Positions 1 through 64,000 of a DNA stretch of 64,000 nucleotides are shown here, one piece after another. The notes under the pieces are model-generated. The model had not been told where the DNA came from. It did not search any database and worked only from the letters and a program-made list of their open reading frames with translations. How positions within the stretch are numbered: position 1 is the stretch's first letter; the number at the start of each line of letters is the position of its first letter. This DNA comes from Marinobacter pelagius (GTDB lineage Bacteria; Pseudomonadota; Gammaproteobacteria; Pseudomonadales; Oleiphilaceae): the NCBI RefSeq assembly GCF_900114925.1, contig NZ_FOUR01000001.1, positions 248,001 through 312,000 of the forward strand, written 5' to 3'. A program made the translations under genes and the position numbers.

Positions 1-615
1 GGGCGGGACACCGGCTTCTTCCGCCAGCACCGCCAGGGCCAGGGCGCACAGCGGGGTATCCTCGGCCGGCTTGACCACCACCGGACAGCCGGCGGCCAGG
101 GCCGGGGCCACCTTGCGGGTGATCATGGCCACCGGGAAGTTCCAGGGCGTGATTGCCGCCACCACCCCGATGGGCTGCTTGATCACCACGATGCGCTTGT
201 CACGGCCATGGCCCGGAATCACGTCGCCATAGGCCCGCTTGGCCTCCTCGGCGAACCATTCGATGAAACTGGCGCCGTAACCCACCTCGCCCCGGGCTTC
301 CGCCAGCGGCTTGCCCTGCTCCGCGGTCATCAGCCGGGCCAGGTCTTCCTGGTTCTGCATCACCAGATCAAACCACCGGCGCAGGATACCCGCACGTTCC
401 TTGGCAGGACGGGCACGCCATTCCGGCCAGGCCGCCTCGGCCGCCTGGATGGCCTGTCGGGTATCGTCGGCGCCCATGTCCGGCACGTTGGCCAGATGTT
501 CGCCATTGGCCGGGTTGGTCACCGGCAACAGATCACCGGAACGGGCCTGGACCCATTCACCATTGATATAGGCGCTTTCGCGCAGCAGTTCCGGATTCGT
601 CAAACTGATATTCAT
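1..615 (-). CDS. gabD: NAD(P)-dependent succinate-semialdehyde dehydrogenase, N-terminal part (gene runs off the window)
   Basis: The 205 codons present are the N-terminal part of an aldehyde dehydrogenase that reads very close to E. coli GabD, which oxidises succinate semialdehyde to succinate. Visible hallmarks are the early INGEW motif, NPANGE, the MTAEQGKPLAEA stretch, the FIEWFAEEAKR segment and the TPWNFP cofactor-loop motif near residue 170. The catalytic Cys and Glu lie beyond the window edge, so activity cannot be judged. The ATG at 613-615 is preceded by a GAGGA-like ribosome site. The gene follows the TetR gene by 30 bp and may be the distal gene of the minus-strand catabolic unit. 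Another aldehyde substrate is possible. Confidence 0.85.
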   Translation of the reverse strand, partial: MNISLTNPELLRESAYINGEWVQARSGDLLPVTNPANGEHLANVPDMGADDTRQAIQAAEAAWPEWRARPAKERAGILRRWFDLVMQNQEDLARLMTAEQGKPLAEARGEVGYGASFIEWFAEEAKRAYGDVIPGHGRDKRIVVIKQPIGVVAAITPWNFPVAMITRKVAPALAAGCPVVVKPAEDTPLCALALAVLAEEAGVPP

Positions 616-645
616 CACAGTCCTCACAGGAGAGAGTCATCGCCC

Positions 646-1338
646 TCAGAGCAGATAGCTTTCAATCACATCCCTGACAAAGGCAGCATAGTCGTCAACG
701 GCCACATTCTGGTCGCGGTATTTCCGGCGCTTCAGGTACCAGTCCTGCAACAGGGCCTTGATCATCGAGGCCACCAGCCGGGCATTCCTCGGCCGGTACA
801 GGCCTGCCTCGATACCGTCCTCGATAACACCCAGGAAGATGTCCTCGATCTCCAGTTCGATGGCCACCGCATCCCGCTTCTCCGGTGCCGGCAGGGTCTT
901 CGCTTCCATGTAGGAGAAATAGAACCAGGCCCGCATCAGTTCGCTCAGGTACAGGTGCGCCTTGATCGCCGAGAACAGCTTGTCACGTACGTCATCCACC
1001 TCGCCAGTGTAGTGCAACAAAGTGCGGCGGGTGATGGTGAAGCCGTGGCTCTGGATCAGGTGGATCAGGTCGTCCTTGTTGCGAATGTAGGCATAAAGGC
1101 CGCCCATGCTCATGCCCGAGTCCGAACACAGATCCCTCAGGGTCATGGCATGGAAGCCCTTGGAATTGGCCAGTCTCAGCGTCGACTCGATGATGCGGAT
1201 CAGGTTCTTGACCGCCGTCGCCTCCTTCTTGATGCTGATCCTGTCCTTGTTCTGGCGATAAACCTCGCGGACCACATCCTCCTTGGACATGCTCAGCTCG
1301 TTGCGAAATGCCTCGTAGTTTTCAATCATTGGTACCAC
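646..1338 (-). CDS. TetR/AcrR family transcriptional regulator
   Basis: This 230-residue protein has a TetR-type DNA-binding domain at about residues 40-90: an IRIIESTLRLA helix, then GFHAMTLRDLC, then SGMSMGGLYAYIRNKDDLI. That last segment is the classical turn and recognition helix. The C-terminal two thirds are helical, as expected for a ligand-binding domain. It lies 36 bp downstream of livF in the same direction, so it is probably co-transcribed with the transporter and enzymes and feeds back on their promoter. The ligand is plausibly an acyl-CoA intermediate of the pathway, which is inference. The N-terminal extension of about 40 residues is longer than in many TetR proteins. Confidence 0.88.
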   Translation of the reverse strand: MVPMIENYEAFRNELSMSKEDVVREVYRQNKDRISIKKEATAVKNLIRIIESTLRLANSKGFHAMTLRDLCSDSGMSMGGLYAYIRNKDDLIHLIQSHGFTITRRTLLHYTGEVDDVRDKLFSAIKAHLYLSELMRAWFYFSYMEAKTLPAPEKRDAVAIELEIEDIFLGVIEDGIEAGLYRPRNARLVASMIKALLQDWYLKRRKYRDQNVAVDDYAAFVRDVIESYLL

Positions 1339-1374
1339 GCCTGTCTGCTCCTGCGGCGGGGATTATAAGTCAGA

Positions 1375-2079
1375 TCACGCCACCGACAGGAAGCGGTCCT
1401 GGGTTGCCTGATCTCTACGCAACTCATCGCTGGGTGCCTCGTGCACCACCTGCCCTTTTTCAAGAATGTACGCCCTGCGGGCATGCTTGAGGGCGAACTG
1501 TACGCTCTGGTCAGTGAACAGAATGGTGGTGGTCTTGCTGAGGTCGTCGATCAGCTCACCGATCTGCTGCACAATAACCGGCGCCAGCCCTTCGTTGGGC
1601 TCATCCAGCAGCAACAGCCGCGGCTGGATCATCAGGGACCGGGCCACCGCCAGCATCTGCTGCTGGCCACCGGAAAGCGTGGCGCCATCCTGATCGGCCC
1701 GCTCACCCAGCATCTCGTACTTATCGAGGATGCCATCCACGGTCCAGCGCGCGGCACTGCCCTTGCGCTGGTAGGCAGCCACATCCAGATTCTCCCGCAC
1801 CGTCAGGCCCGGAAAAATCCGCCGGTCTTCCGGCACATAACCGATACCGGCCCGGGCAATCTTATGGGCCGGCAGACCGTGGATAGGCTTGCCATCAAAG
1901 ATCACCTCGCCGGATCGCGGCGGTGTCAGGCCCATGATGCTTTTCAGGGTCGTACTCTTGCCGGCACCATTCCGTCCCAGAATGCACACGGTCTCGCCCT
2001 CGTCCAGTTGCAGCGTGACACCTTGAAGCGCCTGGCTCTCGCCGTAGAAGGTCTGGATATTGCGAACATCAAGAATCAT
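1375..2079 (-). CDS. livF: Liv-type (HAAT) ABC transporter ATP-binding protein, LivF-like
   Basis: A cytoplasmic ATPase of 234 residues, the normal LivF length. Walker A is GRNGAGKST near residue 35, the signature is LSGGQQQML near residue 136, and Walker B is LLLLDEPNEG. It energises uptake together with LivG and the two permeases. Its ATG overlaps the livG stop codon as ATGA, implying translational coupling. The family moves branched-chain amino acids but also amides, urea, aromatic acids and other carboxylates. Because the neighbours are acyl-CoA enzymes, a carboxylic acid substrate is more likely here than an amino acid. Confidence 0.93.
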   Translation of the reverse strand: MILDVRNIQTFYGESQALQGVTLQLDEGETVCILGRNGAGKSTTLKSIMGLTPPRSGEVIFDGKPIHGLPAHKIARAGIGYVPEDRRIFPGLTVRENLDVAAYQRKGSAARWTVDGILDKYEMLGERADQDGATLSGGQQQMLAVARSLMIQPRLLLLDEPNEGLAPVIVQQIGELIDDLSKTTTILFTDQSVQFALKHARRAYILEKGQVVHEAPSDELRRDQATQDRFLSVA

Positions 2080-2858
2080 GGGTTGGCCTCCTCGACCGCT
2101 TCCTCTTCTTCCTCACCCAGGTAGGCGACACGAACCTCCGGATGGTTCTTCACTTCCTCCGGAGTGCCGGCAAACAGTTTCTCGCCGCGATGCATGACCA
2201 GGATGCGGTCGGCCAGATTGAACACCACGTCCATATCATGCTCGGTGATCAGGAAGGTGTAATCACCACTGTCCGCCAGGCTCTTGACCAGCTTGGTGGT
2301 GCGCCGGGTCTCGTCCGGGGTCATGCCGGCGGTGGGCTCGTCCAGCAGCACCAGCTTGGGCTGTGTTGCCAGCACCATGGCAATTTCCAGCAAGCGCTTG
2401 TCACCGTAACTGATGACCTCGGCCCGCTGATCCTTCAGACCGTCAATGCCCAGCCGTTTCAGATACTCCACGGCTTCCTGCTGGATCCCGGTATTTCGGG
2501 AGGCAATATTGAACAGCTTGCGGCTGTGACCATGGTAGGCCGAGAGCACCACTTCCACGTTCTCCTGAACGGTCATCTCAGGGAAGATGTTGTTGATCTG
2601 GAACGAACGGGACACCCCCAGCCGACTGATCTTGTGCGGCGGCAGCCCGGTGATGTCCTGGCCGTCCAGGGTGATCTTGCCCTCGGTCGGCAGCATCCGC
2701 CCGGACACCATGTTGTAGAAGGTGGTCTTGCCGGCGCCATTGGGACCGATGATGGCAATGGTTTCCTTCGGCATGACTTCCAGGTTGATACCGTTGACTG
2801 CGTGGACACCACCAAAACGCTTGGTGAGGTTTTCTATGGTCAGGATTGGCTTGCTCAT
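2076..2858 (-). CDS. livG: Liv-type ABC transporter ATP-binding protein, LivG-like
   Basis: The second ATPase of the transporter (260 residues from the chosen start). Walker A is GPNGAGKTT, the LivG-type degenerate signature is ISYGDKRLLEIA, and Walker B is LVLLDEPTAG. The C-terminal extension typical of LivG is present and ends in an unusually acidic run of Glu residues. I chose the ATG at 2858 because GGAGG sits at normal spacing and the start forms an ATGA overlap with the livM stop. An in-frame start 18 bp upstream would lie inside livM and has no better ribosome site. Confidence 0.92.
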   Translation of the reverse strand: MSKPILTIENLTKRFGGVHAVNGINLEVMPKETIAIIGPNGAGKTTFYNMVSGRMLPTEGKITLDGQDITGLPPHKISRLGVSRSFQINNIFPEMTVQENVEVVLSAYHGHSRKLFNIASRNTGIQQEAVEYLKRLGIDGLKDQRAEVISYGDKRLLEIAMVLATQPKLVLLDEPTAGMTPDETRRTTKLVKSLADSGDYTFLITEHDMDVVFNLADRILVMHRGEKLFAGTPEEVKNHPEVRVAYLGEEEEEAVEEANP

Positions 2859-3802
2859 TTCTTCACCTCCGTCCACCAGTCAAGGGCGGTACCCAGCAGA
2901 CCCTTACGGAAGAAAATCACCATCATCGCGAGGATGATGCCCAGAACCAGCATCCAGGACTCGGTGTAGCTGGTGATCCAGGTTTCCAGCAGCACGAACA
3001 CCGCGGAGCCGACGAATGGTCCCAGGAAATAGCCGGTGCCACCGAGAATGGCCATCAGAACCGGTTCGGCGGACATGGACCAGTGCAGCAGCTCCGGACT
3101 GGCCACCCGCAGGAACGGGGCAATCAGGCCACCGGCGAGACCGGCAAAGGTACCGGCAATGACAAACGCCACCAGGCGGTAGGTACGCACATTCAGACCG
3201 GCGAAGGACACCCGCTCCGGGTTCTGGCGGATCGCCTTGAGGATCATGCCGAAGGAACTGCGGCAGATCAGGTACAGCACCACCGCGGCAATGGCGACGA
3301 TGGCCAGCACCACATGGTAGTAGACCGCCGGGTTACCCAGGGTCAGGTCCAGGCCAAGGCCGAAGGAGCCCAGGGTGAAACCGGCCAGGCCGTCACTGCC
3401 GTTGGTCACGGAGCGCCACTGGTAGGCGATGGCGAACACCATCATGCCGAACGCCAGGGTCAGCATGGCGAAGTAGACCTCGTTGAGGCGGACGCTGAGG
3501 AAGCCGATCACCAGGGCCAGCAGCGCGGAAGCGCCCATGGACACCAGCAAACAGGCCAGGAATGGCCACTCCAGGTGGATCAGCACCAGCGCCGTGGCGT
3601 AGGAACCGATGCCGAAGAAGGCTGCGTGCCCGAAACTGAGCATGCCGGTGTAGCCGAAGATCAGGTTGAAACTGGCCGCGAACAGGCCAAGGATCAGGAT
3701 CTCGGTGAGGATGAATATGTAAAAGTAGGAGGCAATCCAGGGCACCGCAATCAACCCCGCGATCACCACGGCCAGAAGGCCCATCAGAATCTTGGTCTTC
3801 AT
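2855..3802 (-). CDS. livM: Liv-type ABC transporter permease, LivM-like
   Basis: A 315-residue polytopic inner-membrane protein with about eight to nine hydrophobic segments starting at residue 8. The LivM family signature FGYTGMLSFGHAAFFGIGSY lies near residue 50, and the ABC-contact loop RQNPERVSFAGLNV is in the central part. It pairs with the LivH-like subunit to form the pore. Start and stop both overlap neighbours by four bases, so livH, livM, livG and livF are translationally coupled. Confidence 0.92.
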   Translation of the reverse strand: MKTKILMGLLAVVIAGLIAVPWIASYFYIFILTEILILGLFAASFNLIFGYTGMLSFGHAAFFGIGSYATALVLIHLEWPFLACLLVSMGASALLALVIGFLSVRLNEVYFAMLTLAFGMMVFAIAYQWRSVTNGSDGLAGFTLGSFGLGLDLTLGNPAVYYHVVLAIVAIAAVVLYLICRSSFGMILKAIRQNPERVSFAGLNVRTYRLVAFVIAGTFAGLAGGLIAPFLRVASPELLHWSMSAEPVLMAILGGTGYFLGPFVGSAVFVLLETWITSYTESWMLVLGIILAMMVIFFRKGLLGTALDWWTEVKK

Positions 3803-4668
3803 GCGGTCGCCCCCTTGCCCATGATGCCATTGGGTTTGAACAACAGAACCAGCGCCATGCCAAGGAACGGCAGCAGCAGGTTCACTTCCGGCAGATAGCG
3901 GCCACCAAAGCCGTGAATCAGGCCGAGGACGATGGCGCCGAGCAGTGCGCCCGGGAAACTGCCCAGGCCGCCGATGACCACCACAATGAAGGACTCGATG
4001 ATGATCTTGTCACCCATGCCCGGGTCCAGGGCCCGCATCGGCGCTGCCACCACGCCACCAACGGCGGCCAGCCAGGCCCCGAAGGCGAACACGCCGGTGA
4101 CCACCATGCGGGTGTTGATGCACAGGGCTTCGGCCATGTCCCGGTCCAGTGCCGCCGCGCGCATGATGCGACCCACGCGGGTGCGATTGAACAGGTACCA
4201 GAGCCCCGCCAGCAACAGCAGGCCGATGACAATCACGAACAGGCTGTAAGTGGCCACGGAACTGCCCAACAGCTGCACCGAGCCGGACAGCAACTGAGGC
4301 GGCTGGACCACCTGGATGCCGCTACCCCAGATGGTGCGGACACTCTCGTTGATGATCAGCAGGATCGCGAAGGTCAGCAGCAGGCTGTCCGCCACGTCCC
4401 GGCTGTAGATGAATCGCAACAGCACCCGATCGATGATGACGGCCAGGATGGCCACACCGATTGGTGCCAGTAACAGGGCTGCCCAGAAGGGCATTCCCAC
4501 AAGATTGATCAGGGTGAACGCCAGATAGGCTCCCAGCATGTAGAGAGCCCCGTGGGCAAAGTTAATGATGTTCAGAACACCGAACACGATATTCAGACCC
4601 ACTGCGATGATGAATAGCAGCAGCCCGATATCGAGACTGTTCAGCAACGCCGCTCCGATGCCAGACAT
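3799..4668 (-). CDS. livH: Liv-type ABC transporter permease, LivH-like
   Basis: A 289-residue inner-membrane permease with many hydrophobic helices. The LivH signature FGVLNIINFAHGALYMLGAY is near residue 28, the loop RAAALDRDMAEALCINTR is the likely ATPase contact, and VVVIGGLGSFPGALLGA lies near the C-terminal third. It follows the binding-protein gene after 76 bp that contain a strong hairpin. Substrate identity comes from context only. Confidence 0.92.
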   Translation of the reverse strand: MSGIGAALLNSLDIGLLLFIIAVGLNIVFGVLNIINFAHGALYMLGAYLAFTLINLVGMPFWAALLLAPIGVAILAVIIDRVLLRFIYSRDVADSLLLTFAILLIINESVRTIWGSGIQVVQPPQLLSGSVQLLGSSVATYSLFVIVIGLLLLAGLWYLFNRTRVGRIMRAAALDRDMAEALCINTRMVVTGVFAFGAWLAAVGGVVAAPMRALDPGMGDKIIIESFIVVVIGGLGSFPGALLGAIVLGLIHGFGGRYLPEVNLLLPFLGMALVLLFKPNGIMGKGATA

Positions 4669-4697
4669 GGATTACCTCATTAGGTTAGGGCCGGTTA

Positions 4698-4721
4698 CGT
4701 GGCGCCCCGGAGGGCGCCACG
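4698..4721 (-). terminator. Strong GC hairpin between binding-protein gene and livH
   Basis: A perfect 10-bp inverted repeat, CGTGGCGCCC and GGGCGCCACG, is separated by a four-base loop. No T-run follows on the minus strand, so it is more likely a partial attenuator or a 3' mRNA stabiliser for the binding-protein transcript than a full terminator. This would fit the usual excess of binding protein over permease. Confidence 0.6.
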
Positions 4722-4744
4722 GCAAGCTGTTGAAAAGGTTCAGA

Positions 4745-5968
4745 TCAGAGCTTGCATCCGGTCTCTTCGATGGTGCGGGCTACTTCTTCACCGTCAAAGA
4801 TCTGCAGGTTGGTCAGGGTCCGGATACCGTGCTCTGGATGCATCGGGCCGGAAACACCCCAGTTCGGGCTGACCATGGCCTGGTTATCGCCTTTGCGGAA
4901 AGTCACCGTACCGTTCGGGGCTTCCATGCTCATGCCACTGAGGGCCTTGGCCACAGCCGGACCCTCGGTGGTTCCGGCCGCTTCCATCGCCTGCTTGTAG
5001 GCATAGATGGCAGCGTAGGCACCCTCGGCGTTATAGCTCGGCGGATTGCCGTAGGCATCGATGTAGGCCTTCACGAAACGGTCGTTGATGTCGTTGTCGT
5101 AGGCCTCGTACCAGTAGCGGGTGGACAGGTGCACACCCTCGGGCATTTCCTCACCCAGGGCGGACAGCACTTCGGTGGCCGCACCGACGGTGAACATGAG
5201 CTCCATGTCCTTCTCGAAGAAGCCACGGTTATTGGCCTGACGGATGAAGTTGACCAGGTCACCACCCCAGACGGAAATCAGCACACCCTCGGCATCGGAG
5301 TTCATTACCCTGTCAATGAACGGGGTGAAGTCCTCGGCACCGAAGCGCGGGAAGTTGGTCTCGGACATCAGGTTCACGTCCGGTTTGATGTCCTTGAGGT
5401 AGTTACCGAAGAACTCCCAGGACTGGTGACCGAAGGCGTAGTCCGGACCGATGGTGGTCCAGTTGGTGGCATCGGTTTCCGCCGCCACCATCGCCGCTGC
5501 CTTCATGTTCTGGGCCACGTTGACGCTGATGCGGTAGGTGAACGGGTTACACAGCTTGCCGGTGACATCAGGCGTGGCCGCGTGGGTGATGATCAGCGGC
5601 TTCTGCAGCTCCGGCATGGTCGGCACCATGCCCTGGGCCACACCCGAGCTGTCCAGGCCCACCAGAGCGTCTGCCCCTTCGGAGTAGACCAGCTTGCGGG
5701 CGGCCTGGATGGCCACCGAGGCCTTGCCCTGGCTGTCCTCGTAGATCATTTCCACCTGCCGGCCGAGAATACCCCCGGAGGCATTGATTTCATTGACCGC
5801 CAGATCAATGCCCTTCTGGGCAAACTCACCGTAGGTGGCAGCACTGCCGGAAAGGATGTAGAGGCCGCCGATCCGGATCGGATCCTCGGCATAGCTGGTC
5901 CCGGCGGTAGTCAGGGTCGCGGCTGCGGTCATCGCAACCAGCAGTTTCTTCATGCTTGTTTTCTTCAT
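4745..5968 (-). CDS. Liv-type ABC transporter periplasmic substrate-binding protein
   Basis: A 407-residue exported protein with a clear signal peptide (Lys-rich start, AAATLTTAGTSYA, cleavage before EDPIRIG). It is a type I periplasmic-binding fold: IRIGGLYILSGSAATYGEFAQKG at the N-terminus and INASGGILGR near residue 65 are family hallmarks. It would capture the substrate for the LivHMGF-like complex. It sits between the acyl-CoA synthetase gene and the permease genes, so its ligand is probably the acid activated by that synthetase. The ligand itself cannot be read from the sequence. Confidence 0.9.
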   Translation of the reverse strand: MKKTSMKKLLVAMTAAATLTTAGTSYAEDPIRIGGLYILSGSAATYGEFAQKGIDLAVNEINASGGILGRQVEMIYEDSQGKASVAIQAARKLVYSEGADALVGLDSSGVAQGMVPTMPELQKPLIITHAATPDVTGKLCNPFTYRISVNVAQNMKAAAMVAAETDATNWTTIGPDYAFGHQSWEFFGNYLKDIKPDVNLMSETNFPRFGAEDFTPFIDRVMNSDAEGVLISVWGGDLVNFIRQANNRGFFEKDMELMFTVGAATEVLSALGEEMPEGVHLSTRYWYEAYDNDINDRFVKAYIDAYGNPPSYNAEGAYAAIYAYKQAMEAAGTTEGPAVAKALSGMSMEAPNGTVTFRKGDNQAMVSPNWGVSGPMHPEHGIRTLTNLQIFDGEEVARTIEETGCKL

Positions 5969-6078
5969 GGTATTGCTCCTGCGTTCTTGTCTTTGTTGTC
6001 ACTGGAACTGTCAGGCCCGTTACATCGGGGCCCGTTGTCGTGGGTCTGAATGCGTTGTTCGCGCTATCGCAACCTCCT

Positions 6079-6094
6079 GCTGACCATGGTCAGC
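6079..6094. repeat. 16-bp perfect palindrome between acyl-CoA synthetase and binding-protein genes
   Basis: GCTGACCATGGTCAGC is its own reverse complement. It lies just past the stop codon of the acyl-CoA synthetase gene and about 110 bp upstream of the binding-protein start. It may be a regulator site or a small RNA hairpin. It does not resemble the CGAGCGCTCG palindrome at the head of the unit. Confidence 0.45.
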
Positions 6095-6098
6095 CCAA

Positions 6099-7712
6099 TC
6101 ATCGGGACAGGGAGTCCCGGAGAATGTTCTTGCGGATCTTGCCGGTGGCAGTCTTGGGCAGCTCGCCCAGCACCACCTTCCTCGGCGCCTTGAAGTGCGC
6201 CATGTTGTCCCGGCAAAAGGCAATGATGTCCTCGGCGGTCAGCTCGTCACCGTCATCAATGGGATTGACGAAGGCACAGGGCACCTCGCCCCACTTCTCG
6301 TCGGGCATGGCCACCACCGCCGCTTCTGAGACTTTCGGGTGCCGGTAGAGCACTTCCTCCACCTCGAGGCTGGAGATGTTCTCGCCGCCGGAGATGATCA
6401 CGTCCTTGGCCCGGTCCCGGATTTCAACGTAGCGGTCGGGGTGCATGACCGCCAGGTCACCGGTGTGAAACCAGCCATCCCGGAAGGCCTTGTCGGTAGC
6501 GTCCGGGTTCTTGAGATAGCCCTTCATCACGGTGTTGCCCCGGATGCAGATCTCACCCATGGTCCTGCCATCGGCCGGTACCGGCTCACCACTGGCCATA
6601 TCGAGGATGTCTACGTCGTCCAGGCCATGGGTGGGCACGCCCTGGCGGGACATTTTCACGGCCCTCTCTTCCAGGGGCAGCGCCTGCCATTCCGGCTGAG
6701 GCACGCACAGGGTGGACGGACCAAAGGTTTCGGTCAGGCCGTAAAGGTGAGTGATCTCGAAACCGATTTCCTCCGCCTTGCGGATCACGGCGCTGGGGGG
6801 CGCGGCGCCACCCAGGGCGAATCGCGCGCGCCGTGAGAGAGTCAGGTTCTCACGACCGAGATCCTGCACCAGCATGTTCATGACCACCGGGGCGCCACAC
6901 ATGTGGGTCACGCCGTATTCCTCGATCCGGCGATAGATCTCCCGAGTATCCACTTCCCGCAGGCAGACATGGGTGCCGCCGACGGCGGTGATCGCCCAGG
7001 TGTAGGCCCAGCCGTTGCAGTGGAACATGGGCAGGGTCCACAGGTAGACGGTCTCGGCGGTCATGTCGAAGGCCATGGCGTTCGACATGGCGGCCAGGTA
7101 GGCACCGCGATGGTGGTAGACCACGCCCTTGGGATTGCCGGTGGTGCCGGAGGTGTAGTTCAGGGTGATGGCATCCCACTCGTCGTCCGGCTGCGACCAC
7201 GATGCCTCCGGGTCACCCTCCGCGAGCAGGGACTCATAATCCAGTTCCGCCAGTCCTTCGCTGGCGCCGGCCTTGCGTTCGATGGCCACCAGCAGTGGCG
7301 GCACCTCGAGCTCGGCAATCGCCGCCCGGACCTGGTTTTCCCACTGGGTGTCGTAGAACAGCACCCGCGCCTCACCGTGGGCGAGGATGAACGAGAGAGT
7401 GCCGGCGTCCAGACGGATATTCATGGCGTTGAGCACCGCCCCGGCCATGGGCACCGAGTAGTGGGACTCGAGCATTTCATGGCTGTTCGGGCACAGGATC
7501 GCTACCGTGTCGCCGGGGACAATACCCCGGGCGCGCAGGGCATCCGTCATCTGCCGGCAACGGCGATACAGATCCCGGTAGGACAGGCTCATGTCATCGT
7601 CGATGACCGCCTGCTTGTCCGGGTAGACCCGCGCCGACCGCTGCAGCAGAGTCAGCGGGGTCAGGGCGGAATGGTTGGCGGCGGTCTTGTTCAGGTTCTT
7701 GTACTTGTTCAT
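6099..7712 (-). CDS. AMP-forming acyl-CoA synthetase (LvaE-like candidate)
   Basis: A 537-residue adenylate-forming ligase that would activate a free carboxylic acid to its CoA thioester using ATP. Motifs seen: the P-loop YTSGTTGNPKGVVYHH near residue 185, YGLTET near residue 315, HTGDLA near residue 410, and the C-terminal hinge and Lys region (KDVIISGGENISS, then TATGKIRK at the end). The overall pattern is that of the medium-chain or short-chain fatty-acid ligase branch. It lies 25 bp after the DUF6285 gene. In the Lva pathway LvaE makes the CoA ester of levulinate, and this protein would play that role. The exact acid is inferred only from context. Confidence 0.9.
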   Translation of the reverse strand: MNKYKNLNKTAANHSALTPLTLLQRSARVYPDKQAVIDDDMSLSYRDLYRRCRQMTDALRARGIVPGDTVAILCPNSHEMLESHYSVPMAGAVLNAMNIRLDAGTLSFILAHGEARVLFYDTQWENQVRAAIAELEVPPLLVAIERKAGASEGLAELDYESLLAEGDPEASWSQPDDEWDAITLNYTSGTTGNPKGVVYHHRGAYLAAMSNAMAFDMTAETVYLWTLPMFHCNGWAYTWAITAVGGTHVCLREVDTREIYRRIEEYGVTHMCGAPVVMNMLVQDLGRENLTLSRRARFALGGAAPPSAVIRKAEEIGFEITHLYGLTETFGPSTLCVPQPEWQALPLEERAVKMSRQGVPTHGLDDVDILDMASGEPVPADGRTMGEICIRGNTVMKGYLKNPDATDKAFRDGWFHTGDLAVMHPDRYVEIRDRAKDVIISGGENISSLEVEEVLYRHPKVSEAAVVAMPDEKWGEVPCAFVNPIDDGDELTAEDIIAFCRDNMAHFKAPRKVVLGELPKTATGKIRKNILRDSLSR

Positions 7713-7737
7713 ATCGCACCGTGTTGGACTGTCCGGA

Positions 7738-8100
7738 TTACTTCAGAAAGCCCGGATTGTTGATTCGCAACCGGGCCTCCGTCATGCCCTTCAGAACCGA
7801 TCTCAGTTCCGGATCATCGCCATCGAGCCGGCGGTCACGGAGGGCCCGGGCGAGAGTCTGCTCACCCTGTGAAGGGTCATCCGGCAACTGGTGTCCGGCC
7901 AGGAATTGCGACAGCGACCGGTCGGTGGCGTCAGGCTCACCCTGCGCCCGCTGCTCGATCTCCCGGATGGCCATGCCCATGGCGTTGGCGATCATCAGGG
8001 CCTGGTATTTCTGTTCCCCCGCCAGATCCGGTACCAGGGAATCCAGCAACACCTGGCGGGCCTCGGTCAGCAGGTCGCGGCTATCCGGCTCGTTGATCAT
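7738..8100 (-). CDS. DUF6285 family small protein (LvaB-like kinase partner)
   Basis: A 120-residue soluble protein without signal peptide or membrane segment. The pattern LLTEARQVLLDSLVP, then KYQALMIANAMGMAIREIE, fits the DUF6285 family, whose members sit next to APH-type kinases and acyl-CoA dehydrogenases. In P. putida the counterpart LvaB is needed by the kinase LvaA to phosphorylate 4-hydroxyacyl-CoA. The start overlaps the kinase stop by four bases and has a GGAGG site, implying tight stoichiometry. Family assignment is by pattern recall. Confidence 0.75.
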   Translation of the reverse strand: MINEPDSRDLLTEARQVLLDSLVPDLAGEQKYQALMIANAMGMAIREIEQRAQGEPDATDRSLSQFLAGHQLPDDPSQGEQTLARALRDRRLDGDDPELRSVLKGMTEARLRINNPGFLK

Positions 8101-9122
8101 TGCCCCTCCTCCAATTCCGGAATCTGGTTCAGCAGGTCGTATTCCATCTGGGCCACCATGCGCCCGGTCAGGGCCAGCTCCAGTGAGCGCTGTTCTCCGG
8201 ACATATGACGGCGTGCCTGTTGCAACGCGATCATCGCCCAGCGCACCAGCGCCATGACTTCCCAGTAGCTGACTGCAGCCGGATCGATGTCGGCGCCACT
8301 CACTTCCCGGTAACTGGCCAGAAGATCGTCTTTGTCGCCAACGCCACCGACTTCCCGGTCATCACCACCGAAGCGCCAGCTGCGGCAGCAGAGCCAGCCC
8401 AGGTCCTCGCAGGGATCACTCCAGGCGGCAAATTCCCAGTCCAGCACCGCAGTCAGCTCGTCACCATCCACCATGTAGTTGCCGGTGCGGAAATCGCAGT
8501 GGCACAGCACCGTGGGACCGGGTTCCGGCGCGTGGTCCTCGAGCCAGTTCAGGGCCCATTCCAGCACCGGATGCGGTTCCCCGATTTCCTCCAGGTAGCG
8601 GCGGTACAGCGCCACCCGGCTCAGGGCCGGATTGCTCCCTGTCGGCATCTCGAGAAAAGCCAGCGAATCCATCGGCGGCCGCACTGTGTGCAGCCGGGCC
8701 AGCTCGGCACCGAGCCGGCGCACCAAGTGCCGACGCTGATCGTCGGTGAGATCACCCTTGACCAGTTTCCGTGGTGAGGCGGTACCGGATGCCCGGCTCA
8801 TGACATAAAAGATACGGCCGCTGACTTCGGCGTCCTCACACAGCCAGAGCGGCTCCGGAGCGGTAACTCCGGCGCCGAATGCGGCCTGCAACACCCGGAA
8901 TTCCTCCGGCCGGGACAGACTCTCCGCCACCCCGGAGGGGGCGTCCTGCCGGACCACGAATTCCTGCCGGCCCGGCCGGTCGCCGCCTTCCAGCTCCAGG
9001 GTTAACCCGAAGTTGTCCTGGATGGCGCCCCCGGAGAGCTTGCTGAAATCGATGACCCGCGCGTTGCGGGCACCGGTCTGCCGGACAATAAAATTGCTGA
9101 AGGTGTCGGCCAAAGCAGACAT
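8097..9122 (-). CDS. APH/choline-kinase fold phosphotransferase (LvaA-like candidate 4-hydroxyacyl-CoA kinase)
   Basis: A protein kinase-like fold enzyme of 341 residues. The Brenner motif HCDFRTGN is at about residues 208-215 (catalytic Asp210, Asn215), and the metal-binding LDWEFA motif follows at about residue 227. The family is often called aminoglycoside phosphotransferase, but beside an acyl-CoA dehydrogenase and DUF6285 the fitting role is phosphorylation of a 4-hydroxyacyl-CoA, as by LvaA or the kinase domain of ACAD10/11. I start it at 9122, where ATGA couples it to the dehydrogenase stop. A longer in-frame extension reads back through the dehydrogenase gene and is not credible. Confidence 0.85.
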   Translation of the reverse strand: MSALADTFSNFIVRQTGARNARVIDFSKLSGGAIQDNFGLTLELEGGDRPGRQEFVVRQDAPSGVAESLSRPEEFRVLQAAFGAGVTAPEPLWLCEDAEVSGRIFYVMSRASGTASPRKLVKGDLTDDQRRHLVRRLGAELARLHTVRPPMDSLAFLEMPTGSNPALSRVALYRRYLEEIGEPHPVLEWALNWLEDHAPEPGPTVLCHCDFRTGNYMVDGDELTAVLDWEFAAWSDPCEDLGWLCCRSWRFGGDDREVGGVGDKDDLLASYREVSGADIDPAAVSYWEVMALVRWAMIALQQARRHMSGEQRSLELALTGRMVAQMEYDLLNQIPELEEGQ

Positions 9123-10327
9123 CAGGGCTTCACTCCCCAGTGCCAGAAATCGGTGCGCTCCGACAGCAGCAGCTTCGAGAACACCATCTTGTGCACTTCC
9201 GAGGCACCATCCACCAGGCGGGCCTGGCGGGCATAGCGGTAGATCCACTCCAGCGGTGTATCCTTGGAATAACCCCGGGCACCACAGAGCTGGATAGCCG
9301 TATCGACGGCCTTATGCAGGGTATCCGCCACCGCAACCTTGGCCATGGACACGTCCTTGCGGGCAAAGTCGCCCTGATCGAGCTTCCAGGCGGCGTGCAT
9401 GGTCAGCAGCCGGCCGATCTGGATCTCCATGGCGGCCTCGCCCAGCAGCCACTGGACACCTTCACGCTGGGCCAGGGTCTGGCCGAAGGATTCACGCTTC
9501 TCGACATAGTCGGTAGCGATTTCCAGGGAACGGCGGGCCAGTCCCAGCCAGCGCATGCAGTGGGTCAGACGGGCCGTGCCCAGACGAATCTGGGTCACCT
9601 TGAGGCCGTCGCCCACTTCCATCAGCCGGTTCTCGTCGGGAATCTCCAGGCCGTCAAAACGGATCTCGCAATGACCACCGTGCTCCTCCGGCCCCATGAT
9701 CGGAATGCGGCGGACCACTTCCCAGCCCGGATCGTCCTTGTGGAACATGAAGGCGCTCAGGCCCTTGCGGGTATCGTCGGAGGTACGGGCAATTAAAATG
9801 AAATGGGACGCCTCTCCGGCCCCGGTGATGTAATGCTTGTGACCATGGATCACCCAGCTGTCGCCCTTGCGGGTGGCGGTGGTCTGCATCATACCGGGGT
9901 CCGAGCCGCAGCCGGGAGGTGGCTCGGTCATGGCGAAGGACGACCGGACCCGGCCCTCCACAATGGGCTTGAGCCAACGCTCCTGCTGGGCCTCGGTGGC
10001 TACCTTGGCCAATACGATCATGTTGCCGTCATCGGGCGCTGCGGAGTTGAACACCACCGGTCCGAATATGGATCGGTTCATTTCCTCGTAGCAGGCCGCC
10101 ATGCCGGAGATATCCAGGCCCTGGCCACCGAGATGTTCGGGAATCTGCAGGCACCACAGACCCTGCTGTTTGGCCTTGGCGCGCATCTGCTCCAGATATT
10201 CCGGCGCAATGTTCTCATGCTCGTCATAGGCGTCGGGGTTCTGCTCCAGCGGTAACAGCTCCTGTTCCACAAAGTCCCGGATGCGTTTCCGGTACGATTC
10301 GTTCCTGGGATCCAGATTGAAGTCCAC
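9122..10327 (-). CDS. Acyl-CoA dehydrogenase, ACAD10/11-type (LvaC-like candidate)
   Basis: A 401-residue FAD enzyme of the acyl-CoA dehydrogenase fold. The FAD-binding MTEPPPGCGSDPGMMQT loop and VIHGHKHYITGAG are in the middle, and LCGARGYSKDTPLEWIYRYAR and DGASEVHK are at the C-terminus. Where classical acyl-CoA dehydrogenases have Glu (YEGTSE) this protein has Asp (VDGASE), as I recall for ACAD10/11. The start is GTG at 10327: TAAGGAG lies six bases upstream and includes the stop codon of the SDR gene. An ATG at 10366 would overlap the SDR by 29 bp and lacks such a site. In the Lva scheme the enzyme converts 4-phosphoacyl-CoA to an enoyl-CoA or 3-hydroxyacyl-CoA. Confidence 0.87.
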   Translation of the reverse strand: MDFNLDPRNESYRKRIRDFVEQELLPLEQNPDAYDEHENIAPEYLEQMRAKAKQQGLWCLQIPEHLGGQGLDISGMAACYEEMNRSIFGPVVFNSAAPDDGNMIVLAKVATEAQQERWLKPIVEGRVRSSFAMTEPPPGCGSDPGMMQTTATRKGDSWVIHGHKHYITGAGEASHFILIARTSDDTRKGLSAFMFHKDDPGWEVVRRIPIMGPEEHGGHCEIRFDGLEIPDENRLMEVGDGLKVTQIRLGTARLTHCMRWLGLARRSLEIATDYVEKRESFGQTLAQREGVQWLLGEAAMEIQIGRLLTMHAAWKLDQGDFARKDVSMAKVAVADTLHKAVDTAIQLCGARGYSKDTPLEWIYRYARQARLVDGASEVHKMVFSKLLLSERTDFWHWGVKP

Positions 10328-10337
10328 AGCCTGCTCC

Positions 10338-11138
10338 TTACAGCGAGGATTGAAGATGGCCGCCATCCACCACGAGGGTGCTGCCGGTCATGTAGTCGGA
10401 AAGGTCCGAGGCCAGCAGCAGCAATGGCCCGCTCAGATCCCCCGCCTGCCCGAGGCGGCGCTGGGGGATCCGGCGAATCATTTTCTGGCCGGGCTCGGTC
10501 GCGAAGAAATCACGGTTCAGATCGGTCTCGATGTAGCCGGGAGCCAGGGCATTGACGCGAATGCCATAACGGGCCCATTCCAGCGCCAGTGCCCGGGTCA
10601 GCTGCTCGACACCTGCCTTGGCCGCCGCATAGGGTGCCACGTTGCCGGCCACCCGATGGCCAAGGATGGAAGAAATCATGATGATGCTGCCGCCCCGGTT
10701 GATGGCGGACAGACGACGGGCGGCCTCATTAGCCACCAGCCAGCAACCCTTCAGATTTGTATCGACTACCTGGTCCCAGTCGGAACCGGTCAGGTCCAGC
10801 GCCTTTTTGCTGGTGGCGACGCCGGCATTGGAAACCACCACATCCGGAATGCCGACGTCATCGGCCATGGTGTCGAAGGCTTCGGTGACACTTGCCTCGT
10901 CGGTGACATCCATGGTGACCACATGGATCCGACCGGCATGCTCGGGAAAACAGCTCTTGAGGGACTCCAGCGCCTCGCGGCGGCGGCCACTGACGATGAC
11001 CGTGGCGCCCGCTTCGAGCAGGCACCGGGTAAAGCTGTGGCCCAGACCGCCAGCGGCGCCGGTGACCAGTGCGGTCTTGCCGCCAACGTGCAGGGACCAG
11101 TCTGTATTGCCAGGGTTCGTGTTATTGGAATTGTTCAT
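10338..11138 (-). CDS. SDR family NAD(P)-dependent oxidoreductase (LvaD-like candidate)
   Basis: A 266-residue classical short-chain dehydrogenase. The Rossmann motif TGAAGGLG is near residue 27, NAG is in VVSNAGVA, the catalytic Ser is in MISSILG, YAAAK carries the catalytic Tyr and Lys, and VDGG closes the fold. It is the first gene of the minus-strand unit. The ATG at 11138 has GGAGG eight bases upstream; an ATG 21 bp earlier lacks this. In the Lva pathway the SDR reduces the 4-oxo group of the acyl-CoA to 4-hydroxy. Direction and substrate here are inferred from neighbours. Confidence 0.88.
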   Translation of the reverse strand: MNNSNNTNPGNTDWSLHVGGKTALVTGAAGGLGHSFTRCLLEAGATVIVSGRRREALESLKSCFPEHAGRIHVVTMDVTDEASVTEAFDTMADDVGIPDVVVSNAGVATSKKALDLTGSDWDQVVDTNLKGCWLVANEAARRLSAINRGGSIIMISSILGHRVAGNVAPYAAAKAGVEQLTRALALEWARYGIRVNALAPGYIETDLNRDFFATEPGQKMIRRIPQRRLGQAGDLSGPLLLLASDLSDYMTGSTLVVDGGHLQSSL

Positions 11139-11167
11139 ATCTCGACCTCCGGAACCCAAAAATAGAA

Positions 11168-11177
11168 CGAGCGCTCG
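11168..11177. promoter_or_regulatory. Candidate TetR-family operator upstream of the SDR-led unit
   Basis: CGAGCGCTCG is a perfect 10-bp palindrome with flanking GAA on both sides on the plus strand. It lies 30 bp upstream of the first gene of the catabolic unit, where a promoter is expected. GAGCGCTC cores are common in operators of TetR-type regulators. The TetR gene at the end of the same unit is the obvious candidate ligand-responsive repressor. This is inference from position and symmetry. Confidence 0.5.
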
Positions 11178-11804
11178 AAATATTCAAGCCCCAATTTCCG
11201 GAAGGTGGCGCGCGGACACGATGAACCCGTAAAAAAAGATCCATTCAGGAAATGACAATCGGGACATCGTTCAGAAAGTTCCCGTAACAAGAACTATTTT
11301 TAAGACGTTTTCGAAATAGTTTTCCTCCCCAAAATAGATAAACAGAATTTACAAAACCGCTGTCGTCAATATTTTGTCGCCCATTCCTGCCTGTGAAAAC
11401 GACAGATCTGCCTGGTGCTCCCACTGGGAATCAAGCACTTGACGCACACCTGTCTATCCCGGATTCACACCAAATTCCATACATGTAAATCAAGCCGACA
11501 ATTCAAAATTATCATTGTGTAACAGGCATTTAATTATTTGTTTCGGTACGTTTTAAAACTGTTTCAGGGCCGCCGGAGGAAATTTTTCCAGAGCCCGAAA
11601 CAGGAAAAGGACTGCAGGAAAACCGGTCGTGTTCGCACCGATTCACAACGCGGTGAAGGACCATTTTTTGCAGACACGAAGCCAGGACATAACGGCTTTG
11701 GCTAACAACCTCAGAAACACCATTTTTTTGACGTTTTCCGGAAAGCAACACCGAAACCGGTAACAACGGTACATCTTTCCGGAACAACAAGGGAGCGGAT
11801 AACC
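11178..11804. promoter_or_regulatory. Non-coding AT-rich leader between the catabolic unit and algD
   Basis: About 630 bp with no credible gene. Base composition is clearly more AT-rich than the flanking genes, with several A/T runs. TTCCGGAA occurs three times: 11196-11203, 11736-11743 (within TTTCCGGAAA) and 11777-11784. CCATTTTTT is repeated near 11661 and 11720. The algD ribosome site is the AAGGGAGCGG stretch just before 11805. A long regulated upstream region is typical of algD in Pseudomonas. I could not find a convincing AlgU-type GAACTT/TCTGA pair. A weak open frame on the minus strand (11530-11790) has no recognisable features. Confidence 0.6.
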
Positions 11805-13115
11805 ATGCGTGTAAGCATATTTGGTCTGGGTTATGTGGGTGCCGTTTGTGCGGCGAGTCTGGCCCGTCGCGGTCATGAGGTGGTCGGGGTGGACGTTTCC
11901 CCGGTCAAGATCGAGCTGGTGAACAGCGGCAAATCGCCGATCGTCGAGCCGGGCCTTGAAGAGTTGCTGGGGGACGGCGTTCGCGCCCACCGCATCAAAG
12001 GGACCACCGAGGGAATGGCCGCTGTACTGGAAAGCGAGATGTCCATGATCTGCGTCGGCACACCCAGCAAGCCCAATGGCGACCTGGATCTGACCTTTGT
12101 TGAGAAGGTTGCCCGGGACATCGGCACGGCGTTGCGCGAGAAGGACGCCTGGCACCTGGTGGTGGTTCGCAGCACCGTGCTGCCGGGCACCGTGCGGGAC
12201 GTGGTTATCCCGATCCTGCAGGAGGCCTCGGGCAAGATCGCCGGGCAGGACTTCGGTGTCTGCGTGAACCCGGAATTCCTCCGGGAAAGCACGGCTATCA
12301 AGGACTACGACCACCCGCCCATGACCGTGATCGGGCAGCTGGATGACCGCTCCGGTGAACTGCTTGCGGAACTCTATGGCGATCTGGATGCGCCGCTGAT
12401 CCGCAAGCCCATCGAGGTGGCGGAAATGATCAAGTACACCTGCAACGTCTGGCACGCCACCAAGGTCAGCTTTGCCAACGAGATCGGCAACATCGCCAAG
12501 TCCATGGGTGTGGACGGCCGGGACGTCATGGACGTGATGTGCCTCGACAACAAGCTGAACATCTCCCGCTATTACATGCGCCCCGGCTTCGCCTTCGGCG
12601 GCTCCTGTCTGCCCAAGGATGTCCGCGCCCTCACCTACCGGGCCAATCAGATGGACGTCAAACATCCCCTGCTCAGCTCCATCATGAGCAGCAACAATGA
12701 GCAGGTGGCCAAGGCCTTCAACATCGTGACCGGTTACGGCCGCCGCAAGATCAGCATGCTGGGCCTGAGCTTCAAGGCCAACACCGACGACCTCAGGGAA
12801 AGCCCCCTGGTGGAGCTGGCCGAGCTGCTTATCGGCAAGGGCTATGACCTCCGGATCTTCGACCGCAACGTGGATTACGCCCGCACCCACGGTGCCAACC
12901 GGGAATACATCAACCAGAAGATTCCCCATCTCTCCAACCTGATGGACAGCGATCTGCGCGGCGTGGTCGAGCATGGGGATGTACTGGTGGTCGGCAACAA
13001 CGACGAGCTCTTCGAAACCGTCATCGCGGAAGTGCCCGAAGGCAAACGGGTCGTGGACCTGGTGGGTTTCATGAAAACCACCACCAACGGTGTGCTCGAA
13101 GGCATCTGTTGGTAA
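11805..13115 (+). CDS. algD: GDP-mannose 6-dehydrogenase
   Basis: Makes GDP-mannuronate from GDP-mannose with two NAD oxidations, the committing step of alginate synthesis. It is 436 residues, identical in length to P. aeruginosa AlgD. The N-terminal Rossmann motif is FGLGYVGAV, VGTPSKPNGDLDL follows, then NPEFLRESTAIKDYD, the TCNVWHATKV helix, and the catalytic Cys in FGGSCLPKDVRAL (about residue 268). LSFKANTDDLRESPLVELAE and the C-terminal EGICW are characteristic. It is the first gene of the operon and is followed by a hairpin before alg8. Confidence 0.97.
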   Translation: MRVSIFGLGYVGAVCAASLARRGHEVVGVDVSPVKIELVNSGKSPIVEPGLEELLGDGVRAHRIKGTTEGMAAVLESEMSMICVGTPSKPNGDLDLTFVEKVARDIGTALREKDAWHLVVVRSTVLPGTVRDVVIPILQEASGKIAGQDFGVCVNPEFLRESTAIKDYDHPPMTVIGQLDDRSGELLAELYGDLDAPLIRKPIEVAEMIKYTCNVWHATKVSFANEIGNIAKSMGVDGRDVMDVMCLDNKLNISRYYMRPGFAFGGSCLPKDVRALTYRANQMDVKHPLLSSIMSSNNEQVAKAFNIVTGYGRRKISMLGLSFKANTDDLRESPLVELAELLIGKGYDLRIFDRNVDYARTHGANREYINQKIPHLSNLMDSDLRGVVEHGDVLVVGNNDELFETVIAEVPEGKRVVDLVGFMKTTTNGVLEGICW

Positions 13116-13122
13116 CACCCGC

Positions 13123-13148
13123 GCCCCGGCACCCCAGTGCGCCGGGGC
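13123..13148 (+). terminator. Hairpin in the algD-alg8 gap
   Basis: GCCCCGGC and GCCGGGGC form a perfect 8-bp GC stem with a 10-base loop just after the algD stop. No T-tract follows, so it is probably a partial attenuator or an RNA stabiliser rather than a full terminator. It would let algD be expressed above the downstream genes. Confidence 0.5.
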
Positions 13149-13193
13149 TCCTTGTGAGCAGACCTTACTGATGAACCCTGGAGAACCTCGGCC

Positions 13194-14678
13194 ATGTCGA
13201 TGATTCCGGACAACCCTTTCTCTCGTGCCGGTGGCTGGTGCCTGTACCTGGCGGCATTGGGATCGCTAGCGGTCGCCCTGCCCAGGGAGTTCATTGTCCC
13301 GGGCGGCGCCCACTTCATCCTGCTGATCGGCGGCATCGGCCTCTGGCGTTACTCCGTGGGCATCACCCATTTTGTCCGGGGCATGTACTTCCTGCATCAC
13401 GCCTACCCGATCCTGCGTCGCAAGGCCCGGAAACTGGGGGACGAGGGTGCGCCATCCCATGTCTTCCTGATGGTGACCAGCTTCCGGATCGACGCCGCCA
13501 CCACCGCACAGGTCTACGAGTCGATCATCCGCGAAGCCATCGACTGTGGCTGGCCGACCACCGTGGTCGCCTCCATCGTGGAACTGTCCGATGAAATGCT
13601 GATGCGCTCGCTCTGGCGCAAGCTCAACCCACCGGAGCGGGTCCAGCTGAACCTGGTCCGCATTCCCGGCACCGGTAAACGCGACGGCCTCGCTTATGGC
13701 TTCCGGGCCATTTCCCGCGCCATTCCCGATGACAACGCCATCGTTGCGGTGGTCGACGGCGACACCGTCCTGGATCCCGGTGTGGTGCGCAAGACCGCCC
13801 CCTATTTCAAGCTGATGCCGCGGGTGGGTGCTCTGACCACCAACGAATTCTGCGAAGTGAAGGGCAGCTACCTGATGTCCGAGTGGCACAAGCTGCGGTT
13901 CGCCCAACGGCACATCAACATGTGCTCCATGGGGCTGTCCCGGCGCGTGCTGACGCTGACCGGCCGGATGTCGGTCTTCCGCGCCAGCGTGGTGACCCGT
14001 CCGGAGTTCATCTCCGACGTGGAGTACGACTCCCTCAAACACTGGCGGCTGGGCCAGTTCCGGTTCCTGACCGGCGACGACAAGTCCAGCTGGTACAGCA
14101 TGATGCGCCTGGGCTACGACACCTTCTACGTGCCCGATGCGTCCATCCACACCGTCGAGCATCCACCCGATCCGAGTTTCATCCGCTCGGCCAGGCAGCT
14201 CATGTTCCGGTGGTATGGCAACAACCTGCGCCAAAACAGCCGGGCCACCAAGCTGGGGCCGGGCCGCCTGGGGTGGTTCACCTGGTACGTGCTCTGGGAT
14301 CAGAGGATCTCCATGTGGACCAGCATCCTGGGTCTGACCGCCGCGATCGTGGCAGCGATCAAGTACTCCGGCGTGATCCTGATCGCCTACCTGCTCTGGA
14401 TCGGCCTTACCCGCCTGGTGCTGAGCGCCATGTTGTTGGCCACGGGGCACCCGGTGGGGCCGGCCTACCCGCTGATCCTGTACTTCAACCAGATCTTCGG
14501 GTCGCTGATGAAGATCTATGTGTTCTTCCGGCTCGACCGGCAGTCCTGGACACGCCAGAAGACCAGTTACAGCACGGATTCGGCCTCGTTCCAGCAGCGC
14601 ATGAACCGCTGGTCATCCCGGATCATGACGTTCTCTGCCAGCAGCGTCTTCCTGGCAACCGTCATGTTCATCGTGTGA
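13194..14678 (+). CDS. alg8: Alginate polymerase glycosyltransferase
   Basis: Inner-membrane GT2 family enzyme that polymerises GDP-mannuronate into polymannuronate. The length is 494 residues, as in P. aeruginosa Alg8. Two hydrophobic segments lie at the N-terminus. The GT2 Asp motif DGDTVLDPG is near residue 187, [10 protein letters not shown] carries the acceptor-side Asp pair near residue 292, and [11 protein letters not shown] near residue 333 is the QxxRW-type motif. Four or more hydrophobic helices follow. It works with Alg44, whose gene is next. Confidence 0.96.
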
Positions 14679-14740
14679 CGCCAACCGCGCCACGGGGAAT
14701 CAAGCATTAACAAAACAGCCAACATTCAAGGGTCAAAGTA

Positions 14741-15910
14741 ATGAACACGGCAGCGATAGCACCGCAGTTTGTACACGAATCCGAAGCACAGAGGCAGTTC
14801 GCCCGGGTCCGCATGCCGGCGACACTCTTCCTGAAACTCGACGGCGCCCCCGTGCGCTTTCCACTGGAAGATCTGTCTGCCGGTGGTTTCTGCATCCGCC
14901 TGGGCAATGAGTCCCTGCGCCGCGGGAAGGTCTATAACGGCCGGCTGGTGTTCAAGGTGGACGGCATGGACATGGCGGTGGAAGTGGAATTCGTGCCCAG
15001 GAACCTCGGGCACGACAGTGACCGCTGTGGCTGTGAATTCCAGAACCTGGGCCAGCGCGAGGTCTCGGTCCTGCGTTACCTGATCACCTCGTTCCTCAGC
15101 GGTGAACTGGTCTCCGCCGGAGATGTCCTCAACACCCTGTCCCGGGAGAACTTCACCAAGGCGCGCAAGAGCAAATCCAGCCAGGCCCTTGGGTTCTTCG
15201 CCAGCGCCCGGGCGATGGTCGTGAGCCTGGTGGTGATGGGGATTGGCCTGATCGCCGTTACCTTCATCGGCTACCAGCTCTGGCAGATCTACTTCGTCAC
15301 CAAGGCGGAGACCGCCATGGTGGCCTCCGAGGACATACCGGTCAGCCTGCCCAAGGACGGCAAGGTCACCACCCTGGTCAAGCCCGGCGACCAGGTCGAA
15401 GCCGGCCAGCCGATCGCCACTTTCGATGCGCCCATGCTCTCTTACGTCAACGAACTGGTGGGCAACGGCAATTACACCGTCGAGCAGATCGAGGAACTCC
15501 TGGGCCAGAGCGTCCGGGGCACCCTGACCAGTCCGTGCGACTGCAAGGTGCTCAACCTGCTGCCGGCCAAAGACCAGTACATGAGCAAGGGTGAACAGAT
15601 CGCGGTGCTGGTCCCGACCGACGCCTCTGCCCACATCATCGCCCGGTTCAATTTCACTGAAGGCGAAAATCTGCAGGAGGGCCAGAGCGTCACCCTGCAC
15701 CTGGCCGGTGGCGAGACCCGCGCGGGCGCCATCGAATCACTCTATGTCGACGCCGAGACCCCCAACCAGCCGGGCACCGCCATCAACGCCCTGATCCAGG
15801 CGGAGGAACCCATGCCGCTTGAAGCGGTGGGCCGCCCCATCGGCGTGACCGTTGACGTCATCCAGCTGTCCGCACTGGACGGCATCGTCGACCGAGTATC
15901 CGGCAACTAA
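14741..15910 (+). CDS. alg44: Alginate co-polymerase with PilZ c-di-GMP receptor domain
   Basis: A 389-residue protein, the same length as P. aeruginosa Alg44. Residues 14-115 form a PilZ domain with RxxxR (Arg18, Arg22) and DLSAGG, the c-di-GMP contacts. A single membrane helix at about residues 160-185 is followed by a periplasmic HlyD-like region (KVTTLVKPGDQVEAGQPIA). Binding of c-di-GMP activates Alg8. The intact motif indicates that alginate synthesis here is c-di-GMP dependent. An HD-GYP phosphodiesterase gene lies about 47 kb away in the same window. Confidence 0.95.
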   Translation: MNTAAIAPQFVHESEAQRQFARVRMPATLFLKLDGAPVRFPLEDLSAGGFCIRLGNESLRRGKVYNGRLVFKVDGMDMAVEVEFVPRNLGHDSDRCGCEFQNLGQREVSVLRYLITSFLSGELVSAGDVLNTLSRENFTKARKSKSSQALGFFASARAMVVSLVVMGIGLIAVTFIGYQLWQIYFVTKAETAMVASEDIPVSLPKDGKVTTLVKPGDQVEAGQPIATFDAPMLSYVNELVGNGNYTVEQIEELLGQSVRGTLTSPCDCKVLNLLPAKDQYMSKGEQIAVLVPTDASAHIIARFNFTEGENLQEGQSVTLHLAGGETRAGAIESLYVDAETPNQPGTAINALIQAEEPMPLEAVGRPIGVTVDVIQLSALDGIVDRVSGN

Positions 15911-15924
15911 TTGGAGCCCAGGTC

Positions 15925-17295
15925 ATGATCCACAAGGCATCCACAGCCATGCTCCTGCTGATGGGAATCGCCGGTTGCAGCGGCCTCCCGGACATGCAGC
16001 GCGCCGAGCAGGAGGCCGCCGCCGGTAACCTCGGCGCGGCCCGGGCAGAGCTGACCAAACTCGCAAAGTTCGGGCTTGCCGACGCCCAGGTGGAGCTCGG
16101 CGACCTGTACTCCGACGAGGAATCCGAAGAGGCCTTCGGCAAGGCATTGCACTGGTACCAGGCTGCGGCCGAGCAAGGCAGCGACCGGGCCCTGAGCCGG
16201 CTGGGCAAGCTGTACGCCCGCGAGGGCAAAAGCGTCAGCCAGCGAGCCAAAGGCGAGTTCTACCTGAAAAAAGCCATGGCGGCGGGCGATGACAGTGCGC
16301 TGATGCCGCTGATCGAGCTCTACCTGGATCGCCCGCAGGAGTTCCCCAAGGCCGACCCGATGCAGTGGATCCAGCGGGCACGGCAGAAAGGCGACCCCTC
16401 CGGTGATCTTGCCCTGGCGCGCTACTACATCCTGAACGGTCAGCTACAGGCCCGGGCCGGTGAAATCGTGTCCCTGTGCGAGCCGATCGCAGTGTCCCAT
16501 CCGGACTGCCTGGTGATCCTTGCCCGGGTCTACCTGGCGGACGGACACACCGAGCGCTTCAACGCACTGGTGGCCAGGGCCCGCAAGGCCTGGGAGCAGG
16601 GCGAGATCGACGATCGCGACCTGTATGTATTCGCCCGCTGGCTGTCCGACGACGAATCACCCGCCAAGCAGGTCGCTGTAACCAACGAACTCTACCAGCT
16701 GCTGATTCCGGACTACGTACCCGCAATCACCGGGCGGGCCCGCCTGATCATGGATAACACCTACCTGGCGGACGCCGAAGAGGTGATCCGCCTGCTGGAG
16801 ACATCCCGCAGCCAGGGGGACCTGAAGGCCTCGCTGACACTCGCCCGGCTGTATGAGCGGGGACGAATTGTCCCGATTGATGCCCGCAAGGCCATCGAGT
16901 ACGCCAGCGAGGCGAGCGAGCGCTACCCCTCGGCGGACTACCTGCTGGGCCGGATCTACAAGCGGGGGTACCTGGGCGAGCCGGAACCGCAAAAGGCACG
17001 GGACCATTTGCTCAAAGCCGCCCGGCGCGGCTACGCCAAGGCGGATTACCTGCTGGCCGAAATGTTCTGGGAGGGCAAGGGCATCGAAGTGAACAGGCTG
17101 TACGCCTGGTCCTTTGCCCTGCTCGCCACCGATGCCGGTTTGCCACGGGCAAGAGAGCTTCTGGTGGAAATGGTGCCCCAGATGCCCAGGGCCCTGGAGC
17201 AGGCGGCTGAAACACTGGCGAACCGGGAACTGGCAGCACGCCGCCAGGCCACCGGCGCTTCAGACCAAACAAACAGACAACGTCAGGGGGGCTAA
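15925..17295 (+). CDS. algK: Alginate secretion lipoprotein with TPR/Sel1 repeats
   Basis: A 456-residue outer-membrane lipoprotein. The signal peptide ends in the lipobox IAGC at about residue 18. The rest is a run of Sel1/TPR-like helical repeats (for example ADAQVELGDLYS, ALHWYQAAAEQGS, KADYLLAEMFWEGKG). In Pseudomonas AlgK is the periplasmic scaffold that localises AlgE and contacts AlgX. The gene is slightly shorter than the Pseudomonas one. It follows alg44 by 14 bp with a GGAG site. Confidence 0.93.
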   Translation: MIHKASTAMLLLMGIAGCSGLPDMQRAEQEAAAGNLGAARAELTKLAKFGLADAQVELGDLYSDEESEEAFGKALHWYQAAAEQGSDRALSRLGKLYAREGKSVSQRAKGEFYLKKAMAAGDDSALMPLIELYLDRPQEFPKADPMQWIQRARQKGDPSGDLALARYYILNGQLQARAGEIVSLCEPIAVSHPDCLVILARVYLADGHTERFNALVARARKAWEQGEIDDRDLYVFARWLSDDESPAKQVAVTNELYQLLIPDYVPAITGRARLIMDNTYLADAEEVIRLLETSRSQGDLKASLTLARLYERGRIVPIDARKAIEYASEASERYPSADYLLGRIYKRGYLGEPEPQKARDHLLKAARRGYAKADYLLAEMFWEGKGIEVNRLYAWSFALLATDAGLPRARELLVEMVPQMPRALEQAAETLANRELAARRQATGASDQTNRQRQGG

Positions 17296-17300
17296 CCCAC

Positions 17301-18725
17301 ATGGCAACGAACGGAACCACCGGAATGGCCGGACTGATGATGGTACTCGGCTGCCTGGGCACAACAGCCAGCTGGGCACAGGAAACCCGGGACAGCGAAA
17401 CCGACGTGTCCTATCCGAGGCTTCTGGATTACAACACCCGGGCCAAGCTCAGCCTGATCAGCGAAGGTGACCGCAGGCTCGGCACCACCCCCGGCTCCAG
17501 CACCAAGTCGGACGAAGTGGCATTGGACCTCAAGCCCGAGTGGGTTTGGCAGCTGTCACAGCACTGGCGCTCCAAACTCCGCCTCCAGGCCTTCGGGGCC
17601 ACCGGCCAGGTGGACGTCAGTGATGAAATCGGCGGCACCGAAACCGACGCCTTCTTTGCGCTCAGGGAGTTCTGGTTCGATTACAACGGCCTTACCGACT
17701 ACCCCGGGGAATCCATCCGTTTCGGTCGTGAGCGACTGAAAGAGGACACCGGTATGTGGTGGGACGATGACATCACCCTGACGCGCTGGATTTTCGACAC
17801 CACGCTGCTGGACGCCACGGCAGGTATTGCCAACAAGGTTTCCGAGGCACGCACCGATGTCAGCGAGCTGCCGGTCGAGGAACAGGACATTGCCCGGGCC
17901 TTTGGTCAGACCCGGTGGCAGTGGCACAAGGACCACTACCTCACGTTCCTTGTGACCCATGCCGAGCGCTACAGCAATGACCGCGACCTGGCAGCCGAGG
18001 CCGACAATGGCTTGCCCGGGCGGGTGACCGACTCACTGACCTGGGCCAGTGCCCGGGCGGATAACGCCTACTTCGACTGGCACTCCCACAGCCGGCTCCA
18101 GTACCTGGCGTCAGTGGCCGCCGTGACCGGTGACCAGTCCCGCCTGACTACCACCGAGACCGGATTGCTGTCCCGCCAGGAGCAGGATGTCAGCGGCTGG
18201 GCTGCCGATATCGGCCTGCGGGCCCAGCTTGTGGACAGCCCACGCTGGACCGCGGGCGTCCACGGTGCCATCGCCTCCGGTGGTGACAGCGCCGACGAAT
18301 CCGACGCCTTCCGCCAGACCGGTCTGGAAAGCAACCGGTCCCGGTACACCGGTACCCGATCCCAGGTCGCCCGGTTCGGGGAGGCCTTCCAGCCCGAGTG
18401 GAGCAACCTGAAGACCATCACGGCCTACACCGCCCTCACCAACCGGAACGACTGGGCGGCCAACCTCATGTACCACCGCTACTGGCTGGAAGACCAGGCC
18501 GGCACGGTGACCTCGGACCTGATCGAACCGGGATTCACCGGCACCAGTGACGACCTGGGCGAGTCCGTCGATCTGGTGCTGGGTTACTACGGTGATGACG
18601 GCGCTGCCTGGAACACCTTTGACGTGCGACTGCGCGGCGGCGTTTTCTTCCCGGGCGACGCCTATGGTCCAGACGCGGACGACGCCCGTCATCGTGTCGT
18701 GCTCGACGTAGCGAAGCGATTCTAG
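17301..18725 (+). CDS. algE: Alginate export outer-membrane porin
   Basis: A 474-residue outer-membrane beta-barrel with a signal peptide ending near TTASWAQE. Alternating hydrophobic and polar strands fill the sequence, and it ends in RVVLDVAKRF, with the terminal Phe expected for BAM-inserted porins. Family-like segments include RLLDYNTRAKLS at the start, REFWFDYNGLTDYPGESIRFGR and the MWWDDDITLTRWIFDTTLL strand. It exports the acidic polymer across the outer membrane with AlgK. It is five bp downstream of algK. Confidence 0.93.
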   Translation: MATNGTTGMAGLMMVLGCLGTTASWAQETRDSETDVSYPRLLDYNTRAKLSLISEGDRRLGTTPGSSTKSDEVALDLKPEWVWQLSQHWRSKLRLQAFGATGQVDVSDEIGGTETDAFFALREFWFDYNGLTDYPGESIRFGRERLKEDTGMWWDDDITLTRWIFDTTLLDATAGIANKVSEARTDVSELPVEEQDIARAFGQTRWQWHKDHYLTFLVTHAERYSNDRDLAAEADNGLPGRVTDSLTWASARADNAYFDWHSHSRLQYLASVAAVTGDQSRLTTTETGLLSRQEQDVSGWAADIGLRAQLVDSPRWTAGVHGAIASGGDSADESDAFRQTGLESNRSRYTGTRSQVARFGEAFQPEWSNLKTITAYTALTNRNDWAANLMYHRYWLEDQAGTVTSDLIEPGFTGTSDDLGESVDLVLGYYGDDGAAWNTFDVRLRGGVFFPGDAYGPDADDARHRVVLDVAKRF

Positions 18726-18735
18726 GGAAATGGCC

Positions 18736-20313
18736 ATGAAACACCATCAACTGTTGCGCCTGCTGCCTATTTATACCTGCGTCCTGCTGATACCCGTGGC
18801 GGCTGCGGCGAATCTGGAAACCCGGCTGGAGCCATCGGAATCCGCGCCCCAGTACGAGCTGGAGGACTATCGGCTGCAGGTAGTACCGGGCGAGGAGGTG
18901 GCCACCGAGCTTCCGGAACTGCCGGACGTATCGCAATACAGCCGCGATGCAGTGGAGCAGCAGCTGGCCCAACGGCCGGAGAATGCTCCACGGGTATCCG
19001 TACAGCGCATCGGTGAGATTCCCGCCCTGGGGGACTTCGTTGATCAGGGCCGGGCCCGGGAATGGGTGATCCGCCAGTATTCCCATCCCAAGGCGATCCT
19101 GGTGGAGGCCGGACGGACCACCCTCGATGACGTGTACCGGCAGGTCGGCAATCCCCGCTACATGGAGCGCAGCGACGACGGCTCCTACACAGTACGTCTG
19201 CCCCTGGTGGTGCAGCCGGAAGCGACCCTGGTGATCCGGGACGAGACCCTGCGCCTGTCCGAGGAGCGGGGTGCGTTCATGGCCAATGACGGCTGGCTGT
19301 TCGTGATCGACAGCACCATCACCGGCTGGCGGGAGAAGGCGAACGGGCCAGCCACCTTCATCAGGAAGTCCGAGTTCCGACCGTTCTTCGTCAGCTGGGG
19401 CGGCAGCGAGACCTTTGTGCTCGGCTCCACCTTCCAGCACCTCGGCTACAACCAGAGCAAATCCTACGGCTTCACCGTGGCTCAGTACTCGGAGTACGAC
19501 AACAAGCGGCTTCAACGGTCGGCGCCAGAAGCCTGGCTGGTCGAGTCCACCTTCTCCGGCATCTATTACGGCTTCTACTGCTACGAAGCGGAGAACGTGG
19601 CCATCGTAAACAATGTCTACCACGACAATATCGTCTATGGCATCGACCCGCACGACTACTCCAGCCATCTGCTGATCGCCGGCAACGAGGTCTACGGCAC
19701 CCGGGAGAAGCACGGCATCATCATCTCCCGGGAGGTGAACGACAGCTGGATCATCAATAACCACAGCTACGAGAACGGCCTGTCGGGCATCGTGCTGGAC
19801 CGGCAAAGTCGCCGTAACGTCGTCGCGAAAAACCTGGTCCATGACAACCAGGGCGACGGTATCGGCCTGTACGAGTCACCGGACAACCTGCTGTGGGAAA
19901 ACCGGTTGATGAACAACCTGCGCAACGGCATCCGTGTGCGCAACAGCACCAATGTCCGGGTCTACAACAACGTCGCCGCCCTCAACGGCACCTACGGCGT
20001 ACTCGGTCAGGTCAAGGACCTGAGCGCCACCGACCGGAACTTCGAGGAAGACTACTACCACCAGGCCGTGTCGATGACCATCGTCGGCGGCAACCTGGCC
20101 GCCAACGCCAGCGGTCCGCTGGCCTCGGACAACCCCCAGTACCTGGAACTCTATGACGTCAACATGCGCTTTCCGCGCTCGGACGTGGGCATCCACTTCG
20201 AGGGCCTGCTGGGCACCTATCAGACCGAGATCTTCGATGCTCTCCTGAACGGGCGCCATGCCGTACGCCTGACGCCGAATCCCGTTTCCAACAACGGTAA
20301 CGCCGGAGGCTGA
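18736..20313 (+). CDS. algG: Mannuronan C5-epimerase
   Basis: Periplasmic right-handed beta-helix enzyme that turns some polymeric mannuronate into guluronate. The signal peptide is MKHHQLLRLLP through VAAAAN. The catalytic DPHD motif is intact at residues 304-307, followed by GTREKHGIIIS and a series of IVNN/NNHSYENGLSGIV helix turns. The 525-residue length is near that of P. aeruginosa AlgG. I prefer the ATG at 18736, with GGGAA at correct spacing; an in-frame ATG six bases upstream sits too close to that site. Confidence 0.95.
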   Translation: MKHHQLLRLLPIYTCVLLIPVAAAANLETRLEPSESAPQYELEDYRLQVVPGEEVATELPELPDVSQYSRDAVEQQLAQRPENAPRVSVQRIGEIPALGDFVDQGRAREWVIRQYSHPKAILVEAGRTTLDDVYRQVGNPRYMERSDDGSYTVRLPLVVQPEATLVIRDETLRLSEERGAFMANDGWLFVIDSTITGWREKANGPATFIRKSEFRPFFVSWGGSETFVLGSTFQHLGYNQSKSYGFTVAQYSEYDNKRLQRSAPEAWLVESTFSGIYYGFYCYEAENVAIVNNVYHDNIVYGIDPHDYSSHLLIAGNEVYGTREKHGIIISREVNDSWIINNHSYENGLSGIVLDRQSRRNVVAKNLVHDNQGDGIGLYESPDNLLWENRLMNNLRNGIRVRNSTNVRVYNNVAALNGTYGVLGQVKDLSATDRNFEEDYYHQAVSMTIVGGNLAANASGPLASDNPQYLELYDVNMRFPRSDVGIHFEGLLGTYQTEIFDALLNGRHAVRLTPNPVSNNGNAGG

Positions 20314-20315
20314 CC

Positions 20316-21734
20316 ATGGTTTTCTCATCCAATATCTTCCTGTTCCTGTTCCTGCCGGCGTTCCTGGGCCTGTATTACCTGACGCCTTTCCGGCACCGGT
20401 CCTGGGTCATCCTGCTGGGCAGTTACGCCTTCTACGCCTGGTGGCGGGTGGACTTCCTGCTGCTGTTTGTTGCGGTCACACTCTGGAACTATGTGATCGG
20501 CCTCGGCATCTACCGCAGCGGGATCGGCACGGCCCGGGCCCGGAAATGGGTCGCCGTGGGTATCACCGGGGATCTGGCTACCCTGGGCTATTTCAAATAC
20601 GCCAACTTCGGCGTGGACAGCCTGAACGGCCTGTTCGTGTCCCTGGGTTATCAGCCGCTGGAACTGGCCCACATCATCCTGCCCATCGGCATCTCCTTCT
20701 ACATCTTCCAGGCCATTTCCTATGTGGTGGATGTCTACCGGGGCGACACCGAGCCGACCCGGCGCTTCGTCGACTTCGCCGCCTTCATCGCGCTGTTCCC
20801 GCAACTGATTGCCGGTCCGGTCCTGCGCTACAAGGATCTGGCGGACCAGTTCGCCTACCGCACCCATACCCTGGAGAAGTTCGGCGAAGGCGCCATCCGT
20901 TTCATGCAGGGTTTCATCAAGAAGGTGTTCATCGCCGACTCGATCGCGCCGCTGGCAGACAGCGCCTTTGCCCTCTCCGACCCGAGCACGGCGGACGCCT
21001 GGCTGGGCATCCTGGCCTACACCGCCCAGCTATACTTCGACTTTTCCGGCTACTCGGACATGGCCATCGGGCTGGGCCTGATGATGGGCTTCCGTTTTGT
21101 CGAGAACTTCAACCAGCCCTACATCAGCCAGAGCATCACCGAGTTCTGGCGGCGCTGGCACATCAGCCTGTCCAGCTGGCTGCGTGACTACCTGTACATT
21201 CCGCTCGGGGGTAACCGGGGCGGCGTTGTCAGCACCTATCGCAACCTGCTGCTGACCATGCTGCTCGGTGGTCTCTGGCACGGCGCCAACTGGACTTTTC
21301 TGCTCTGGGGCGCGTGGCACGGTGGCCTGCTGGCGATCGAGCGGGCCCTGGGTGTGTCCGGTGCACCCCGGAGCTTCCGGATCAGCCGCTGGCTCATGAC
21401 CTTCCTGTTCGTGATGGTCGGCTGGGTGACCTTCCGGGCCTCGACCATCGGATCGGCGTTCGAGTTTTACAGCGCCATGTTCAGTTTCTCCGGCTTTGAG
21501 CTGAGCGGCGCCTACCTGAAGGACATCCGCGGCCTCAACGTGGCGATCCTGATACTGGCCTACCTGATCGTTGTGGTCATGGGTATGAGGGACCGTTTCT
21601 CCTGGAGCCTCGACGGGGTCCGTGCCACGCCGCTGCGGGTGGTGCTGCCAACCCTGCTGCTTCCCGTGTTCCTGATGGCGGTGCTCAAGCTCTCCGCGGA
21701 AAGCTTCTCGCCGTTCCTCTACTTCCAGTTCTGA
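20316..21734 (+). CDS. algI: Alginate O-acetyltransferase, MBOAT membrane protein
   Basis: A 472-residue polytopic inner-membrane MBOAT protein that passes acetyl groups to the periplasm. FSSNIFLFLFLPAFL starts the chain, LPIGISFYIFQAISYVVDVYRG is in the middle, and the invariant His322 lies in GGLWHGANWTF, the same number as in P. aeruginosa AlgI. The family's YLYIPLGGNRGG motif precedes it. The start has GGAGG two bases past the algG stop. In Pseudomonas algI follows algL; here it follows algG directly. Confidence 0.95.
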   Translation: MVFSSNIFLFLFLPAFLGLYYLTPFRHRSWVILLGSYAFYAWWRVDFLLLFVAVTLWNYVIGLGIYRSGIGTARARKWVAVGITGDLATLGYFKYANFGVDSLNGLFVSLGYQPLELAHIILPIGISFYIFQAISYVVDVYRGDTEPTRRFVDFAAFIALFPQLIAGPVLRYKDLADQFAYRTHTLEKFGEGAIRFMQGFIKKVFIADSIAPLADSAFALSDPSTADAWLGILAYTAQLYFDFSGYSDMAIGLGLMMGFRFVENFNQPYISQSITEFWRRWHISLSSWLRDYLYIPLGGNRGGVVSTYRNLLLTMLLGGLWHGANWTFLLWGAWHGGLLAIERALGVSGAPRSFRISRWLMTFLFVMVGWVTFRASTIGSAFEFYSAMFSFSGFELSGAYLKDIRGLNVAILILAYLIVVVMGMRDRFSWSLDGVRATPLRVVLPTLLLPVFLMAVLKLSAESFSPFLYFQF

Positions 21735-21743
21735 GGTGATGCC

Positions 21744-22901
21744 ATGACCAGGACTTCGAAAAAACTGACCGCCGGACTCTTCATCGTCACCGTCCTGACC
21801 CTGGGCGGCCTGTCCCTGCGCTCGCTCGCCAATTACGGGGGAGCCGAAAAGCTCGATCCCATCAACGGCGAGCTGGCCCGGGACCTGGAGAACCACTACG
21901 ACGAAAGGTTTCCGGTTCGCGACCTCGGGACCAACATCTGGGCCGCGATCAATTACCTGGTGTTCGACGAGGGACGTCCCGGCGTGACCATCGGGCGTGA
22001 GAACTGGCTGTTCACCGATGAGGAACTGTTCCCGGCCACCGACAACTCCGAACTGATCGACACCAACCTCCAACGGGTGGTCGAGGTCAACCGGTTCCTG
22101 CGCGCCCGGGACATTCCCCTGGTGGTGCTGGTGGTACCGAGCAAAGCCCGCATCTACACCGAAAAACTCGGCGATACCCGCCCTGCCCCCGAAATGCAGG
22201 CGCTGTACCCCCGGTTCCTTGAGCGCCTGGAATCGGAAGGCATCACCGGGCCGGATCTGCTGGACGAACTGGAGCGGGCGCAGGTGGAAGGAACGCAGGT
22301 CTTTCTCCGAACCGATACCCATTGGTCGCCTGCAGGCGCCGATGTCTTCGCGCGCCATGCCTCGGGCTTCATCCGCCATAGCCTGGACGAGCAGCCATGG
22401 GGAGAGCAGACGTTTGTGACCACGCTGGGCGAACCGATCCGGCATGAGGGCGATCTGCTCAACTACCTGCCCCTGGACCCGCTGTTCGAGCACCTGGCTC
22501 CCCGCCCGGACCGTTTCAACAAGCGCGAAACGGTGAAGGCCAAAAGCGACGAGAGCGCCACTGACCTGCTGTTTTCGGAACAGCAGACTGACCTGGTGCT
22601 GGTCGGCACCAGCTACAGCGCCAATCCCCTGTGGGACTTTCCGGGTGCCCTGCGGCGCTACCTGGGCAAGGATCTGATCAACCTGGCCGAGGAGGGACAA
22701 GGCCCGTTTGAACCCATGACGGAATACCTCCAGTCCGAGGAGTTCCGGACCAACCGGCCGAGCCTGGTGCTCTGGGAATTCCCGGAGCGATACCTGGCCC
22801 AGCCCATTGAATCCGAGCAGGCCCTGGCCTGGTTCGGGAACACCAGCCATCAACTGGCAGCTGCCATCAACCGCAATCCATCAAACCCCGAGGAGCACTG
22901 A
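21744..22901 (+). CDS. algJ: Alginate O-acetyltransferase AlgJ
   Basis: A 385-residue periplasmic SGNH-like acetyl esterase/transferase, anchored by an uncleaved N-terminal hydrophobic segment (about residues 10-28). The catalytic Asp191 and His193 lie in TDTHWSPAG, and the nucleophile candidate Ser290 is in VGTSYSANP, almost the same positions as P. aeruginosa AlgJ. It receives acetyl from AlgI and works with AlgF and AlgX. The gene is nine bp past algI. Confidence 0.94.
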   Translation: MTRTSKKLTAGLFIVTVLTLGGLSLRSLANYGGAEKLDPINGELARDLENHYDERFPVRDLGTNIWAAINYLVFDEGRPGVTIGRENWLFTDEELFPATDNSELIDTNLQRVVEVNRFLRARDIPLVVLVVPSKARIYTEKLGDTRPAPEMQALYPRFLERLESEGITGPDLLDELERAQVEGTQVFLRTDTHWSPAGADVFARHASGFIRHSLDEQPWGEQTFVTTLGEPIRHEGDLLNYLPLDPLFEHLAPRPDRFNKRETVKAKSDESATDLLFSEQQTDLVLVGTSYSANPLWDFPGALRRYLGKDLINLAEEGQGPFEPMTEYLQSEEFRTNRPSLVLWEFPERYLAQPIESEQALAWFGNTSHQLAAAINRNPSNPEEH

Positions 22902-22902
22902 C

Positions 22903-23550
22903 ATGCATTCATCAATCAAGGCCCTGACTCTGCTACTGATATTTCTGCTCACCCCTCTGGCTGCCCAGGCGGGGGAGGACGCCCTGTATGCCGCTGAAGC
23001 CCCGGATGGCGCCGCGTTCATCCGGGTCGTCAACGCCGACATCAAGGGCACGGTGCCCGAAGCCTCCATTGGCGGCAAATCCCTCAAGGACATCGAGCCC
23101 CTGCAGGCGAGCCCCTACATCTATCTGCCGGAGGGTGGTTATCAGCTATCGGTCGCCGGCCGCTCGGCACAGGTAAGCATGAAAAAGAACCAGTTCTACA
23201 CCGCGGTGGTGATGGATTCCGGAGAGGTAATGATCCTCGAGGACGAGGCTTTCAACAATCCTCGCAAGGCATTGATTTCTTTTTACAACCTGACGCCTGA
23301 CGCGCCCCTTTCACTGAAGACCGCCGACGGCAAGGTCGACGTCATCAAGGGCCTGGATTCCATGGACGTGGCCAACCGCGAGATCAATGCGGTCAAGGTA
23401 TCCCTGGGCGCCTTCGACGACGGTCAGGCGCTGGCTACCACCCCGCCGGTCAACCTGCAGCGCGGCAAGGTCTTCAGCTTCTTCATCCTCGAGGTGGAAG
23501 GCTCACCACGGCTGATCGTGAGCGAGAACAAGGTGGACACCTCGATTTGA
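22903..23550 (+). CDS. algF: Alginate acetylation protein AlgF
   Basis: A 215-residue periplasmic protein with a signal peptide ending in TPLAAQA, close to the length of P. aeruginosa AlgF. The first domain (ALYAAEAPDGAAFIRVVNA) and second domain (KALISFYNLTPDAPLSLKTADGKVDVI) match the family. AlgF is non-catalytic and is thought to link AlgJ and AlgX during acetyl transfer. The ATG at 22903 has GAGGAG upstream, which overlaps the algJ 3' end. An earlier in-frame ATG inside algJ is rejected. Confidence 0.93.
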   Translation: MHSSIKALTLLLIFLLTPLAAQAGEDALYAAEAPDGAAFIRVVNADIKGTVPEASIGGKSLKDIEPLQASPYIYLPEGGYQLSVAGRSAQVSMKKNQFYTAVVMDSGEVMILEDEAFNNPRKALISFYNLTPDAPLSLKTADGKVDVIKGLDSMDVANREINAVKVSLGAFDDGQALATTPPVNLQRGKVFSFFILEVEGSPRLIVSENKVDTSI

Positions 23551-23600
23551 GCCGCGACAGGGCAAAGAGATATTCCGTGAAACAACTGGAGACGGTATTC

Positions 23601-25046
23601 ATGCACCGCATCAGCAAGCGTGCACTCCGCCTCGCCCCGTGGCCGGGGCGGTTTCTGGCGGCGGCTCTGGCCGGGTTTGCCTTCGGCCTGCCGGACGCAT
23701 CGGCGGTGGAGTTCCCGGAGTACGAGGTCGAGCCCTGCTGCGACCTCTGCCCGGCAGCTTCCCGGATCGAGTCCTATGACACCAGCTACCTGAAGAACTT
23801 CAATGTTCTCGTCGATGGCAAGGACGGCTGGCTGTTCCGGTCAGAAGCCGAGCTGCCCGAGCAATTCGGTCCCAGCGCCGAGGGCCTTCCCCATCTCAGG
23901 CGGTTTGCCCGGCACCTGAAACAGACCACCGGCACGGAACTGGTCCTGGCATTCCAGCCAACCAAGGGCCTGGTCCATCCGGACAAGCTACCGGAGTACC
24001 TGCCGGTGTCCTACTCCTGGCCCTTTGCCCGGACCAATTATGTCGCTGCGCTGGAACGTTTCCGCTCGGCCGGGCTGGTCGTGCCTGACCTCAGCCCACT
24101 GCTCCGGGAGCAGGAACGGGAGGATGCCTACTACTTCAAGCGTGACCACCACTGGACCCCCTTCGGCGCCAAACGCACGGCGCAGCTGGTGGCCGACCGG
24201 ATCAAGCAGATGCCGGCCTACCGGTCCCTGCCCAAACAGAGCTTCGAGACCCGGCGCACCGGCCTAATCCGCAAGGACGGTTCGCTGCAGGATGCCGCCC
24301 GAAGGATCTGTGGCCAGACCTGGCCCACCCAGTATGTGGACGAGTTCCGTACCCAGGCTGCCGGCACCCTGGAATCGTCCGAGGCCAGCGCCCTGTTTGG
24401 TGATGACTCGCTGCCTCCCATAACCCTGGTGGGCACCAGCAACAGCAAGGGCGCCCAGGACTACAACTTTGTCGGTTACCTGCAGGAGTATCTCGGCGTG
24501 GAGATTCTCAACTTCGCCGTCGCCGGGGGCAGCTACAACGGCTCCGTCTTCGAATACCTGATGTCCGACAACTTCCGGCAGTCGCCGCCAAAGATCCTGA
24601 TCTGGGAAGTGCCGGCCTATCACACCCTCGACAGCGTGGAGTTCTACCGCCAGGTCGTCCCGATGGTGACCGACGGCTGCAACGGCAGTGAGCCGGTGCT
24701 CCAGAACACCGCCAAGGTCTCTGCCGGCACCACGGAAGTGCTGTTCAACGGTGGTGGTGAGTTCCTGGAATTGCCAAGTGATGAGTACCTGATCGAGCTC
24801 CAGTTCAGCGATCCGGGCGTGAAGGAACTGGACGCTTTCATCTGGTTCGTCTTTGGCCGGAAGGACCGGATCGATCTCGAGTACGGCTCCCGGGTCGAGA
24901 CCTCCGGACGCTTCATGTTCGAGCTGCCCACCGGCGAGAGCTGGAACGACGAACTGTTCATGTCCCTCGACCTGGCGCTCGAACCGGAACAGGTCACCGA
25001 AGGCCTGACGGTCACGGCCAAAGTCTGCCGCCGTCAGGACATCTGA
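23601..25046 (+). CDS. algX: Alginate O-acetyltransferase and transport-linked protein AlgX
   Basis: A 481-residue periplasmic protein with a signal peptide through LPDASA. The mature part starts with YEVEPCCDLCPAA, a Cys-rich signature of AlgX. The SGNH-like domain has catalytic Asp182 and His184 in RDHHWTPFG and Ser280 in VGTSNSKGAQ. The C-terminal carbohydrate-binding beta domain is present. It acetylates the polymer before export. I choose the ATG at 23601 with GGAGA eight bases upstream; a TTG at 23547 overlaps algF and a GTG at 23577 lacks a good site. In Pseudomonas the gene follows algG, so its place after algF is a rearrangement. Confidence 0.94.
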   Translation: MHRISKRALRLAPWPGRFLAAALAGFAFGLPDASAVEFPEYEVEPCCDLCPAASRIESYDTSYLKNFNVLVDGKDGWLFRSEAELPEQFGPSAEGLPHLRRFARHLKQTTGTELVLAFQPTKGLVHPDKLPEYLPVSYSWPFARTNYVAALERFRSAGLVVPDLSPLLREQEREDAYYFKRDHHWTPFGAKRTAQLVADRIKQMPAYRSLPKQSFETRRTGLIRKDGSLQDAARRICGQTWPTQYVDEFRTQAAGTLESSEASALFGDDSLPPITLVGTSNSKGAQDYNFVGYLQEYLGVEILNFAVAGGSYNGSVFEYLMSDNFRQSPPKILIWEVPAYHTLDSVEFYRQVVPMVTDGCNGSEPVLQNTAKVSAGTTEVLFNGGGEFLELPSDEYLIELQFSDPGVKELDAFIWFVFGRKDRIDLEYGSRVETSGRFMFELPTGESWNDELFMSLDLALEPEQVTEGLTVTAKVCRRQDI

Positions 25047-25079
25047 GCAATTCATCAACTCTGAAAGGAGAGTTGCCTT

Positions 25080-26276
25080 ATGAGCACGGAAGATCCGAGA
25101 CGAATACCGGGAGCCTGGCGCGCCCTGCTCCCTGCCACGGCGCTGAGCCTGGCCGCCACGCCCGTTCTCAACGCCGCAGAATGCCCGACCGAGGGCCTGA
25201 GGGCGCCTCTCGGCTACTACCAGATCCCCGAGGCCAGGGAGGATGCCGGCGACTACGACTGCGAGATGGTGCCACCGCACACCGGTGACATGGACTTCAC
25301 CAGCAAGTACGAGGGCAGTGACAGCGCCCGTAACGAACTCAACGAGGCTGCCTACCAGGAATACCTGAAGGCATCGGAAAACATCCGTGGTTTCGAGAAA
25401 GCGGTCATTGCCGCCGCCGACGACTACCAGGTGGACGGGGACGGCCCCGCCGCCCGGGACTGCGTGCTGGACAACCTGGAACAGTGGGCCAGCGCCGACG
25501 CCCTGTTGCCGGAGAACATCAATCATGTTGGCCAGGCGGTGCGCAAATGGGCACTGGCGGCATCGGCCAACGCCTATCTGCGGGTGAAGCTGTCCTCCAG
25601 CGAAACCGCCCTGGAACCGGAGCGGATGGACCGCATCGAGGACTGGCTCTCCCGGGTGGTCGGTGGCGTGCGCGAGTACTACACCGATCGCGAACCCAGG
25701 AAGGTGAACAATCACGACTACTGGGCCGCCTGGGCGGTCATGTCTGCGTCCGTGGCGACCGGTGACTGTGACGACTGGTCCTGGTCCCTTGCCAAGTTTG
25801 ACGAGGCCATGGGCCAGATCACCTCCGACGGCTACCTGCCCAAGGAGCTCAGCCGCGAGGACCGCGCCCTGGAGTACCTGAACTACGCCATGCAGCCACT
25901 GACGCTCCTTGCCGTGTTCGCCGAGGTGAATGATACGCCGGCCTACGACGGTAACCGGGAGCGGTTCGTCAAGCTGGCCCAGAACGTGGTGGATGGCCTG
26001 GAGGAGCCCGACCGGATAGCCGCCATCAATGGCCACGAGCAGATCACCAAGGGGCTCTATACCGGCTGGGGCCTGGCCTGGATGCGCCCCTGGACCGAAA
26101 CCTGGAGTGGCCTGCCGGGCATGTCCTCCTTCCTGGAGGAGTATGGCCCGATGAAGAGCACCCGCCTCGGTGGCGACATCGAGTTTCTGTATGGCATCGA
26201 GCCGCTCTGGCCCGACGGAACGGATCCCTTCCCCCCGACGGACCTGCGCATCAACGGACACACAACCAACGGCTGA
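25080..26276 (+). CDS. algL: Poly(beta-D-mannuronate) lyase
   Basis: A 398-residue periplasmic PL5 family lyase that clears misdirected polymer from the periplasm. The signal peptide runs to about residue 31 (PVLNAAECP). Family motifs: SKYEGSDSARNELNE, NHVGQAVRKWAL, NNHDYWAAWAVM with the catalytic Asn211 and His212 region, and EYLNYAMQPL. It is longer than P. aeruginosa AlgL (367), with the extra length at both ends. The GGAGA site before 25080 is clear. It neighbours algX as in Pseudomonas, but the pair has moved together to after algF. Confidence 0.94.
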   Translation: MSTEDPRRIPGAWRALLPATALSLAATPVLNAAECPTEGLRAPLGYYQIPEAREDAGDYDCEMVPPHTGDMDFTSKYEGSDSARNELNEAAYQEYLKASENIRGFEKAVIAAADDYQVDGDGPAARDCVLDNLEQWASADALLPENINHVGQAVRKWALAASANAYLRVKLSSSETALEPERMDRIEDWLSRVVGGVREYYTDREPRKVNNHDYWAAWAVMSASVATGDCDDWSWSLAKFDEAMGQITSDGYLPKELSREDRALEYLNYAMQPLTLLAVFAEVNDTPAYDGNRERFVKLAQNVVDGLEEPDRIAAINGHEQITKGLYTGWGLAWMRPWTETWSGLPGMSSFLEEYGPMKSTRLGGDIEFLYGIEPLWPDGTDPFPPTDLRINGHTTNG

Positions 26277-26354
26277 CCAATGGAACCAACCCAGGTCAGA
26301 AACCCGCCCGGAACCGACACCGGGCCTTCAAGAAACGAGGAAAGGAGCAGGACT

Positions 26355-27833
26355 ATGATTCCAGTGATACTCTCAGGTGGCACAGGCTCCCGGCTTTGGC
26401 CATTATCGCGCCGTGCCTACCCCAAGCAGTTTCTTCCCCTGCTGAACGAACAAAGCATGTTCCAGCAGACTCTGGCCCGCCTGCCGGAAACGGAGGTTGA
26501 GGCCCCCGTCATCGTGGCCAACGAGGACCACCGGTTCCTGGTTCAGGAACAGCTCAGCGCCATTGGCAAAGCACCACAATCCATCCTGCTGGAACCGTTC
26601 GGGCGCAACACCGCACCCGCCGTGGCTCTGGCCGCCATCGAGGTGGCCCGGCGGGACCCCAGGGCCGTCATGCTGGTACTGCCGGCGGACCATGCCATTG
26701 ATCAGACCGAGCCTTTCCACAAGGCCATCGCGGAGGGCATGAAGGTTGCCAGGGACGGCAACCTGGTCCTGTTCGGCATCACTCCGGACCGGCCGGAAAC
26801 CGGGTACGGCTATGTCGCTGCCGGCAACCCGGAGCTTGAACCCAACGAGTCGCGTCCGGTCCGCCAATTTATTGAAAAGCCCGATGCGGCCACAGCCCGG
26901 ACACTGCTCGAGGAAGGTGGCTACTACTGGAACAGCGGCATGTTCATGTTCCGCGCCGACGTCTATCTGGCGGAGCTGAAAAAGCACAGCCGCGATATCT
27001 ACGACACCGTTTTGCTGGCCGCCAAATCCCTGGAGCAGGACATGGGCTTCAAGCGGATTCCCGCTGAAATCTTCGAGCACTGCCCCGAGGATTCCATCGA
27101 CTACGCGGTGATGGAAAAAACCACCCGCGCCACCCTGGTGCCGCTGGATGCGGGCTGGAATGACGTGGGCGCCTGGTCCTCAATCTGGGACATCAGCAAC
27201 AAGGATGACCAACGCAACGCCGTCTTCAGCGACGCCTGCCTGCGGGAGACCTCCGGGTGCCTGGTCCATGCCCCCGATAAACTGGTGGCCATGGTTGGCG
27301 TTGAAGATCTGGTTGTGGTGGACACCAAGGACGCCCTGATGGTCGCCCGCCGCGATTGCGTTCAGGACGTCAAACACGTCGTCAATGAGCTCAAGTCCCA
27401 GGCAAGGTCGGAAACCGAGGTTCACCGGGAAGTATTCCGCCCGTGGGGCAGCTACGACAGTATCGACAACGGCAACCGGTTCCAGGTCAAACGGATCACC
27501 GTCAAACCCGGCGAGAAGCTCTCCCTGCAGAAGCACCACCACCGAGCCGAACACTGGATCATCGTCCGCGGCACCGCGGAAGTGACCCGGGATGAGGAAA
27601 CCTTCCTGCTCTCGGAGAACGAGTCCACCTACATACCGATCGGTTCGGTCCATCGCCTGCTCAATCCCGGCAAGATTCCCCTGGAACTGATCGAGGTCCA
27701 GTCCGGCGCCTACCTTGGCGAGGACGATATCGAGCGACTGGATGACCAGTACGGCCGCACGCCCCAGGAAACGGAGTCCGGCTACGACGAAGTGGAAGAA
27801 GAAGCCATCCCGGTGATGATGACCCGGGCCTGA
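26355..27833 (+). CDS. algA: Bifunctional phosphomannose isomerase / GDP-mannose pyrophosphorylase
   Basis: A 492-residue cytoplasmic enzyme for two steps: fructose-6-P to mannose-6-P, and mannose-1-P plus GTP to GDP-mannose. The N-terminal pyrophosphorylase half has LSGGTGSRLWPLSR (start) and FIEKPD near residue 176. The C-terminal isomerase cupin half has RPWGSYDSI, KPGEKLSLQKHHHRAEHW and GTAEVT. The ATG at 26355 directly follows AGGAGCAGGACT. An in-frame ATG 75 bp upstream encodes a low-complexity extension and is rejected. Confidence 0.95.
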   Translation: MIPVILSGGTGSRLWPLSRRAYPKQFLPLLNEQSMFQQTLARLPETEVEAPVIVANEDHRFLVQEQLSAIGKAPQSILLEPFGRNTAPAVALAAIEVARRDPRAVMLVLPADHAIDQTEPFHKAIAEGMKVARDGNLVLFGITPDRPETGYGYVAAGNPELEPNESRPVRQFIEKPDAATARTLLEEGGYYWNSGMFMFRADVYLAELKKHSRDIYDTVLLAAKSLEQDMGFKRIPAEIFEHCPEDSIDYAVMEKTTRATLVPLDAGWNDVGAWSSIWDISNKDDQRNAVFSDACLRETSGCLVHAPDKLVAMVGVEDLVVVDTKDALMVARRDCVQDVKHVVNELKSQARSETEVHREVFRPWGSYDSIDNGNRFQVKRITVKPGEKLSLQKHHHRAEHWIIVRGTAEVTRDEETFLLSENESTYIPIGSVHRLLNPGKIPLELIEVQSGAYLGEDDIERLDDQYGRTPQETESGYDEVEEEAIPVMMTRA

Positions 27834-27893
27834 AACCAGGGCCCGGCCTCCGGGGCCCGGGCCTGTTTCCCAGCGATTCAGAGGAGACTGACC

Positions 27894-29282
27894 ATGGATC
27901 TTGACTGCTTTAAAGCCTATGACATCCGGGGCAAGGTACCGGAACAACTCAATCCCGAACTGGCCGAGCGCATCGGCCGGTCCTATGTGGAGGTCACCGG
28001 CGCCCGCAAGGTGATCGTCGGCTACGATATCCGGCTGTCCAGCCCCGAGATTGCGGCGGCACTCAGCGAGGGACTACGGACAGCGGGTGCCAATGTGTTC
28101 GATATCGGCCAGTGTGGTACCGAGCAGGTGTACTTCGCGACCAGCCACTTCGGCATGGATGGCGGCATCATGGTAACCGCAAGCCATAACCCCAAAGACT
28201 ACAATGGCATGAAGATGGTCGGCCCGGATGCCCGCCCGATCAGTTCCACCAACGGCTTGCTGGCAATCCGGGAGGGGTGCCGGGAACCCCTGGGCAATGC
28301 CCGCCAGCCGGGTGAACTTTTCCAGATCGATGCCATGAAACCTTACATCGAGCATCTTCTCGGCTACATCGACATAGATACCCTGACCCCTCTGAACATC
28401 GTGGTGAATCCGGGCAATGGCGGTGCCGGAGAGGTTATTGATGCCCTCGAACCGTATCTGCCGTTCGAGTTCCACCGTGTCCACCATACGCCCGACGGCA
28501 ACTTTCCCAACGGCGTTCCGAATCCTTTGCTCCCGGAAAACCGGACGCCCACATCCATGGCCGTCACTGCCAGCAATGCCGCCATGGGCATCGCCTGGGA
28601 CGGCGACTTTGACCGCTGCTTTTTCTTTGACGAGAAGGGCCGGTTCATCGAAGGCTATTACATCGTTGGCCTGCTGGCAGACCAGTTCCTGCGCAAGACC
28701 GGCGGCGGCAAGGTGATCCATGACCCGCGCCTGACCTGGAATACCCGCGAGCTGGTACAGGAAGCCGGCGGCGAGCCCATTGAAAGCAAAACCGGCCATG
28801 CGTTCATCAAGGAGCGCATGCGGGACGAGGACGCCATCTACGGTGGCGAGATGAGCGCCCATCATTATTTCCGGGACTTCGCCTATTGCGACAGTGGCAT
28901 GATCCCCTGGCTGCTGGTGGCGGAGCGGCTGTGCCAATCGGGGGTGTCGCTGTCGTCATTGATCGATGCCCGAATTGAGACCTTCCCCGCCAGCGGTGAA
29001 ATCAACCGGACGGTGAAGGACCCGGAACACATCCTCCAGGGCATCGAGCGCCGGTATCTGGAGGAAGCCCTGTCGGTCACGCACACCGATGGTCTGAGCA
29101 TGGAGTTCCAGCGCTGGCGCTTCAACCTGCGCATGTCCAACACCGAACCGGTAATCCGGCTGAACGTGGAGAGCCGGGGCGATATCGAACTGATGAAATC
29201 CTTTACCCGCTCCCTGCTCGATGACATCGAGGAACTTGATGGCCAGAGCCTTCGGGATCCCCAACTCAGCGTCGCCCTCTGA
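27894..29282 (+). CDS. manB: Phosphomannomutase, CpsG/ManB type
   Basis: A 462-residue alpha-phosphohexomutase that interconverts mannose-6-P and mannose-1-P, the step between the two AlgA activities. [10 protein letters not shown] opens the protein, the phosphoserine is in [11 protein letters not shown], metal ligands are in DGDFDRCF, sugar specificity is in [10 protein letters not shown], and phosphate binding is in SNTEPVIR. The detailed text ([31 protein letters not shown]) is that of enterobacterial CpsG/ManB rather than Pseudomonas AlgC. It is the last gene of the alginate operon, 60 bp after algA, and the gap holds GGCCCGG-rich inverted repeats. Confidence 0.93.
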
Positions 29283-29289
29283 GACCGGA

Positions 29290-29322
29290 CAACCTGGCCC
29301 TCACCAACGGGGTGCCAGGTTG
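29290..29322 (+). terminator. Hairpin at the end of the alginate operon
   Basis: CAACCTGGC and GCCAGGTTG form a perfect 9-bp stem, with an inner CACC/GGTG pairing in the loop, eight bases after the manB stop. There is no T-run directly after it, so termination may be incomplete or Rho-assisted. Its position fits the operon end. Confidence 0.6.
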
Positions 29323-29424
29323 CTCCCCTCGCCGGGTGCGCCAGGCACTGGATAAAAAAACGCCAATCGGGGATAATCACAACCCGTTTTTTAACCCGCT
29401 GTTTTTACTTTTCCGCCCAGTACC

Positions 29425-29757
29425 ATGACAATTTTACAAGTAGCCCAGACACTTATCTTTATCGTTCTGCTTCTGAACACAGTACACCTGTTACCTGTGC
29501 TGGGACGCACTCTGACGGGACCGGCCAACACCCTTCAGCCGGGATTCCATTACAGCATCCTCGGCGTCCGGCTGTTGCGTAACGGCATCGGCCTGATCCT
29601 GGTGCCCGCCGTCGCCGCGCCGAACCCCGAGGTTCACGGCCTGGTGCCTTTCGGCATTTTCGTGTTCCTGATGCTCGCCGGCATCAACAGCCTGCTGACG
29701 CAACTGCAGAAGCGCAGCCTGATGGACTGGTCCGAGGACCGTTACGGCACCGAGTGA
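29425..29757 (+). CDS. Small membrane protein of unknown function
   Basis: A 110-residue protein with three likely membrane helices: about residues 5-25, 45-65 and 73-90. It starts MTILQVAQTLIFIVLLLN and has a charged C-terminal tail. There is no motif I recognise. It may be a conserved Marinobacter-type hypothetical. Its last 16 bases overlap the 3' end of the convergent reductase gene. It is unlikely to belong to the alginate operon because a hairpin and a 140-bp gap separate them. Confidence 0.65.
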   Translation: MTILQVAQTLIFIVLLLNTVHLLPVLGRTLTGPANTLQPGFHYSILGVRLLRNGIGLILVPAVAAPNPEVHGLVPFGIFVFLMLAGINSLLTQLQKRSLMDWSEDRYGTE

Positions 29758-30707
29758 TCCCCACTCTCCTGAAACTGCAACAAGGCATTGACGGTCTGGG
29801 TGTAGGGTGCCGGAATGCCCAGACGTTCGCATCGCCGGAGCACCGCCCCGGCGATGCTGTCCAGCTCCAGCGGCCGGCCCTTTTCCTTGTCCACCAGCAT
29901 GGACGTCTTGATGGCGTTGAAGTTGCTGATCAGGTCAAACATCTCGTCCAGATCCTTCTGACCCAGGTTTACCCCATCCGCCTTCGAAGCCTCCACCGTC
30001 TCCGCCATCATGCCGTAGACGATCTTGCCGAATTCCGGGTGATGGGTCAGGCTTCGGGTATCCAGGCCGGTCAGGGCCGAGAGCGGATTGACCCCGTTGT
30101 TGATCACCAGCTTGCGCCACAGTTCGTAGCGGATATTGTCGGTGACCGTGGTGGGAATGCCGGCTTCGTTGAACGCACTCTCGAGGCGATCGAGCAGCGG
30201 CAACCGGGTATCGTTCTGGTTGTCTGCTTGCGGCCACGCCCCCATAACAACCTGGGCCATGCCCTCGGCGAACACCTTGCCGGGCTCGACGATATGCCCA
30301 CCGATGCGCACTGCCAGGCCGCCCAACACCCGGCTTTGTCCGACGACATCGGCAATCAGCGGCTCATTGTCCACGCCGTTTTGCAGAGAGAGCACCGGAA
30401 CGGAGCCGGCCCGGAGCCAGTCGCCGAGTTCCTTCATCACCGGTCCGGTCGCAGTGGACTTCAAGGCAACCGCAACCAGATCAAAATCATCCGGCTGATA
30501 ATTCTGTACCAGTGCTGCGTGATCCACCGCCGGCAGCCCGCAATCCAGCTTCTCGCCCTCGTAATCTACCCGAAGCCCCGCGCTTTGCAGGGCTGTCAGG
30601 TGTTCCCCCCGGGCGGTGAGCACTACCGAGTGACCCGCTTTGGCAAGCCGGGCCGCGTAATAGGCGCCGATCCCGCCGGCGCCGATCATCAATATTTTAA
30701 AGGACAT
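29742..30707 (-). CDS. panE: 2-dehydropantoate 2-reductase family protein
   Basis: A 321-residue NADP-dependent reductase with an N-terminal Rossmann motif MIGAGGIGAYYAARLAKAGH. The catalytic Lys is in ELWRKLVINNGVNPLSAL (about residue 190), and the C-terminal EVxxAxGVN-like helix reads TVEASKADGVNLG. The family reduces ketopantoate to pantoate for coenzyme A, but many genomes have several paralogues of unknown substrate. The N-terminal half matches the ketopantoate reductase pattern well. The gene is convergent with the small membrane protein. Confidence 0.83.
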   Translation of the reverse strand: MSFKILMIGAGGIGAYYAARLAKAGHSVVLTARGEHLTALQSAGLRVDYEGEKLDCGLPAVDHAALVQNYQPDDFDLVAVALKSTATGPVMKELGDWLRAGSVPVLSLQNGVDNEPLIADVVGQSRVLGGLAVRIGGHIVEPGKVFAEGMAQVVMGAWPQADNQNDTRLPLLDRLESAFNEAGIPTTVTDNIRYELWRKLVINNGVNPLSALTGLDTRSLTHHPEFGKIVYGMMAETVEASKADGVNLGQKDLDEMFDLISNFNAIKTSMLVDKEKGRPLELDSIAGAVLRRCERLGIPAPYTQTVNALLQFQESGDHSVP

Positions 30708-30743
30708 GGTATGAGATCCTTCTGTTGAATGGCCGTCACTTTA

Positions 30744-31940
30744 CTACATCCGTAACTTCCACAGGTCCGGTCGAGACAGCCCGAAGCGGTACAACACCCC
30801 GGCAATCACCGCCACCACAGCCCCCGACAGGGCAAAGGACACGCCAAAACCGCCCGCTTCCAGGATCGCACCGAACAGCAGCGGAGCCAGGAAGTGGATC
30901 GCCCGGTTGGCCATCAGCCGCATACCGAGCGCGCCGGCCCGCTGGGCCTTCTCGACATTCTCCGCCAGCACCACCATCGACAAGGGCTGACAGAGCCCGG
31001 CCCCGAGTCCCACCAGAACCGACAACAGCGCCACGAGCGGCGCATTACCGGCAAATCCGAGGCACCCCAGGCCGAGTGAGAGCGTACCGAGGGACAGGTA
31101 GGTGGCGTTTTCCCGGCCGCCCACCCAGGCAATGATTCTCGGGATGAACGGGCGGGCGAGCATGGAGACGCCCGCCCGCAGGCTGACCAGCACCCCGATC
31201 ACCGCCGCACTCATCTCGAGACTGTCGAGATACACGGGCAGGTAGCTGCCATAAACGCCCAGCGCGAACATGCCGGCGATCGTGATGAGTACCGAAACCT
31301 GCACGCCGGTATTCTCGCGCATCAACCTGGCCTGAGCCCGGAATCCGGTTTGCGACCGGGCTACCCGCTCGCCCCGGTTCGCCTCGCCGGTGAGCAACAG
31401 GCCGGTAACGCCGCCAGCCAAGGCGATCGCCGCCATCACCAGGAAAAGATTGCCAACGCCTCCTGCTACTTCGATCCAGCCACCGGCAATCAGCGGCCCA
31501 ATCACCTGGCCGCCGGACAGCCAGGTCGCATACCACCCGAAATAGCCTTCCAACCTGGGCCCAGTCGCCAGTGACGAGATCACGGTCTGCGCCGAGAGCA
31601 CCATCTGCAGATGGGCCAGCCCGACCAGCAGCTGGCCGGCAATCAGGCCATAGAAGCCCGGCACCACCTGCATCAACACCAGACCCACCACCATGACCAG
31701 CGCCCCCGCCACCAGGGTCACCCGTCCCCCATGCCGGGTGACCACACCGCCCAGGGGAATGGCCAGCAGAAACGGCAGCAGGTACTGGGAACTCAGCACC
31801 ACGCCCAGCATCAGCGGGCTGGCACCCAACTCCAGGCCATAGACCGGAACCGTCACCAGCAACATCGAGTAGACAACGAAACAGAACGTCAGCGATACGC
31901 AGACGGACACGAAGTTTCGTTTGGTCTCGTCAGCAGACAA
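30744..31940 (-). CDS. MFS transporter
   Basis: A major facilitator protein of about 398 residues with twelve predicted helices. SVCVSLTFCFVVYSMLLVTVPVYGLELG starts helix 1, and the loop between helices 2 and 3 has the MFS-like GVVTRHGGRVTLV. The open frame extends further upstream through sequence antisense to the nitroreductase. I therefore place the start at TTG 31940 (MSADETKRNF) with GGAG nine bases upstream. The start is uncertain, and CTG at 31943 is also possible. Substrate is unknown; it is divergent from nfsA. Confidence 0.8.
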   Translation of the reverse strand: MSADETKRNFVSVCVSLTFCFVVYSMLLVTVPVYGLELGASPLMLGVVLSSQYLLPFLLAIPLGGVVTRHGGRVTLVAGALVMVVGLVLMQVVPGFYGLIAGQLLVGLAHLQMVLSAQTVISSLATGPRLEGYFGWYATWLSGGQVIGPLIAGGWIEVAGGVGNLFLVMAAIALAGGVTGLLLTGEANRGERVARSQTGFRAQARLMRENTGVQVSVLITIAGMFALGVYGSYLPVYLDSLEMSAAVIGVLVSLRAGVSMLARPFIPRIIAWVGGRENATYLSLGTLSLGLGCLGFAGNAPLVALLSVLVGLGAGLCQPLSMVVLAENVEKAQRAGALGMRLMANRAIHFLAPLLFGAILEAGGFGVSFALSGAVVAVIAGVLYRFGLSRPDLWKLRM

Positions 31941-32051
31941 CAGCGTAATCTCCAGGGAAAGGGTTTGTCGGTGGTTTGCCTTGCGGGCATTGAACCGATT
32001 ATTGTGACTTGTTTCGTATGCTACCTGAAAGCCATGTACCAGAGAGAACCC

Positions 32052-32789
32052 ATGAATCCGACCATTGAACTCCTGAAATCCCACCGCTCCATCCGCAAGT
32101 TCAAGGATCAGAAGATCCCCCATGAACGGCTGGAAGAGCTGGTTCGCGCCGGCCAGTGCGCCGCCACCTCAAATCATGTGCAGGCCTACTCCATCATCCA
32201 CGTGGTCAATCCGGAGAACCGCCGGAAGATTTCCGAACTGGCCGGTGGCCAGGCCCATGTGGTGGAAGCTTCGGATTTCCTGGTGTTCTGCGCCGACATG
32301 AAACGCTCCACCGAGGCCGCGGAGCGAGCGGGCGCCGACGTGGTCCGGGGTATGACCGAGCAACTGGTGGTGGCCAGTGTGGATGCCGCCCTGATGGCCC
32401 AAAACGTGGCGGTTGCCGCCGAATCCGAGGGCCTGGGGCTGTGTTATGTGGGCGGTATCCGGAATGATCCGGCCCAGGTGGCCGAGATTCTGAAGCTGCC
32501 GGAGCACGTCTACCCGGTGTTCGGCATGAGCCTCGGCTACCCGGACCAGGATCCGGAGGTGAAGCCCCGGCTGCCGCTGGAGACCATCCTCAAGGAAGAT
32601 TATTACGACGACAGCAAGGACGAGGAACAGGTCGCCGGGTTCGACGACACCATGCACCAGTATTACCTGGACCGCACTGGTGGCAACAAGGACTCCAACT
32701 GGTCGAAGGAGCTGAAGCCGCTGTTCACCACCAAACTGCGGCCCCACATGAAGGAATTCCTCAACAAGCGCGGGTTCGGGGTCAAGTAA
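32052..32789 (+). CDS. nfsA: Oxygen-insensitive NADPH nitroreductase
   Basis: A 245-residue FMN flavoprotein. NPTIELLKSHRSIRKF at the start, FLVFCADMKR, ASVDAALMAQNVAVAAESEGLG, GGIRNDPAQV and LKPRLP-like KPRLPLETIL all match E. coli NfsA closely and in order. It reduces nitroaromatics and quinones by two electrons using NADPH. The ATG at 32052 has an AGAGAGAA site. The upstream part of the open frame is antisense to the MFS gene. The two genes are divergent, with a gap of about 110 bp. Confidence 0.9.
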   Translation: MNPTIELLKSHRSIRKFKDQKIPHERLEELVRAGQCAATSNHVQAYSIIHVVNPENRRKISELAGGQAHVVEASDFLVFCADMKRSTEAAERAGADVVRGMTEQLVVASVDAALMAQNVAVAAESEGLGLCYVGGIRNDPAQVAEILKLPEHVYPVFGMSLGYPDQDPEVKPRLPLETILKEDYYDDSKDEEQVAGFDDTMHQYYLDRTGGNKDSNWSKELKPLFTTKLRPHMKEFLNKRGFGVK

Positions 32790-32798
32790 CCCCCCGCC

Positions 32799-33470
32799 TC
32801 AGGCGTCCTCAAGGATGAGGACCACCAGCTCCTTCGGGCCATGGGCGCCGTAGGCCAGGACCTGCTCGATATCCGCGGTCTTGGACGGGCCGGACACCAG
32901 CAACAGGTTGGTGGGCAGGCCCGCCGACCAGTTCTGGCGCTGCATCATGGCGTAAAGGTTATCCTCTATCTCGCTGGCCTTGAGCAGGGCGATGTGCAGC
33001 GGCGGCAACAGGCTCATCAGCCTCGGCTCGTGCCGGTCCGGCCAGAGCACCAGCGAGCCGGTGGCAGCGATGGCACCAACGGTGCCGGTAATGCTCGCAT
33101 CCACTTCCCAGAACAGTTCCTCTTTCCATTCCTCCACCGGCCGGTCGTAGGCCAGCAGTTGCACCGACGACCCTGACTGCTGCCAGTATTCCGCGAGTTG
33201 CTGGCCATGGGCGGTTGCCGGGGCATGGACCAGATTGGCGAGGTCCCGCTCGGCCAGTATCGCGGCCACTTTTTCCGGCCAGTTGTCACTGCTGACCTGA
33301 TGGATCTCGGTGTGCACCGCTTCCATCAGGTTGCGCAGCCGGGTGATCCGGTCCTCCGGCGCGTACTGCCAGGGCTCGGTCACCAGGCGCTCGTCGAAGT
33401 CGTCCGGGCGCGGAATGGAGCCTGCCAGGCCGCTGCGAAGCTTGTTCAGGATATTGCTGCGGGCGCTCAT
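32799..33470 (-). CDS. lutC: L-lactate utilisation protein LutC/LldG
   Basis: A 223-residue LUD-domain protein, one of three subunits of the non-flavin lactate dehydrogenase that feeds electrons from L-lactate to the chain. The N-terminus MSARSNILNKLRSGL and the later SITGTVGAIAATGSLVLWPD and LLVSGPSKTADIEQVLAYGAHGPKEL are diagnostic. The start at 33470 follows GGAGGG, one base after the lutB stop. It is the last gene of lldP-lutABC and converges on nfsA with 10 bp between stops. Confidence 0.92.
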   Translation of the reverse strand: MSARSNILNKLRSGLAGSIPRPDDFDERLVTEPWQYAPEDRITRLRNLMEAVHTEIHQVSSDNWPEKVAAILAERDLANLVHAPATAHGQQLAEYWQQSGSSVQLLAYDRPVEEWKEELFWEVDASITGTVGAIAATGSLVLWPDRHEPRLMSLLPPLHIALLKASEIEDNLYAMMQRQNWSAGLPTNLLLVSGPSKTADIEQVLAYGAHGPKELVVLILEDA

Positions 33471-33471
33471 G

Positions 33472-34917
33472 TTACTGCCCTCCATTACGGGCCAGGTGCT
33501 CCCGGGCCAGATCGTGCAGGGAACGTTTCGCCGGAACCGGCGCGGTGTGGTTTTCGGTCCAGGGGCCGACGTTTTTCGGTGTCAGTTTGCGGAACCGGGT
33601 GGCCCCCCAGAGAAACAGACGGTAAAGGCCCGGGCTGGTATTGAGGGTCTGCCAGAACCGCCAGATCAGACGTTCCTTCCGGGAATACTTGGCCCCCCCA
33701 TCTTTCACCTTCGGCCCTTCGGCCGGGCTTTTCACATTTTCCTGGCGCAGGCGCTGGAGCAGTTCCGGGATCGGGATCTTCACCGGGCACACCTCGCCGC
33801 AGGCGCCGCACAGCGAGGAGGCACTGGGATGGTCCGGCACCTCGTGCAAGCCGACCATGTGCGGCGTTATGATCTTGCCGATTGGCCCCGGGTAAACCTC
33901 ACCGTAGGTGTGGCCACCCACTCGCGTGTATACCGGGCAATGGTTCATGCAGGCGCCGCAGCGGATGCAGTTGAGGGTCTGGCGCATCTGGGCATCGGCA
34001 AAGGCACCGCTGCGGCCATTGTCCAGCAACACCAGGTGAACCTCCTCCGGGCCGTCCAGCTCGTCGGCCTTGCGCGGGCCGGAGATCATGTTCACGTAGG
34101 TGGTGATCGGCTGACCCAGGGCGGAACGGGTCAGCAGGGACAGCAGCGGCACCACGTCCCGCAGGTTCTCCACCACTTTCTCGATCCCGGTCACGGCGAT
34201 GTGGACCGGGGGTGCCGTGGTGCTCATCCGGCCGTTACCTTCGTTCTCCACCAGCAGCAGGGTGCCGGTCTCGGCAATAGCGAAGTTCACACCGGAAACC
34301 CCGACATCCGCTTCCATGAACTTGCGGCGCAGTGTGCGGCGGCCGATCTGGATCAGCTCGTTGACGTCGTCCGTCTCCTCCACGCCCAGCTTGTCGTGGA
34401 ACAGTCGGGCCACCTGATGCCGGTTCTTGTGGATCGCCGGCATGATGATGTGGGAGGGTTTCTCACCGTCGAGCTGGACGATGTACTCGCCCATATCCGA
34501 CTCCAGGCACTCTACCCCACGCTCGGCGAGGTAGTCGTTCATCTCCATTTCCTCGCTGACCATGGACTTGCCCTTCACCACCTGCGAGCCCTGACGGGCC
34601 TGGATGATGCCATGGACAATCTCGTTGGCCTGTTCGGTGGTTTCGGCCCAGTGCACCCTCACGCCGTTGTCGGTCAGCTTTGCTTCGAGCTGCTCGAGCA
34701 GGTCCGGCAGCCGCGACAGGGCCCGGGCCTTGATGCGGTTGCCTAGCTCCCGCAGGCCCTCGCGCTCCTCCTCATCGGGGAAGGCATCGGCCCGCTTCTT
34801 CATCAGTGAATCCATGGCGGTGCGGAAGTTGGTCCGCAGCTGGCCGTCCGCCAGCGCGACTTCCGCCCGGTCCCGGAAACCACTGGTCAGTTCGGTAACA
34901 GGAATCCGCTGGCTCAT
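33472..34917 (-). CDS. lutB: L-lactate utilisation iron-sulfur protein LutB/LldF
   Basis: A 481-residue protein with an N-terminal LUD domain and a C-terminal pair of 4Fe-4S clusters. The cluster motifs are CIRCGACMNHCPVY near residue 319 and CGACGEVCPVKIPIP near residue 370. The DUF3390-like C-terminal tail is present. It carries electrons in the LutABC complex. Its ATG overlaps the lutA stop by four bases. Confidence 0.94.
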   Translation of the reverse strand: MSQRIPVTELTSGFRDRAEVALADGQLRTNFRTAMDSLMKKRADAFPDEEEREGLRELGNRIKARALSRLPDLLEQLEAKLTDNGVRVHWAETTEQANEIVHGIIQARQGSQVVKGKSMVSEEMEMNDYLAERGVECLESDMGEYIVQLDGEKPSHIIMPAIHKNRHQVARLFHDKLGVEETDDVNELIQIGRRTLRRKFMEADVGVSGVNFAIAETGTLLLVENEGNGRMSTTAPPVHIAVTGIEKVVENLRDVVPLLSLLTRSALGQPITTYVNMISGPRKADELDGPEEVHLVLLDNGRSGAFADAQMRQTLNCIRCGACMNHCPVYTRVGGHTYGEVYPGPIGKIITPHMVGLHEVPDHPSASSLCGACGEVCPVKIPIPELLQRLRQENVKSPAEGPKVKDGGAKYSRKERLIWRFWQTLNTSPGLYRLFLWGATRFRKLTPKNVGPWTENHTAPVPAKRSLHDLAREHLARNGGQ

Positions 34918-35741
34918 GCCCTGCCCTCCCCGCTCACCCGCTCCCAGAGGAAACTGGCCAGGTGCCGGCCCCGGAAGGCCTGCTGCTGTTTGTCCAGGGA
35001 ACCGTTAATGTTCATCAGGCAGCCGCCGTCGGCGGTAACCATTTCGTCGGCACCGGAGGCCATCAGGGATTGGGTCTTGTCCGTTACCATGGCGCCGGAG
35101 ACTTCCGGCATCCTTACTGAGAAGGTGCCGCCGAAGCCGCAACACTCGCTCTCGTGGTCGTGGTCTACCCGCTCCACGTTGGCCAGCTTGCCCAGCAGTT
35201 CCCGGGCATGGAGGTGGGTGTTCATCTCACGGCGGGCGGAACAGGAGGTATGCAGGGCGATCCGGGTGGGTTCACCCAGGTCCTTCCACTCAACCTGGCA
35301 GACGTTGAGCAGGAACTCGGTCAGCTCGAAGGTGCGCTCGGCCAGCGACGCCACCCGCTTGAGGGTGTCGGGCTCCTCGGCGAACAGTTCCCGGTAATGC
35401 TGGCGAAACATGCCTGCACAGGACCCTGAGGGCACCACCACCGGCATACCCGCATCGAGAACGGCCAGCTGCGCCCGGGCCACCTCGCGGGCCTCGGCCG
35501 CATAGCCGGAGGTCCAGGCCGGCTGACCACAGCAGCTCTGGCCTTCCGGGAAATGCACCCGGATGCCCTCGCGCTCAAGCAGACGAATGGCATCCAGACC
35601 CGCTTCCGGAAAGAACAGATCCACCACGCAGGTCCCGAACAGGATCACTTCCCGGGGTTTAGCGGGATACTGCCGCGGTCCGGGTCGCTCCGGGGCAACC
35701 CGGGTGGCATTCGGGGCAGCGTCGTAAAACAGTTCGTTCAT
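34914..35741 (-). CDS. lutA: L-lactate utilisation protein LutA/LldE
   Basis: A 275-residue protein with the two CCG domains of the family: GQSCCGQPAWTSG in the first half and SECCGFGGTFSV near residue 210. These bind an unusual iron-sulfur cluster in related heterodisulfide reductase subunits. I use the ATG at 35741 (MNELFYDAAP), which has AAGGAG seven bases upstream. A GTG 15 bp earlier includes that site in the coding part and is less likely. Confidence 0.93.
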   Translation of the reverse strand: MNELFYDAAPNATRVAPERPGPRQYPAKPREVILFGTCVVDLFFPEAGLDAIRLLEREGIRVHFPEGQSCCGQPAWTSGYAAEAREVARAQLAVLDAGMPVVVPSGSCAGMFRQHYRELFAEEPDTLKRVASLAERTFELTEFLLNVCQVEWKDLGEPTRIALHTSCSARREMNTHLHARELLGKLANVERVDHDHESECCGFGGTFSVRMPEVSGAMVTDKTQSLMASGADEMVTADGGCLMNINGSLDKQQQAFRGRHLASFLWERVSGEGRA

Positions 35742-35781
35742 GATCGGCTCCTTCACGGAAACGGCGCTCGCGCGCTTACAG

Positions 35782-37470
35782 TCAGACCAAAGGATCCACG
35801 ATGCCCAGGCCGTAGGCGGCGATCAGAGCAATCAGGCCGGTCATCAACAGGTAGTACAGGGTTGGCCAGACGGTCTTGCGCAGGGTCTGGCCCTCGCGGC
35901 CAAGCAGACCGACCGTGGCAGACGCGGCCACCACGTTGTGAATCGCCACCATGTTGCCGGCCGCCGCGCCCACTGCCTGAACCGCGACAATCAATGCGGT
36001 GGAAAGACCCAGGCTCTCGGCGACGCCGAACTGGAACTGGCTGAACATCATGTTGGACACGGTATTGGAGCCGGCGAGGAACGCGCCCATGGCACCAACG
36101 GCAGGCGCCAGCAGCGGATAGATGCCGCCGACGGTATCGGCCACCCAGGTGGCCATGGCAATGGGCATGCTCGGCAGGTCAGACAGGTTCACGCCGGAGT
36201 TGATCAGGATGCGCACCATGGGCACGGTGAACAGCAGCACGAAACCGGCGCTCAGCAGCACGCTGCCGGACTCCTTCACCGCAGCGGTCAGCTCCCGAAC
36301 CTGCATGCGATGGATGAAGAAGGTGGCGATCACCACCATCACCAGGATACCGCCGGGCAGGTACAGCGGCTGCACGCCGGCGTTGATGCCCGTCTCGCCC
36401 AGGATGTTGGAGAAACCCACGCCCACGGAGGTGAAGGCCGCCTTGACCTCAGGGATCACCCGGCTGATCACCAGCACCACGCCCACCAGCACGTAGGGCA
36501 GCCAGGCACGGAAGCCACTCATGGGCTTGGCGGCGAGATCTTCCAGCTTCATCTCGATACGACCGAACCACTCGGACGGCCACTGGTCACGGGGCGCAAA
36601 ATCCCAGGCGGTTTTCGGCAGCAGGAAGCCCTTACGGGCGGCCGTGGTGACAATGGCCAGACCGATCAGGCCGCCCAGCAAAGACGGGAACTCGGGGCCG
36701 AGAATCACGCCGGTCAGGGCATAGGGCACGACAAAGGAAATGCCGGCAAACAGGGCAAACGGCAGCACCTCAAGGCCTTCGCGCCAGCTTTTGTTCTTGC
36801 CGAAGAAGCGGGTCATCATCATGACCATGAACAGCGGCATAAGCACGCCCACGATGGCGTGGGTGATGGCCACCTCGGAGGTGATCAGTTGCAGGTACTG
36901 ATCCCAGTTGGACCCCAGCTGTTCCAGCCGACCGCTGATGGTGTTGCGGTCCAGGCCGGTGGTGACACCCACGATGATCGGTGTGCCGACCGCGCCGAAG
37001 GACACCGGTGTGCTCTGCACCATCATGCCCAGCATGACCGCTGCCATGGCGGGGAAGCCGACGGCCACCAGCAAAGGCGCGGCGATGGCCGCCGGGGTGC
37101 CGAAGCCAGAGGCACCCTCGATAAAGGAGCCGAACAGCCAGACGATGATGATCGCCTGTACCCGACGGTCCGGGCTGATGTTGGTGAAGCCCGCCCGGAT
37201 GGCGGTGATAGCCCCGGAATGTTTCAGAGTGTTCAGCAGCAGGATGGCGCCGAAGATGATCCACAGCAGACCAAGGGTGATCACCAGACCCTGCAGCGAG
37301 GACGCCAGGATACGGTTGAAACTCATGTCCCAGCCGGTATAGGCAATCAGGGCCGTAACCAGGAACACCAGTGGCATGGCACGGCGGGCCGGCCAGCGCA
37401 GGCCGAGCAACAGAATCCCGGCCAGGAGGATGGGCGTAAACGCCAAGAGGGCGAGCAATCCGGACGACAT
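35782..37470 (-). CDS. lldP: L-lactate permease
   Basis: A 562-residue LctP family lactate:proton symporter with 12 to 14 hydrophobic segments. Family signatures include [38 protein letters not shown] and [14 protein letters not shown] near the C-terminus. It is first in the lldP-lutABC operon and imports the substrate of LutABC. The ATG at 37470 follows TTGGAG; an upstream TTG would include that site. A perfect LldR-type operator lies 40 bp upstream. Confidence 0.94.
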
Positions 37471-37509
37471 ACAAATCTCCAAATCTTGTTTTTGGAATCT
37501 TTATCGGAT

Positions 37510-37526
37510 AATTGGTATTACCAATT
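37510..37526. promoter_or_regulatory. LldR/FadR-type operator upstream of lldP
   Basis: AATTGGT-ATT-ACCAATT is a perfect 7-3-7 inverted repeat. It matches the TGGTNNNACCA core that GntR/FadR-family regulators such as LldR and PdhR bind. It lies 40 bp upstream of the lldP start, where it would overlap the promoter and block transcription in the absence of lactate. Confidence 0.8.
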
Positions 37527-37591
37527 TACAAGAGATAGGCGCTTACGTTAGGGGAAGGGGCAGACTGCTGTCAAAACGACCACCCTCGACA

Positions 37592-37600
37592 TTGGTCCAA
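37592..37600. promoter_or_regulatory. Possible auxiliary LldR half-sites
   Basis: TTGGTCCAA is a symmetric TTGG/CCAA element midway between the two clear operators in the lldP-lldR gap. The half-site spacing differs from the canonical three-base spacer, so binding is uncertain. It may be a weak auxiliary site for looping. Confidence 0.4.
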
Positions 37601-37650
37601 TTGCGTTTGGTGATTGCTGTCAAATCAACCGGTAATCGGAGTATGCTGTT

Positions 37651-37663
37651 TTGGTAAGACCAA
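37651..37663. promoter_or_regulatory. LldR-type operator upstream of lldR
   Basis: TTGGT-AAG-ACCAA is an inverted repeat with the same core and three-base spacer as the site near lldP. It ends 37 bp before the regulator start, consistent with autoregulation. Centre-to-centre distance to the lldP site is about 139 bp, roughly thirteen helical turns, which would allow DNA looping as in E. coli lldPRD. Confidence 0.75.
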
Positions 37664-37699
37664 TCTGAAACCCATCGAATTTCTCAGGTAAAGCAATCC

Positions 37700-38476
37700 A
37701 TGGCCATCGGACACATTGCGCCCCGGCGCCTGGCCGACACCATCGTCGAGCAACTGGAAACCATGATTCTGGAAGGAACCCTGCAGCCGGGAGAGCGGCT
37801 GCCACCGGAACGGGTTCTGGCCGAGCAGTTCGGGGTGTCACGGCCTTCGCTTCGGGAAGCGGTGCAGAAGCTGGCCGCCAAGGGGCTACTCACCAGCCGC
37901 CAGGGCGGCGGTAATTTTATCACCGAAAACCTCGGCTCCAGTTTCAGTGACCCGCTGATCTCGCTGCTGGAAGATCGCCCCGAGGCCCAGCGCGACCTGC
38001 TGGAATTCCGCCGTACCCTGGAGGCGGACTGCGCCTATTACGCCGCCCTGAGAGCTACCGAAGTGGACCGGGAACATCTCCAGGCCGCCTACGATGAACT
38101 CCAGGCCTGCTATGAGAAAGATTCCGAGCGGGATCTGGAAGCGGAAGGCGCCGCCGACGCCCGCTTCCACCTGGCCATCGCCGAAGCCAGTCACAACGTC
38201 ATTCTGCTGCACACCATCCGTACCCTGTTCAACATGCTCAAGAGCAGTGTGGTGACCAACATCGGCGGCATGTACGCCAGGGAAGCGGAGACCCGGGAAG
38301 GTCTCAAGCAGCAGCACCGACTGCTGTTCAATGCCATCATGCAGGGGCGCGCGGAGGATGCCCGGGAACTCGCCGGCACCCACATCCAGTATGTGCAGCA
38401 GGTGCTCTCCGAGCGCAGCGAAAGCCACCGGCGCCTGGAGCGGGCCATTCGCCGGGACAGCCTGACCCGAACCTGA
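37700..38476 (+). CDS. lldR: FadR-subfamily GntR regulator of lactate utilisation
   Basis: A 258-residue regulator, the same length as E. coli LldR. The winged-helix domain is at residues 8-78 (LPPERVLAEQFGVSRPSLREAVQKLAAKGLL, then RQGGGNFI). The FCD ligand domain has DARFHLAIAEASHNVILLHTIRTLF and a late QHRLLFNAI helix, with His residues that bind metal in this family. It is divergent from lldP-lutABC, and paired TTGGT/ACCAA sites flank the gap. L-lactate is the expected inducer. Confidence 0.9.
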   Translation: MAIGHIAPRRLADTIVEQLETMILEGTLQPGERLPPERVLAEQFGVSRPSLREAVQKLAAKGLLTSRQGGGNFITENLGSSFSDPLISLLEDRPEAQRDLLEFRRTLEADCAYYAALRATEVDREHLQAAYDELQACYEKDSERDLEAEGAADARFHLAIAEASHNVILLHTIRTLFNMLKSSVVTNIGGMYAREAETREGLKQQHRLLFNAIMQGRAEDARELAGTHIQYVQQVLSERSESHRRLERAIRRDSLTRT

Positions 38477-38479
38477 GGT

Positions 38480-39238
38480 TCAGAGCTTCTCCCAGACCGT
38501 CACTTCCGAGAAGCTGTGCTGGAACTTGTTCCGGGTCTCCCGGATCACAAACGGCACACTGTGGGGATCCACCAGCAGCCGGAAATGGGGCGCCAGCATA
38601 TCCTGCAGGCCGTCAAGGGTGGTGTAGTCCTCGCCGTCCTTGCGGAATCCACCGACCCAGGCCTCCCGGGGCGTGTATTCCTCCAGCCAGGTGTACGGGG
38701 AGGCAATGACCAGCAGGCCGTTGTCAGTGATGCGCTCGTGGATGGTGGTGAGGAACTTTGACGGCTGGTACAGGCGATCGATCAGGTTGGCCGCCAGCAC
38801 CAGGTCGTAGCCGGTGAACCGGGGATTGAGATCACAGGCATCACCCTGATGGAACGCTACCCTGCCAACCGTATCCTCGAGCCCCAGAGACGCCAGGGTC
38901 CGCTCCTGGTAACTCACCAGTTCGCCCTCTTCCGGCCGGGCGTAGCGCATCTGCTTCTGCTTCGCCATTTCCGCCGCAGAGCTGACAAAACTCTCGGAAA
39001 AATCGACACCGTCGACGTGGTCAAAGCGGGTGGCCAGCTCGAAGGTGGCCCGGCCGCAGGCACAGCCCAGATCCAGAGCCTTGCCGTGATCCCGGCCGTT
39101 CATCGCATCGAAACACAGCCGCGCCAGTTCCTGGGGGAAGTTCGGCTCGCCGTGCCAGGATTCACCAAAGTGGAATTCCAGGTACTGCGCCAGTGTGGTG
39201 TCGTTCTCGTAATAGCCGCTGGGCTCGTTCACGTGCAT
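38480..39238 (-). CDS. SAM-dependent methyltransferase resembling the OvoA C-terminal domain (putative 4-mercaptohistidine N1-methyltransferase)
   Basis: A 252-residue class I methyltransferase. Motif I is LDLGCACGRATFELA near residue 55. It also carries VDGVDFSESF, QGDACDLN, YDLVLAANLIDRLYQPSKFL and SPYTWLEEYTPREAW. I recognise these from the C-terminal domain of OvoA, which N-methylates 5-thiohistidine in ovothiol A synthesis. No sulfoxide synthase domain is present or adjacent, so this is a stand-alone version. GAGGA sits one base before the ATG but seven bases before a GTG at 39232, so the latter may be the true start. It converges with lldR three bases from its stop. Confidence 0.75.
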   Translation of the reverse strand: MHVNEPSGYYENDTTLAQYLEFHFGESWHGEPNFPQELARLCFDAMNGRDHGKALDLGCACGRATFELATRFDHVDGVDFSESFVSSAAEMAKQKQMRYARPEEGELVSYQERTLASLGLEDTVGRVAFHQGDACDLNPRFTGYDLVLAANLIDRLYQPSKFLTTIHERITDNGLLVIASPYTWLEEYTPREAWVGGFRKDGEDYTTLDGLQDMLAPHFRLLVDPHSVPFVIRETRNKFQHSFSEVTVWEKL

Positions 39239-39278
39239 ATCCTCGTTCCAGGGCCGATCCTGCCGTGATGACAGCGAA

Positions 39279-40424
39279 TCAGTCGCCCGCCAGTTTCGGG
39301 TACAGGGGTTCCACTACCGGTTTCAGCCCCTTGGCGTCGTCAATAAACAGTTGCAGGTGCGGGAAAGGTATCTCGATACCGGCGGCATCCAGTGCCTCTT
39401 TGATCTGCTCGAGAATCTCGGCCATGATCCTGGGCTGAACGTCCAGGTTGTCCGGCGTGATCCACACCTGTGCTTTCAGGTTGACCGAGGAATCCCCCAG
39501 ACTCTCCATCAGCACCCTGGGCTCCATGCCCGCCGACTGCAATGCTTCCGGGTGCGCGCGCAAGACCGGCATGATGACTTCCCGGGCCGCTTTTGCCGAC
39601 TCCTTGTAGGCGATGCCCACCGGAATGTTCAATCGTGTCGCGCCCTCGGCGCTGTAATTGATGATATCGGAGGACGCCACGCTGTCGTTGGGAATCATGG
39701 TGAAAATGTTGTCCCGGGTCCGCAGCCAGGTGGTACGCAGGGCGATCTTCACCACCTTGCCATCCTGGCCGTTGATCGTCACCCAGTCCCCGATGCGAAA
39801 AGGCCGCTCGATCAGCAGGGTGATACCGGCGATAAAGTTGGACAGCGTGGACTGGGCGGCAAAACCCACCGCGATACCGACGATACCCAGTCCGGCCACG
39901 ATCGAGACCACGTCGAATCCGAATTGGGCAACCACCGTGACCACCGCAAAAGTGACCGCCAGCACCGAGAACAGGTTCTCCACCAGCTGCCGGATCGAGG
40001 GATCCATCCGGTAGCGGGTCATCGTCTCCCGGATCAGGCGGCCAAGCACCAGCCAGGCCACGAAGAAACCGAGCGCCATCAGGCCGGCCTTCGCCATCGC
40101 TGCCAGGAACGCGGCGCCCGCCCCGAACTGGGCCAGAATCACCAGTAACGCGCCAAGGCCCATGAGGTAGCGCACCCCGGTGCGCACATGGCCGAACAAC
40201 GGATGAGCGGCCCGGCGCTTGCCAACCACCAGCCGGATCAGGCCGATCACAACCAGGTAGACGCCAACGAACAGGGCGACATAGAACACCGATATCAGCA
40301 ACTGGCTGAAAGCGTGGATCGCAAATGCTCCCCAATCCAGTTCCCCGCCACCGAGCGCATCGACGGTATCCCCGAGGTTTTTCTTGAGCTGCTCGACCAC
40401 AGCCCCGGTAAAAGTCTCAGCCAT
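39279..40424 (-). CDS. Small-conductance mechanosensitive channel, MscS family
   Basis: A 381-residue inner-membrane protein. Hydrophobic helices lie at about residues 30-55, 78-98 and 105-125, followed by the pore helix region VSIVAGLGIVGIAVGFAAQSTLSNFIAG, then the MscS beta domain (RPFRIGDWVTINGQDGKVVKI, TMIPNDSVASSDIINYS). The cytoplasmic alpha-beta domain ends with IPFPHLQLFI, typical of MscS. It releases solutes on hypo-osmotic shock. It overlaps the upstream Nmad3-type gene by eight bases, so the two are co-translated. Confidence 0.92.
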   Translation of the reverse strand: MAETFTGAVVEQLKKNLGDTVDALGGGELDWGAFAIHAFSQLLISVFYVALFVGVYLVVIGLIRLVVGKRRAAHPLFGHVRTGVRYLMGLGALLVILAQFGAGAAFLAAMAKAGLMALGFFVAWLVLGRLIRETMTRYRMDPSIRQLVENLFSVLAVTFAVVTVVAQFGFDVVSIVAGLGIVGIAVGFAAQSTLSNFIAGITLLIERPFRIGDWVTINGQDGKVVKIALRTTWLRTRDNIFTMIPNDSVASSDIINYSAEGATRLNIPVGIAYKESAKAAREVIMPVLRAHPEALQSAGMEPRVLMESLGDSSVNLKAQVWITPDNLDVQPRIMAEILEQIKEALDAAGIEIPFPHLQLFIDDAKGLKPVVEPLYPKLAGD

Positions 40425-41301
40425 TGCCCGCTTCCTTGTTATCAGTGCCGACGCCTGTCCCGATCAGCCGGGCCAGCCAGGGCAGCAATTCGGGGTAGGC
40501 ATCCAGGTCCAGCACGAACTCCTGCCCCCGCGCTGCACTGGTCAAATAACACCAGGGTGGATCCAGGCGCCAGCGATCCGGGTTTGAATGATAGCTTAGC
40601 GCCGGTTTGCCCCCGACAGGAAAAAATTCCCCGGGCAGGCGCCATCGTGTGGCCAGCCGGGCCTGTGGGTCGGTCAGCAACAACTGCTCCTCAAGCCGCG
40701 GGAACACGCCACTTCCCTGCATCAGGGAGCCATGTTCCGGCAACCTCCAGCCGTCCGACGCCAGGTACAGGGTGTTGCCCGGATCCGGTCCGCGGTAAAA
40801 ATGCGGGTGGTACCGGGCCCAGGGCAAGGTCTCCGGCGCCAGATCATCCACAGTCAACACCTGGCCAACGTGCAACCAGCCCCAGATGGCATGGAAGGGC
40901 CGGGTACCGGGAATAAAGCGCCAGCGACGGCGCACCATCTCAGCCCTTCGGAATACGCCAAAAAACAGAAACAGATCGCCCTCACCCACACCCTGATTGC
41001 TCAGATGCCCCTGGGCAGAACCTGTCTGGCCGAGCAGGGGCCGCCATCCCGGCTGACGCGGAAGGGCTCCGGCCACCAGGTCCGGATCCAGGTGCGCCCC
41101 GGAACCACCCCGCACCCGTCCACCGGAAAGGTCCCGGGCAATCTTGCCCAGACGGCGCGGCCCGAAAGACACGTCGTCATAACGGATTTGCGACAGCGGG
41201 TCGGGAATCGGCAGGACACAGAGGGAACCATCGGGCAACACCGGGCTGGGACAGCCCCCGGCAGAGGAATCAAAGCCTTTCCGGCTCAGGATCAGTCGCA
41301 C
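40417..41301 (-). CDS. Nmad3-type putative nucleotide-modification protein
   Basis: A 294-residue protein whose start RLILSRKGFDSSAGGCPSP and the later IRYDDVSFGPRRLGKIARDL, AHLDPDL, GQTGSAQGHLSNQGVGEGDLFLFFGVFRR and AIWGWLHVGQVL match my memory of the Nmad3 (nucleotide modification associated domain 3) family. Its biochemical activity is not established. GTG at 41301 gives the family's usual N-terminus, with CAGGAG five bases upstream. The open frame further upstream is antisense to the phosphoesterase and is excluded. It is divergent from that gene and overlaps mscS. Confidence 0.75.
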   Translation of the reverse strand: MRLILSRKGFDSSAGGCPSPVLPDGSLCVLPIPDPLSQIRYDDVSFGPRRLGKIARDLSGGRVRGGSGAHLDPDLVAGALPRQPGWRPLLGQTGSAQGHLSNQGVGEGDLFLFFGVFRRAEMVRRRWRFIPGTRPFHAIWGWLHVGQVLTVDDLAPETLPWARYHPHFYRGPDPGNTLYLASDGWRLPEHGSLMQGSGVFPRLEEQLLLTDPQARLATRWRLPGEFFPVGGKPALSYHSNPDRWRLDPPWCYLTSAARGQEFVLDLDAYPELLPWLARLIGTGVGTDNKEAGNG

Positions 41302-41395
41302 GCGCACTCCTGGATCAATGGGGTTTGGGCAGAGGAAAATGCTATCGTAGATTGTTGTCCAATGCGCCCCGACAGGCCGCCAATGGGAGACCACC

Positions 41396-42025
41396 ATGAA
41401 AATTGTCTGTATTTCCGACACCCACGGCATGCATCGCCAGGTAAAAGTGCCCGACGGCGACCTGTTGATCCACGCCGGCGACTGTCTGGGCCAGGGCACG
41501 CTGGATGATCTTGAGGACCTGAACGACTGGTTCGGCAGCCTGCCCCACCGGCACAAGATCCTGATTGCCGGCAATCATGACTGGTGTTTCCAAGACGAAC
41601 CGGAAGAGTCCCGGGTGCTGCTGACCCACGCCCATTACCTTCAGGACAGCGGCCTGGAGCTGGAAGGCCTGAACTTCTGGGGCAGCCCCTGGACCCCGGT
41701 TTTCTTCAACTGGGCGTTCAACCTGGAGCGGGGGCCCGAGCTGGCCGAACGCTGGGAGCGAATTCCCGAGAAACTGGATGTACTGATCACCCATGGCCCG
41801 GCCGCCGGCATCCTGGACACCGTACCCAGCGGCACGGGTGACATCTCTGTCGGCTGCGAGGAATTGGCCCGGGTGCTTGAATCCCGGCCGCCCCGGCTCC
41901 ACATTTTCGGGCACATCCATGAAAGCTATGGCCAGAAACAGGTGGGCAACTGCCTGCACGTGAACGCCAGCACCTGCACCGGTAGCTACAAGCCGTTAAA
42001 CCTGCCTGTCGTTCTGGACCTTTGA
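41396..42025 (+). CDS. Metallophosphoesterase
   Basis: A 209-residue calcineurin-like phosphoesterase. Metal-binding motifs in order: CISDTHGMH (Asp, His) near residue 5, [37 protein letters not shown] and the final FGHIHESYG. It looks like the group related to the rhamnogalacturonate-lyase-annotated or UPF0046 phosphoesterases found next to housekeeping genes. The substrate is unknown. The downstream luciferase-like gene starts nine bp after its stop and is probably co-transcribed. Confidence 0.87.
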
Positions 42026-42033
42026 GGAGCACC

Positions 42034-43053
42034 ATGTCCAAACATCCCGACTATTCCCTGCTGGAACTCGCCTCGGTCCGCGAAGGCGACTCCGTGGGCA
42101 CCACGCTGGCGAACAGCGTCGCCTATGCCCAACACGCCGAGAAGCTCGGATTCAGGCGGTTCTGGCTGGCGGAACACCACAACATGGACGGCATCTCCAG
42201 CTCGGCGACCTCGGTACTGATCGGCCACATTGCGGGCAAGACCTCTACCATCCGCGTGGGCTCCGGTGGCGTGATGCTGCCCAACCACCCGCCTCTGGTG
42301 ATTGCCGAGCAGTTCGGAACCCTGGAATCGCTTTATCCGGGCCGGATCGATCTGGGCCTGGGACGCGCTCCGGGCACCGATCCGGTCACCGCCCGGGCGC
42401 TGCGCCGGGACGGCCTGGGCGCCGAACAGTTCCCGGAAGACGTCGCTCGCCTGCAGACCCTGCTGGGACCGTTACAGCCCGGCCAGCCGGTAAAGGCCAT
42501 TCCCGGTGCGGGCACCAATGTGCCGATCTGGCTGCTGGGCTCCAGTCTGTACAGCGCCCAACTGGCGGCCATGCGCGGTCTGCCCTATGCCTTTGCCGGT
42601 CATTTTGCTCCGCGACTGTACCGGGAAGCATTGAGGGTCTACCGGGACAATTTCCGGCCTTCGGATCAGCTTGCCGAGCCCTATGCCATGCTCGCCGTAC
42701 CGGCGGTACCTGCGGATTCCGTGGAAGAAGCGCGCTTCCTGGCGACCACCAGCTACCAGAGAATCCTGGCGCTGTTCCGGGGCCAGCCGCTGTGGATGAA
42801 ACCTCCGGTGGACACCATGGATGGCCTGTGGAATGCCGGCGAGGAAGCCAGTGTCCGGGATTTCCTCGGGCTGCAACTGCTGGGGGATACTGCCGCGATC
42901 CGCCAGCAGCTGGACGAACTGCTGGCGACGGTCGAGGTGGACGAGCTGATGTTTACGGTGGACATCTACGACCCGGCAAAGCGCCGCCACGCGCTGGACA
43001 TCCTGGCGGCTACCCGGGATCAGAGCACCGATTCCACCGCCTCAATCAACTGA
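42034..43053 (+). CDS. LLM-class flavin-dependent oxidoreductase (luciferase-like)
   Basis: A 339-residue TIM-barrel flavoprotein of the bacterial luciferase family. [50 protein letters not shown] and [16 protein letters not shown] are hallmarks of the short-chain LLM oxidoreductase group (YhbW-like). The substrate is unknown. ATG at 42034 follows GAGGAG. The last 34 bases overlap the 3' end of the convergent glutathione peroxidase gene, so both C-termini are read from the same DNA. Confidence 0.88.
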
Positions 43054-43565
43054 GGGTCGTCGGGGCGAACGCGGCTCGGAAAACTGGCCACCACGTCACC
43101 ATCCCGGTTCACCACGTACTTGGTGAAGTTCCACCGGGGTGGCTGGCTTTGACGGTTCAGCTCCCGGAACACCGGGTTGGCGCCGGCGCCGGTCACCGGC
43201 CCCGGTGCGATCATGGTGAAAGTGACACCGAAATTGACGAAGCACACATTCGCTGCCTCTTCCTCGCTGTCCGCTTCCTGGCGGAAGTCGTCACTGGCGA
43301 AACCAACCACCACCAGGCCCTTGTCTGCATATCGCTGGTGCAGTGCTTCCAGCCCTTCGAACTGACCGGTATATCCGCACCGGCTGGCGGTGTTGACCAC
43401 CAGCAGGGGCTTGCCCGCGGCAAGGTCGCAAAGGTTCACGCTATCCCTGGAATGCAGCTTGCGCTGCTCATGATCGAGAAATGCCGGGCACTCCTGTGCC
43501 AGGACCGGCATGGACACAAATAACGCCATCAGCAGCAACAGACGCTGCACACTCAAGCATCGCAT
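43020..43565 (-). CDS. Glutathione peroxidase family protein, exported
   Basis: A 181-residue thiol peroxidase with a signal peptide ([24 protein letters not shown]), so it acts in the periplasm. The peroxidatic residue is Cys in [17 protein letters not shown], not selenocysteine. The distal WNFTKYVV motif is present. The usual CNQFGxQEPG motif reads [13 protein letters not shown], so the canonical Gln of the catalytic tetrad is replaced. ATG at 43565 has AAGGAG at normal spacing; an upstream in-frame start adds six residues without a site. It overlaps the luciferase-like gene tail to tail by 34 bp. Confidence 0.85.
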
Positions 43566-43663
43566 TGATAGACTCCTTTTCACTGGTCCCTGTTATACGG
43601 GCCCCGGGCCATAAACGTTCACGCACCGCCCGCATTCTGCAACCCCGTCACGGAGTATTCATC

Positions 43664-44203
43664 ATGGCCGACCAACGCTTTTTTGTCTTCCTCTCCCATG
43701 GTCTGGAAAGCGGCCCTGGTGGCACCAAGATCCAGGTGATGAAACGGGTCACTGAGGAGTTTGCTGACGTACAGGCAGAGGCTGTTGATCACCGCAGCAC
43801 CAGGGATCCGGCAGAGCGGCTGGCCCAGATGCAAAAGGCCATGAAGGATGCCGGTGCCGATCCGGCCCGGACCATTCTGGCAGGCTCCAGCATGGGTGGC
43901 TGGGTATGCGCCCGTACCAGCGAGCTGACGCCGGTGCTGGGCTGCTTCCTGCTGGCGCCCGCTCTGGCACTTGCGAAGTATCCCGAGAGCCGGCCGGAGA
44001 TCCGGGCAACCTTTTGCCAGCTTATCCTGGGCTGGCACGATGACGTGGTCCTACCCATGCCCGTGATTGATCTGGCACGGGAACAGAGCCTGCCCACACT
44101 CGTCCTCCCTGACGGTCACCGGCTGGAAAACAGCGTTGACCGTGTCACCCGGGAATTCCGGGCCTTTCTCCTTAACGCAGGGTTAAAACCCGGCAACAAT
44201 TGA
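43664..44203 (+). CDS. Small alpha/beta-hydrolase fold protein
   Basis: A 179-residue cytoplasmic protein. FVFLSHGLESGPGGTK near the start and the nucleophile elbow AGSSMGGWV (Ser near residue 76) indicate a compact alpha/beta hydrolase like YqiA/UPF0227. A late LVLPDGHRL supplies the likely catalytic His. The substrate is unknown. ATG at 43664 is supported by GGAG about nine bases upstream. The upstream open frame is antisense to the peroxidase gene. Confidence 0.8.
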   Translation: MADQRFFVFLSHGLESGPGGTKIQVMKRVTEEFADVQAEAVDHRSTRDPAERLAQMQKAMKDAGADPARTILAGSSMGGWVCARTSELTPVLGCFLLAPALALAKYPESRPEIRATFCQLILGWHDDVVLPMPVIDLAREQSLPTLVLPDGHRLENSVDRVTREFRAFLLNAGLKPGNN

Positions 44204-44331
44204 TCCGGGTCATCCGATTTCCGTGCAGGATCGAATGTCTTTGCTAGGGTATGCCTGCTGCCCTCGCCTTTGCCTGATGCAGGTCGATTTCATGGCAGGG
44301 CACCAAATCCTGAATGAGAGAGGAGTTACCA

Positions 44332-44655
44332 ATGAGCGATTTCAACAAGAGTCGACGGGTATTCCTGCGCACGGCCGCCCTTGGTGCAGCCGCTGTACCG
44401 CTGGCACGCATTGCTGTCCACAGCCCCGCCGCTCATGCAGAAAAAGCAAAGGCGGAAGACGGGCATGCGATGGATTACGTCAACGACGCAACCACCAGTG
44501 ACCATCCGAAGTACAAGGACGGCAACAAGTGCTCCACCTGTGCCTTCTGGGCCGGTGAGGAGTCAGGCGGCTGGGGTACTTGCCGTCACCCCGAGTTCAG
44601 CGACGTACTGGTCAACAAGAATGGCTGGTGCAGTACCTGGGTACCGGGAGGCTGA
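44332..44655 (+). CDS. High-potential iron-sulfur protein (HiPIP)
   Basis: A 107-residue periplasmic electron carrier. The N-terminus carries a Tat signal (SRRVFLRTAALGAAAVPLA, cleavage after AAHA), needed because the cluster is inserted before export. The mature part is about 67 residues and has four Cys in the HiPIP spacing: KCSTCAFW, GTCRHPEF and NGWCSTWV. HiPIPs shuttle electrons between the bc1 complex and terminal oxidases or reductases in halophiles and phototrophs. The ATG at 44332 follows GAGAGGAG. Confidence 0.93.
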   Translation: MSDFNKSRRVFLRTAALGAAAVPLARIAVHSPAAHAEKAKAEDGHAMDYVNDATTSDHPKYKDGNKCSTCAFWAGEESGGWGTCRHPEFSDVLVNKNGWCSTWVPGG

Positions 44656-44890
44656 CACTTCCACCAGGGCGGCCCCAGGGCCGCCCGCCATCACCCAAAC
44701 CCTCCTTTCAATGCCTCACAGCCTTTGCCCTGCAATGAATCGACTGGAATTTCATGCACTTGCAATCTGACATAAATGTGTCGCCGTGAAATCCTGATTT
44801 TGGTCATTTTCTTGCGAAAACGACTTTGTTTTGCCAGTCTTTATAAACGTAACAATGGATTAACGTAAAATAACGAGCGGAGACAACCCG

Positions 44891-45919
44891 ATGAGCAGCA
44901 AGAGTAAATTCAGGAAACTGGCTGGTATTTCAGCCCTGGCCTTTGCCGGACTGACCGCAGCAAACGCTGTAAATGCCGCCAACTGGCGCTATGCCCATGA
45001 AGAATACGAAGGCGACGTTCAGGACGTATTCGCTTACAAGTTCAAGGAATACATCGAAGAAAACTCGGACCACACCCTGCAGGTTTACCGCTTCGGCGAG
45101 CTGGGCGAGTCTGACGACATCATGGAACAGACCCAGGCCGGTATCCTGAACTTCGTAAACCAGTCCCCCGGTTTCACCGGCTCCCTGATCCCGGAAGCCC
45201 AGATCTTCTTCATCCCGTATCTCATGCCCACCGACATGGATACCGTGATCGAGTTCTTCCGTAAGAGTGAAGCGATCAATCAGGACTTCCCGGAGCTCTA
45301 CTCCGAGAAAGGCCTGGAACTGCTGAAAATGTATCCGGAAGGCGAAATGGTCGTTACCGTTGATGAGCCGGTCACCTCTCCGGAAGGCTTCAACAACAAG
45401 AAGATCCGGGTCATGACCAACCCGCTTCTGTCCGAGACCTATTCCGCCTTCGGCGCGACTCCGACCCCGCTGCCCTGGGGCGAAGTGTACGGTGCCCTGC
45501 AGACCAACATGATCCAGGGTCAGGAAAACCCGATCTTCTGGATCGAGTCCGGCGGTCTGTACGAGGTCTCCCCGAACCTGGTATTCACCGGTCACGGCTG
45601 GTTCACCACCGCCATGATGGCCAACCAGAACTTCTACAACGGCCTGTCTGACGAGGACAAAAAGCTGGTCCAGGATGCGGCAGACTATGCCTTTGAAGAG
45701 ATCATCGTACACATCGATGGTCTGGCTGACGAAGCCCTGGAAAAGATCACATCCAAGAGCGACGAAGTCACCGTTACCCGCCTGAACGACGAACAGATCG
45801 AAGCCTTCAAGGCCCGTGCGCCGCAGGTGGAAGAGAAGTTCATCGAGATGACTGGCGAGCGCGGCAAAGAGCTGCTGAACCAGTTCAAGGAAGACCTGAA
45901 AGAAGTTCAGAACGATTGA
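44891..45919 (+). CDS. teaA: TRAP transporter substrate-binding protein for ectoine/hydroxyectoine
   Basis: A 342-residue DctP-type periplasmic protein with signal peptide (cleavage near ANAVNAANW). The mature sequence is strikingly like Halomonas elongata TeaA: NWRYAHEEYEGDVQDVFA, FGELGESDDIMEQTQ, GFTGSLIPEAQIFFIPYLMP, PLPWGEVYGALQT, GQENPIFWIESGGLYEVSPN. TeaA binds ectoine and 5-hydroxyectoine. The 235 bp upstream are AT-rich and should hold an osmoregulated promoter; TATAAA near 44842 is a possible -10 element, not certain. Confidence 0.93.
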   Translation: MSSKSKFRKLAGISALAFAGLTAANAVNAANWRYAHEEYEGDVQDVFAYKFKEYIEENSDHTLQVYRFGELGESDDIMEQTQAGILNFVNQSPGFTGSLIPEAQIFFIPYLMPTDMDTVIEFFRKSEAINQDFPELYSEKGLELLKMYPEGEMVVTVDEPVTSPEGFNNKKIRVMTNPLLSETYSAFGATPTPLPWGEVYGALQTNMIQGQENPIFWIESGGLYEVSPNLVFTGHGWFTTAMMANQNFYNGLSDEDKKLVQDAADYAFEEIIVHIDGLADEALEKITSKSDEVTVTRLNDEQIEAFKARAPQVEEKFIEMTGERGKELLNQFKEDLKEVQND

Positions 45920-45932
45920 TCTGAAGGAAACA

Positions 45933-45958
45933 GTCCCGCCGGCCCCTGCCGGCGGGAC
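45933..45958 (+). terminator. Hairpin between teaA and teaB
   Basis: GTCCCGCCGGC and GCCGGCGGGAC form a perfect 11-bp stem with a four-base loop, followed by CTGGTTTTAA. It resembles a leaky intrinsic terminator. It would allow far more binding protein than membrane subunits to be made, as is common in TRAP operons. Confidence 0.8.
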
Positions 45959-46023
45959 CTGGTTTTAATCACGCCCCGCCGTCCCCCTTCCGGCCGGGAG
46001 CAGAATGTTCTGGAGCGCACCCC

Positions 46024-46617
46024 ATGTCCGAGAATTCCCCGGATCTTGAAGATGACACCGGCTCCTACGAGTCAGGCCTGCCCGGGTTTCTGGGAACCAT
46101 TGATGTCTGGATAAGCAAGATTGAAGCAGTCATGCTTGCCCTGGGCGTTATCCTGATGGCCGTCAATACCTGCGTGAACGTGATCGCGCGATTTGTCTTC
46201 GGCGAAGGCCTTTTCTTCTCCGGAGAAATCAACCGAATTCTCATCATCCTGATCACCTTTGCCGGCATCGGTTACGCGGCCCGCCACGGTCGCCACATCC
46301 GCATGTCCGCCGTCTACGATGCGATCCCTACCAAGGGGCGGAAGGTGCTGATGATCATCATTGCCCTGTTCACCTCGGTGGTAATGTTTTTCCTCTGCTA
46401 CCACTCCTACGGTTACATCGAGACGCTTTATAGCCGTGGCCGGATCCTGCCGGCTCTGGGATTTGAGATCTGGTGGATCTACATCTGGGCTCCGGTAGGT
46501 TTTGCCATCACCGGTATCCAGTATTTCCTCACCGCCATCAAGAACTTCACCAGCAAGGATGTCTATCTTTCCACTGGCGTTGTTGATGGTTACGCCGACA
46601 CCGAATCGGAAGTATGA
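46024..46617 (+). CDS. teaB: TRAP transporter small permease for ectoine
   Basis: A 197-residue DctQ-family inner-membrane protein with four hydrophobic helices: about residues 35-55, 70-90, 105-125 and 145-165. NTCVNVIARFVFGEGLFFSGEINR and GYAARHGRHIRMSAVYD are typical DctQ features. It pairs with the large subunit encoded next. Position directly after teaA gives the name. Confidence 0.9.
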   Translation: MSENSPDLEDDTGSYESGLPGFLGTIDVWISKIEAVMLALGVILMAVNTCVNVIARFVFGEGLFFSGEINRILIILITFAGIGYAARHGRHIRMSAVYDAIPTKGRKVLMIIIALFTSVVMFFLCYHSYGYIETLYSRGRILPALGFEIWWIYIWAPVGFAITGIQYFLTAIKNFTSKDVYLSTGVVDGYADTESEV

Positions 46618-46651
46618 ACCCCGCAGCTGAACTCAGGTAAGGATAAAAATC

Positions 46652-47938
46652 ATGGCAACTATAATGATGGTGATCATGATCGGGTTGTTGCTGCTTGGCT
46701 TCCCGATGATGGTTCCGCTGATTACCGGCGCGGTGGTCGGCTTTGTAATGATGTTTGACGGCTTCGGCCAGATGGGTACCTTCATCCAGCAGATGATGGG
46801 GGGCATCCGGCCGGCGTCGTTGATTGCGGTACCGATGTTCATTCTGGCCGCGGATATCATGACCCGGGGTCAGTCCGCGGATCGGCTGATTAACATGGTC
46901 ATGGCGTTTATCGGCCATGTGAAGGGTGGCCTTGCGATCAGTACGGCAACCTCCTGCACACTGTTCGGTGCGGTCTCCGGTTCAACCCAGGCCACCGTGG
47001 TGGCGGTGGGCTCCCCGCTGCGTCCGAAGATGCTGAAAGCAGGCTACTCGGATCCGTTTACCCTGGCACTGATCATCAACGCCAGTGACATCGCCTTCCT
47101 GATCCCGCCGAGTATCGGCATGATCATCTACGGCGTTATCTCCGAAACCTCCATTGCCGAGCTGTTCATTGCCGGCATCGGACCGGGCATACTGATCCTG
47201 TTCATGTTCTCGGTCTACTGCCTGATCTATGCCTACAAGAACAACGTGCCCACGGAAGAGAAAGCCACCTGGAAACAACGGGCACTGTCCGTGCGCGACG
47301 CCCTCTGGCCGCTGTTCTTCCCGGTCATCATTGTCGGCGGCATTTACGGGGGCATCTTCAGCCCGACCGAAGCGGCGGCAGTCTGCGTACTCTATGCCTT
47401 CCTGCTGGAGTTCGTGGTATTCCGTTCGCTGAAACTGGCCGATATTTACCGGATCGCCAAGTCCACTGGCCTGATCACCGCCGTGGTGTTCATCCTGGTT
47501 GCAGTCGGTAACGGCTTCTCCTGGATCATCTCCTTCGCCCAGATTCCGCAAACCATTCTGGAAGCCGTCGGCGTCAACGAAGCCGGCCCGGTGGGCGTGC
47601 TGATTGCCATCTGTGTGGCGTTCTTCATTGCCTGTATGTTCGTGGACCCCATTGTGGTGATCCTGGTGCTGACTCCGATTTTTGCCCCGGCCATCCAATC
47701 CACCGGTCTGGACCCGGTTCTGGTGGGTGTACTGATCACGCTGCAGGTAGCCATCGGTTCAGCCACACCGCCGTTTGGCTGTGACATCTTCACCGCTATC
47801 GCGATCTTCAAACGGCCCTACCTGGAGGTGATTCGGGGAACACCACCGTTCATCTTCATGCTGGTGGCCGCCGCCGGCCTGATTATCGCGTTCCCGGATA
47901 TTGCCCTGTTCCTGCGGGACGTGGCGTTCAGGGATTAA
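46652..47938 (+). CDS. teaC: TRAP transporter large permease for ectoine
   Basis: A 428-residue DctM-family membrane protein with about eleven to twelve hydrophobic segments. IRPASLIAVPMFILAADIM, SGSTQATVVAVGSPLRPKML, LIIPPSIGMIIYG-like LIPPSIGMIIYGVISETS and GGIYGGIFSPTEAAAVCVLYA are family signatures. It forms the Na+-coupled transport core. It is 34 bp after teaB with AGGAT as ribosome site. Confidence 0.92.
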   Translation: MATIMMVIMIGLLLLGFPMMVPLITGAVVGFVMMFDGFGQMGTFIQQMMGGIRPASLIAVPMFILAADIMTRGQSADRLINMVMAFIGHVKGGLAISTATSCTLFGAVSGSTQATVVAVGSPLRPKMLKAGYSDPFTLALIINASDIAFLIPPSIGMIIYGVISETSIAELFIAGIGPGILILFMFSVYCLIYAYKNNVPTEEKATWKQRALSVRDALWPLFFPVIIVGGIYGGIFSPTEAAAVCVLYAFLLEFVVFRSLKLADIYRIAKSTGLITAVVFILVAVGNGFSWIISFAQIPQTILEAVGVNEAGPVGVLIAICVAFFIACMFVDPIVVILVLTPIFAPAIQSTGLDPVLVGVLITLQVAIGSATPPFGCDIFTAIAIFKRPYLEVIRGTPPFIFMLVAAAGLIIAFPDIALFLRDVAFRD

Positions 47939-47971
47939 TGGAGAGACTCAAGGGTCCTTAAGGAGAAACTC

Positions 47972-48415
47972 ATGTTCAAAAGAATCCTGGTCGCGGTGGA
48001 CGGCTCCAAAACCTCACTCAAGGCGTTAGACAAGGCCATCGATCTCCAGAAACTGATTCCCGAGGCCGAGATATACATCCTCTGCGTGTACAAGCATCAC
48101 AGCCTGTTCGAGGCCTCACTGTCGATCGGCCGGCCAGCCGACATGGACATCCCGGACAAGGTGCTCTCGGAGTACGCGAAGGAAGTAGTGAATCATGCCA
48201 AGGAGCTGGCGAAGGAGCACGGTGCGACCAAGGTGCGGGGCTTTGTGAAGGCCGGACGACCCTCCCGGGTGATCATCAAGTTCGCCCAGGACAAGGAAGC
48301 GGACCTGATCGTGGTCGGCACCAAGGGCACCAACAGCGACAAGGACGGCATGTTCCTGGGCAGTGTGTCCCACCGGGTGGCGTCCCACGCCAAGTGCCCG
48401 GTTCTGGTGGTCTGA
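47972..48415 (+). CDS. teaD: Universal stress protein, TeaD-like
   Basis: A 147-residue UspA-fold protein. [21 protein letters not shown] opens the fold, and [34 protein letters not shown] is the C-terminal ATP-binding signature (G-x2-G-x9-G-S). In Halomonas, TeaD binds ATP and negatively modulates TeaABC. The gene order teaABCD is the same here. A strong hairpin follows its stop. Confidence 0.92.
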
Positions 48416-48428
48416 CACCTCATCCCGT

Positions 48429-48458
48429 CCGGGATAGCGCCATCAGGCGTTATCCCGG
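48429..48458. terminator. Shared hairpin between convergent teaD and ABC permease genes
   Basis: CCGGGATAGCGCC and GGCGTTATCCCGG form a 13-bp stem with one G-T pair and a four-base loop. It overlaps the last codons of the convergent permease gene. No T-run is seen on either side, so the structure may stabilise both 3' ends rather than terminate strongly. Confidence 0.6.
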
Positions 48459-49300
48459 GACCTTCCCATCGCCATCACTGCCAACAACGCAGAGCCCACC
48501 ATCAGCAATAGCGCCACCGCATTCAGTACCGGTGTCGATCCTTCCCGCAACCGATTGAACAGGGCCACGGTCAGCGGCGTATCGCTGCCGGTGAGCATTA
48601 CCGTGGTGTTGAAGTTCTCGAACGACATCAGGAACGCCATCGCCGCTGCCCCGAAGATGGACGGCATCAGCCAGGGCAGAGTCACCGTGAACCAGGCCAC
48701 CACGGGTGTGGCGCCCAGGTTCAGCGCAGCCTCTTCCAGTTGCCGGTCAAACTTGCGCAGGCGGGCAGCGATCACCAGGGTGGCAAGCGTGGCAATGAAG
48801 GTCACCTGCCCCATCACCACCAGCGTCATCCCCGGCCGGAACACATCCAACTCGATACCCCAAAGCCGGGAGGCATCATTGGCCATACCGCTGTAGAACA
48901 CCAGGATCGAAACCCCCAGAATTACCCCCGGAATCACCAGCGGCAGCAGCATCAGCAGGTATAGGAATTCCTTGCCGCGGAATTCCAGCCGTTCGAACAG
49001 CACCGCGTTGACGCATCCCAGGGCAACACTGCCAACCGTGACCCAGAAGGCGATCTTGGTACTCACCCACAGCGCGGATAACAGGGTGTCATCGTGGAAC
49101 AGACCGGTGCGACCACCAGAACCGTCCGCCAGGTACCAGTCCAGGGTAAAGCCCTTCCAGGGCAGAGACGGAAACGGGGCATCGTTGAACGCAAACACCG
49201 CCGTCACCGTCAGTGGCAGGGCCAGGTAGACGAAAAATGCCACCAGGTAGGCCAGGTACAGGCCATCAAACCAGCGGGAGCGGGGAACGGACCGGATCAT
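48443..49300 (-). CDS. Polyamine-type ABC transporter permease (PotC/PotI-like)
   Basis: A 285-residue inner-membrane permease with six hydrophobic segments. The EAA-like loop EEAALNLGATPVVAWFTVTLPWLMPSI is in the cytoplasmic coupling helix. It forms a heterodimer with the permease encoded upstream. The cluster order is binding protein, ATPase, permease, permease, which differs from the neighbouring pot operon. The substrate is probably a polyamine or a related organic cation or opine. Confidence 0.88.
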   Translation of the reverse strand: MIRSVPRSRWFDGLYLAYLVAFFVYLALPLTVTAVFAFNDAPFPSLPWKGFTLDWYLADGSGGRTGLFHDDTLLSALWVSTKIAFWVTVGSVALGCVNAVLFERLEFRGKEFLYLLMLLPLVIPGVILGVSILVFYSGMANDASRLWGIELDVFRPGMTLVVMGQVTFIATLATLVIAARLRKFDRQLEEAALNLGATPVVAWFTVTLPWLMPSIFGAAAMAFLMSFENFNTTVMLTGSDTPLTVALFNRLREGSTPVLNAVALLLMVGSALLAVMAMGRSRDNA

Positions 49301-49304
49301 GCCG

Positions 49305-50165
49305 TCACCCCATGACCTTGCGCAGGGACTGGCCGGAGAGTTTCAGGCCCAGCCAGACGATCAATGACGACAGCACCAGCAGCAAAACACCGAGGGCTGC
49401 GCCCTGTTCCCAGTTAAAACGGGTGATGAACTGGGTAAAGATCTGCTCAGTGAACCAGGCACTGTCCTTGCCACCCATCAGGATGGGCGTCAGGTAGCTG
49501 CCGAGGGTCAGCATGAACACCACGATGCAGCCGGAGACAATGCCCGGCATTGCCCAGGGCACCACCACCTCGCGGAGCACGGTCAGGTGGTTGCCCCCGA
49601 GGTCGTAACCGGCTTCCACCAGGTTCTCGTCCATGCCATCCAGGGTGGTGACCAGGGGCACCACCATGAACAGCAAGCCGTTGTAGACCAGGCCGATGAT
49701 CACCGCCACATCGTTGTAGAGCATTTCCACCGGGCCATCCGCCCAGCCCAGGGCCTGCAACCAGGAACTGAACAGACCACTCTCCCGCAGCAGGATCATC
49801 CAGCCGTAGGTACGCACCAGCTCACTGGCCCAGAAGGGCACCAGGCACGCCAGAAACAACAATCCCTTGGCACGGCCCCGCGCCAGCCTCGCGATGTACC
49901 AGGCGATGGGAAAGGCAATCAGCAGGGTGAGAAACGTGGTGAACAACGACATCACGCCGGTTCGGACAAAGGTGCGCCAGTAATAGGACTCGGTAAAGAA
50001 GTTCTGGTACTGCTCCAGCCCCCAGGCCAGCGTGTCCCAGCTCTCCCGGACCTGGAAGGAGACCCGAAGCATCTGCAGGTGGGGCACCAGCACCAGCAGC
50101 ACAATCCACAGCAGGAAGGGTGTGAGCAGCAACCAAAGAGACAGGCGACCGGCACTGGCGTTCAT
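49305..50165 (-). CDS. Polyamine-type ABC transporter permease (PotB/PotH-like)
   Basis: A 286-residue permease with six hydrophobic segments. VEAGYDLGGNHLTVLREVVVP is the coupling (EAA) loop, and SELVRTYGWMILL is a PotB/PotH family feature. The start at 50165 forms ATGA with the ATPase stop. The longer in-frame start lies inside the ATPase gene and is rejected. Confidence 0.88.
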   Translation of the reverse strand: MNASAGRLSLWLLLTPFLLWIVLLVLVPHLQMLRVSFQVRESWDTLAWGLEQYQNFFTESYYWRTFVRTGVMSLFTTFLTLLIAFPIAWYIARLARGRAKGLLFLACLVPFWASELVRTYGWMILLRESGLFSSWLQALGWADGPVEMLYNDVAVIIGLVYNGLLFMVVPLVTTLDGMDENLVEAGYDLGGNHLTVLREVVVPWAMPGIVSGCIVVFMLTLGSYLTPILMGGKDSAWFTEQIFTQFITRFNWEQGAALGVLLLVLSSLIVWLGLKLSGQSLRKVMG

Positions 50166-51256
50166 ACGGCCCCCGGGGCAAACACCCGTGCCAGCATCGG
50201 GTCCCACGCCAGCTGGACACCGGCACCTTCCCGCAATCGGGGTGCCGAGCCATCCTGGGGCAACCGGGCATACAGGGTCTGGCCGGCGCTGTCGGCCTCA
50301 AGACGACTGTTGGCGCCATCAAACAGGGTGGCGGTCACCGAAGCCCGGAGCGCCGAGTAATCGGGCCTCAGCGCGTCTCCTCCCAGTACCAGGGATTCCG
50401 GGCGAATGAACAGGTCCGCCCGCTCACCGATGGGCGGCGAACTCTGACCGAGCCGGCCACGAACCATACTGCCATCGTCCAGCCGGAGTTCCGCCAGCCC
50501 GTCCTGCACTGCTACAAGCTCGCCGGTGAGGCGATTGTTATCTCCGACAAACCCGGCCACAAAGGGGGTGGCCGGTTCCCGGTATAGTTCTTCCGGCGGG
50601 GCCACCTGGTCAAACCGGCCATCCTTCATCACGGCGACCTGGTCTGACATCACCATGGCCTCGGACTGGTCGTGGGTGATGTACACGAAAGTGGTGCCGA
50701 AGGCCTTCTGCAGATGTTTCAGTTCGATCTTCATCTGCTCCCGCAGTTTCAGATCCAGGGCCCCCAGGGGTTCGTCCAGCAACAGCAGGGTCGGCTCCAG
50801 CACCAGGCAGCGGGCCAAAGCTACGCGCTGGCGCTGCCCCCCGGAGAGTTCACCCGGGTTCCGGTTTTCCATGCCGGGCAGGCCCACCTGCTCCAGCACC
50901 CGGGCGATCCGCGTGCGCCGCTCTGCGGCCGGCACTTTCTGGCGCTTCAGGCCATAACCGATGTTGTCTCCCACCGACATGGTCGGAAACAGGGCCAGAT
51001 GCTGGAACACCATGTTGACCGGGCGCCGGTTGGGAGGCACATCGTTCATGCGGGCGCCGCGGATATGGATATCGCCCTCATCGGGCCGGTCAAAACCCGC
51101 CAGCAGCCGCAGCAAGGTGGTCTTGCCGCAGCCCGAGGGGCCCAGAATCGAGAAAAACGTGCCCGCAGGCACGTCAAGGGAAACATGGTCCACCGCGGCA
51201 TTGCTGCCAAAGCGGCGGACCAGGTTCGAGCAGAACAGGTCGGACTCGATCCCCAT
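50162..51256 (-). CDS. Polyamine-type ABC transporter ATP-binding protein (PotA/PotG-like)
   Basis: A 364-residue ATPase. Walker A is [16 protein letters not shown], the signature is ELSGGQRQRVALARCL, Walker B is [12 protein letters not shown], and the switch His is in ITHDQSEAM. A TOBE domain covers the last 110 residues. I start it at ATG 51256 (MGIESDLF), five bases after the binding-protein stop. An upstream in-frame start would run into that gene. Confidence 0.92.
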   Translation of the reverse strand: MGIESDLFCSNLVRRFGSNAAVDHVSLDVPAGTFFSILGPSGCGKTTLLRLLAGFDRPDEGDIHIRGARMNDVPPNRRPVNMVFQHLALFPTMSVGDNIGYGLKRQKVPAAERRTRIARVLEQVGLPGMENRNPGELSGGQRQRVALARCLVLEPTLLLLDEPLGALDLKLREQMKIELKHLQKAFGTTFVYITHDQSEAMVMSDQVAVMKDGRFDQVAPPEELYREPATPFVAGFVGDNNRLTGELVAVQDGLAELRLDDGSMVRGRLGQSSPPIGERADLFIRPESLVLGGDALRPDYSALRASVTATLFDGANSRLEADSAGQTLYARLPQDGSAPRLREGAGVQLAWDPMLARVFAPGAV

Positions 51257-51261
51257 GGAGA

Positions 51262-52341
51262 TCAGTTCGCTGCCTGGACGCGGTCCAGTACCTGCCCTTC
51301 CACGGTCTCCAATCCGGGAGGTACCGGCGGATACCACTTGATGTTGTTGATCGCCTGGTCATTGAAGCTGGCCCGGTAGGCATCCCGCAGCTCCGCACGG
51401 ACAAACTCGTCCGCACCTTTGGAAGCAGTGAAGTTACCCGAGGCGTTGGTGATCCGGGCGGCGATTTCCGGCTGCATCACGAAGTTGATCCACTTGTAGG
51501 CGGCTTCCTCGTTTTCACTGCGGCGGGGAATGGCAAACGTATCGATCCAGCCCAGGGCACCGGAGTCCGGGGCCACGAAACGGATATCCGGGTTCTCTGC
51601 ATTCAGTTTCCAGCCGCCGGCATCCCAGGCCATGGCCGCGGTCACCTCACCGGTGCGCAACAGCGCCAGCAGCTGGTCACCACCGGTCCAGTAGGTCTTC
51701 ACGTTGCTCTTGCAGTCGATCAGCTTGTCTTCCACTTTCGCCAGGATCGACTCGTACTCGTCACGGTCGTTATAGGCTTCAAAGGGATCCATGCCCATGG
51801 CAAAGGCAAAACCGATCAGGGTCGGGCGCTTGAGACGGTAACTGACCTTGCCGGCCACCGCCGGGTCGCACAGGTCGGTGTAATCGGTGACCGTATCTGC
51901 CACCGAGCTGTGGACGATCAGCCCGCTGGTACCCCAGACCGAAGGCACACCGTAGAATTTGCCATCGAGCTCGGTGGAGTCCTGGGTCGCCTTGACCATG
52001 GAGGGCTGCAGCTGATCCGTGTTGACGCGGGTGAAATCGATGGGCTTGTAGATATTGAACTGGCGCTGAACACCGATGATCCGGTCCTGGCTGGGTTGGG
52101 CCAGGTCAAAGCCGGCACCACCGGTGGCCCGCAGTTTGGAGATCATGTCTTCGTTGTTGGAGAGGGTGACCTTCACATCGATTCCGGTCTCTTCCTCGAA
52201 CTGGGCCACCACATCATCCGGGGCATAACCGCCCCAGGTAATCAGTCGCAGCTCTTCAGCGAGCAGGCTGCCGGAAAAAGTGACAGCAGCCAGGAAGGTG
52301 GAGCCAAGCAGTGCGGATGTCCTTGCGGTGCGCGATCCCAT
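51262..52341 (-). CDS. Polyamine-type ABC transporter substrate-binding protein (PotD/PotF-like)
   Basis: A 359-residue exported protein with signal peptide (through FSGSLLAEE). LRLITWGGYAPDDVVAQFEEETGIDVKV is the family N-terminus, and YGVPSVWGTSGLIVHS is the hinge region. It is the first gene of its cluster. It lacks the lipobox seen in the neighbouring PotD-like protein and is clearly diverged from it, so the two transporters probably have different ligands. Confidence 0.88.
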   Translation of the reverse strand: MGSRTARTSALLGSTFLAAVTFSGSLLAEELRLITWGGYAPDDVVAQFEEETGIDVKVTLSNNEDMISKLRATGGAGFDLAQPSQDRIIGVQRQFNIYKPIDFTRVNTDQLQPSMVKATQDSTELDGKFYGVPSVWGTSGLIVHSSVADTVTDYTDLCDPAVAGKVSYRLKRPTLIGFAFAMGMDPFEAYNDRDEYESILAKVEDKLIDCKSNVKTYWTGGDQLLALLRTGEVTAAMAWDAGGWKLNAENPDIRFVAPDSGALGWIDTFAIPRRSENEEAAYKWINFVMQPEIAARITNASGNFTASKGADEFVRAELRDAYRASFNDQAINNIKWYPPVPPGLETVEGQVLDRVQAAN

Positions 52342-52446
52342 GATCTTTGTATCTCCTGATAACGGTAAGTAACAAGTTTGCTAACCAGTTGTTATCAGGA
52401 AGGTATAGACCATGTATGTCAGTTTTGTGAAACCCCATTCACAAAA

Positions 52447-52468
52447 AACGGAGGCCGAGGCCTCCGTT
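52447..52468 (-). terminator. Intrinsic terminator after potD
   Basis: AACGGAGGCC and GGCCTCCGTT form a 10-bp stem with a two-base centre. On the minus strand the stem is followed by a six-T run (CGTTTTTTG). This is a textbook Rho-independent terminator, 28 bases past the potD stop, and it separates the two pot-type operons. Confidence 0.9.
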
Positions 52469-52495
52469 CCGGATTCATTGGTGTACGGGCTGACA

Positions 52496-53536
52496 TCACC
52501 GCCCGGACTTGAGCATCTCCCAGTACTTGGCGTACACCTGCAGCGCCTCGTCTCCGATATCCACCTGGAACTCGGCATTGGTCATGTCCTCAGGTGTCGG
52601 GTAGCTGGCGCGGTTATTGGCCACGTCATCCGGCAGCATCTCACGGGCAGCCAGGTTCGGGGTGGCGTAGCCGATCTCCTCACTGATCAGTGCGGAGATT
52701 TCCGGCTGCAGCACAAAGCTGATGAACTGGTGGGCGGCCTCCGGGTTCTTGGCGTTCTTGGGAATCACGAAGCTGTCCAGCCAGGCGATGATGCCCTCTT
52801 CCGGATAGACGTACTCCAGTGACGGCATGGTCTCCTCGGCCATCACCGCTTCGCCGTTCCAGATCATGCCGACATCGGTCTCACCTTCCAGGTAGGGCAC
52901 CCGGGGGGCATCGGAATTGAAGGTACGCACGGAGGGCATCAGCTCGGTGAGCTTCTCGTAGGCTTCCTCGATCTGCTGCGGATCGGTGCTGTTACCGGAG
53001 TAGCCCAGCACCCGCAGGCCGACGTGGAAGACTTCCCGCATGTCGTTGGTGAGCATCACCCGGCCTTCGAAACGCTCATCCCACAGGTCGGCCCAGGCGG
53101 TCACCGGCTCGCCTTCAACATCGTCGGTGTCCACGGCCAGGCCGGTGGTGCCCCACAGGTACGGAATACTGAATTTGTTGTCCGGGTCGATGTCGAGGTT
53201 GACCAGCTCCGGATCGAGCTTGTCGAAGCCCTCGATCTTGCTGCGGTCGATGGGCAGCAGCAGGTCTTCCTGGCGCATCTTGCTCACGTAGTAGGTGGAA
53301 GGCACGGCCAGGTCATAGGCGGCGCTGTCATCCAGCAGCTTGAGCTTGGCATACATGGCTTCGTTGCTGTCGTAAGTGGTGTAGACCACCTGGATGCCGG
53401 TCTCTTCCTCGAAGCGCGTCAGCACTTCCTGCGGCATGTATTCGGACCAGTTATACAGGTTGAGAACCTTCGGCTCCTCGGAACTGCAGCCAGTCAGGCC
53501 CACAGCCAGCAGGCCGGCCAGTGCGAGTTTCTTCAT
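52496..53536 (-). CDS. potD: Spermidine/putrescine-type ABC transporter binding lipoprotein
   Basis: A 346-residue binding protein. The signal ends in a lipobox VGLTGCSS (Cys near residue 17), so it is membrane-anchored. LNLYNWSEYMPQEVLTRFEEETGIQVVYTTYDSNEAM is the PotD family start, and IPYLWGTTGLAVD is the hinge. The start at 53536 follows AAGGAG; an earlier in-frame ATG encodes a hydrophilic extension ahead of the signal. It is the last gene of potABCD. Confidence 0.9.
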   Translation of the reverse strand: MKKLALAGLLAVGLTGCSSEEPKVLNLYNWSEYMPQEVLTRFEEETGIQVVYTTYDSNEAMYAKLKLLDDSAAYDLAVPSTYYVSKMRQEDLLLPIDRSKIEGFDKLDPELVNLDIDPDNKFSIPYLWGTTGLAVDTDDVEGEPVTAWADLWDERFEGRVMLTNDMREVFHVGLRVLGYSGNSTDPQQIEEAYEKLTELMPSVRTFNSDAPRVPYLEGETDVGMIWNGEAVMAEETMPSLEYVYPEEGIIAWLDSFVIPKNAKNPEAAHQFISFVLQPEISALISEEIGYATPNLAAREMLPDDVANNRASYPTPEDMTNAEFQVDIGDEALQVYAKYWEMLKSGR

Positions 53537-54306
53537 CGTTTGCTCCTTGTAAGAATCCATTGCGACAACATCAGCATAACCAGTGAAAACACCAGCAACA
53601 GTGTGCCCAGGGCATTCACCTCGGGCTTGAGCCCCACCCGAACCATGGAGTAGATGCGCAGGGGCAGAATTTCATAACTGGGGCCACTGACAAAGGTGCT
53701 GACCACCACATCGTCCAGTGACAGTGTAAACCCCAGCAGCCAGCCCGCCAGTAACGCCGGCATGATGACCGGAATCAGTACCGTCCGGGTCATGGTGAAA
53801 TCGGAAGCGCCAAGGTCCCGGGCCGCCTCGGGCAGGCTCTCGTCGAAGCCGCTCAGCCGGGCCATCACGGTAATCACCACAAACGGCAGGCAGAAGGTGA
53901 CATGGGCCAGCAGCAGTGACACATAGCCAAGCTGGATGCCCACCAGCAGGAACAGCGCCAGCAGCGAGATTGCCAGCACGATTTCCGGCGACATCATCAC
54001 CACGAACAGCATGCCGTTGAGCACCTTCTTGCCCCGGAACCGGTAGCGGTGCAGTGCCAGGGCCGTCAGGGCCCCGATAACGGTGGACACGGTGGCCGCC
54101 GAGAGCGCCAGCCACAGGGAGTTCCACATGGCCTCCACCATGGCGTTGTTGTTGAACAGGGACTGGTACCAGCGCAGGCTCAGCCCGCCCCAGGTATAGC
54201 CGCTACGGGAATCATTGAAAGAGAACACCACCAGCACACCGATCGGGATGTACAGCAGGAGATAGACCAGTACCAGATAGGCTCTTGGCAACCACCGGGT
54301 CATCAC
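53533..54306 (-). CDS. potC: Spermidine/putrescine-type ABC transporter permease
   Basis: A 257-residue permease with six hydrophobic segments. VFSFNDSRSGYTWGGLSLRWYQSLFNN near the N-terminus and the coupling loop PEAARDLGASDFTMTRTVLIPVIMPA are PotC family features. It overlaps potB and potD by four bases at each end. The first two Met codons are adjacent, so the exact start may be 54303. Confidence 0.9.
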   Translation of the reverse strand: MMTRWLPRAYLVLVYLLLYIPIGVLVVFSFNDSRSGYTWGGLSLRWYQSLFNNNAMVEAMWNSLWLALSAATVSTVIGALTALALHRYRFRGKKVLNGMLFVVMMSPEIVLAISLLALFLLVGIQLGYVSLLLAHVTFCLPFVVITVMARLSGFDESLPEAARDLGASDFTMTRTVLIPVIMPALLAGWLLGFTLSLDDVVVSTFVSGPSYEILPLRIYSMVRVGLKPEVNALGTLLLVFSLVMLMLSQWILTRSKR

Positions 54307-55160
54307 GCGCCCTCCTCGCCGATGCGTTGCTTGCTCAGGCGGTGGGCCAACATCAGGATGGCCATGGTGATGGTCAGGACAATGCTGGCAGCCGCACCGA
54401 ACGGCCAGTTCCGGGCATCCAGGAATTGGTTCTTGATAACGTTACCCACCAGCAAATTCCGCGATCCGCCAAGGATGTCAGGCACGAAGAACAGCCCCAT
54501 GGCCGGCAACAGCACCAGCATAACGCCCGCCAGAACCCCCGGCAGGGTCAGCGGTACGATCACGTGGATGAAGGTGGCAAAGCGGCCGGCGCCCAGGTCA
54601 TGGGAGGCAAGAAGCAATTCCTGGCGCAGGTCGTCAAACACCGAGTACAGCGGCAGGATCATGAACGGGAGCAGCAGATAGACCAGGCCGATGATCACCG
54701 CGCCCTCGGTGTAGAGCATCTGGAGTGGCTCATCGATCCAGCCCAGGCCCATCAGGGAACTGTTGATCAGGCCATTGGTGGCCAGCAGCATCTTGAGGGC
54801 GTAGGTACGCACCAGCGAGTTGGTCCAGAACGGCACGATCAGCAGGAAAATCAGCAGCAACTGGCGCTGCTTGCCCAGTTTCGACAGGGCCCAGGCAAAG
54901 GGATAGCCGATCAGCAGACAGACCAGGGTCGTCATCGCCGCCATGTAGAGCGAATGCAGGAAGACCTCCAGGTACAGCGGGTCGAACAGCTGCCGGTAGG
55001 CATCCAGGTTCAGGGGCAATGAGATGAAGGTACCCGGATCCCGGGTCATCACACTGGCACCCACCACCAGCAGGTTCGGCGCCAGCACCAGGAATAGCAA
55101 CCAGCCCCACACCAGCACCAGCACCGCCGTCCTGAACGGCTGCCGGGTAATGCTAGGCAT
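54303..55160 (-). CDS. potB: Spermidine/putrescine-type ABC transporter permease
   Basis: A 285-residue permease with six hydrophobic segments. [23 protein letters not shown] is the PotB signature, and [26 protein letters not shown] is the coupling loop. It overlaps potA by eight bases upstream. Confidence 0.9.
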
Positions 55161-56274
55161 CGGTCAGTGCATCCTCATTGACAGATTCATCCGCTTCCTC
55201 CGGGAGCAACCACTCCCAGCCATCGACCCAGCTCACCTTCACCGGTTCGCCCAACCGGTAATCGAAGGCGGGATCATCTTCGTCAAAAAACTCGCTGGCC
55301 AGTACTTCGGTACCGTATTCCAGGTGGATCACCGAGTCCAGGGTGCTGCCCTTGTAGTTGCGCTCGACAATCTTCCCGGCCACGCCCTGCTCATCGGCCG
55401 GGTCGAGCACGCGAATATCCTCGGGCCGCAGCAGCACATGCAAAGACTGCCCTTCCCGTACCGGGAAATCCGGGCGGCGCAGGGTCCGTTTCAGGCCGAA
55501 CACATCCACCGTGATGGTGCCGTCATGGATCGACTCCACTTCGCCCGGAAAGAAATTGGTTTCACCGACGAAGCGCGCGGTAAACAGGTTGGCCGGGCGC
55601 TCGTAGACTTCCCTGGGCGTGCCCAGTTGCTGGACCAGCCCATCCTTGAGCACCACCACCCGATCGGACATGGACAGGGCTTCTTCCTGGTCATGGGTGA
55701 CAAACACGAAGGTGATGCCCAGCTCCCGCTGCAACCGCTTAAGCTCTACCTGCATGGTGCGCCGCAGCTTGTAATCCAGGGCCGAGAGCGGCTCATCCAG
55801 CAGCAGCAGTCGCGGGCGCTTGACCACCGCCCGGGCAATGGCCACACGCTGCTGTTGGCCACCGGACAGCTGATGGGGCTTGCGGCGCATGTAGTCCTGC
55901 AGCTGCACCATCGCAAGCGCCTCCTCGACGCGCTCACGAATCTCCTCCTTCGGCCGCTTCTCCATTTTCAGGCCGTAAGCAACGTTGTCGAACACCGACA
56001 TGTGCGGGAACAACGCGTAATGCTGGAATACGGTATTGAGGGGGCGGTGTTCCGGCGGGGTCCCGGTCAGGTCTTCCCCGGACAGGGTAATGGTGCCGGC
56101 ATCGGGATGCTCGAAGCCCGCCATCAAACGCAGCAAGGTGGTTTTGCCACAGCCTGACGGACCCAGGAGGGTAATGAATTCCCCGTCGTAGATGTCCAGG
56201 CTCAGGGAATCCAGAACGGTTTTGCCGTCAAACTGTTTGGTGAGATTACTCAGAGAAAGCAGTGTCTTTTTCAT
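55153..56274 (-). CDS. potA: Spermidine/putrescine-type ABC transporter ATP-binding protein
   Basis: A 373-residue ATPase. Walker A is [16 protein letters not shown], the signature is [17 protein letters not shown], Walker B is [16 protein letters not shown], and the switch is [14 protein letters not shown] domain follows, and the tail is very acidic ([16 protein letters not shown]). It is the first gene of the minus-strand potABCD operon and lies 56 bp downstream of a strong terminator. Confidence 0.93.
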
Positions 56275-56330
56275 CGGCCCTGCCCGGAAAGTGAGCCCGC
56301 TATTTTTCCAGAAAGCGTAGCAAACAAAAA

Positions 56331-56372
56331 GGGGCGTCGGGGTAATCCGAAACCCCGACGCCCCTTGTTTTC
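56331..56372 (-). terminator. Intrinsic terminator after the orphan TRAP binding-protein gene
   Basis: GGGGCGTCGGGGT and ACCCCGACGCCCC form a perfect long GC stem with a short loop. On the minus strand it is followed by TTTTTG, and on the plus strand by TTGTTTT. It closes the dctP-type gene and insulates potABCD. Confidence 0.92.
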
Positions 56373-56395
56373 AGGACCTTAAGCGTTTTGGGCGA

Positions 56396-57466
56396 TCACT
56401 CGCCGGCAACACTGTTCAGGTAGGCCTTGTCCGAGATGTTGATCCAGGGGCGTACCTGCTTCAGGTAGTCACGCTGGGAGGTGATGATTTCCTTGGCCAG
56501 CGGATCCTTTTCCGCCGCTTCTGCGAGCAGACGGTCTGTGGTTTCGCGCAGTGCCTCGATAACCTCAGGCGGGAACACCTTGTGGGTCACATCCGGGTAG
56601 TCTTCCTTCATCTTGTCCCAGGCAATCCCGCTCTCATGCACACTCTGGATGTACATGTCATACGCTGCGGTGCGCATGGCGACCGTCAGGATGTTCTGCA
56701 GGTCGGCAGGCAGCTTGTCCCAGGTCTTGTTGTTGATCAGGAACTGCACCTCGGCACCCGGCTCCTGCCAGCCGGAGTAGTAGTACTTGGCGATCTGGTG
56801 GAAGCCCATCGGGAAATCCAGGGCCGGGCCCACCCACTCAAGAGCGTCAATGGTGTTACGTTCAAGAGCAGTATACAGCTCGCCCGGCGGCAGGTTGGTG
56901 ACCGCCACACCCAGCTCGGACATGACTTCGCCGGCAAAGCCCGGGGTACGCATCTTCAGACCCTGGAGATCTTCCAGCGAATTGATTTCCTTGCGGAACC
57001 AGCCACCCATCTGGTTGCCGGTATTACCACCCGGGAAGGACAGCAGACCGTGAGGCTCGTAGACCTTCTGCATGAGTTCCATGCCACCGCCGTGGTAGAA
57101 CCAGGCGTACATTTCCGGGGCGATCAGGCCGAACGGAATGGTGGTGAAGTACATGGCGTTGGGAATGGTGCCCTTGTAGTAGTACGAGGCGGTGTGGCCC
57201 ATGTCGTACTGACCGGTGCGCACCAGGTCGAAAATGCCGAAGGGCGCCTTGTGCTTGTTGGCGGCATCCACCCGGACTTTCAGCCGGCCATCGGACATGG
57301 ATTCGACCATATCAGCGAAGTGCTCGGTGGTTTCCCCCAGGATCGGCGAATTCGGTCCCCAGGTCTGAGCCAGGCTCAGGGTGTAGGTTTCCTGTGCCAG
57401 CGCGGATGCGCTGAAGGCCGACGCCGCAACAGCCACAGCGGCAAAGAAAGACTTGCGTAAATTCAT
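56396..57466 (-). CDS. Orphan TRAP transporter substrate-binding protein (DctP/TakP-like)
   Basis: A 356-residue periplasmic protein with signal peptide (through FSASALAQE). YTLSLAQTWGPNSPILGETTEHFADM starts the fold. RTPGFAGEVMSELG carries the carboxylate-binding Arg typical of DctP proteins, and ALEWVGPALDFPMGFHQIAKYYY resembles the TakP branch that binds 2-oxoacids. No DctQ/DctM gene is adjacent, so it must use a permease pair elsewhere. The start at 57466 is where the signal peptide begins; upstream codons to 57559 look non-coding. Confidence 0.88.
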   Translation of the reverse strand: MNLRKSFFAAVAVAASAFSASALAQETYTLSLAQTWGPNSPILGETTEHFADMVESMSDGRLKVRVDAANKHKAPFGIFDLVRTGQYDMGHTASYYYKGTIPNAMYFTTIPFGLIAPEMYAWFYHGGGMELMQKVYEPHGLLSFPGGNTGNQMGGWFRKEINSLEDLQGLKMRTPGFAGEVMSELGVAVTNLPPGELYTALERNTIDALEWVGPALDFPMGFHQIAKYYYSGWQEPGAEVQFLINNKTWDKLPADLQNILTVAMRTAAYDMYIQSVHESGIAWDKMKEDYPDVTHKVFPPEVIEALRETTDRLLAEAAEKDPLAKEIITSQRDYLKQVRPWINISDKAYLNSVAGE

Positions 57467-57638
57467 GGTGTTGGCTTCCGTTTTTTTATAGGTATGAAAT
57501 GGTATTTCGGGTCCATGTCCATCATAGCCTGCTAACAGCTTTGAGCCAATCTTTGTCATAAATCAACGGCAAGCTCTGCGACATCATGCCACACAGGCAC
57601 TAGGCTATTATCGAACTCCCTTGGATTCGGACTTTTCC

Positions 57639-58994
57639 ATGAAGCACCTTTTTCTCATACGTCATGCCAAGTCCAGCTGGGCGGATGAAGCCCTCAGCGA
57701 TCACCAGCGCCCGCTCAACAGCCGTGGCGAAAGCCAGCTCGCTCCGCTTGGCCGGGCACTGGTCCGCAGCGGTGCCTTCGGCGGCACCATCCATGCCAGC
57801 GATGCCGTCAGGGCACAGCAGACCCTCGCAGGGGTTGTTCCGGAGGGATTTCCCGATAACCGGGTTCACATCAGCCCCGAGCTTTACACCTTCGACTACC
57901 GACGGCTCCTGCACTGGCTCAAAGCCCTGGACGACGGGGAAGAGACCGTCACCATCATCGGCCATAACCCCGCCCTGCTGGAACTGGCCGGGCACCTGCT
58001 CAAGCATCCACCCGCGAACCTGCCCACGGCCGGCTTTGTGCACATACGATTACCGGACAAGCCCTGGCGCAAGATGGCCGCCGGCAAAGGTCGGCTCGAA
58101 GCCTTCCTCACGCCCAGGGAATTCAGTTACCAGCAGTTCGACCGCAAACGGAAAAAACGGGCCCGGACCACCGGCGACGAGCCCGGCCGCGATATTCCCG
58201 AGGCCCTGTCACATCAGCTCCAGCGCATGCGGGAACTGGAACCGGGGGTCAAGGTAGGGCTGGATGATGAGTTCCTGCACCAGTTCCGTATTGCCATCCG
58301 GCGCAGCCGGGCTATTACCGAATCGGTGGAGGAAGTCAGCGGAGACAAATCCCTGCACCAATCGATCAGGCAACTCAAGCGCAACGCACGCGCCACCAGC
58401 AGGCTCCGGGACCTGCATGTATTCCTGCAGGACCTGCCGGCACTCTGTGAACACAACAGCGAGCTGCAGACTGCCCTCGGCACCTGGGCAGAAACCGAGG
58501 CAGACCAGGAGCACCATGCCCTCGTCAAACGGCTCGGGAGCATGCGCTACCGGGACGCCATGCACCGCTGGGAAAATCAGATTCATTCCCGCCAGTTCCG
58601 GAAACTGGCCAGCCGGCTGACACCAAAAGACATCCGGAAGGCGGTAGAGAACCGTATAAGGGAGTTCAACAGGCGTACCGCCGAGTTGCTCCACAACTCA
58701 CCGGATGAAGACATTCACCGGCTCCGGAAGCTGCTCAAGCGCATCCGCTACCTGATGGAGCTGGATGCCAGGGGCTGGAAACAGCCACTCAAGGCTCTGA
58801 AGTACCGCCAGGAACTCTATGGCCGGTTCCAGGACCTGCACGTGCAGGTCGAGCTGGTCAAAGCCTTCAGAATGCGGGCACCGGAAACGCTGCCGGGGGC
58901 CGTCGATGGCCTGAAGGAGAGACTGGAACAGCAGAAAGCGGACGCCCGACGCCAGATACTCGCGCTAGGAGGACTCGATGGAGCCCCGGTATGA
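57639..58994 (+). CDS. SixA-type histidine phosphatase fused to a CHAD domain
   Basis: A 451-residue two-domain protein. Residues 1-160 are a SixA-like histidine phosphatase: LIRHAKSSWAD with the phospho-acceptor His9, the RPLNSRGE motif, and the second His109 in IIGHNPALLEL. Residues about 190-440 are a CHAD domain, rich in His/Arg/Lys helices: FLHQFRIAIRRSRAI, LKRNARATSRLRDLHVF, IHRLRKLLKRIRYLMEL. CHAD domains bind inorganic polyphosphate, so the fusion suggests a phosphatase tied to polyphosphate or phosphohistidine signalling. It overlaps the DCC-family gene by 17 bp. Confidence 0.85.
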   Translation: MKHLFLIRHAKSSWADEALSDHQRPLNSRGESQLAPLGRALVRSGAFGGTIHASDAVRAQQTLAGVVPEGFPDNRVHISPELYTFDYRRLLHWLKALDDGEETVTIIGHNPALLELAGHLLKHPPANLPTAGFVHIRLPDKPWRKMAAGKGRLEAFLTPREFSYQQFDRKRKKRARTTGDEPGRDIPEALSHQLQRMRELEPGVKVGLDDEFLHQFRIAIRRSRAITESVEEVSGDKSLHQSIRQLKRNARATSRLRDLHVFLQDLPALCEHNSELQTALGTWAETEADQEHHALVKRLGSMRYRDAMHRWENQIHSRQFRKLASRLTPKDIRKAVENRIREFNRRTAELLHNSPDEDIHRLRKLLKRIRYLMELDARGWKQPLKALKYRQELYGRFQDLHVQVELVKAFRMRAPETLPGAVDGLKERLEQQKADARRQILALGGLDGAPV

Positions 58995-59346
58995 CACTCT
59001 CTTCTACGATGGCCAGTGCCCGTTGTGCGCCCGGGAGGTCCGGGCGCTGAGGCGCCTGAACAAAGGTAACCTGGTTTTGGCGGATATCCACCAGCAGCGC
59101 AATGGCAGCCTGATCCTGCCGCCCCACGAGATGCTGCTGCGCCGGCTGCACCTGATGACCTGGACCGGCGAATGGGTTACCGGCCTGCACGCCACCGTAC
59201 GTGCCTGGTCTCATACACCGTTCGGCTTTCTCTTCAACCCCCTGCTCTGGCCGGGGATCTACCAGATCGCCTCACCGGTATACGAGCTCTGGGCTGACCG
59301 CCGCTACGAACGCAAATACGCCTGCGCAGAGTGCGACGCAGGCTGA
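58978..59346 (+). CDS. DUF393 (DCC family) thiol-disulfide oxidoreductase-like protein
   Basis: A 122-residue protein starting with YDTLFYDGQCPLCAREVRALRRLN. The CPLC motif is the Cys-X-X-Cys hallmark of the DCC family. The central MTWTGEWVTGLHATVRAW and C-terminal YELWADRRY fit the family. A second Cys pair (YACAEC) is at the C-terminus. It starts within the 3' end of the SixA-CHAD gene, so the two are translationally coupled. Function unknown. Confidence 0.85.
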   Translation: MEPRYDTLFYDGQCPLCAREVRALRRLNKGNLVLADIHQQRNGSLILPPHEMLLRRLHLMTWTGEWVTGLHATVRAWSHTPFGFLFNPLLWPGIYQIASPVYELWADRRYERKYACAECDAG

Positions 59347-59363
59347 CTGACAAAACTCCGGAA

Positions 59364-59573
59364 TCAGGGTTGCTCGTCCGGCCGCGCGCCCTGATCGCAT
59401 TTCTTGCAGTCCAGCTCAAAACCCAGCATGGACCGACGGCCCTCTTCGGTGATAACCCAGGGACGGTTCACCCAGGGCGGGTCATGGCGCACATGCTGGT
59501 TATGGCCGCAGGCAAGCTGGGCGACCCAGTGGTTCTCTTCGTCCCGGTGATAACCGGTGATGGGCTGTTTCAT
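59364..59573 (-). CDS. DUF3565 small zinc-ribbon-like protein
   Basis: A 69-residue protein. ITGYHRDEENHWVAQLACGHNQHVRHDPPW and a late LDCKKCDQG match the DUF3565 family. Cys and His spacing (ACGHNQHVRH, CKKC) suggests a single zinc site. It overlaps the rarD gene by four bases and is probably co-translated with it. Function unknown. Confidence 0.82.
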   Translation of the reverse strand: MKQPITGYHRDEENHWVAQLACGHNQHVRHDPPWVNRPWVITEEGRRSMLGFELDCKKCDQGARPDEQP

Positions 59574-60460
59574 TGCGGTGCCTTCCTCCCATTCCAGGCC
59601 GACCAGGAATAGATGGCCAGCGCCACCCAGATCATGACAAAACTGGCCAGCTTCTCACCACTGAGGGGCTCCTCGAACACAAACAGGGCAATGAGGAACT
59701 GGATGGTCGGGTTGATGTACATGAGGAACCCTACCGTCGCCAGCCGCAGGCGGCGGGCGGCGCCGGCGAACGCCAGCAGCGGGATGGCGGTGACGATACC
59801 GGACGACAGCAACAACAGCATCATGCCGGTGCTGTCGGAGAAGTGGGAAACCCCTTCACTACCAAGCCAGGTCCAGGTCAGCAGGGCTACGGGCAGCAGC
59901 AGGAGTGTTTCCACGAACAGGCCGGAGAGCCCGTCCAGTTCCACTTTCTTCCGCAACAGGCCATAGGTGCCGAAACTGAAGGCCAGAATCAGGGTGATCC
60001 AGGGCACGATGCCCAGCAGGAACAACTGGTACAGGATGGCTACGGCAGCCAGCACCACCGCGATGGCCTGCAGGCGGGTAATGGTCTCCCGGAGAATCAG
60101 CATCCCCATGGCCACGTTCACCAGGGGCGTGAGGAAGTAGCCAAGGCTGGCCTGGAGCACATGGCGGGTTTCCACCGCGTAGATATACACGCCCCAGTTC
60201 AGGGCAATGAACACGGCGCAGCCGAGCACGAGGCCCAGCTTGCGGGGTCGGGCCAGGGCCGATCTTATCGGTTGCCAGCGCTGCATGAGCGTGATCACGA
60301 TGGCAAGGAACAGGCAGGACCAGATCACCCGGTGGATCAGGACCTCCCAGGCCGGCACCCCCTCGAACAGGGCGAAATACAGGGGGAAGCTCCCCCACAT
60401 GGTATAGGCCGCGAGGCCGTAGAGAACGCCCTTGGTCGTCTCGGGTGTGGCTGCTTTCAT
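59570..60460 (-). CDS. rarD: EamA-family transporter RarD
   Basis: A 296-residue drug/metabolite transporter with ten predicted helices in two EamA repeats. KGVLYGLAAYTMWGSFPLYF, VLIHRVIWSCLFLA, LNWGVYIYAVETRHVLQASLGYFLTPL and MYINPTIQFLIALFVFEEPL match E. coli RarD in order. The name comes from chloramphenicol sensitivity; the physiological substrate is not known. Confidence 0.9.
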   Translation of the reverse strand: MKAATPETTKGVLYGLAAYTMWGSFPLYFALFEGVPAWEVLIHRVIWSCLFLAIVITLMQRWQPIRSALARPRKLGLVLGCAVFIALNWGVYIYAVETRHVLQASLGYFLTPLVNVAMGMLILRETITRLQAIAVVLAAVAILYQLFLLGIVPWITLILAFSFGTYGLLRKKVELDGLSGLFVETLLLLPVALLTWTWLGSEGVSHFSDSTGMMLLLLSSGIVTAIPLLAFAGAARRLRLATVGFLMYINPTIQFLIALFVFEEPLSGEKLASFVMIWVALAIYSWSAWNGRKAPQ

Positions 60461-60527
60461 AGGTTCCTCATTATCCAGCCGGTCAATCTACCACAAGGCG
60501 GATGATGAGCGCCCTTGAACTAACGGC

Positions 60528-60986
60528 TTACCGGCAACAGGCCTTGAATTTTTTCCCGCTGCCGCAGGGGCAAGCTTCGTTTCGACCGGGTTTGAGCTGA
60601 CCTTCCTCGGTCTGACCGGAAAGGTAATACCAGCGGCCATCCTCCCGGACAAAGTCAGAGTTTTCCTCCAGATAGCCCCAGCCGTCACCGGCACGATAAA
60701 CAGCGCGAAAATGGACCCTGCCCCTGCTACCCTGTTCCGTGCTTTCGAGGATCTGAAGATTCACCCAGTCCGGCGACCCTTCCAGGCCCAGTTCCGGGGG
60801 ACGGGTATCGGGATGCCAGGTCGCAAGCAGATAATCCGCCCGCCCCTGGACAAATGCCGTATACCGGGACCGCATCAGCGTCTCCGGCGACGGCGCCGGT
60901 TCACCCCGGTGCCACGGGCCGCAGCATTGTTCATAGGTCTTGCCCGAGCCGCATGGGCAGAGGGTGTTTGACTGCTCAGGTATCAT
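60528..60986 (-). CDS. ychJ: YchJ family SEC-C motif protein
   Basis: A 152-residue protein, the same length as E. coli YchJ. It has two SEC-C zinc motifs: LCPCGSGKTYEQCC at the start and CPCGSGKKFKACC at the end. Between them is the NTF2-like core with MRSRYTAFVQGRADYLLATWHP and DGRWYYLSG. The ATG at 60986 gives this normal length; the 38 codons upstream are not conserved-looking. Its cellular role is not defined. Confidence 0.92.
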   Translation of the reverse strand: MIPEQSNTLCPCGSGKTYEQCCGPWHRGEPAPSPETLMRSRYTAFVQGRADYLLATWHPDTRPPELGLEGSPDWVNLQILESTEQGSRGRVHFRAVYRAGDGWGYLEENSDFVREDGRWYYLSGQTEEGQLKPGRNEACPCGSGKKFKACCR

Positions 60987-61053
60987 TTCGTGGGTTTGCT
61001 CCGGTTTGGCTGTGGAGCCCCAAAGTGTATCAAGTTCAGAAGGATGAAAAGGC

Positions 61054-61785
61054 TTGTTTGACCTTTCCGTGGCACAGCTCGTCCTGGCCAACCTTGCCAT
61101 TATCGCCGGTGCCTGCCTTCAGGGGGTTGCCGGATATGGTATTGGCACCCTGTCCGCACCCCTGCTGTTCCTGATCAGCCCTGTCCTGTTGCCGGCGCCC
61201 CTGGTGCTGAATGCGACGCTGCTCACCATCCTGATGCTGATCCGCAACCGCGGTGCCCTGGAAATCCAGCAGGTGCGCTTTGCCATCGGCGGCGGATTTG
61301 TCGGCATGATCCTGGCGGGCATTACCCTGGTACTGATTTCCCCGAAAGGGTTTGAACTGGTGTTCGGCATCCTGATCCTGGCCGGTGTCGCCTTGAGCGT
61401 GGGCGGTCTCAAACCCCGGCTCAATGCCCGCAACAGCGCCGTCGCCGGCGCCGCTTCCACCTACATGGGCACCATTACCGCCGTCGGCGGGCCACCGATT
61501 GCCCTGATCTACCAGAACGAGAAGGGCCCACTGGTGCGGGCGAATATGTCCGCGTTCTTTCTGGTTGCCAGTTTCTTCAGTCTGACCGCCCTGGCACTTT
61601 CCGGCTATCTCGGTATTCGGGAGCTGGGACTGTTCGCGGCCACCTTTCCAGGGGTTCTCATCGGCTTCCTGCTGTCCGGAAAACTGGTAAACCGCATGCC
61701 TTTTGAAGGGCTGAGACCGATCATCCTGGGGATCGCCGCAGTGGCGGGAACGGCGGCACTGGTGCGGGGGCTGATGTCGCTCTGA
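61054..61785 (+). CDS. TauE/SafE family sulfite/sulfonate exporter-like permease
   Basis: A 243-residue inner-membrane protein with seven to eight hydrophobic segments. GACLQGVAGYGIGTLSAPLLFLISPVLLPAPLVLNATLL is the N-terminal TauE repeat, and TYMGTITAVGGPPIALIYQNEKG is the second, with the conserved GGPP. The start is TTG at 61054 with AAGGA upstream; no better ATG is in frame. Substrate may be sulfite, sulfoacetate or another small anion. Confidence 0.85.
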   Translation: MFDLSVAQLVLANLAIIAGACLQGVAGYGIGTLSAPLLFLISPVLLPAPLVLNATLLTILMLIRNRGALEIQQVRFAIGGGFVGMILAGITLVLISPKGFELVFGILILAGVALSVGGLKPRLNARNSAVAGAASTYMGTITAVGGPPIALIYQNEKGPLVRANMSAFFLVASFFSLTALALSGYLGIRELGLFAATFPGVLIGFLLSGKLVNRMPFEGLRPIILGIAAVAGTAALVRGLMSL

Positions 61786-61908
61786 AGGCCAAACATATCC
61801 CCGAAACCGGAAGTTTCACGAGATTTTACATTTCAAATGACCAAACTTTCACCAATCAGGGCCAGAATGGTGCAATAAAAAGGAATAAATAGAGAAGCGG
61901 ACTCCATC

Positions 61909-63243
61909 ATGGCTCTACGGCACCAGGAAGTCGTTGAAACCCGGATCGACGTTGCCGACCTGGAAATCGGCATGCACGTGATCCGGCTGGACCGTCCGTG
62001 GGAAGATACCGACTTCCTGCTGCAGGGCTTTGTCATCCAGAACAAGTCCGAACTTCAGGCCCTTCAGGCCCAATGCCAGTTCGTGTTTATCGAAGGCCGC
62101 GTCGAGGCGGCCGCACCCGCAGCCCAATCGGAACAACCCGCCCGGAAACGCTTCAGCCTGTTCGGCAAGCGCAAGAAATACCCGGCCCAGCAGCCCCCCC
62201 CGGCGGCCTCGTCCCGGAGCAAACTGCCCCGCAAGCGCGTCAATTACATCAACAAGGTGAGCATGTCGGAGGAAATGGGTCCGGCGGTGATGCGTTTCGA
62301 GGAGGCCAGAGACACCGCGAAATCCCTGATGGCCGGGCTTCGCCTGGGGCGCACCCTGGATCTGAACAATGCCCGGAAAGTGGTCAACAGTTGCGTGGAC
62401 AGCGTTCTGAGAAACGAGAATGCCCTGTTGCTGCTCACCAAGATCAAGAATCAGGACGAATACACCGCCGAGCATTGCATCAACGTGTCGATCCTCTCTG
62501 CCGCGTTTGGCAAGCACCTGGGACTGCTGGAAGGGGAAATCCGCAACCTGGCCCTGTGCGGGCTGCTGCACGATGTTGGCAAGACCCGGATTCCGGACCG
62601 GGTCCTGAACAAGCCCGGCGCCCTGACCCCGGACGAATTCAGCATCATGCGGGAACATACCAATCACGGCCGTACCATCCTCATGGGCACCAGCAATGCC
62701 TTGGCAACGGCAGTGGACGTAGCCTTCAGCCACCATGAACGGATGGACGGTTCCGGCTACCCGCGCGGGCTGCAGAGCCACCAGATTCCGCTGTTTGCGA
62801 AAATGGTCGGCCTGGTGGACACCTACGACGCCATCACCAGCAACCGGATCTACGACAAGGGCCGGGCCTCCATGCAGGCGCTGGAGATTATCCACACCCA
62901 CCGGGGCACCCAGTTCGACGAGGAACTGGCCGAGGCCTTTATCCAGATGATCGGTGTCTACCCACCCGGTTCGATCGTGGAAATGCACAACGGCGAAGTG
63001 GGCATCGTGGTGGAAACCCGCCCCGGCCAGAAGCTCAAGCCCAAGGTCCTGCTGGTGCGGGAAGCAGACAAAACCCTGCTCGAACCCTACCGGCTGATCG
63101 ACCTGATGACCTCACCCGATGATCACGCCGGCAACACCTATCGCATCAAGAAAGAAGTGCCGGATGGCAGCTTCGACATCGTCTTGCAGGACTTCGTGGA
63201 TCAGGGGCTGATCACCAGCAAACCTTCACAACCAGCCCCGTAA
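61909..63243 (+). CDS. HD-GYP domain c-di-GMP phosphodiesterase with N-terminal DUF3391
   Basis: A 444-residue cytoplasmic enzyme. Residues 1-130 are DUF3391 (ETRIDVADLEIGMHVIRLDRPW). The HD-GYP domain follows, with EHCINVSILSAAFGKHLG, HDVGKTRIPDRVLNKPG (His221, Asp222), HTNHGRTIL-like EHTNHGRTI, and SHHERMDGSGYPRGL. All metal ligands and the GYP loop are intact, so it should hydrolyse c-di-GMP to GMP. It could oppose Alg44 activation. It is monocistronic. Confidence 0.93.
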   Translation: MALRHQEVVETRIDVADLEIGMHVIRLDRPWEDTDFLLQGFVIQNKSELQALQAQCQFVFIEGRVEAAAPAAQSEQPARKRFSLFGKRKKYPAQQPPPAASSRSKLPRKRVNYINKVSMSEEMGPAVMRFEEARDTAKSLMAGLRLGRTLDLNNARKVVNSCVDSVLRNENALLLLTKIKNQDEYTAEHCINVSILSAAFGKHLGLLEGEIRNLALCGLLHDVGKTRIPDRVLNKPGALTPDEFSIMREHTNHGRTILMGTSNALATAVDVAFSHHERMDGSGYPRGLQSHQIPLFAKMVGLVDTYDAITSNRIYDKGRASMQALEIIHTHRGTQFDEELAEAFIQMIGVYPPGSIVEMHNGEVGIVVETRPGQKLKPKVLLVREADKTLLEPYRLIDLMTSPDDHAGNTYRIKKEVPDGSFDIVLQDFVDQGLITSKPSQPAP

Positions 63244-63248
63244 TCCGA

Positions 63249-63677
63249 TTATCCCGGGCGCTTGGTAACCGCCATGGTCAGGCGTGAGATACAGGTGGTT
63301 TTGCCCTCTTCGTTCTCGATGCGGATTTCCCAGACCTGGGTGGCGCTTCCGATATGCAGGGCGGTGGCGGTTCCGTAAACCCAGCCCTTGCTGACCGGAC
63401 GGATGTGGTTGGCGTTGATTTCCAGACCCACGGCAACGGTACCGGGATCCTTCAGGCAACAGTTGGCGGCCATGCTGCCCAGGGTTTCCGCCAGCACCAC
63501 CGAGGCACCGCCATGCAGGATACCGAACGGCTGGACCGTTCGCTCATCCACCGGCATGCGGCCCTTCACGTAATTGTCACCGACTTCGAGGTATTCAATG
63601 CCCATGTGACCAACAGCCGTTTTCCGGCTGGCTTCCATCATTTGCTCAAGATTCGGGGTTCTGGTCCAGATTGCCAT
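63249..63677 (-). CDS. PaaI-family hotdog thioesterase
   Basis: A 142-residue hotdog-fold protein. MGIEYLEVGDNYVKGRMPVDERTVQPFGILHGGASVVLAETLGS carries the family His-Gly-Gly and the catalytic Glu in LAETLG. The following VGLEINANHIRPVSKG is also typical. It resembles YdiI/MenI or PaaI thioesterases acting on aromatic or 1,4-dihydroxynaphthoyl-CoA. GGAGCAAC supports the start. It converges with the HD-GYP gene five bp from its stop. Confidence 0.88.
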   Translation of the reverse strand: MAIWTRTPNLEQMMEASRKTAVGHMGIEYLEVGDNYVKGRMPVDERTVQPFGILHGGASVVLAETLGSMAANCCLKDPGTVAVGLEINANHIRPVSKGWVYGTATALHIGSATQVWEIRIENEEGKTTCISRLTMAVTKRPG

Positions 63678-63816
63678 GGTGGTATGTTGCTCCTGAATTG
63701 AACTTTTCCAGCGAGGGTTTGTCTGGAAAGAGTCTATACGGGTAGCATGCTTACCACCATTCCTTTAAGGAAGATTTTTGTTCGACCGTCACACCAACGA
63801 GAGAGGGAACTGACTC

Positions 63817-64000
63817 ATGAAGAAAGCTGGTATTTTTTCCGCCACTGTACTCGCGGCCGCACTGACCACACCGGTCATGGCGCAACTGGACGTGGAAGAG
63901 CAGATCGAGAAACGTCAGGCCGCATTCCAGTTTGCCGCCTGGAACATGGGCAAGATCAAGGCACAGGCCGTGGATGAGAGCGTTGCCTATGATGCCGACC
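63817..64000 (+). CDS. Cytochrome c' family protein, N-terminal part (gene runs off the window)
   Basis: The 61 codons present encode a signal peptide (KKAGIFSATVLAAALTTPVMA) and the first helix of a four-helix-bundle cytochrome: VEEQIEKRQAAFQFAAWNMGKIKAQ. That helix has the AFQxxxWNMGxIKA pattern of class II cytochrome c (cytochrome c'). The haem-binding CxxCH would lie at the C-terminus, outside the window. A GAGAGGGAAC site precedes the ATG. Confidence 0.8.
   Translation, partial: MKKAGIFSATVLAAALTTPVMAQLDVEEQIEKRQAAFQFAAWNMGKIKAQAVDESVAYDAD

What the first reader, a model, noticed from the sequence alone, without database searches (positions are those of the whole stretch)
38480..39238. 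Stand-alone OvoA-like methyltransferase without the sulfoxide synthase
The sequence matches the C-terminal methyltransferase domain of OvoA, which completes ovothiol A. In known OvoA this domain is fused to the sulfoxide synthase. A separate gene suggests a split ovothiol pathway, or methylation of a different thiol-histidine compound.
Basis: partly seen in the sequence, partly recalled or inferred. Interest (0 to 1): 0.55.

Follow-up and report, generated by a model that had tools for sequence, protein, structure and literature searches.

The report
Ovoselenol-pathway methyltransferase derived from OvoA
A lone gene resembling the methylating half of the ovothiol enzyme is real, but its genome has the machinery for the selenium relative ovoselenol rather than for ovothiol, so it most likely finishes that compound in place of the usual dedicated enzyme.

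Summary
The ORF (38480-39238, minus strand, 252 aa) is a full-length TIGR04345 methyltransferase (324 bits, cut-off 170) with no sulfoxide-synthase half. Stand-alone relatives are already known (PDB OvoM 9bxl, OvsM 9bxh), so standing alone is not new. A split ovothiol pathway is not supported: the genome has no 5-histidylcysteine sulfoxide synthase above cut-off and no EgtD. It does have a selenoxide synthase OvsA (669 bits to PDB 8u41, 66% identity), SenB and SelD on other contigs. In 124 genomes of the genus (Marinobacter), OvsA and SenB occur in the same 108; a solo methyltransferase occurs in 104 of these and in 1 of the other 16. The new point: 34 genomes carry true OvsM directly behind ovsA, whereas the window's gene belongs to a separate, unlinked clade nested among OvoA methyltransferase domains, with the OvoA-type Trp184 (Leu in OvsM). 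Most likely it methylates 5-selenohistidine to ovoselenol, as an OvoA-derived replacement for OvsM. The substrate is inferred, not shown.

The parts
38480..39238 (-). solo OvoA-type (TIGR04345) SAM-dependent methyltransferase, 252 aa (P0001)
39050..39076 (-). SAM-binding motif LDLGCACGR (residues 55-63)
   Evidence: mostly invariant in the alignments; its role as SAM motif is recalled from general knowledge of class I methyltransferases
38687..38689 (-). codon of Trp184 (SPYT-W): W in 62/62 OvoA-type rows, L in 33/33 OvsM rows, W in 68/68 of the window's clade
39279..40424 (-). MscS-type mechanosensitive channel, 40 bp upstream on the same strand; possible operon partner; directly upstream in 21 of 73 unlinked loci of relatives
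37700..38476 (+). GntR/FCD regulator beside the lactate genes, convergent with the methyltransferase; a match lies downstream within about 2.5 kb in 34 of 73 unlinked loci (synteny marker, not part of the pathway)

Best explanation
The gene encodes the last enzyme of a scattered ovoselenol pathway. SelD makes selenophosphate, SenB makes a selenosugar, OvsA joins its selenium to histidine as a selenoxide that yields 5-selenohistidine, and this methyltransferase then uses SAM to methylate the imidazole, giving ovoselenol. By descent it is not the dedicated OvsM that sits behind ovsA in other Marinobacter species. It is an OvoA-type methyltransferase domain without its sulfoxide synthase that took OvsM's place. 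Shown: the gene, its clade, its active-site signature, and co-occurrence with OvsA and SenB. Inferred: substrate, product and the replacement itself. The chemistry of the steps is recalled or taken from PDB titles and search listings.
For: Own genome: OvsA P0002 668.9 bits to 8u41 against 198.6 for EgtB, 173.4 for SenA and 74.4 for OvoA; SenB 415.8 bits; a 758-aa oxidoreductase-SelD fusion convergent with senB; no EgtD and no OvoA synthase over cut-off. Genus, 124 genomes: OvsA and SenB in the same 108; solo methyltransferase in 104 of 108 against 1 of 16 (Fisher 7.5e-15; the one is a 58%-complete genome); among 37 genomes with fused OvoA, solo in 26 of 30 with OvsA and 0 of 7 without (p 3.2e-5); the 4 OvsA genomes without a solo enzyme all carry fused OvoA (p 0.005, or 0.008 if three interrupted OvoA genes are counted too). 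In 34 genomes the solo enzyme match lies 23-57 bp behind ovsA on the same strand, and that type is one clade with PDB OvsM (97*; 88/93). The window's type forms a clade of 68 (99*; 33 thinned rows 100/99*) inside OvoA domains. A second group (G223, G224, G293) arose from Marinobacter OvoA itself (97*, 100/99*), again in OvsA genomes. OvsA of both kinds interleaves on one tree. Purifying selection.
Against: No activity data. The enzyme keeps the OvoA-type Trp184, has no OvsM-like change at the nine columns that separate OvsM from OvoA types, and scores slightly better to OvoM (242.7) than to OvsM (232.3); it might prefer 5-thiohistidine. It is unlinked to ovsA, senB and selD. The genomes are related, so the Fisher values overstate the evidence. 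The AU test against one clade with OvsM gives only p 0.038, and the group was named after a tree was seen. Support for Halomonas OvoA as sister is weak in the careful tree (84/60), whose bootstrap had not settled. NCBIfam names P0002 SenA (432 against 420).
Confidence: 0.72

Rival explanations
1. Split ovothiol pathway: a separate synthase makes 5-thiohistidine from histidine and cysteine, and this enzyme makes ovothiol A.
For: OvoA-type active site and descent; a stand-alone OvoM is known from Sulfuricurvum.
Against: The one TIGR04344 match in the genome is OvsA. SenB is present in exactly the OvsA genomes. None of the 7 genomes with fused OvoA but without OvsA has a solo enzyme. That OvsA might also use a sulfur donor was not testable.
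Confidence: 0.1
2. It is the ordinary OvsM that has merely moved away from ovsA.
For: Same genomes, and complementary to the operonic OvsM: of the 104 OvsA genomes with a solo enzyme, 34 have the operonic type and 70 only an unlinked type.
Against: Separate clades, AU p 0.038, Trp184 not Leu in 68 of 68, 49% median identity to OvsM rows against 63% to Marinobacter OvoA domains.
Confidence: 0.05
3. It is a salvage enzyme that methylates imported 5-thiohistidine or another imidazole, and its co-occurrence with OvsA is a by-product of common ancestry.
For: No linkage to the pathway genes; a neighbouring mscS in part of the genus.
Against: OvsA was not found without some TIGR04345 enzyme: 108 of 108 in the genus, and in G526, the one other OvsA genome (60% identity) found among 369 sampled from the class.
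Confidence: 0.1
4. It is a decaying leftover of OvoA.
For: Derived from OvoA domains.
Against: dN/dS 0.05-0.09 for the window's gene; 0.054 and 0.069 within the second group; TIGR04345 matched without internal stops in every row.
Confidence: 0.03

Closest known systems
OvsM (5-selenohistidine N-methyltransferase, PDB 9bxh/9bxj/9bxk, Marinimicrobium koreense)
   Same: Fold (TM 0.91-0.92), TIGR04345 family (its kin in the genus), occurrence with OvsA and SenB in this genus
   Different: 46% identity; separate clade; Trp184 not Leu; not beside ovsA
C-terminal methyltransferase domain of OvoA (8khq and the fused Marinobacter/Halomonas proteins)
   Same: Same clade as the Marinobacter and Halomonas domains, up to 67% identity, Trp184
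   Different: No sulfoxide synthase half; the genome has no OvoA synthase above cut-off
OvoM (stand-alone 5-thiohistidine N-methyltransferase, PDB 9bxl, Sulfuricurvum)
   Same: Stand-alone, Trp at position 184, fold
   Different: 46% identity; here the genome has no recognised source of 5-thiohistidine

Membership tests
TIGR04345 ovoA_Cterm | score over curated cut-off, full profile | tested here: met
   324.2 against 170 bits, profile 1-242/242
OvsM | same clade as characterised OvsM | tested here: not met
   AU p 0.038 against one clade
OvsM | Leu after SPYT (diagnostic column found here, not from a paper) | tested here: not met
   W in window; L in 33/33 OvsM rows, and in 34/34 linked genomes once L369 and L370 are added
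OvsM | genome with OvsA and SenB | tested here: met
OvsM | methylates 5-selenohistidine | not testable with these tools
   needs an enzyme assay
OvoA | sulfoxide synthase domain fused N-terminally | tested here: not met
   252 aa; no remnant in window
OvoM | OvoA-type active site | tested here: met
   W184
OvoM | genome makes 5-thiohistidine by a 5-histidylcysteine sulfoxide synthase | tested here: not met
   TIGR04344 best 113.8 against cut-off 400, and that gene is OvsA
ovoselenol pathway | OvsA selenoxide synthase | tested here: met
   668.9 bits, 66% identity to 8u41. Against: NCBIfam, with no OvsA model among its five hits, calls it SenA (432 against 420)
ovoselenol pathway | SenB and SelD | tested here: met
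selenoneine pathway | EgtD for hercynine | tested here: not met
   no match at E<=1; a SenA locus elsewhere (L342) has EgtD and SenB beside it

The most novel reading that the evidence does not exclude
In Marinobacter the selenium pathway's own methyltransferase OvsM has been replaced, at least twice independently, by methyltransferase domains taken from the sulfur pathway's OvoA. In genomes with OvsA and only fused OvoA (G261, G267, G277, G286), OvoA's methyltransferase half finishes ovoselenol in trans. So ovothiol and ovoselenol synthesis share one interchangeable, chalcogen-blind final step.
Probability: 0.5. Interest if true: 0.62.

Novelty: new variant of a known kind. Interest (0 to 1): 0.5.

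Why it matters
It makes a clean prediction about a recently found selenium metabolite: many marine bacteria would make ovoselenol with a methyltransferase that annotation assigns to ovothiol. A search that required an ovsA-ovsM pair would find it in only 34 of the 108 OvsA genomes here. The genus also offers a natural series (operonic OvsM, OvoA-derived solo enzyme, fused OvoA only) for asking how sulfur and selenium are told apart.

Tried and rejected
Rejected: EgtB/ergothioneine and selenoneine (no EgtD; of the weaker OvsA hits outside the genus, 41-48%, I inspected two, L342 and L343, and both are SenA; the others were not inspected). Rejected: an OvoA remnant next to the window gene (the remnants at L112 and L135 belong to interrupted OvoA genes in G211 and G245). 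Rejected: relocation of OvsM. Looked for convergence of the window's clade toward OvsM at the columns that separate OvsM from OvoA: none; only E31, S242 and F243 mark the clade. Promoter scan: 1 found, shuffles 1.2; terminators 5 found, shuffles 3.0 with sd 1.8: nothing clear. One search mixed two query proteins; it was repeated with one query and its numbers are not used. Literature: no paper in the library holds Marinobacter with ovothiol or with selenoneine; 'ovoselenol' is in 2 papers; searches for OvoM, OvsA and OvsM as words brought only unrelated papers in the 20 rows listed of each. The key paper (Kayrouz et al. 2024, Nat Chem, known from the reference list) is not held, so I cannot say whether it already notes the unlinked type.

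Weak points of counting: a solo gene was defined as an open frame under 600 aa. This put four fragments among the 110 solo hits (G211:C32, G291:C35, G245:C1:209411, and G274:C310, which is cut by its contig end); each of those genomes also has an intact solo gene, so the 105 genomes with a solo gene stand. If the interrupted OvoA of G211, G291 and G245 is counted as OvoA, the figures become 29 of 33 with a solo gene against 0 of 7 (p 1.8e-5) and p 0.008 for the four. Two of the 108 OvsA genes are in pieces (G245, G254) and one is a contig-end fragment (G286). G278 holds two solo genes identical, in the aligned part, to those of two other genomes and may be a mixed assembly. The OvsA tree lacks G299, G245, G254 and G286.

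Full report
What is there. The ORF at 38480-39238 is on the minus strand and encodes 252 aa. It matches TIGR04345, the OvoA C-terminal methyltransferase, over the full profile at 324.2 bits (cut-off 170), and it is the only gene over cut-off in the genome. Its closest solved structures by sequence are the OvoA of 8khq (271.8 bits), OvoM 9bxl (242.7) and OvsM 9bxh (232.3). The predicted structure (pLDDT 86.5) gives the same three at TM 0.90-0.92, far ahead of the next match. That such an enzyme can stand alone is already known: 9bxl is titled OvoM from Sulfuricurvum and 9bxh OvsM from Marinimicrobium koreense.

What else the genome has. The window is part of a 3.8-Mb genome in 16 contigs, listed as 100% complete. 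The one match to the OvoA synthase half, TIGR04344, is 113.8 bits against a cut-off of 400, on another contig. That protein (P0002) matches PDB OvsA 8u41 at 668.9 bits over 441 of its 449 residues, against 198.6 for EgtB, 173.4 for SenA and 74.4 for OvoA; identity to 8u41 is 66.1% over 436 aligned residues. NCBIfam names it SenA (432.0 against 420), a model that two SenA proteins of other genomes match better (516.2 and 514.5). EgtD is absent at E<=1. SenB is present on a third contig (415.8 bits), overlapping by four bases the end of a convergent, intact 758-aa oxidoreductase-SelD fusion. This is the enzyme set of ovoselenol, not of ovothiol, ergothioneine or selenoneine. That SenB is a Se-glycosyltransferase comes from abstracts in a search listing (PMC10702425 and PMC10891094). 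Ovoselenol as a bacterial selenometabolite comes from passages of PMC13188914; PMC12631010, of which I read the first of three parts, also names it. The reaction order of OvsA and OvsM is recalled and agrees with the PDB titles.

Co-occurrence. All 124 held genomes of the genus were searched. OvsA is in 108 and SenB in 108, and they are the same genomes. A solo methyltransferase is in 104 of the 108 and in 1 of the 16 without OvsA, a 58%-complete genome (Fisher 7.5e-15). Fused OvoA is in 37 genomes: 30 with OvsA, 26 of which also have a solo enzyme, and 7 without OvsA, none of which has one (p 3.2e-5). The four OvsA genomes that lack a solo enzyme (G261, G267, G277, G286) all have fused OvoA (p 0.005; 0.008 if three interrupted OvoA genes are counted as OvoA). 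So OvsA always comes with some TIGR04345 enzyme here (108 of 108), and the solo enzyme follows the selenium genes, not OvoA. The genomes share ancestry, so these p values are too small by an unknown factor. Outside the genus, a sample of 369 genomes of the class, which includes the window's own, gave one further OvsA (G526, 60%), and that genome has a solo enzyme about 23 kb away on the same contig. An order-level sample of 194 genomes gave no OvsA outside the genus; its three hits at 45-46% include the two SenA loci inspected. Of 80 named loci nearest to the query in a capped scan of genome contigs, the unfused ones with no synthase match beside them are Marinobacter, apart from two frames cut by contig ends (L225, L251).

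Two kinds of solo enzyme. In 34 genomes the enzyme's match lies 23-57 bp downstream of ovsA on the same strand; 76 solo hits are unlinked. The linked type forms one clade (32 rows, SH-aLRT 99*) that joins PDB OvsM (97*; 88/93 in the careful tree) and, in the careful tree, the enzyme of G526 (90/59), which also has Leu at position 184 (sequence printed). The window's enzyme falls in a clade of 68 unlinked enzymes (99*; 33 rows at 100/99* in the thinned careful tree) nested within the OvoA domains of Marinobacter, Halomonas, Shewanella and kin (99*; 100/99*). Forcing the window's clade and the OvsM clade together costs 59 log units (AU p 0.038; the group was named after a tree was seen). Position 184 separates the kinds completely: Leu in 33 of 33 OvsM rows, Trp in 62 of 62 OvoA-type rows (four divergent fused rows were left out of that count; they also have Trp), and Trp in 68 of 68 of the window's clade. 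The two remaining linked genomes also have Leu. Three further genomes (G223, G224, G293) have solo enzymes nested in Marinobacter OvoA next to the fused proteins of G190 and G267 (97*; 100/99* with G190 in the thinned tree), a second and later release. G270 (L149) may be a third, but its branch is long and unresolved. On the OvsA tree (104 genus rows plus 8u41) linked and unlinked genomes interleave. One tight OvsA clade of five holds fused-only (G267), second-release (G223, G224, G293) and solo-plus-fused (G190) genomes. The deepest genus branches are of the linked type, although one of them is a long branch that meets the long outgroup, and the root rests on one row.

Place and selection. 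The unlinked gene sits in a partly conserved place: of 73 unlinked loci fetched (two of them interrupted OvoA genes), 21 have the window's mscS directly upstream and 34 a match to the window's lactate regulator downstream, 14 both, 32 neither. In the window, mscS ends 40 bp upstream on the same strand, so co-transcription is possible; the promoter and terminator scan is inconclusive. dN/dS against six relatives is 0.05-0.09, and 0.054 and 0.069 within the second-release group.

How it most likely works. 5-Selenohistidine from OvsA is N-methylated by this enzyme with SAM to give ovoselenol. The steps shown here are gene content, clade, active-site signature and co-occurrence; the substrate is inferred. 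Against this stands the OvoA-type active site, which has not moved toward OvsM at any of the nine separating columns; the enzyme may act on both chalcogens or prefer sulfur. The most economical history is that OvsM behind ovsA is ancestral in the genus and an OvoA-type domain took over, but the direction rests on the OvsA tree only.

Novelty. The parts are known; the combination, an OvoA-derived solo enzyme in place of OvsM in a dispersed ovoselenol pathway, is a variant I did not find described in the library, with the key paper unread.

Noticed in passing
L371:1932-4208 (own genome, contig 13): selD is fused to a pyridine nucleotide-disulfide oxidoreductase (758 aa) and overlaps the convergent senB by four bases.
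   Followed up: partly
L062, L112, L135 (G291, G211, G245): Interrupted ovoA genes (an in-frame stop in G291; pieces apart in G211 and G245) in genomes that keep an intact solo methyltransferase. OvsA itself is in two pieces in G245.
   Followed up: partly
L345 and L366 (G526): OvsA and a second, SenA-like synthase (42% to P0002) lie within 1.2 kb of each other, with an ORF that looks SelD-like by eye directly behind OvsA (L345:2907-3962; no family search made); possibly both selenometabolite routes in one cluster.
   Followed up: no
window 39146-39148 (residue 31 of the minus-strand ORF): Glu31 is in 68 of 68 rows of the window's clade where OvoA-type and OvsM rows have mostly Val (0.95 and 0.91); its role is unknown.
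   Followed up: no
window 33472-37482: Lactate-utilisation genes (LutB-like, CCG-domain protein, lactate permease) and a GntR/FCD regulator border the methyltransferase.
   Followed up: partly
window 40417-41208: Nmad3 (nucleotide modification associated domain 3) protein next to mscS, with matches near the solo methyltransferase in part of the genus.
   Followed up: no
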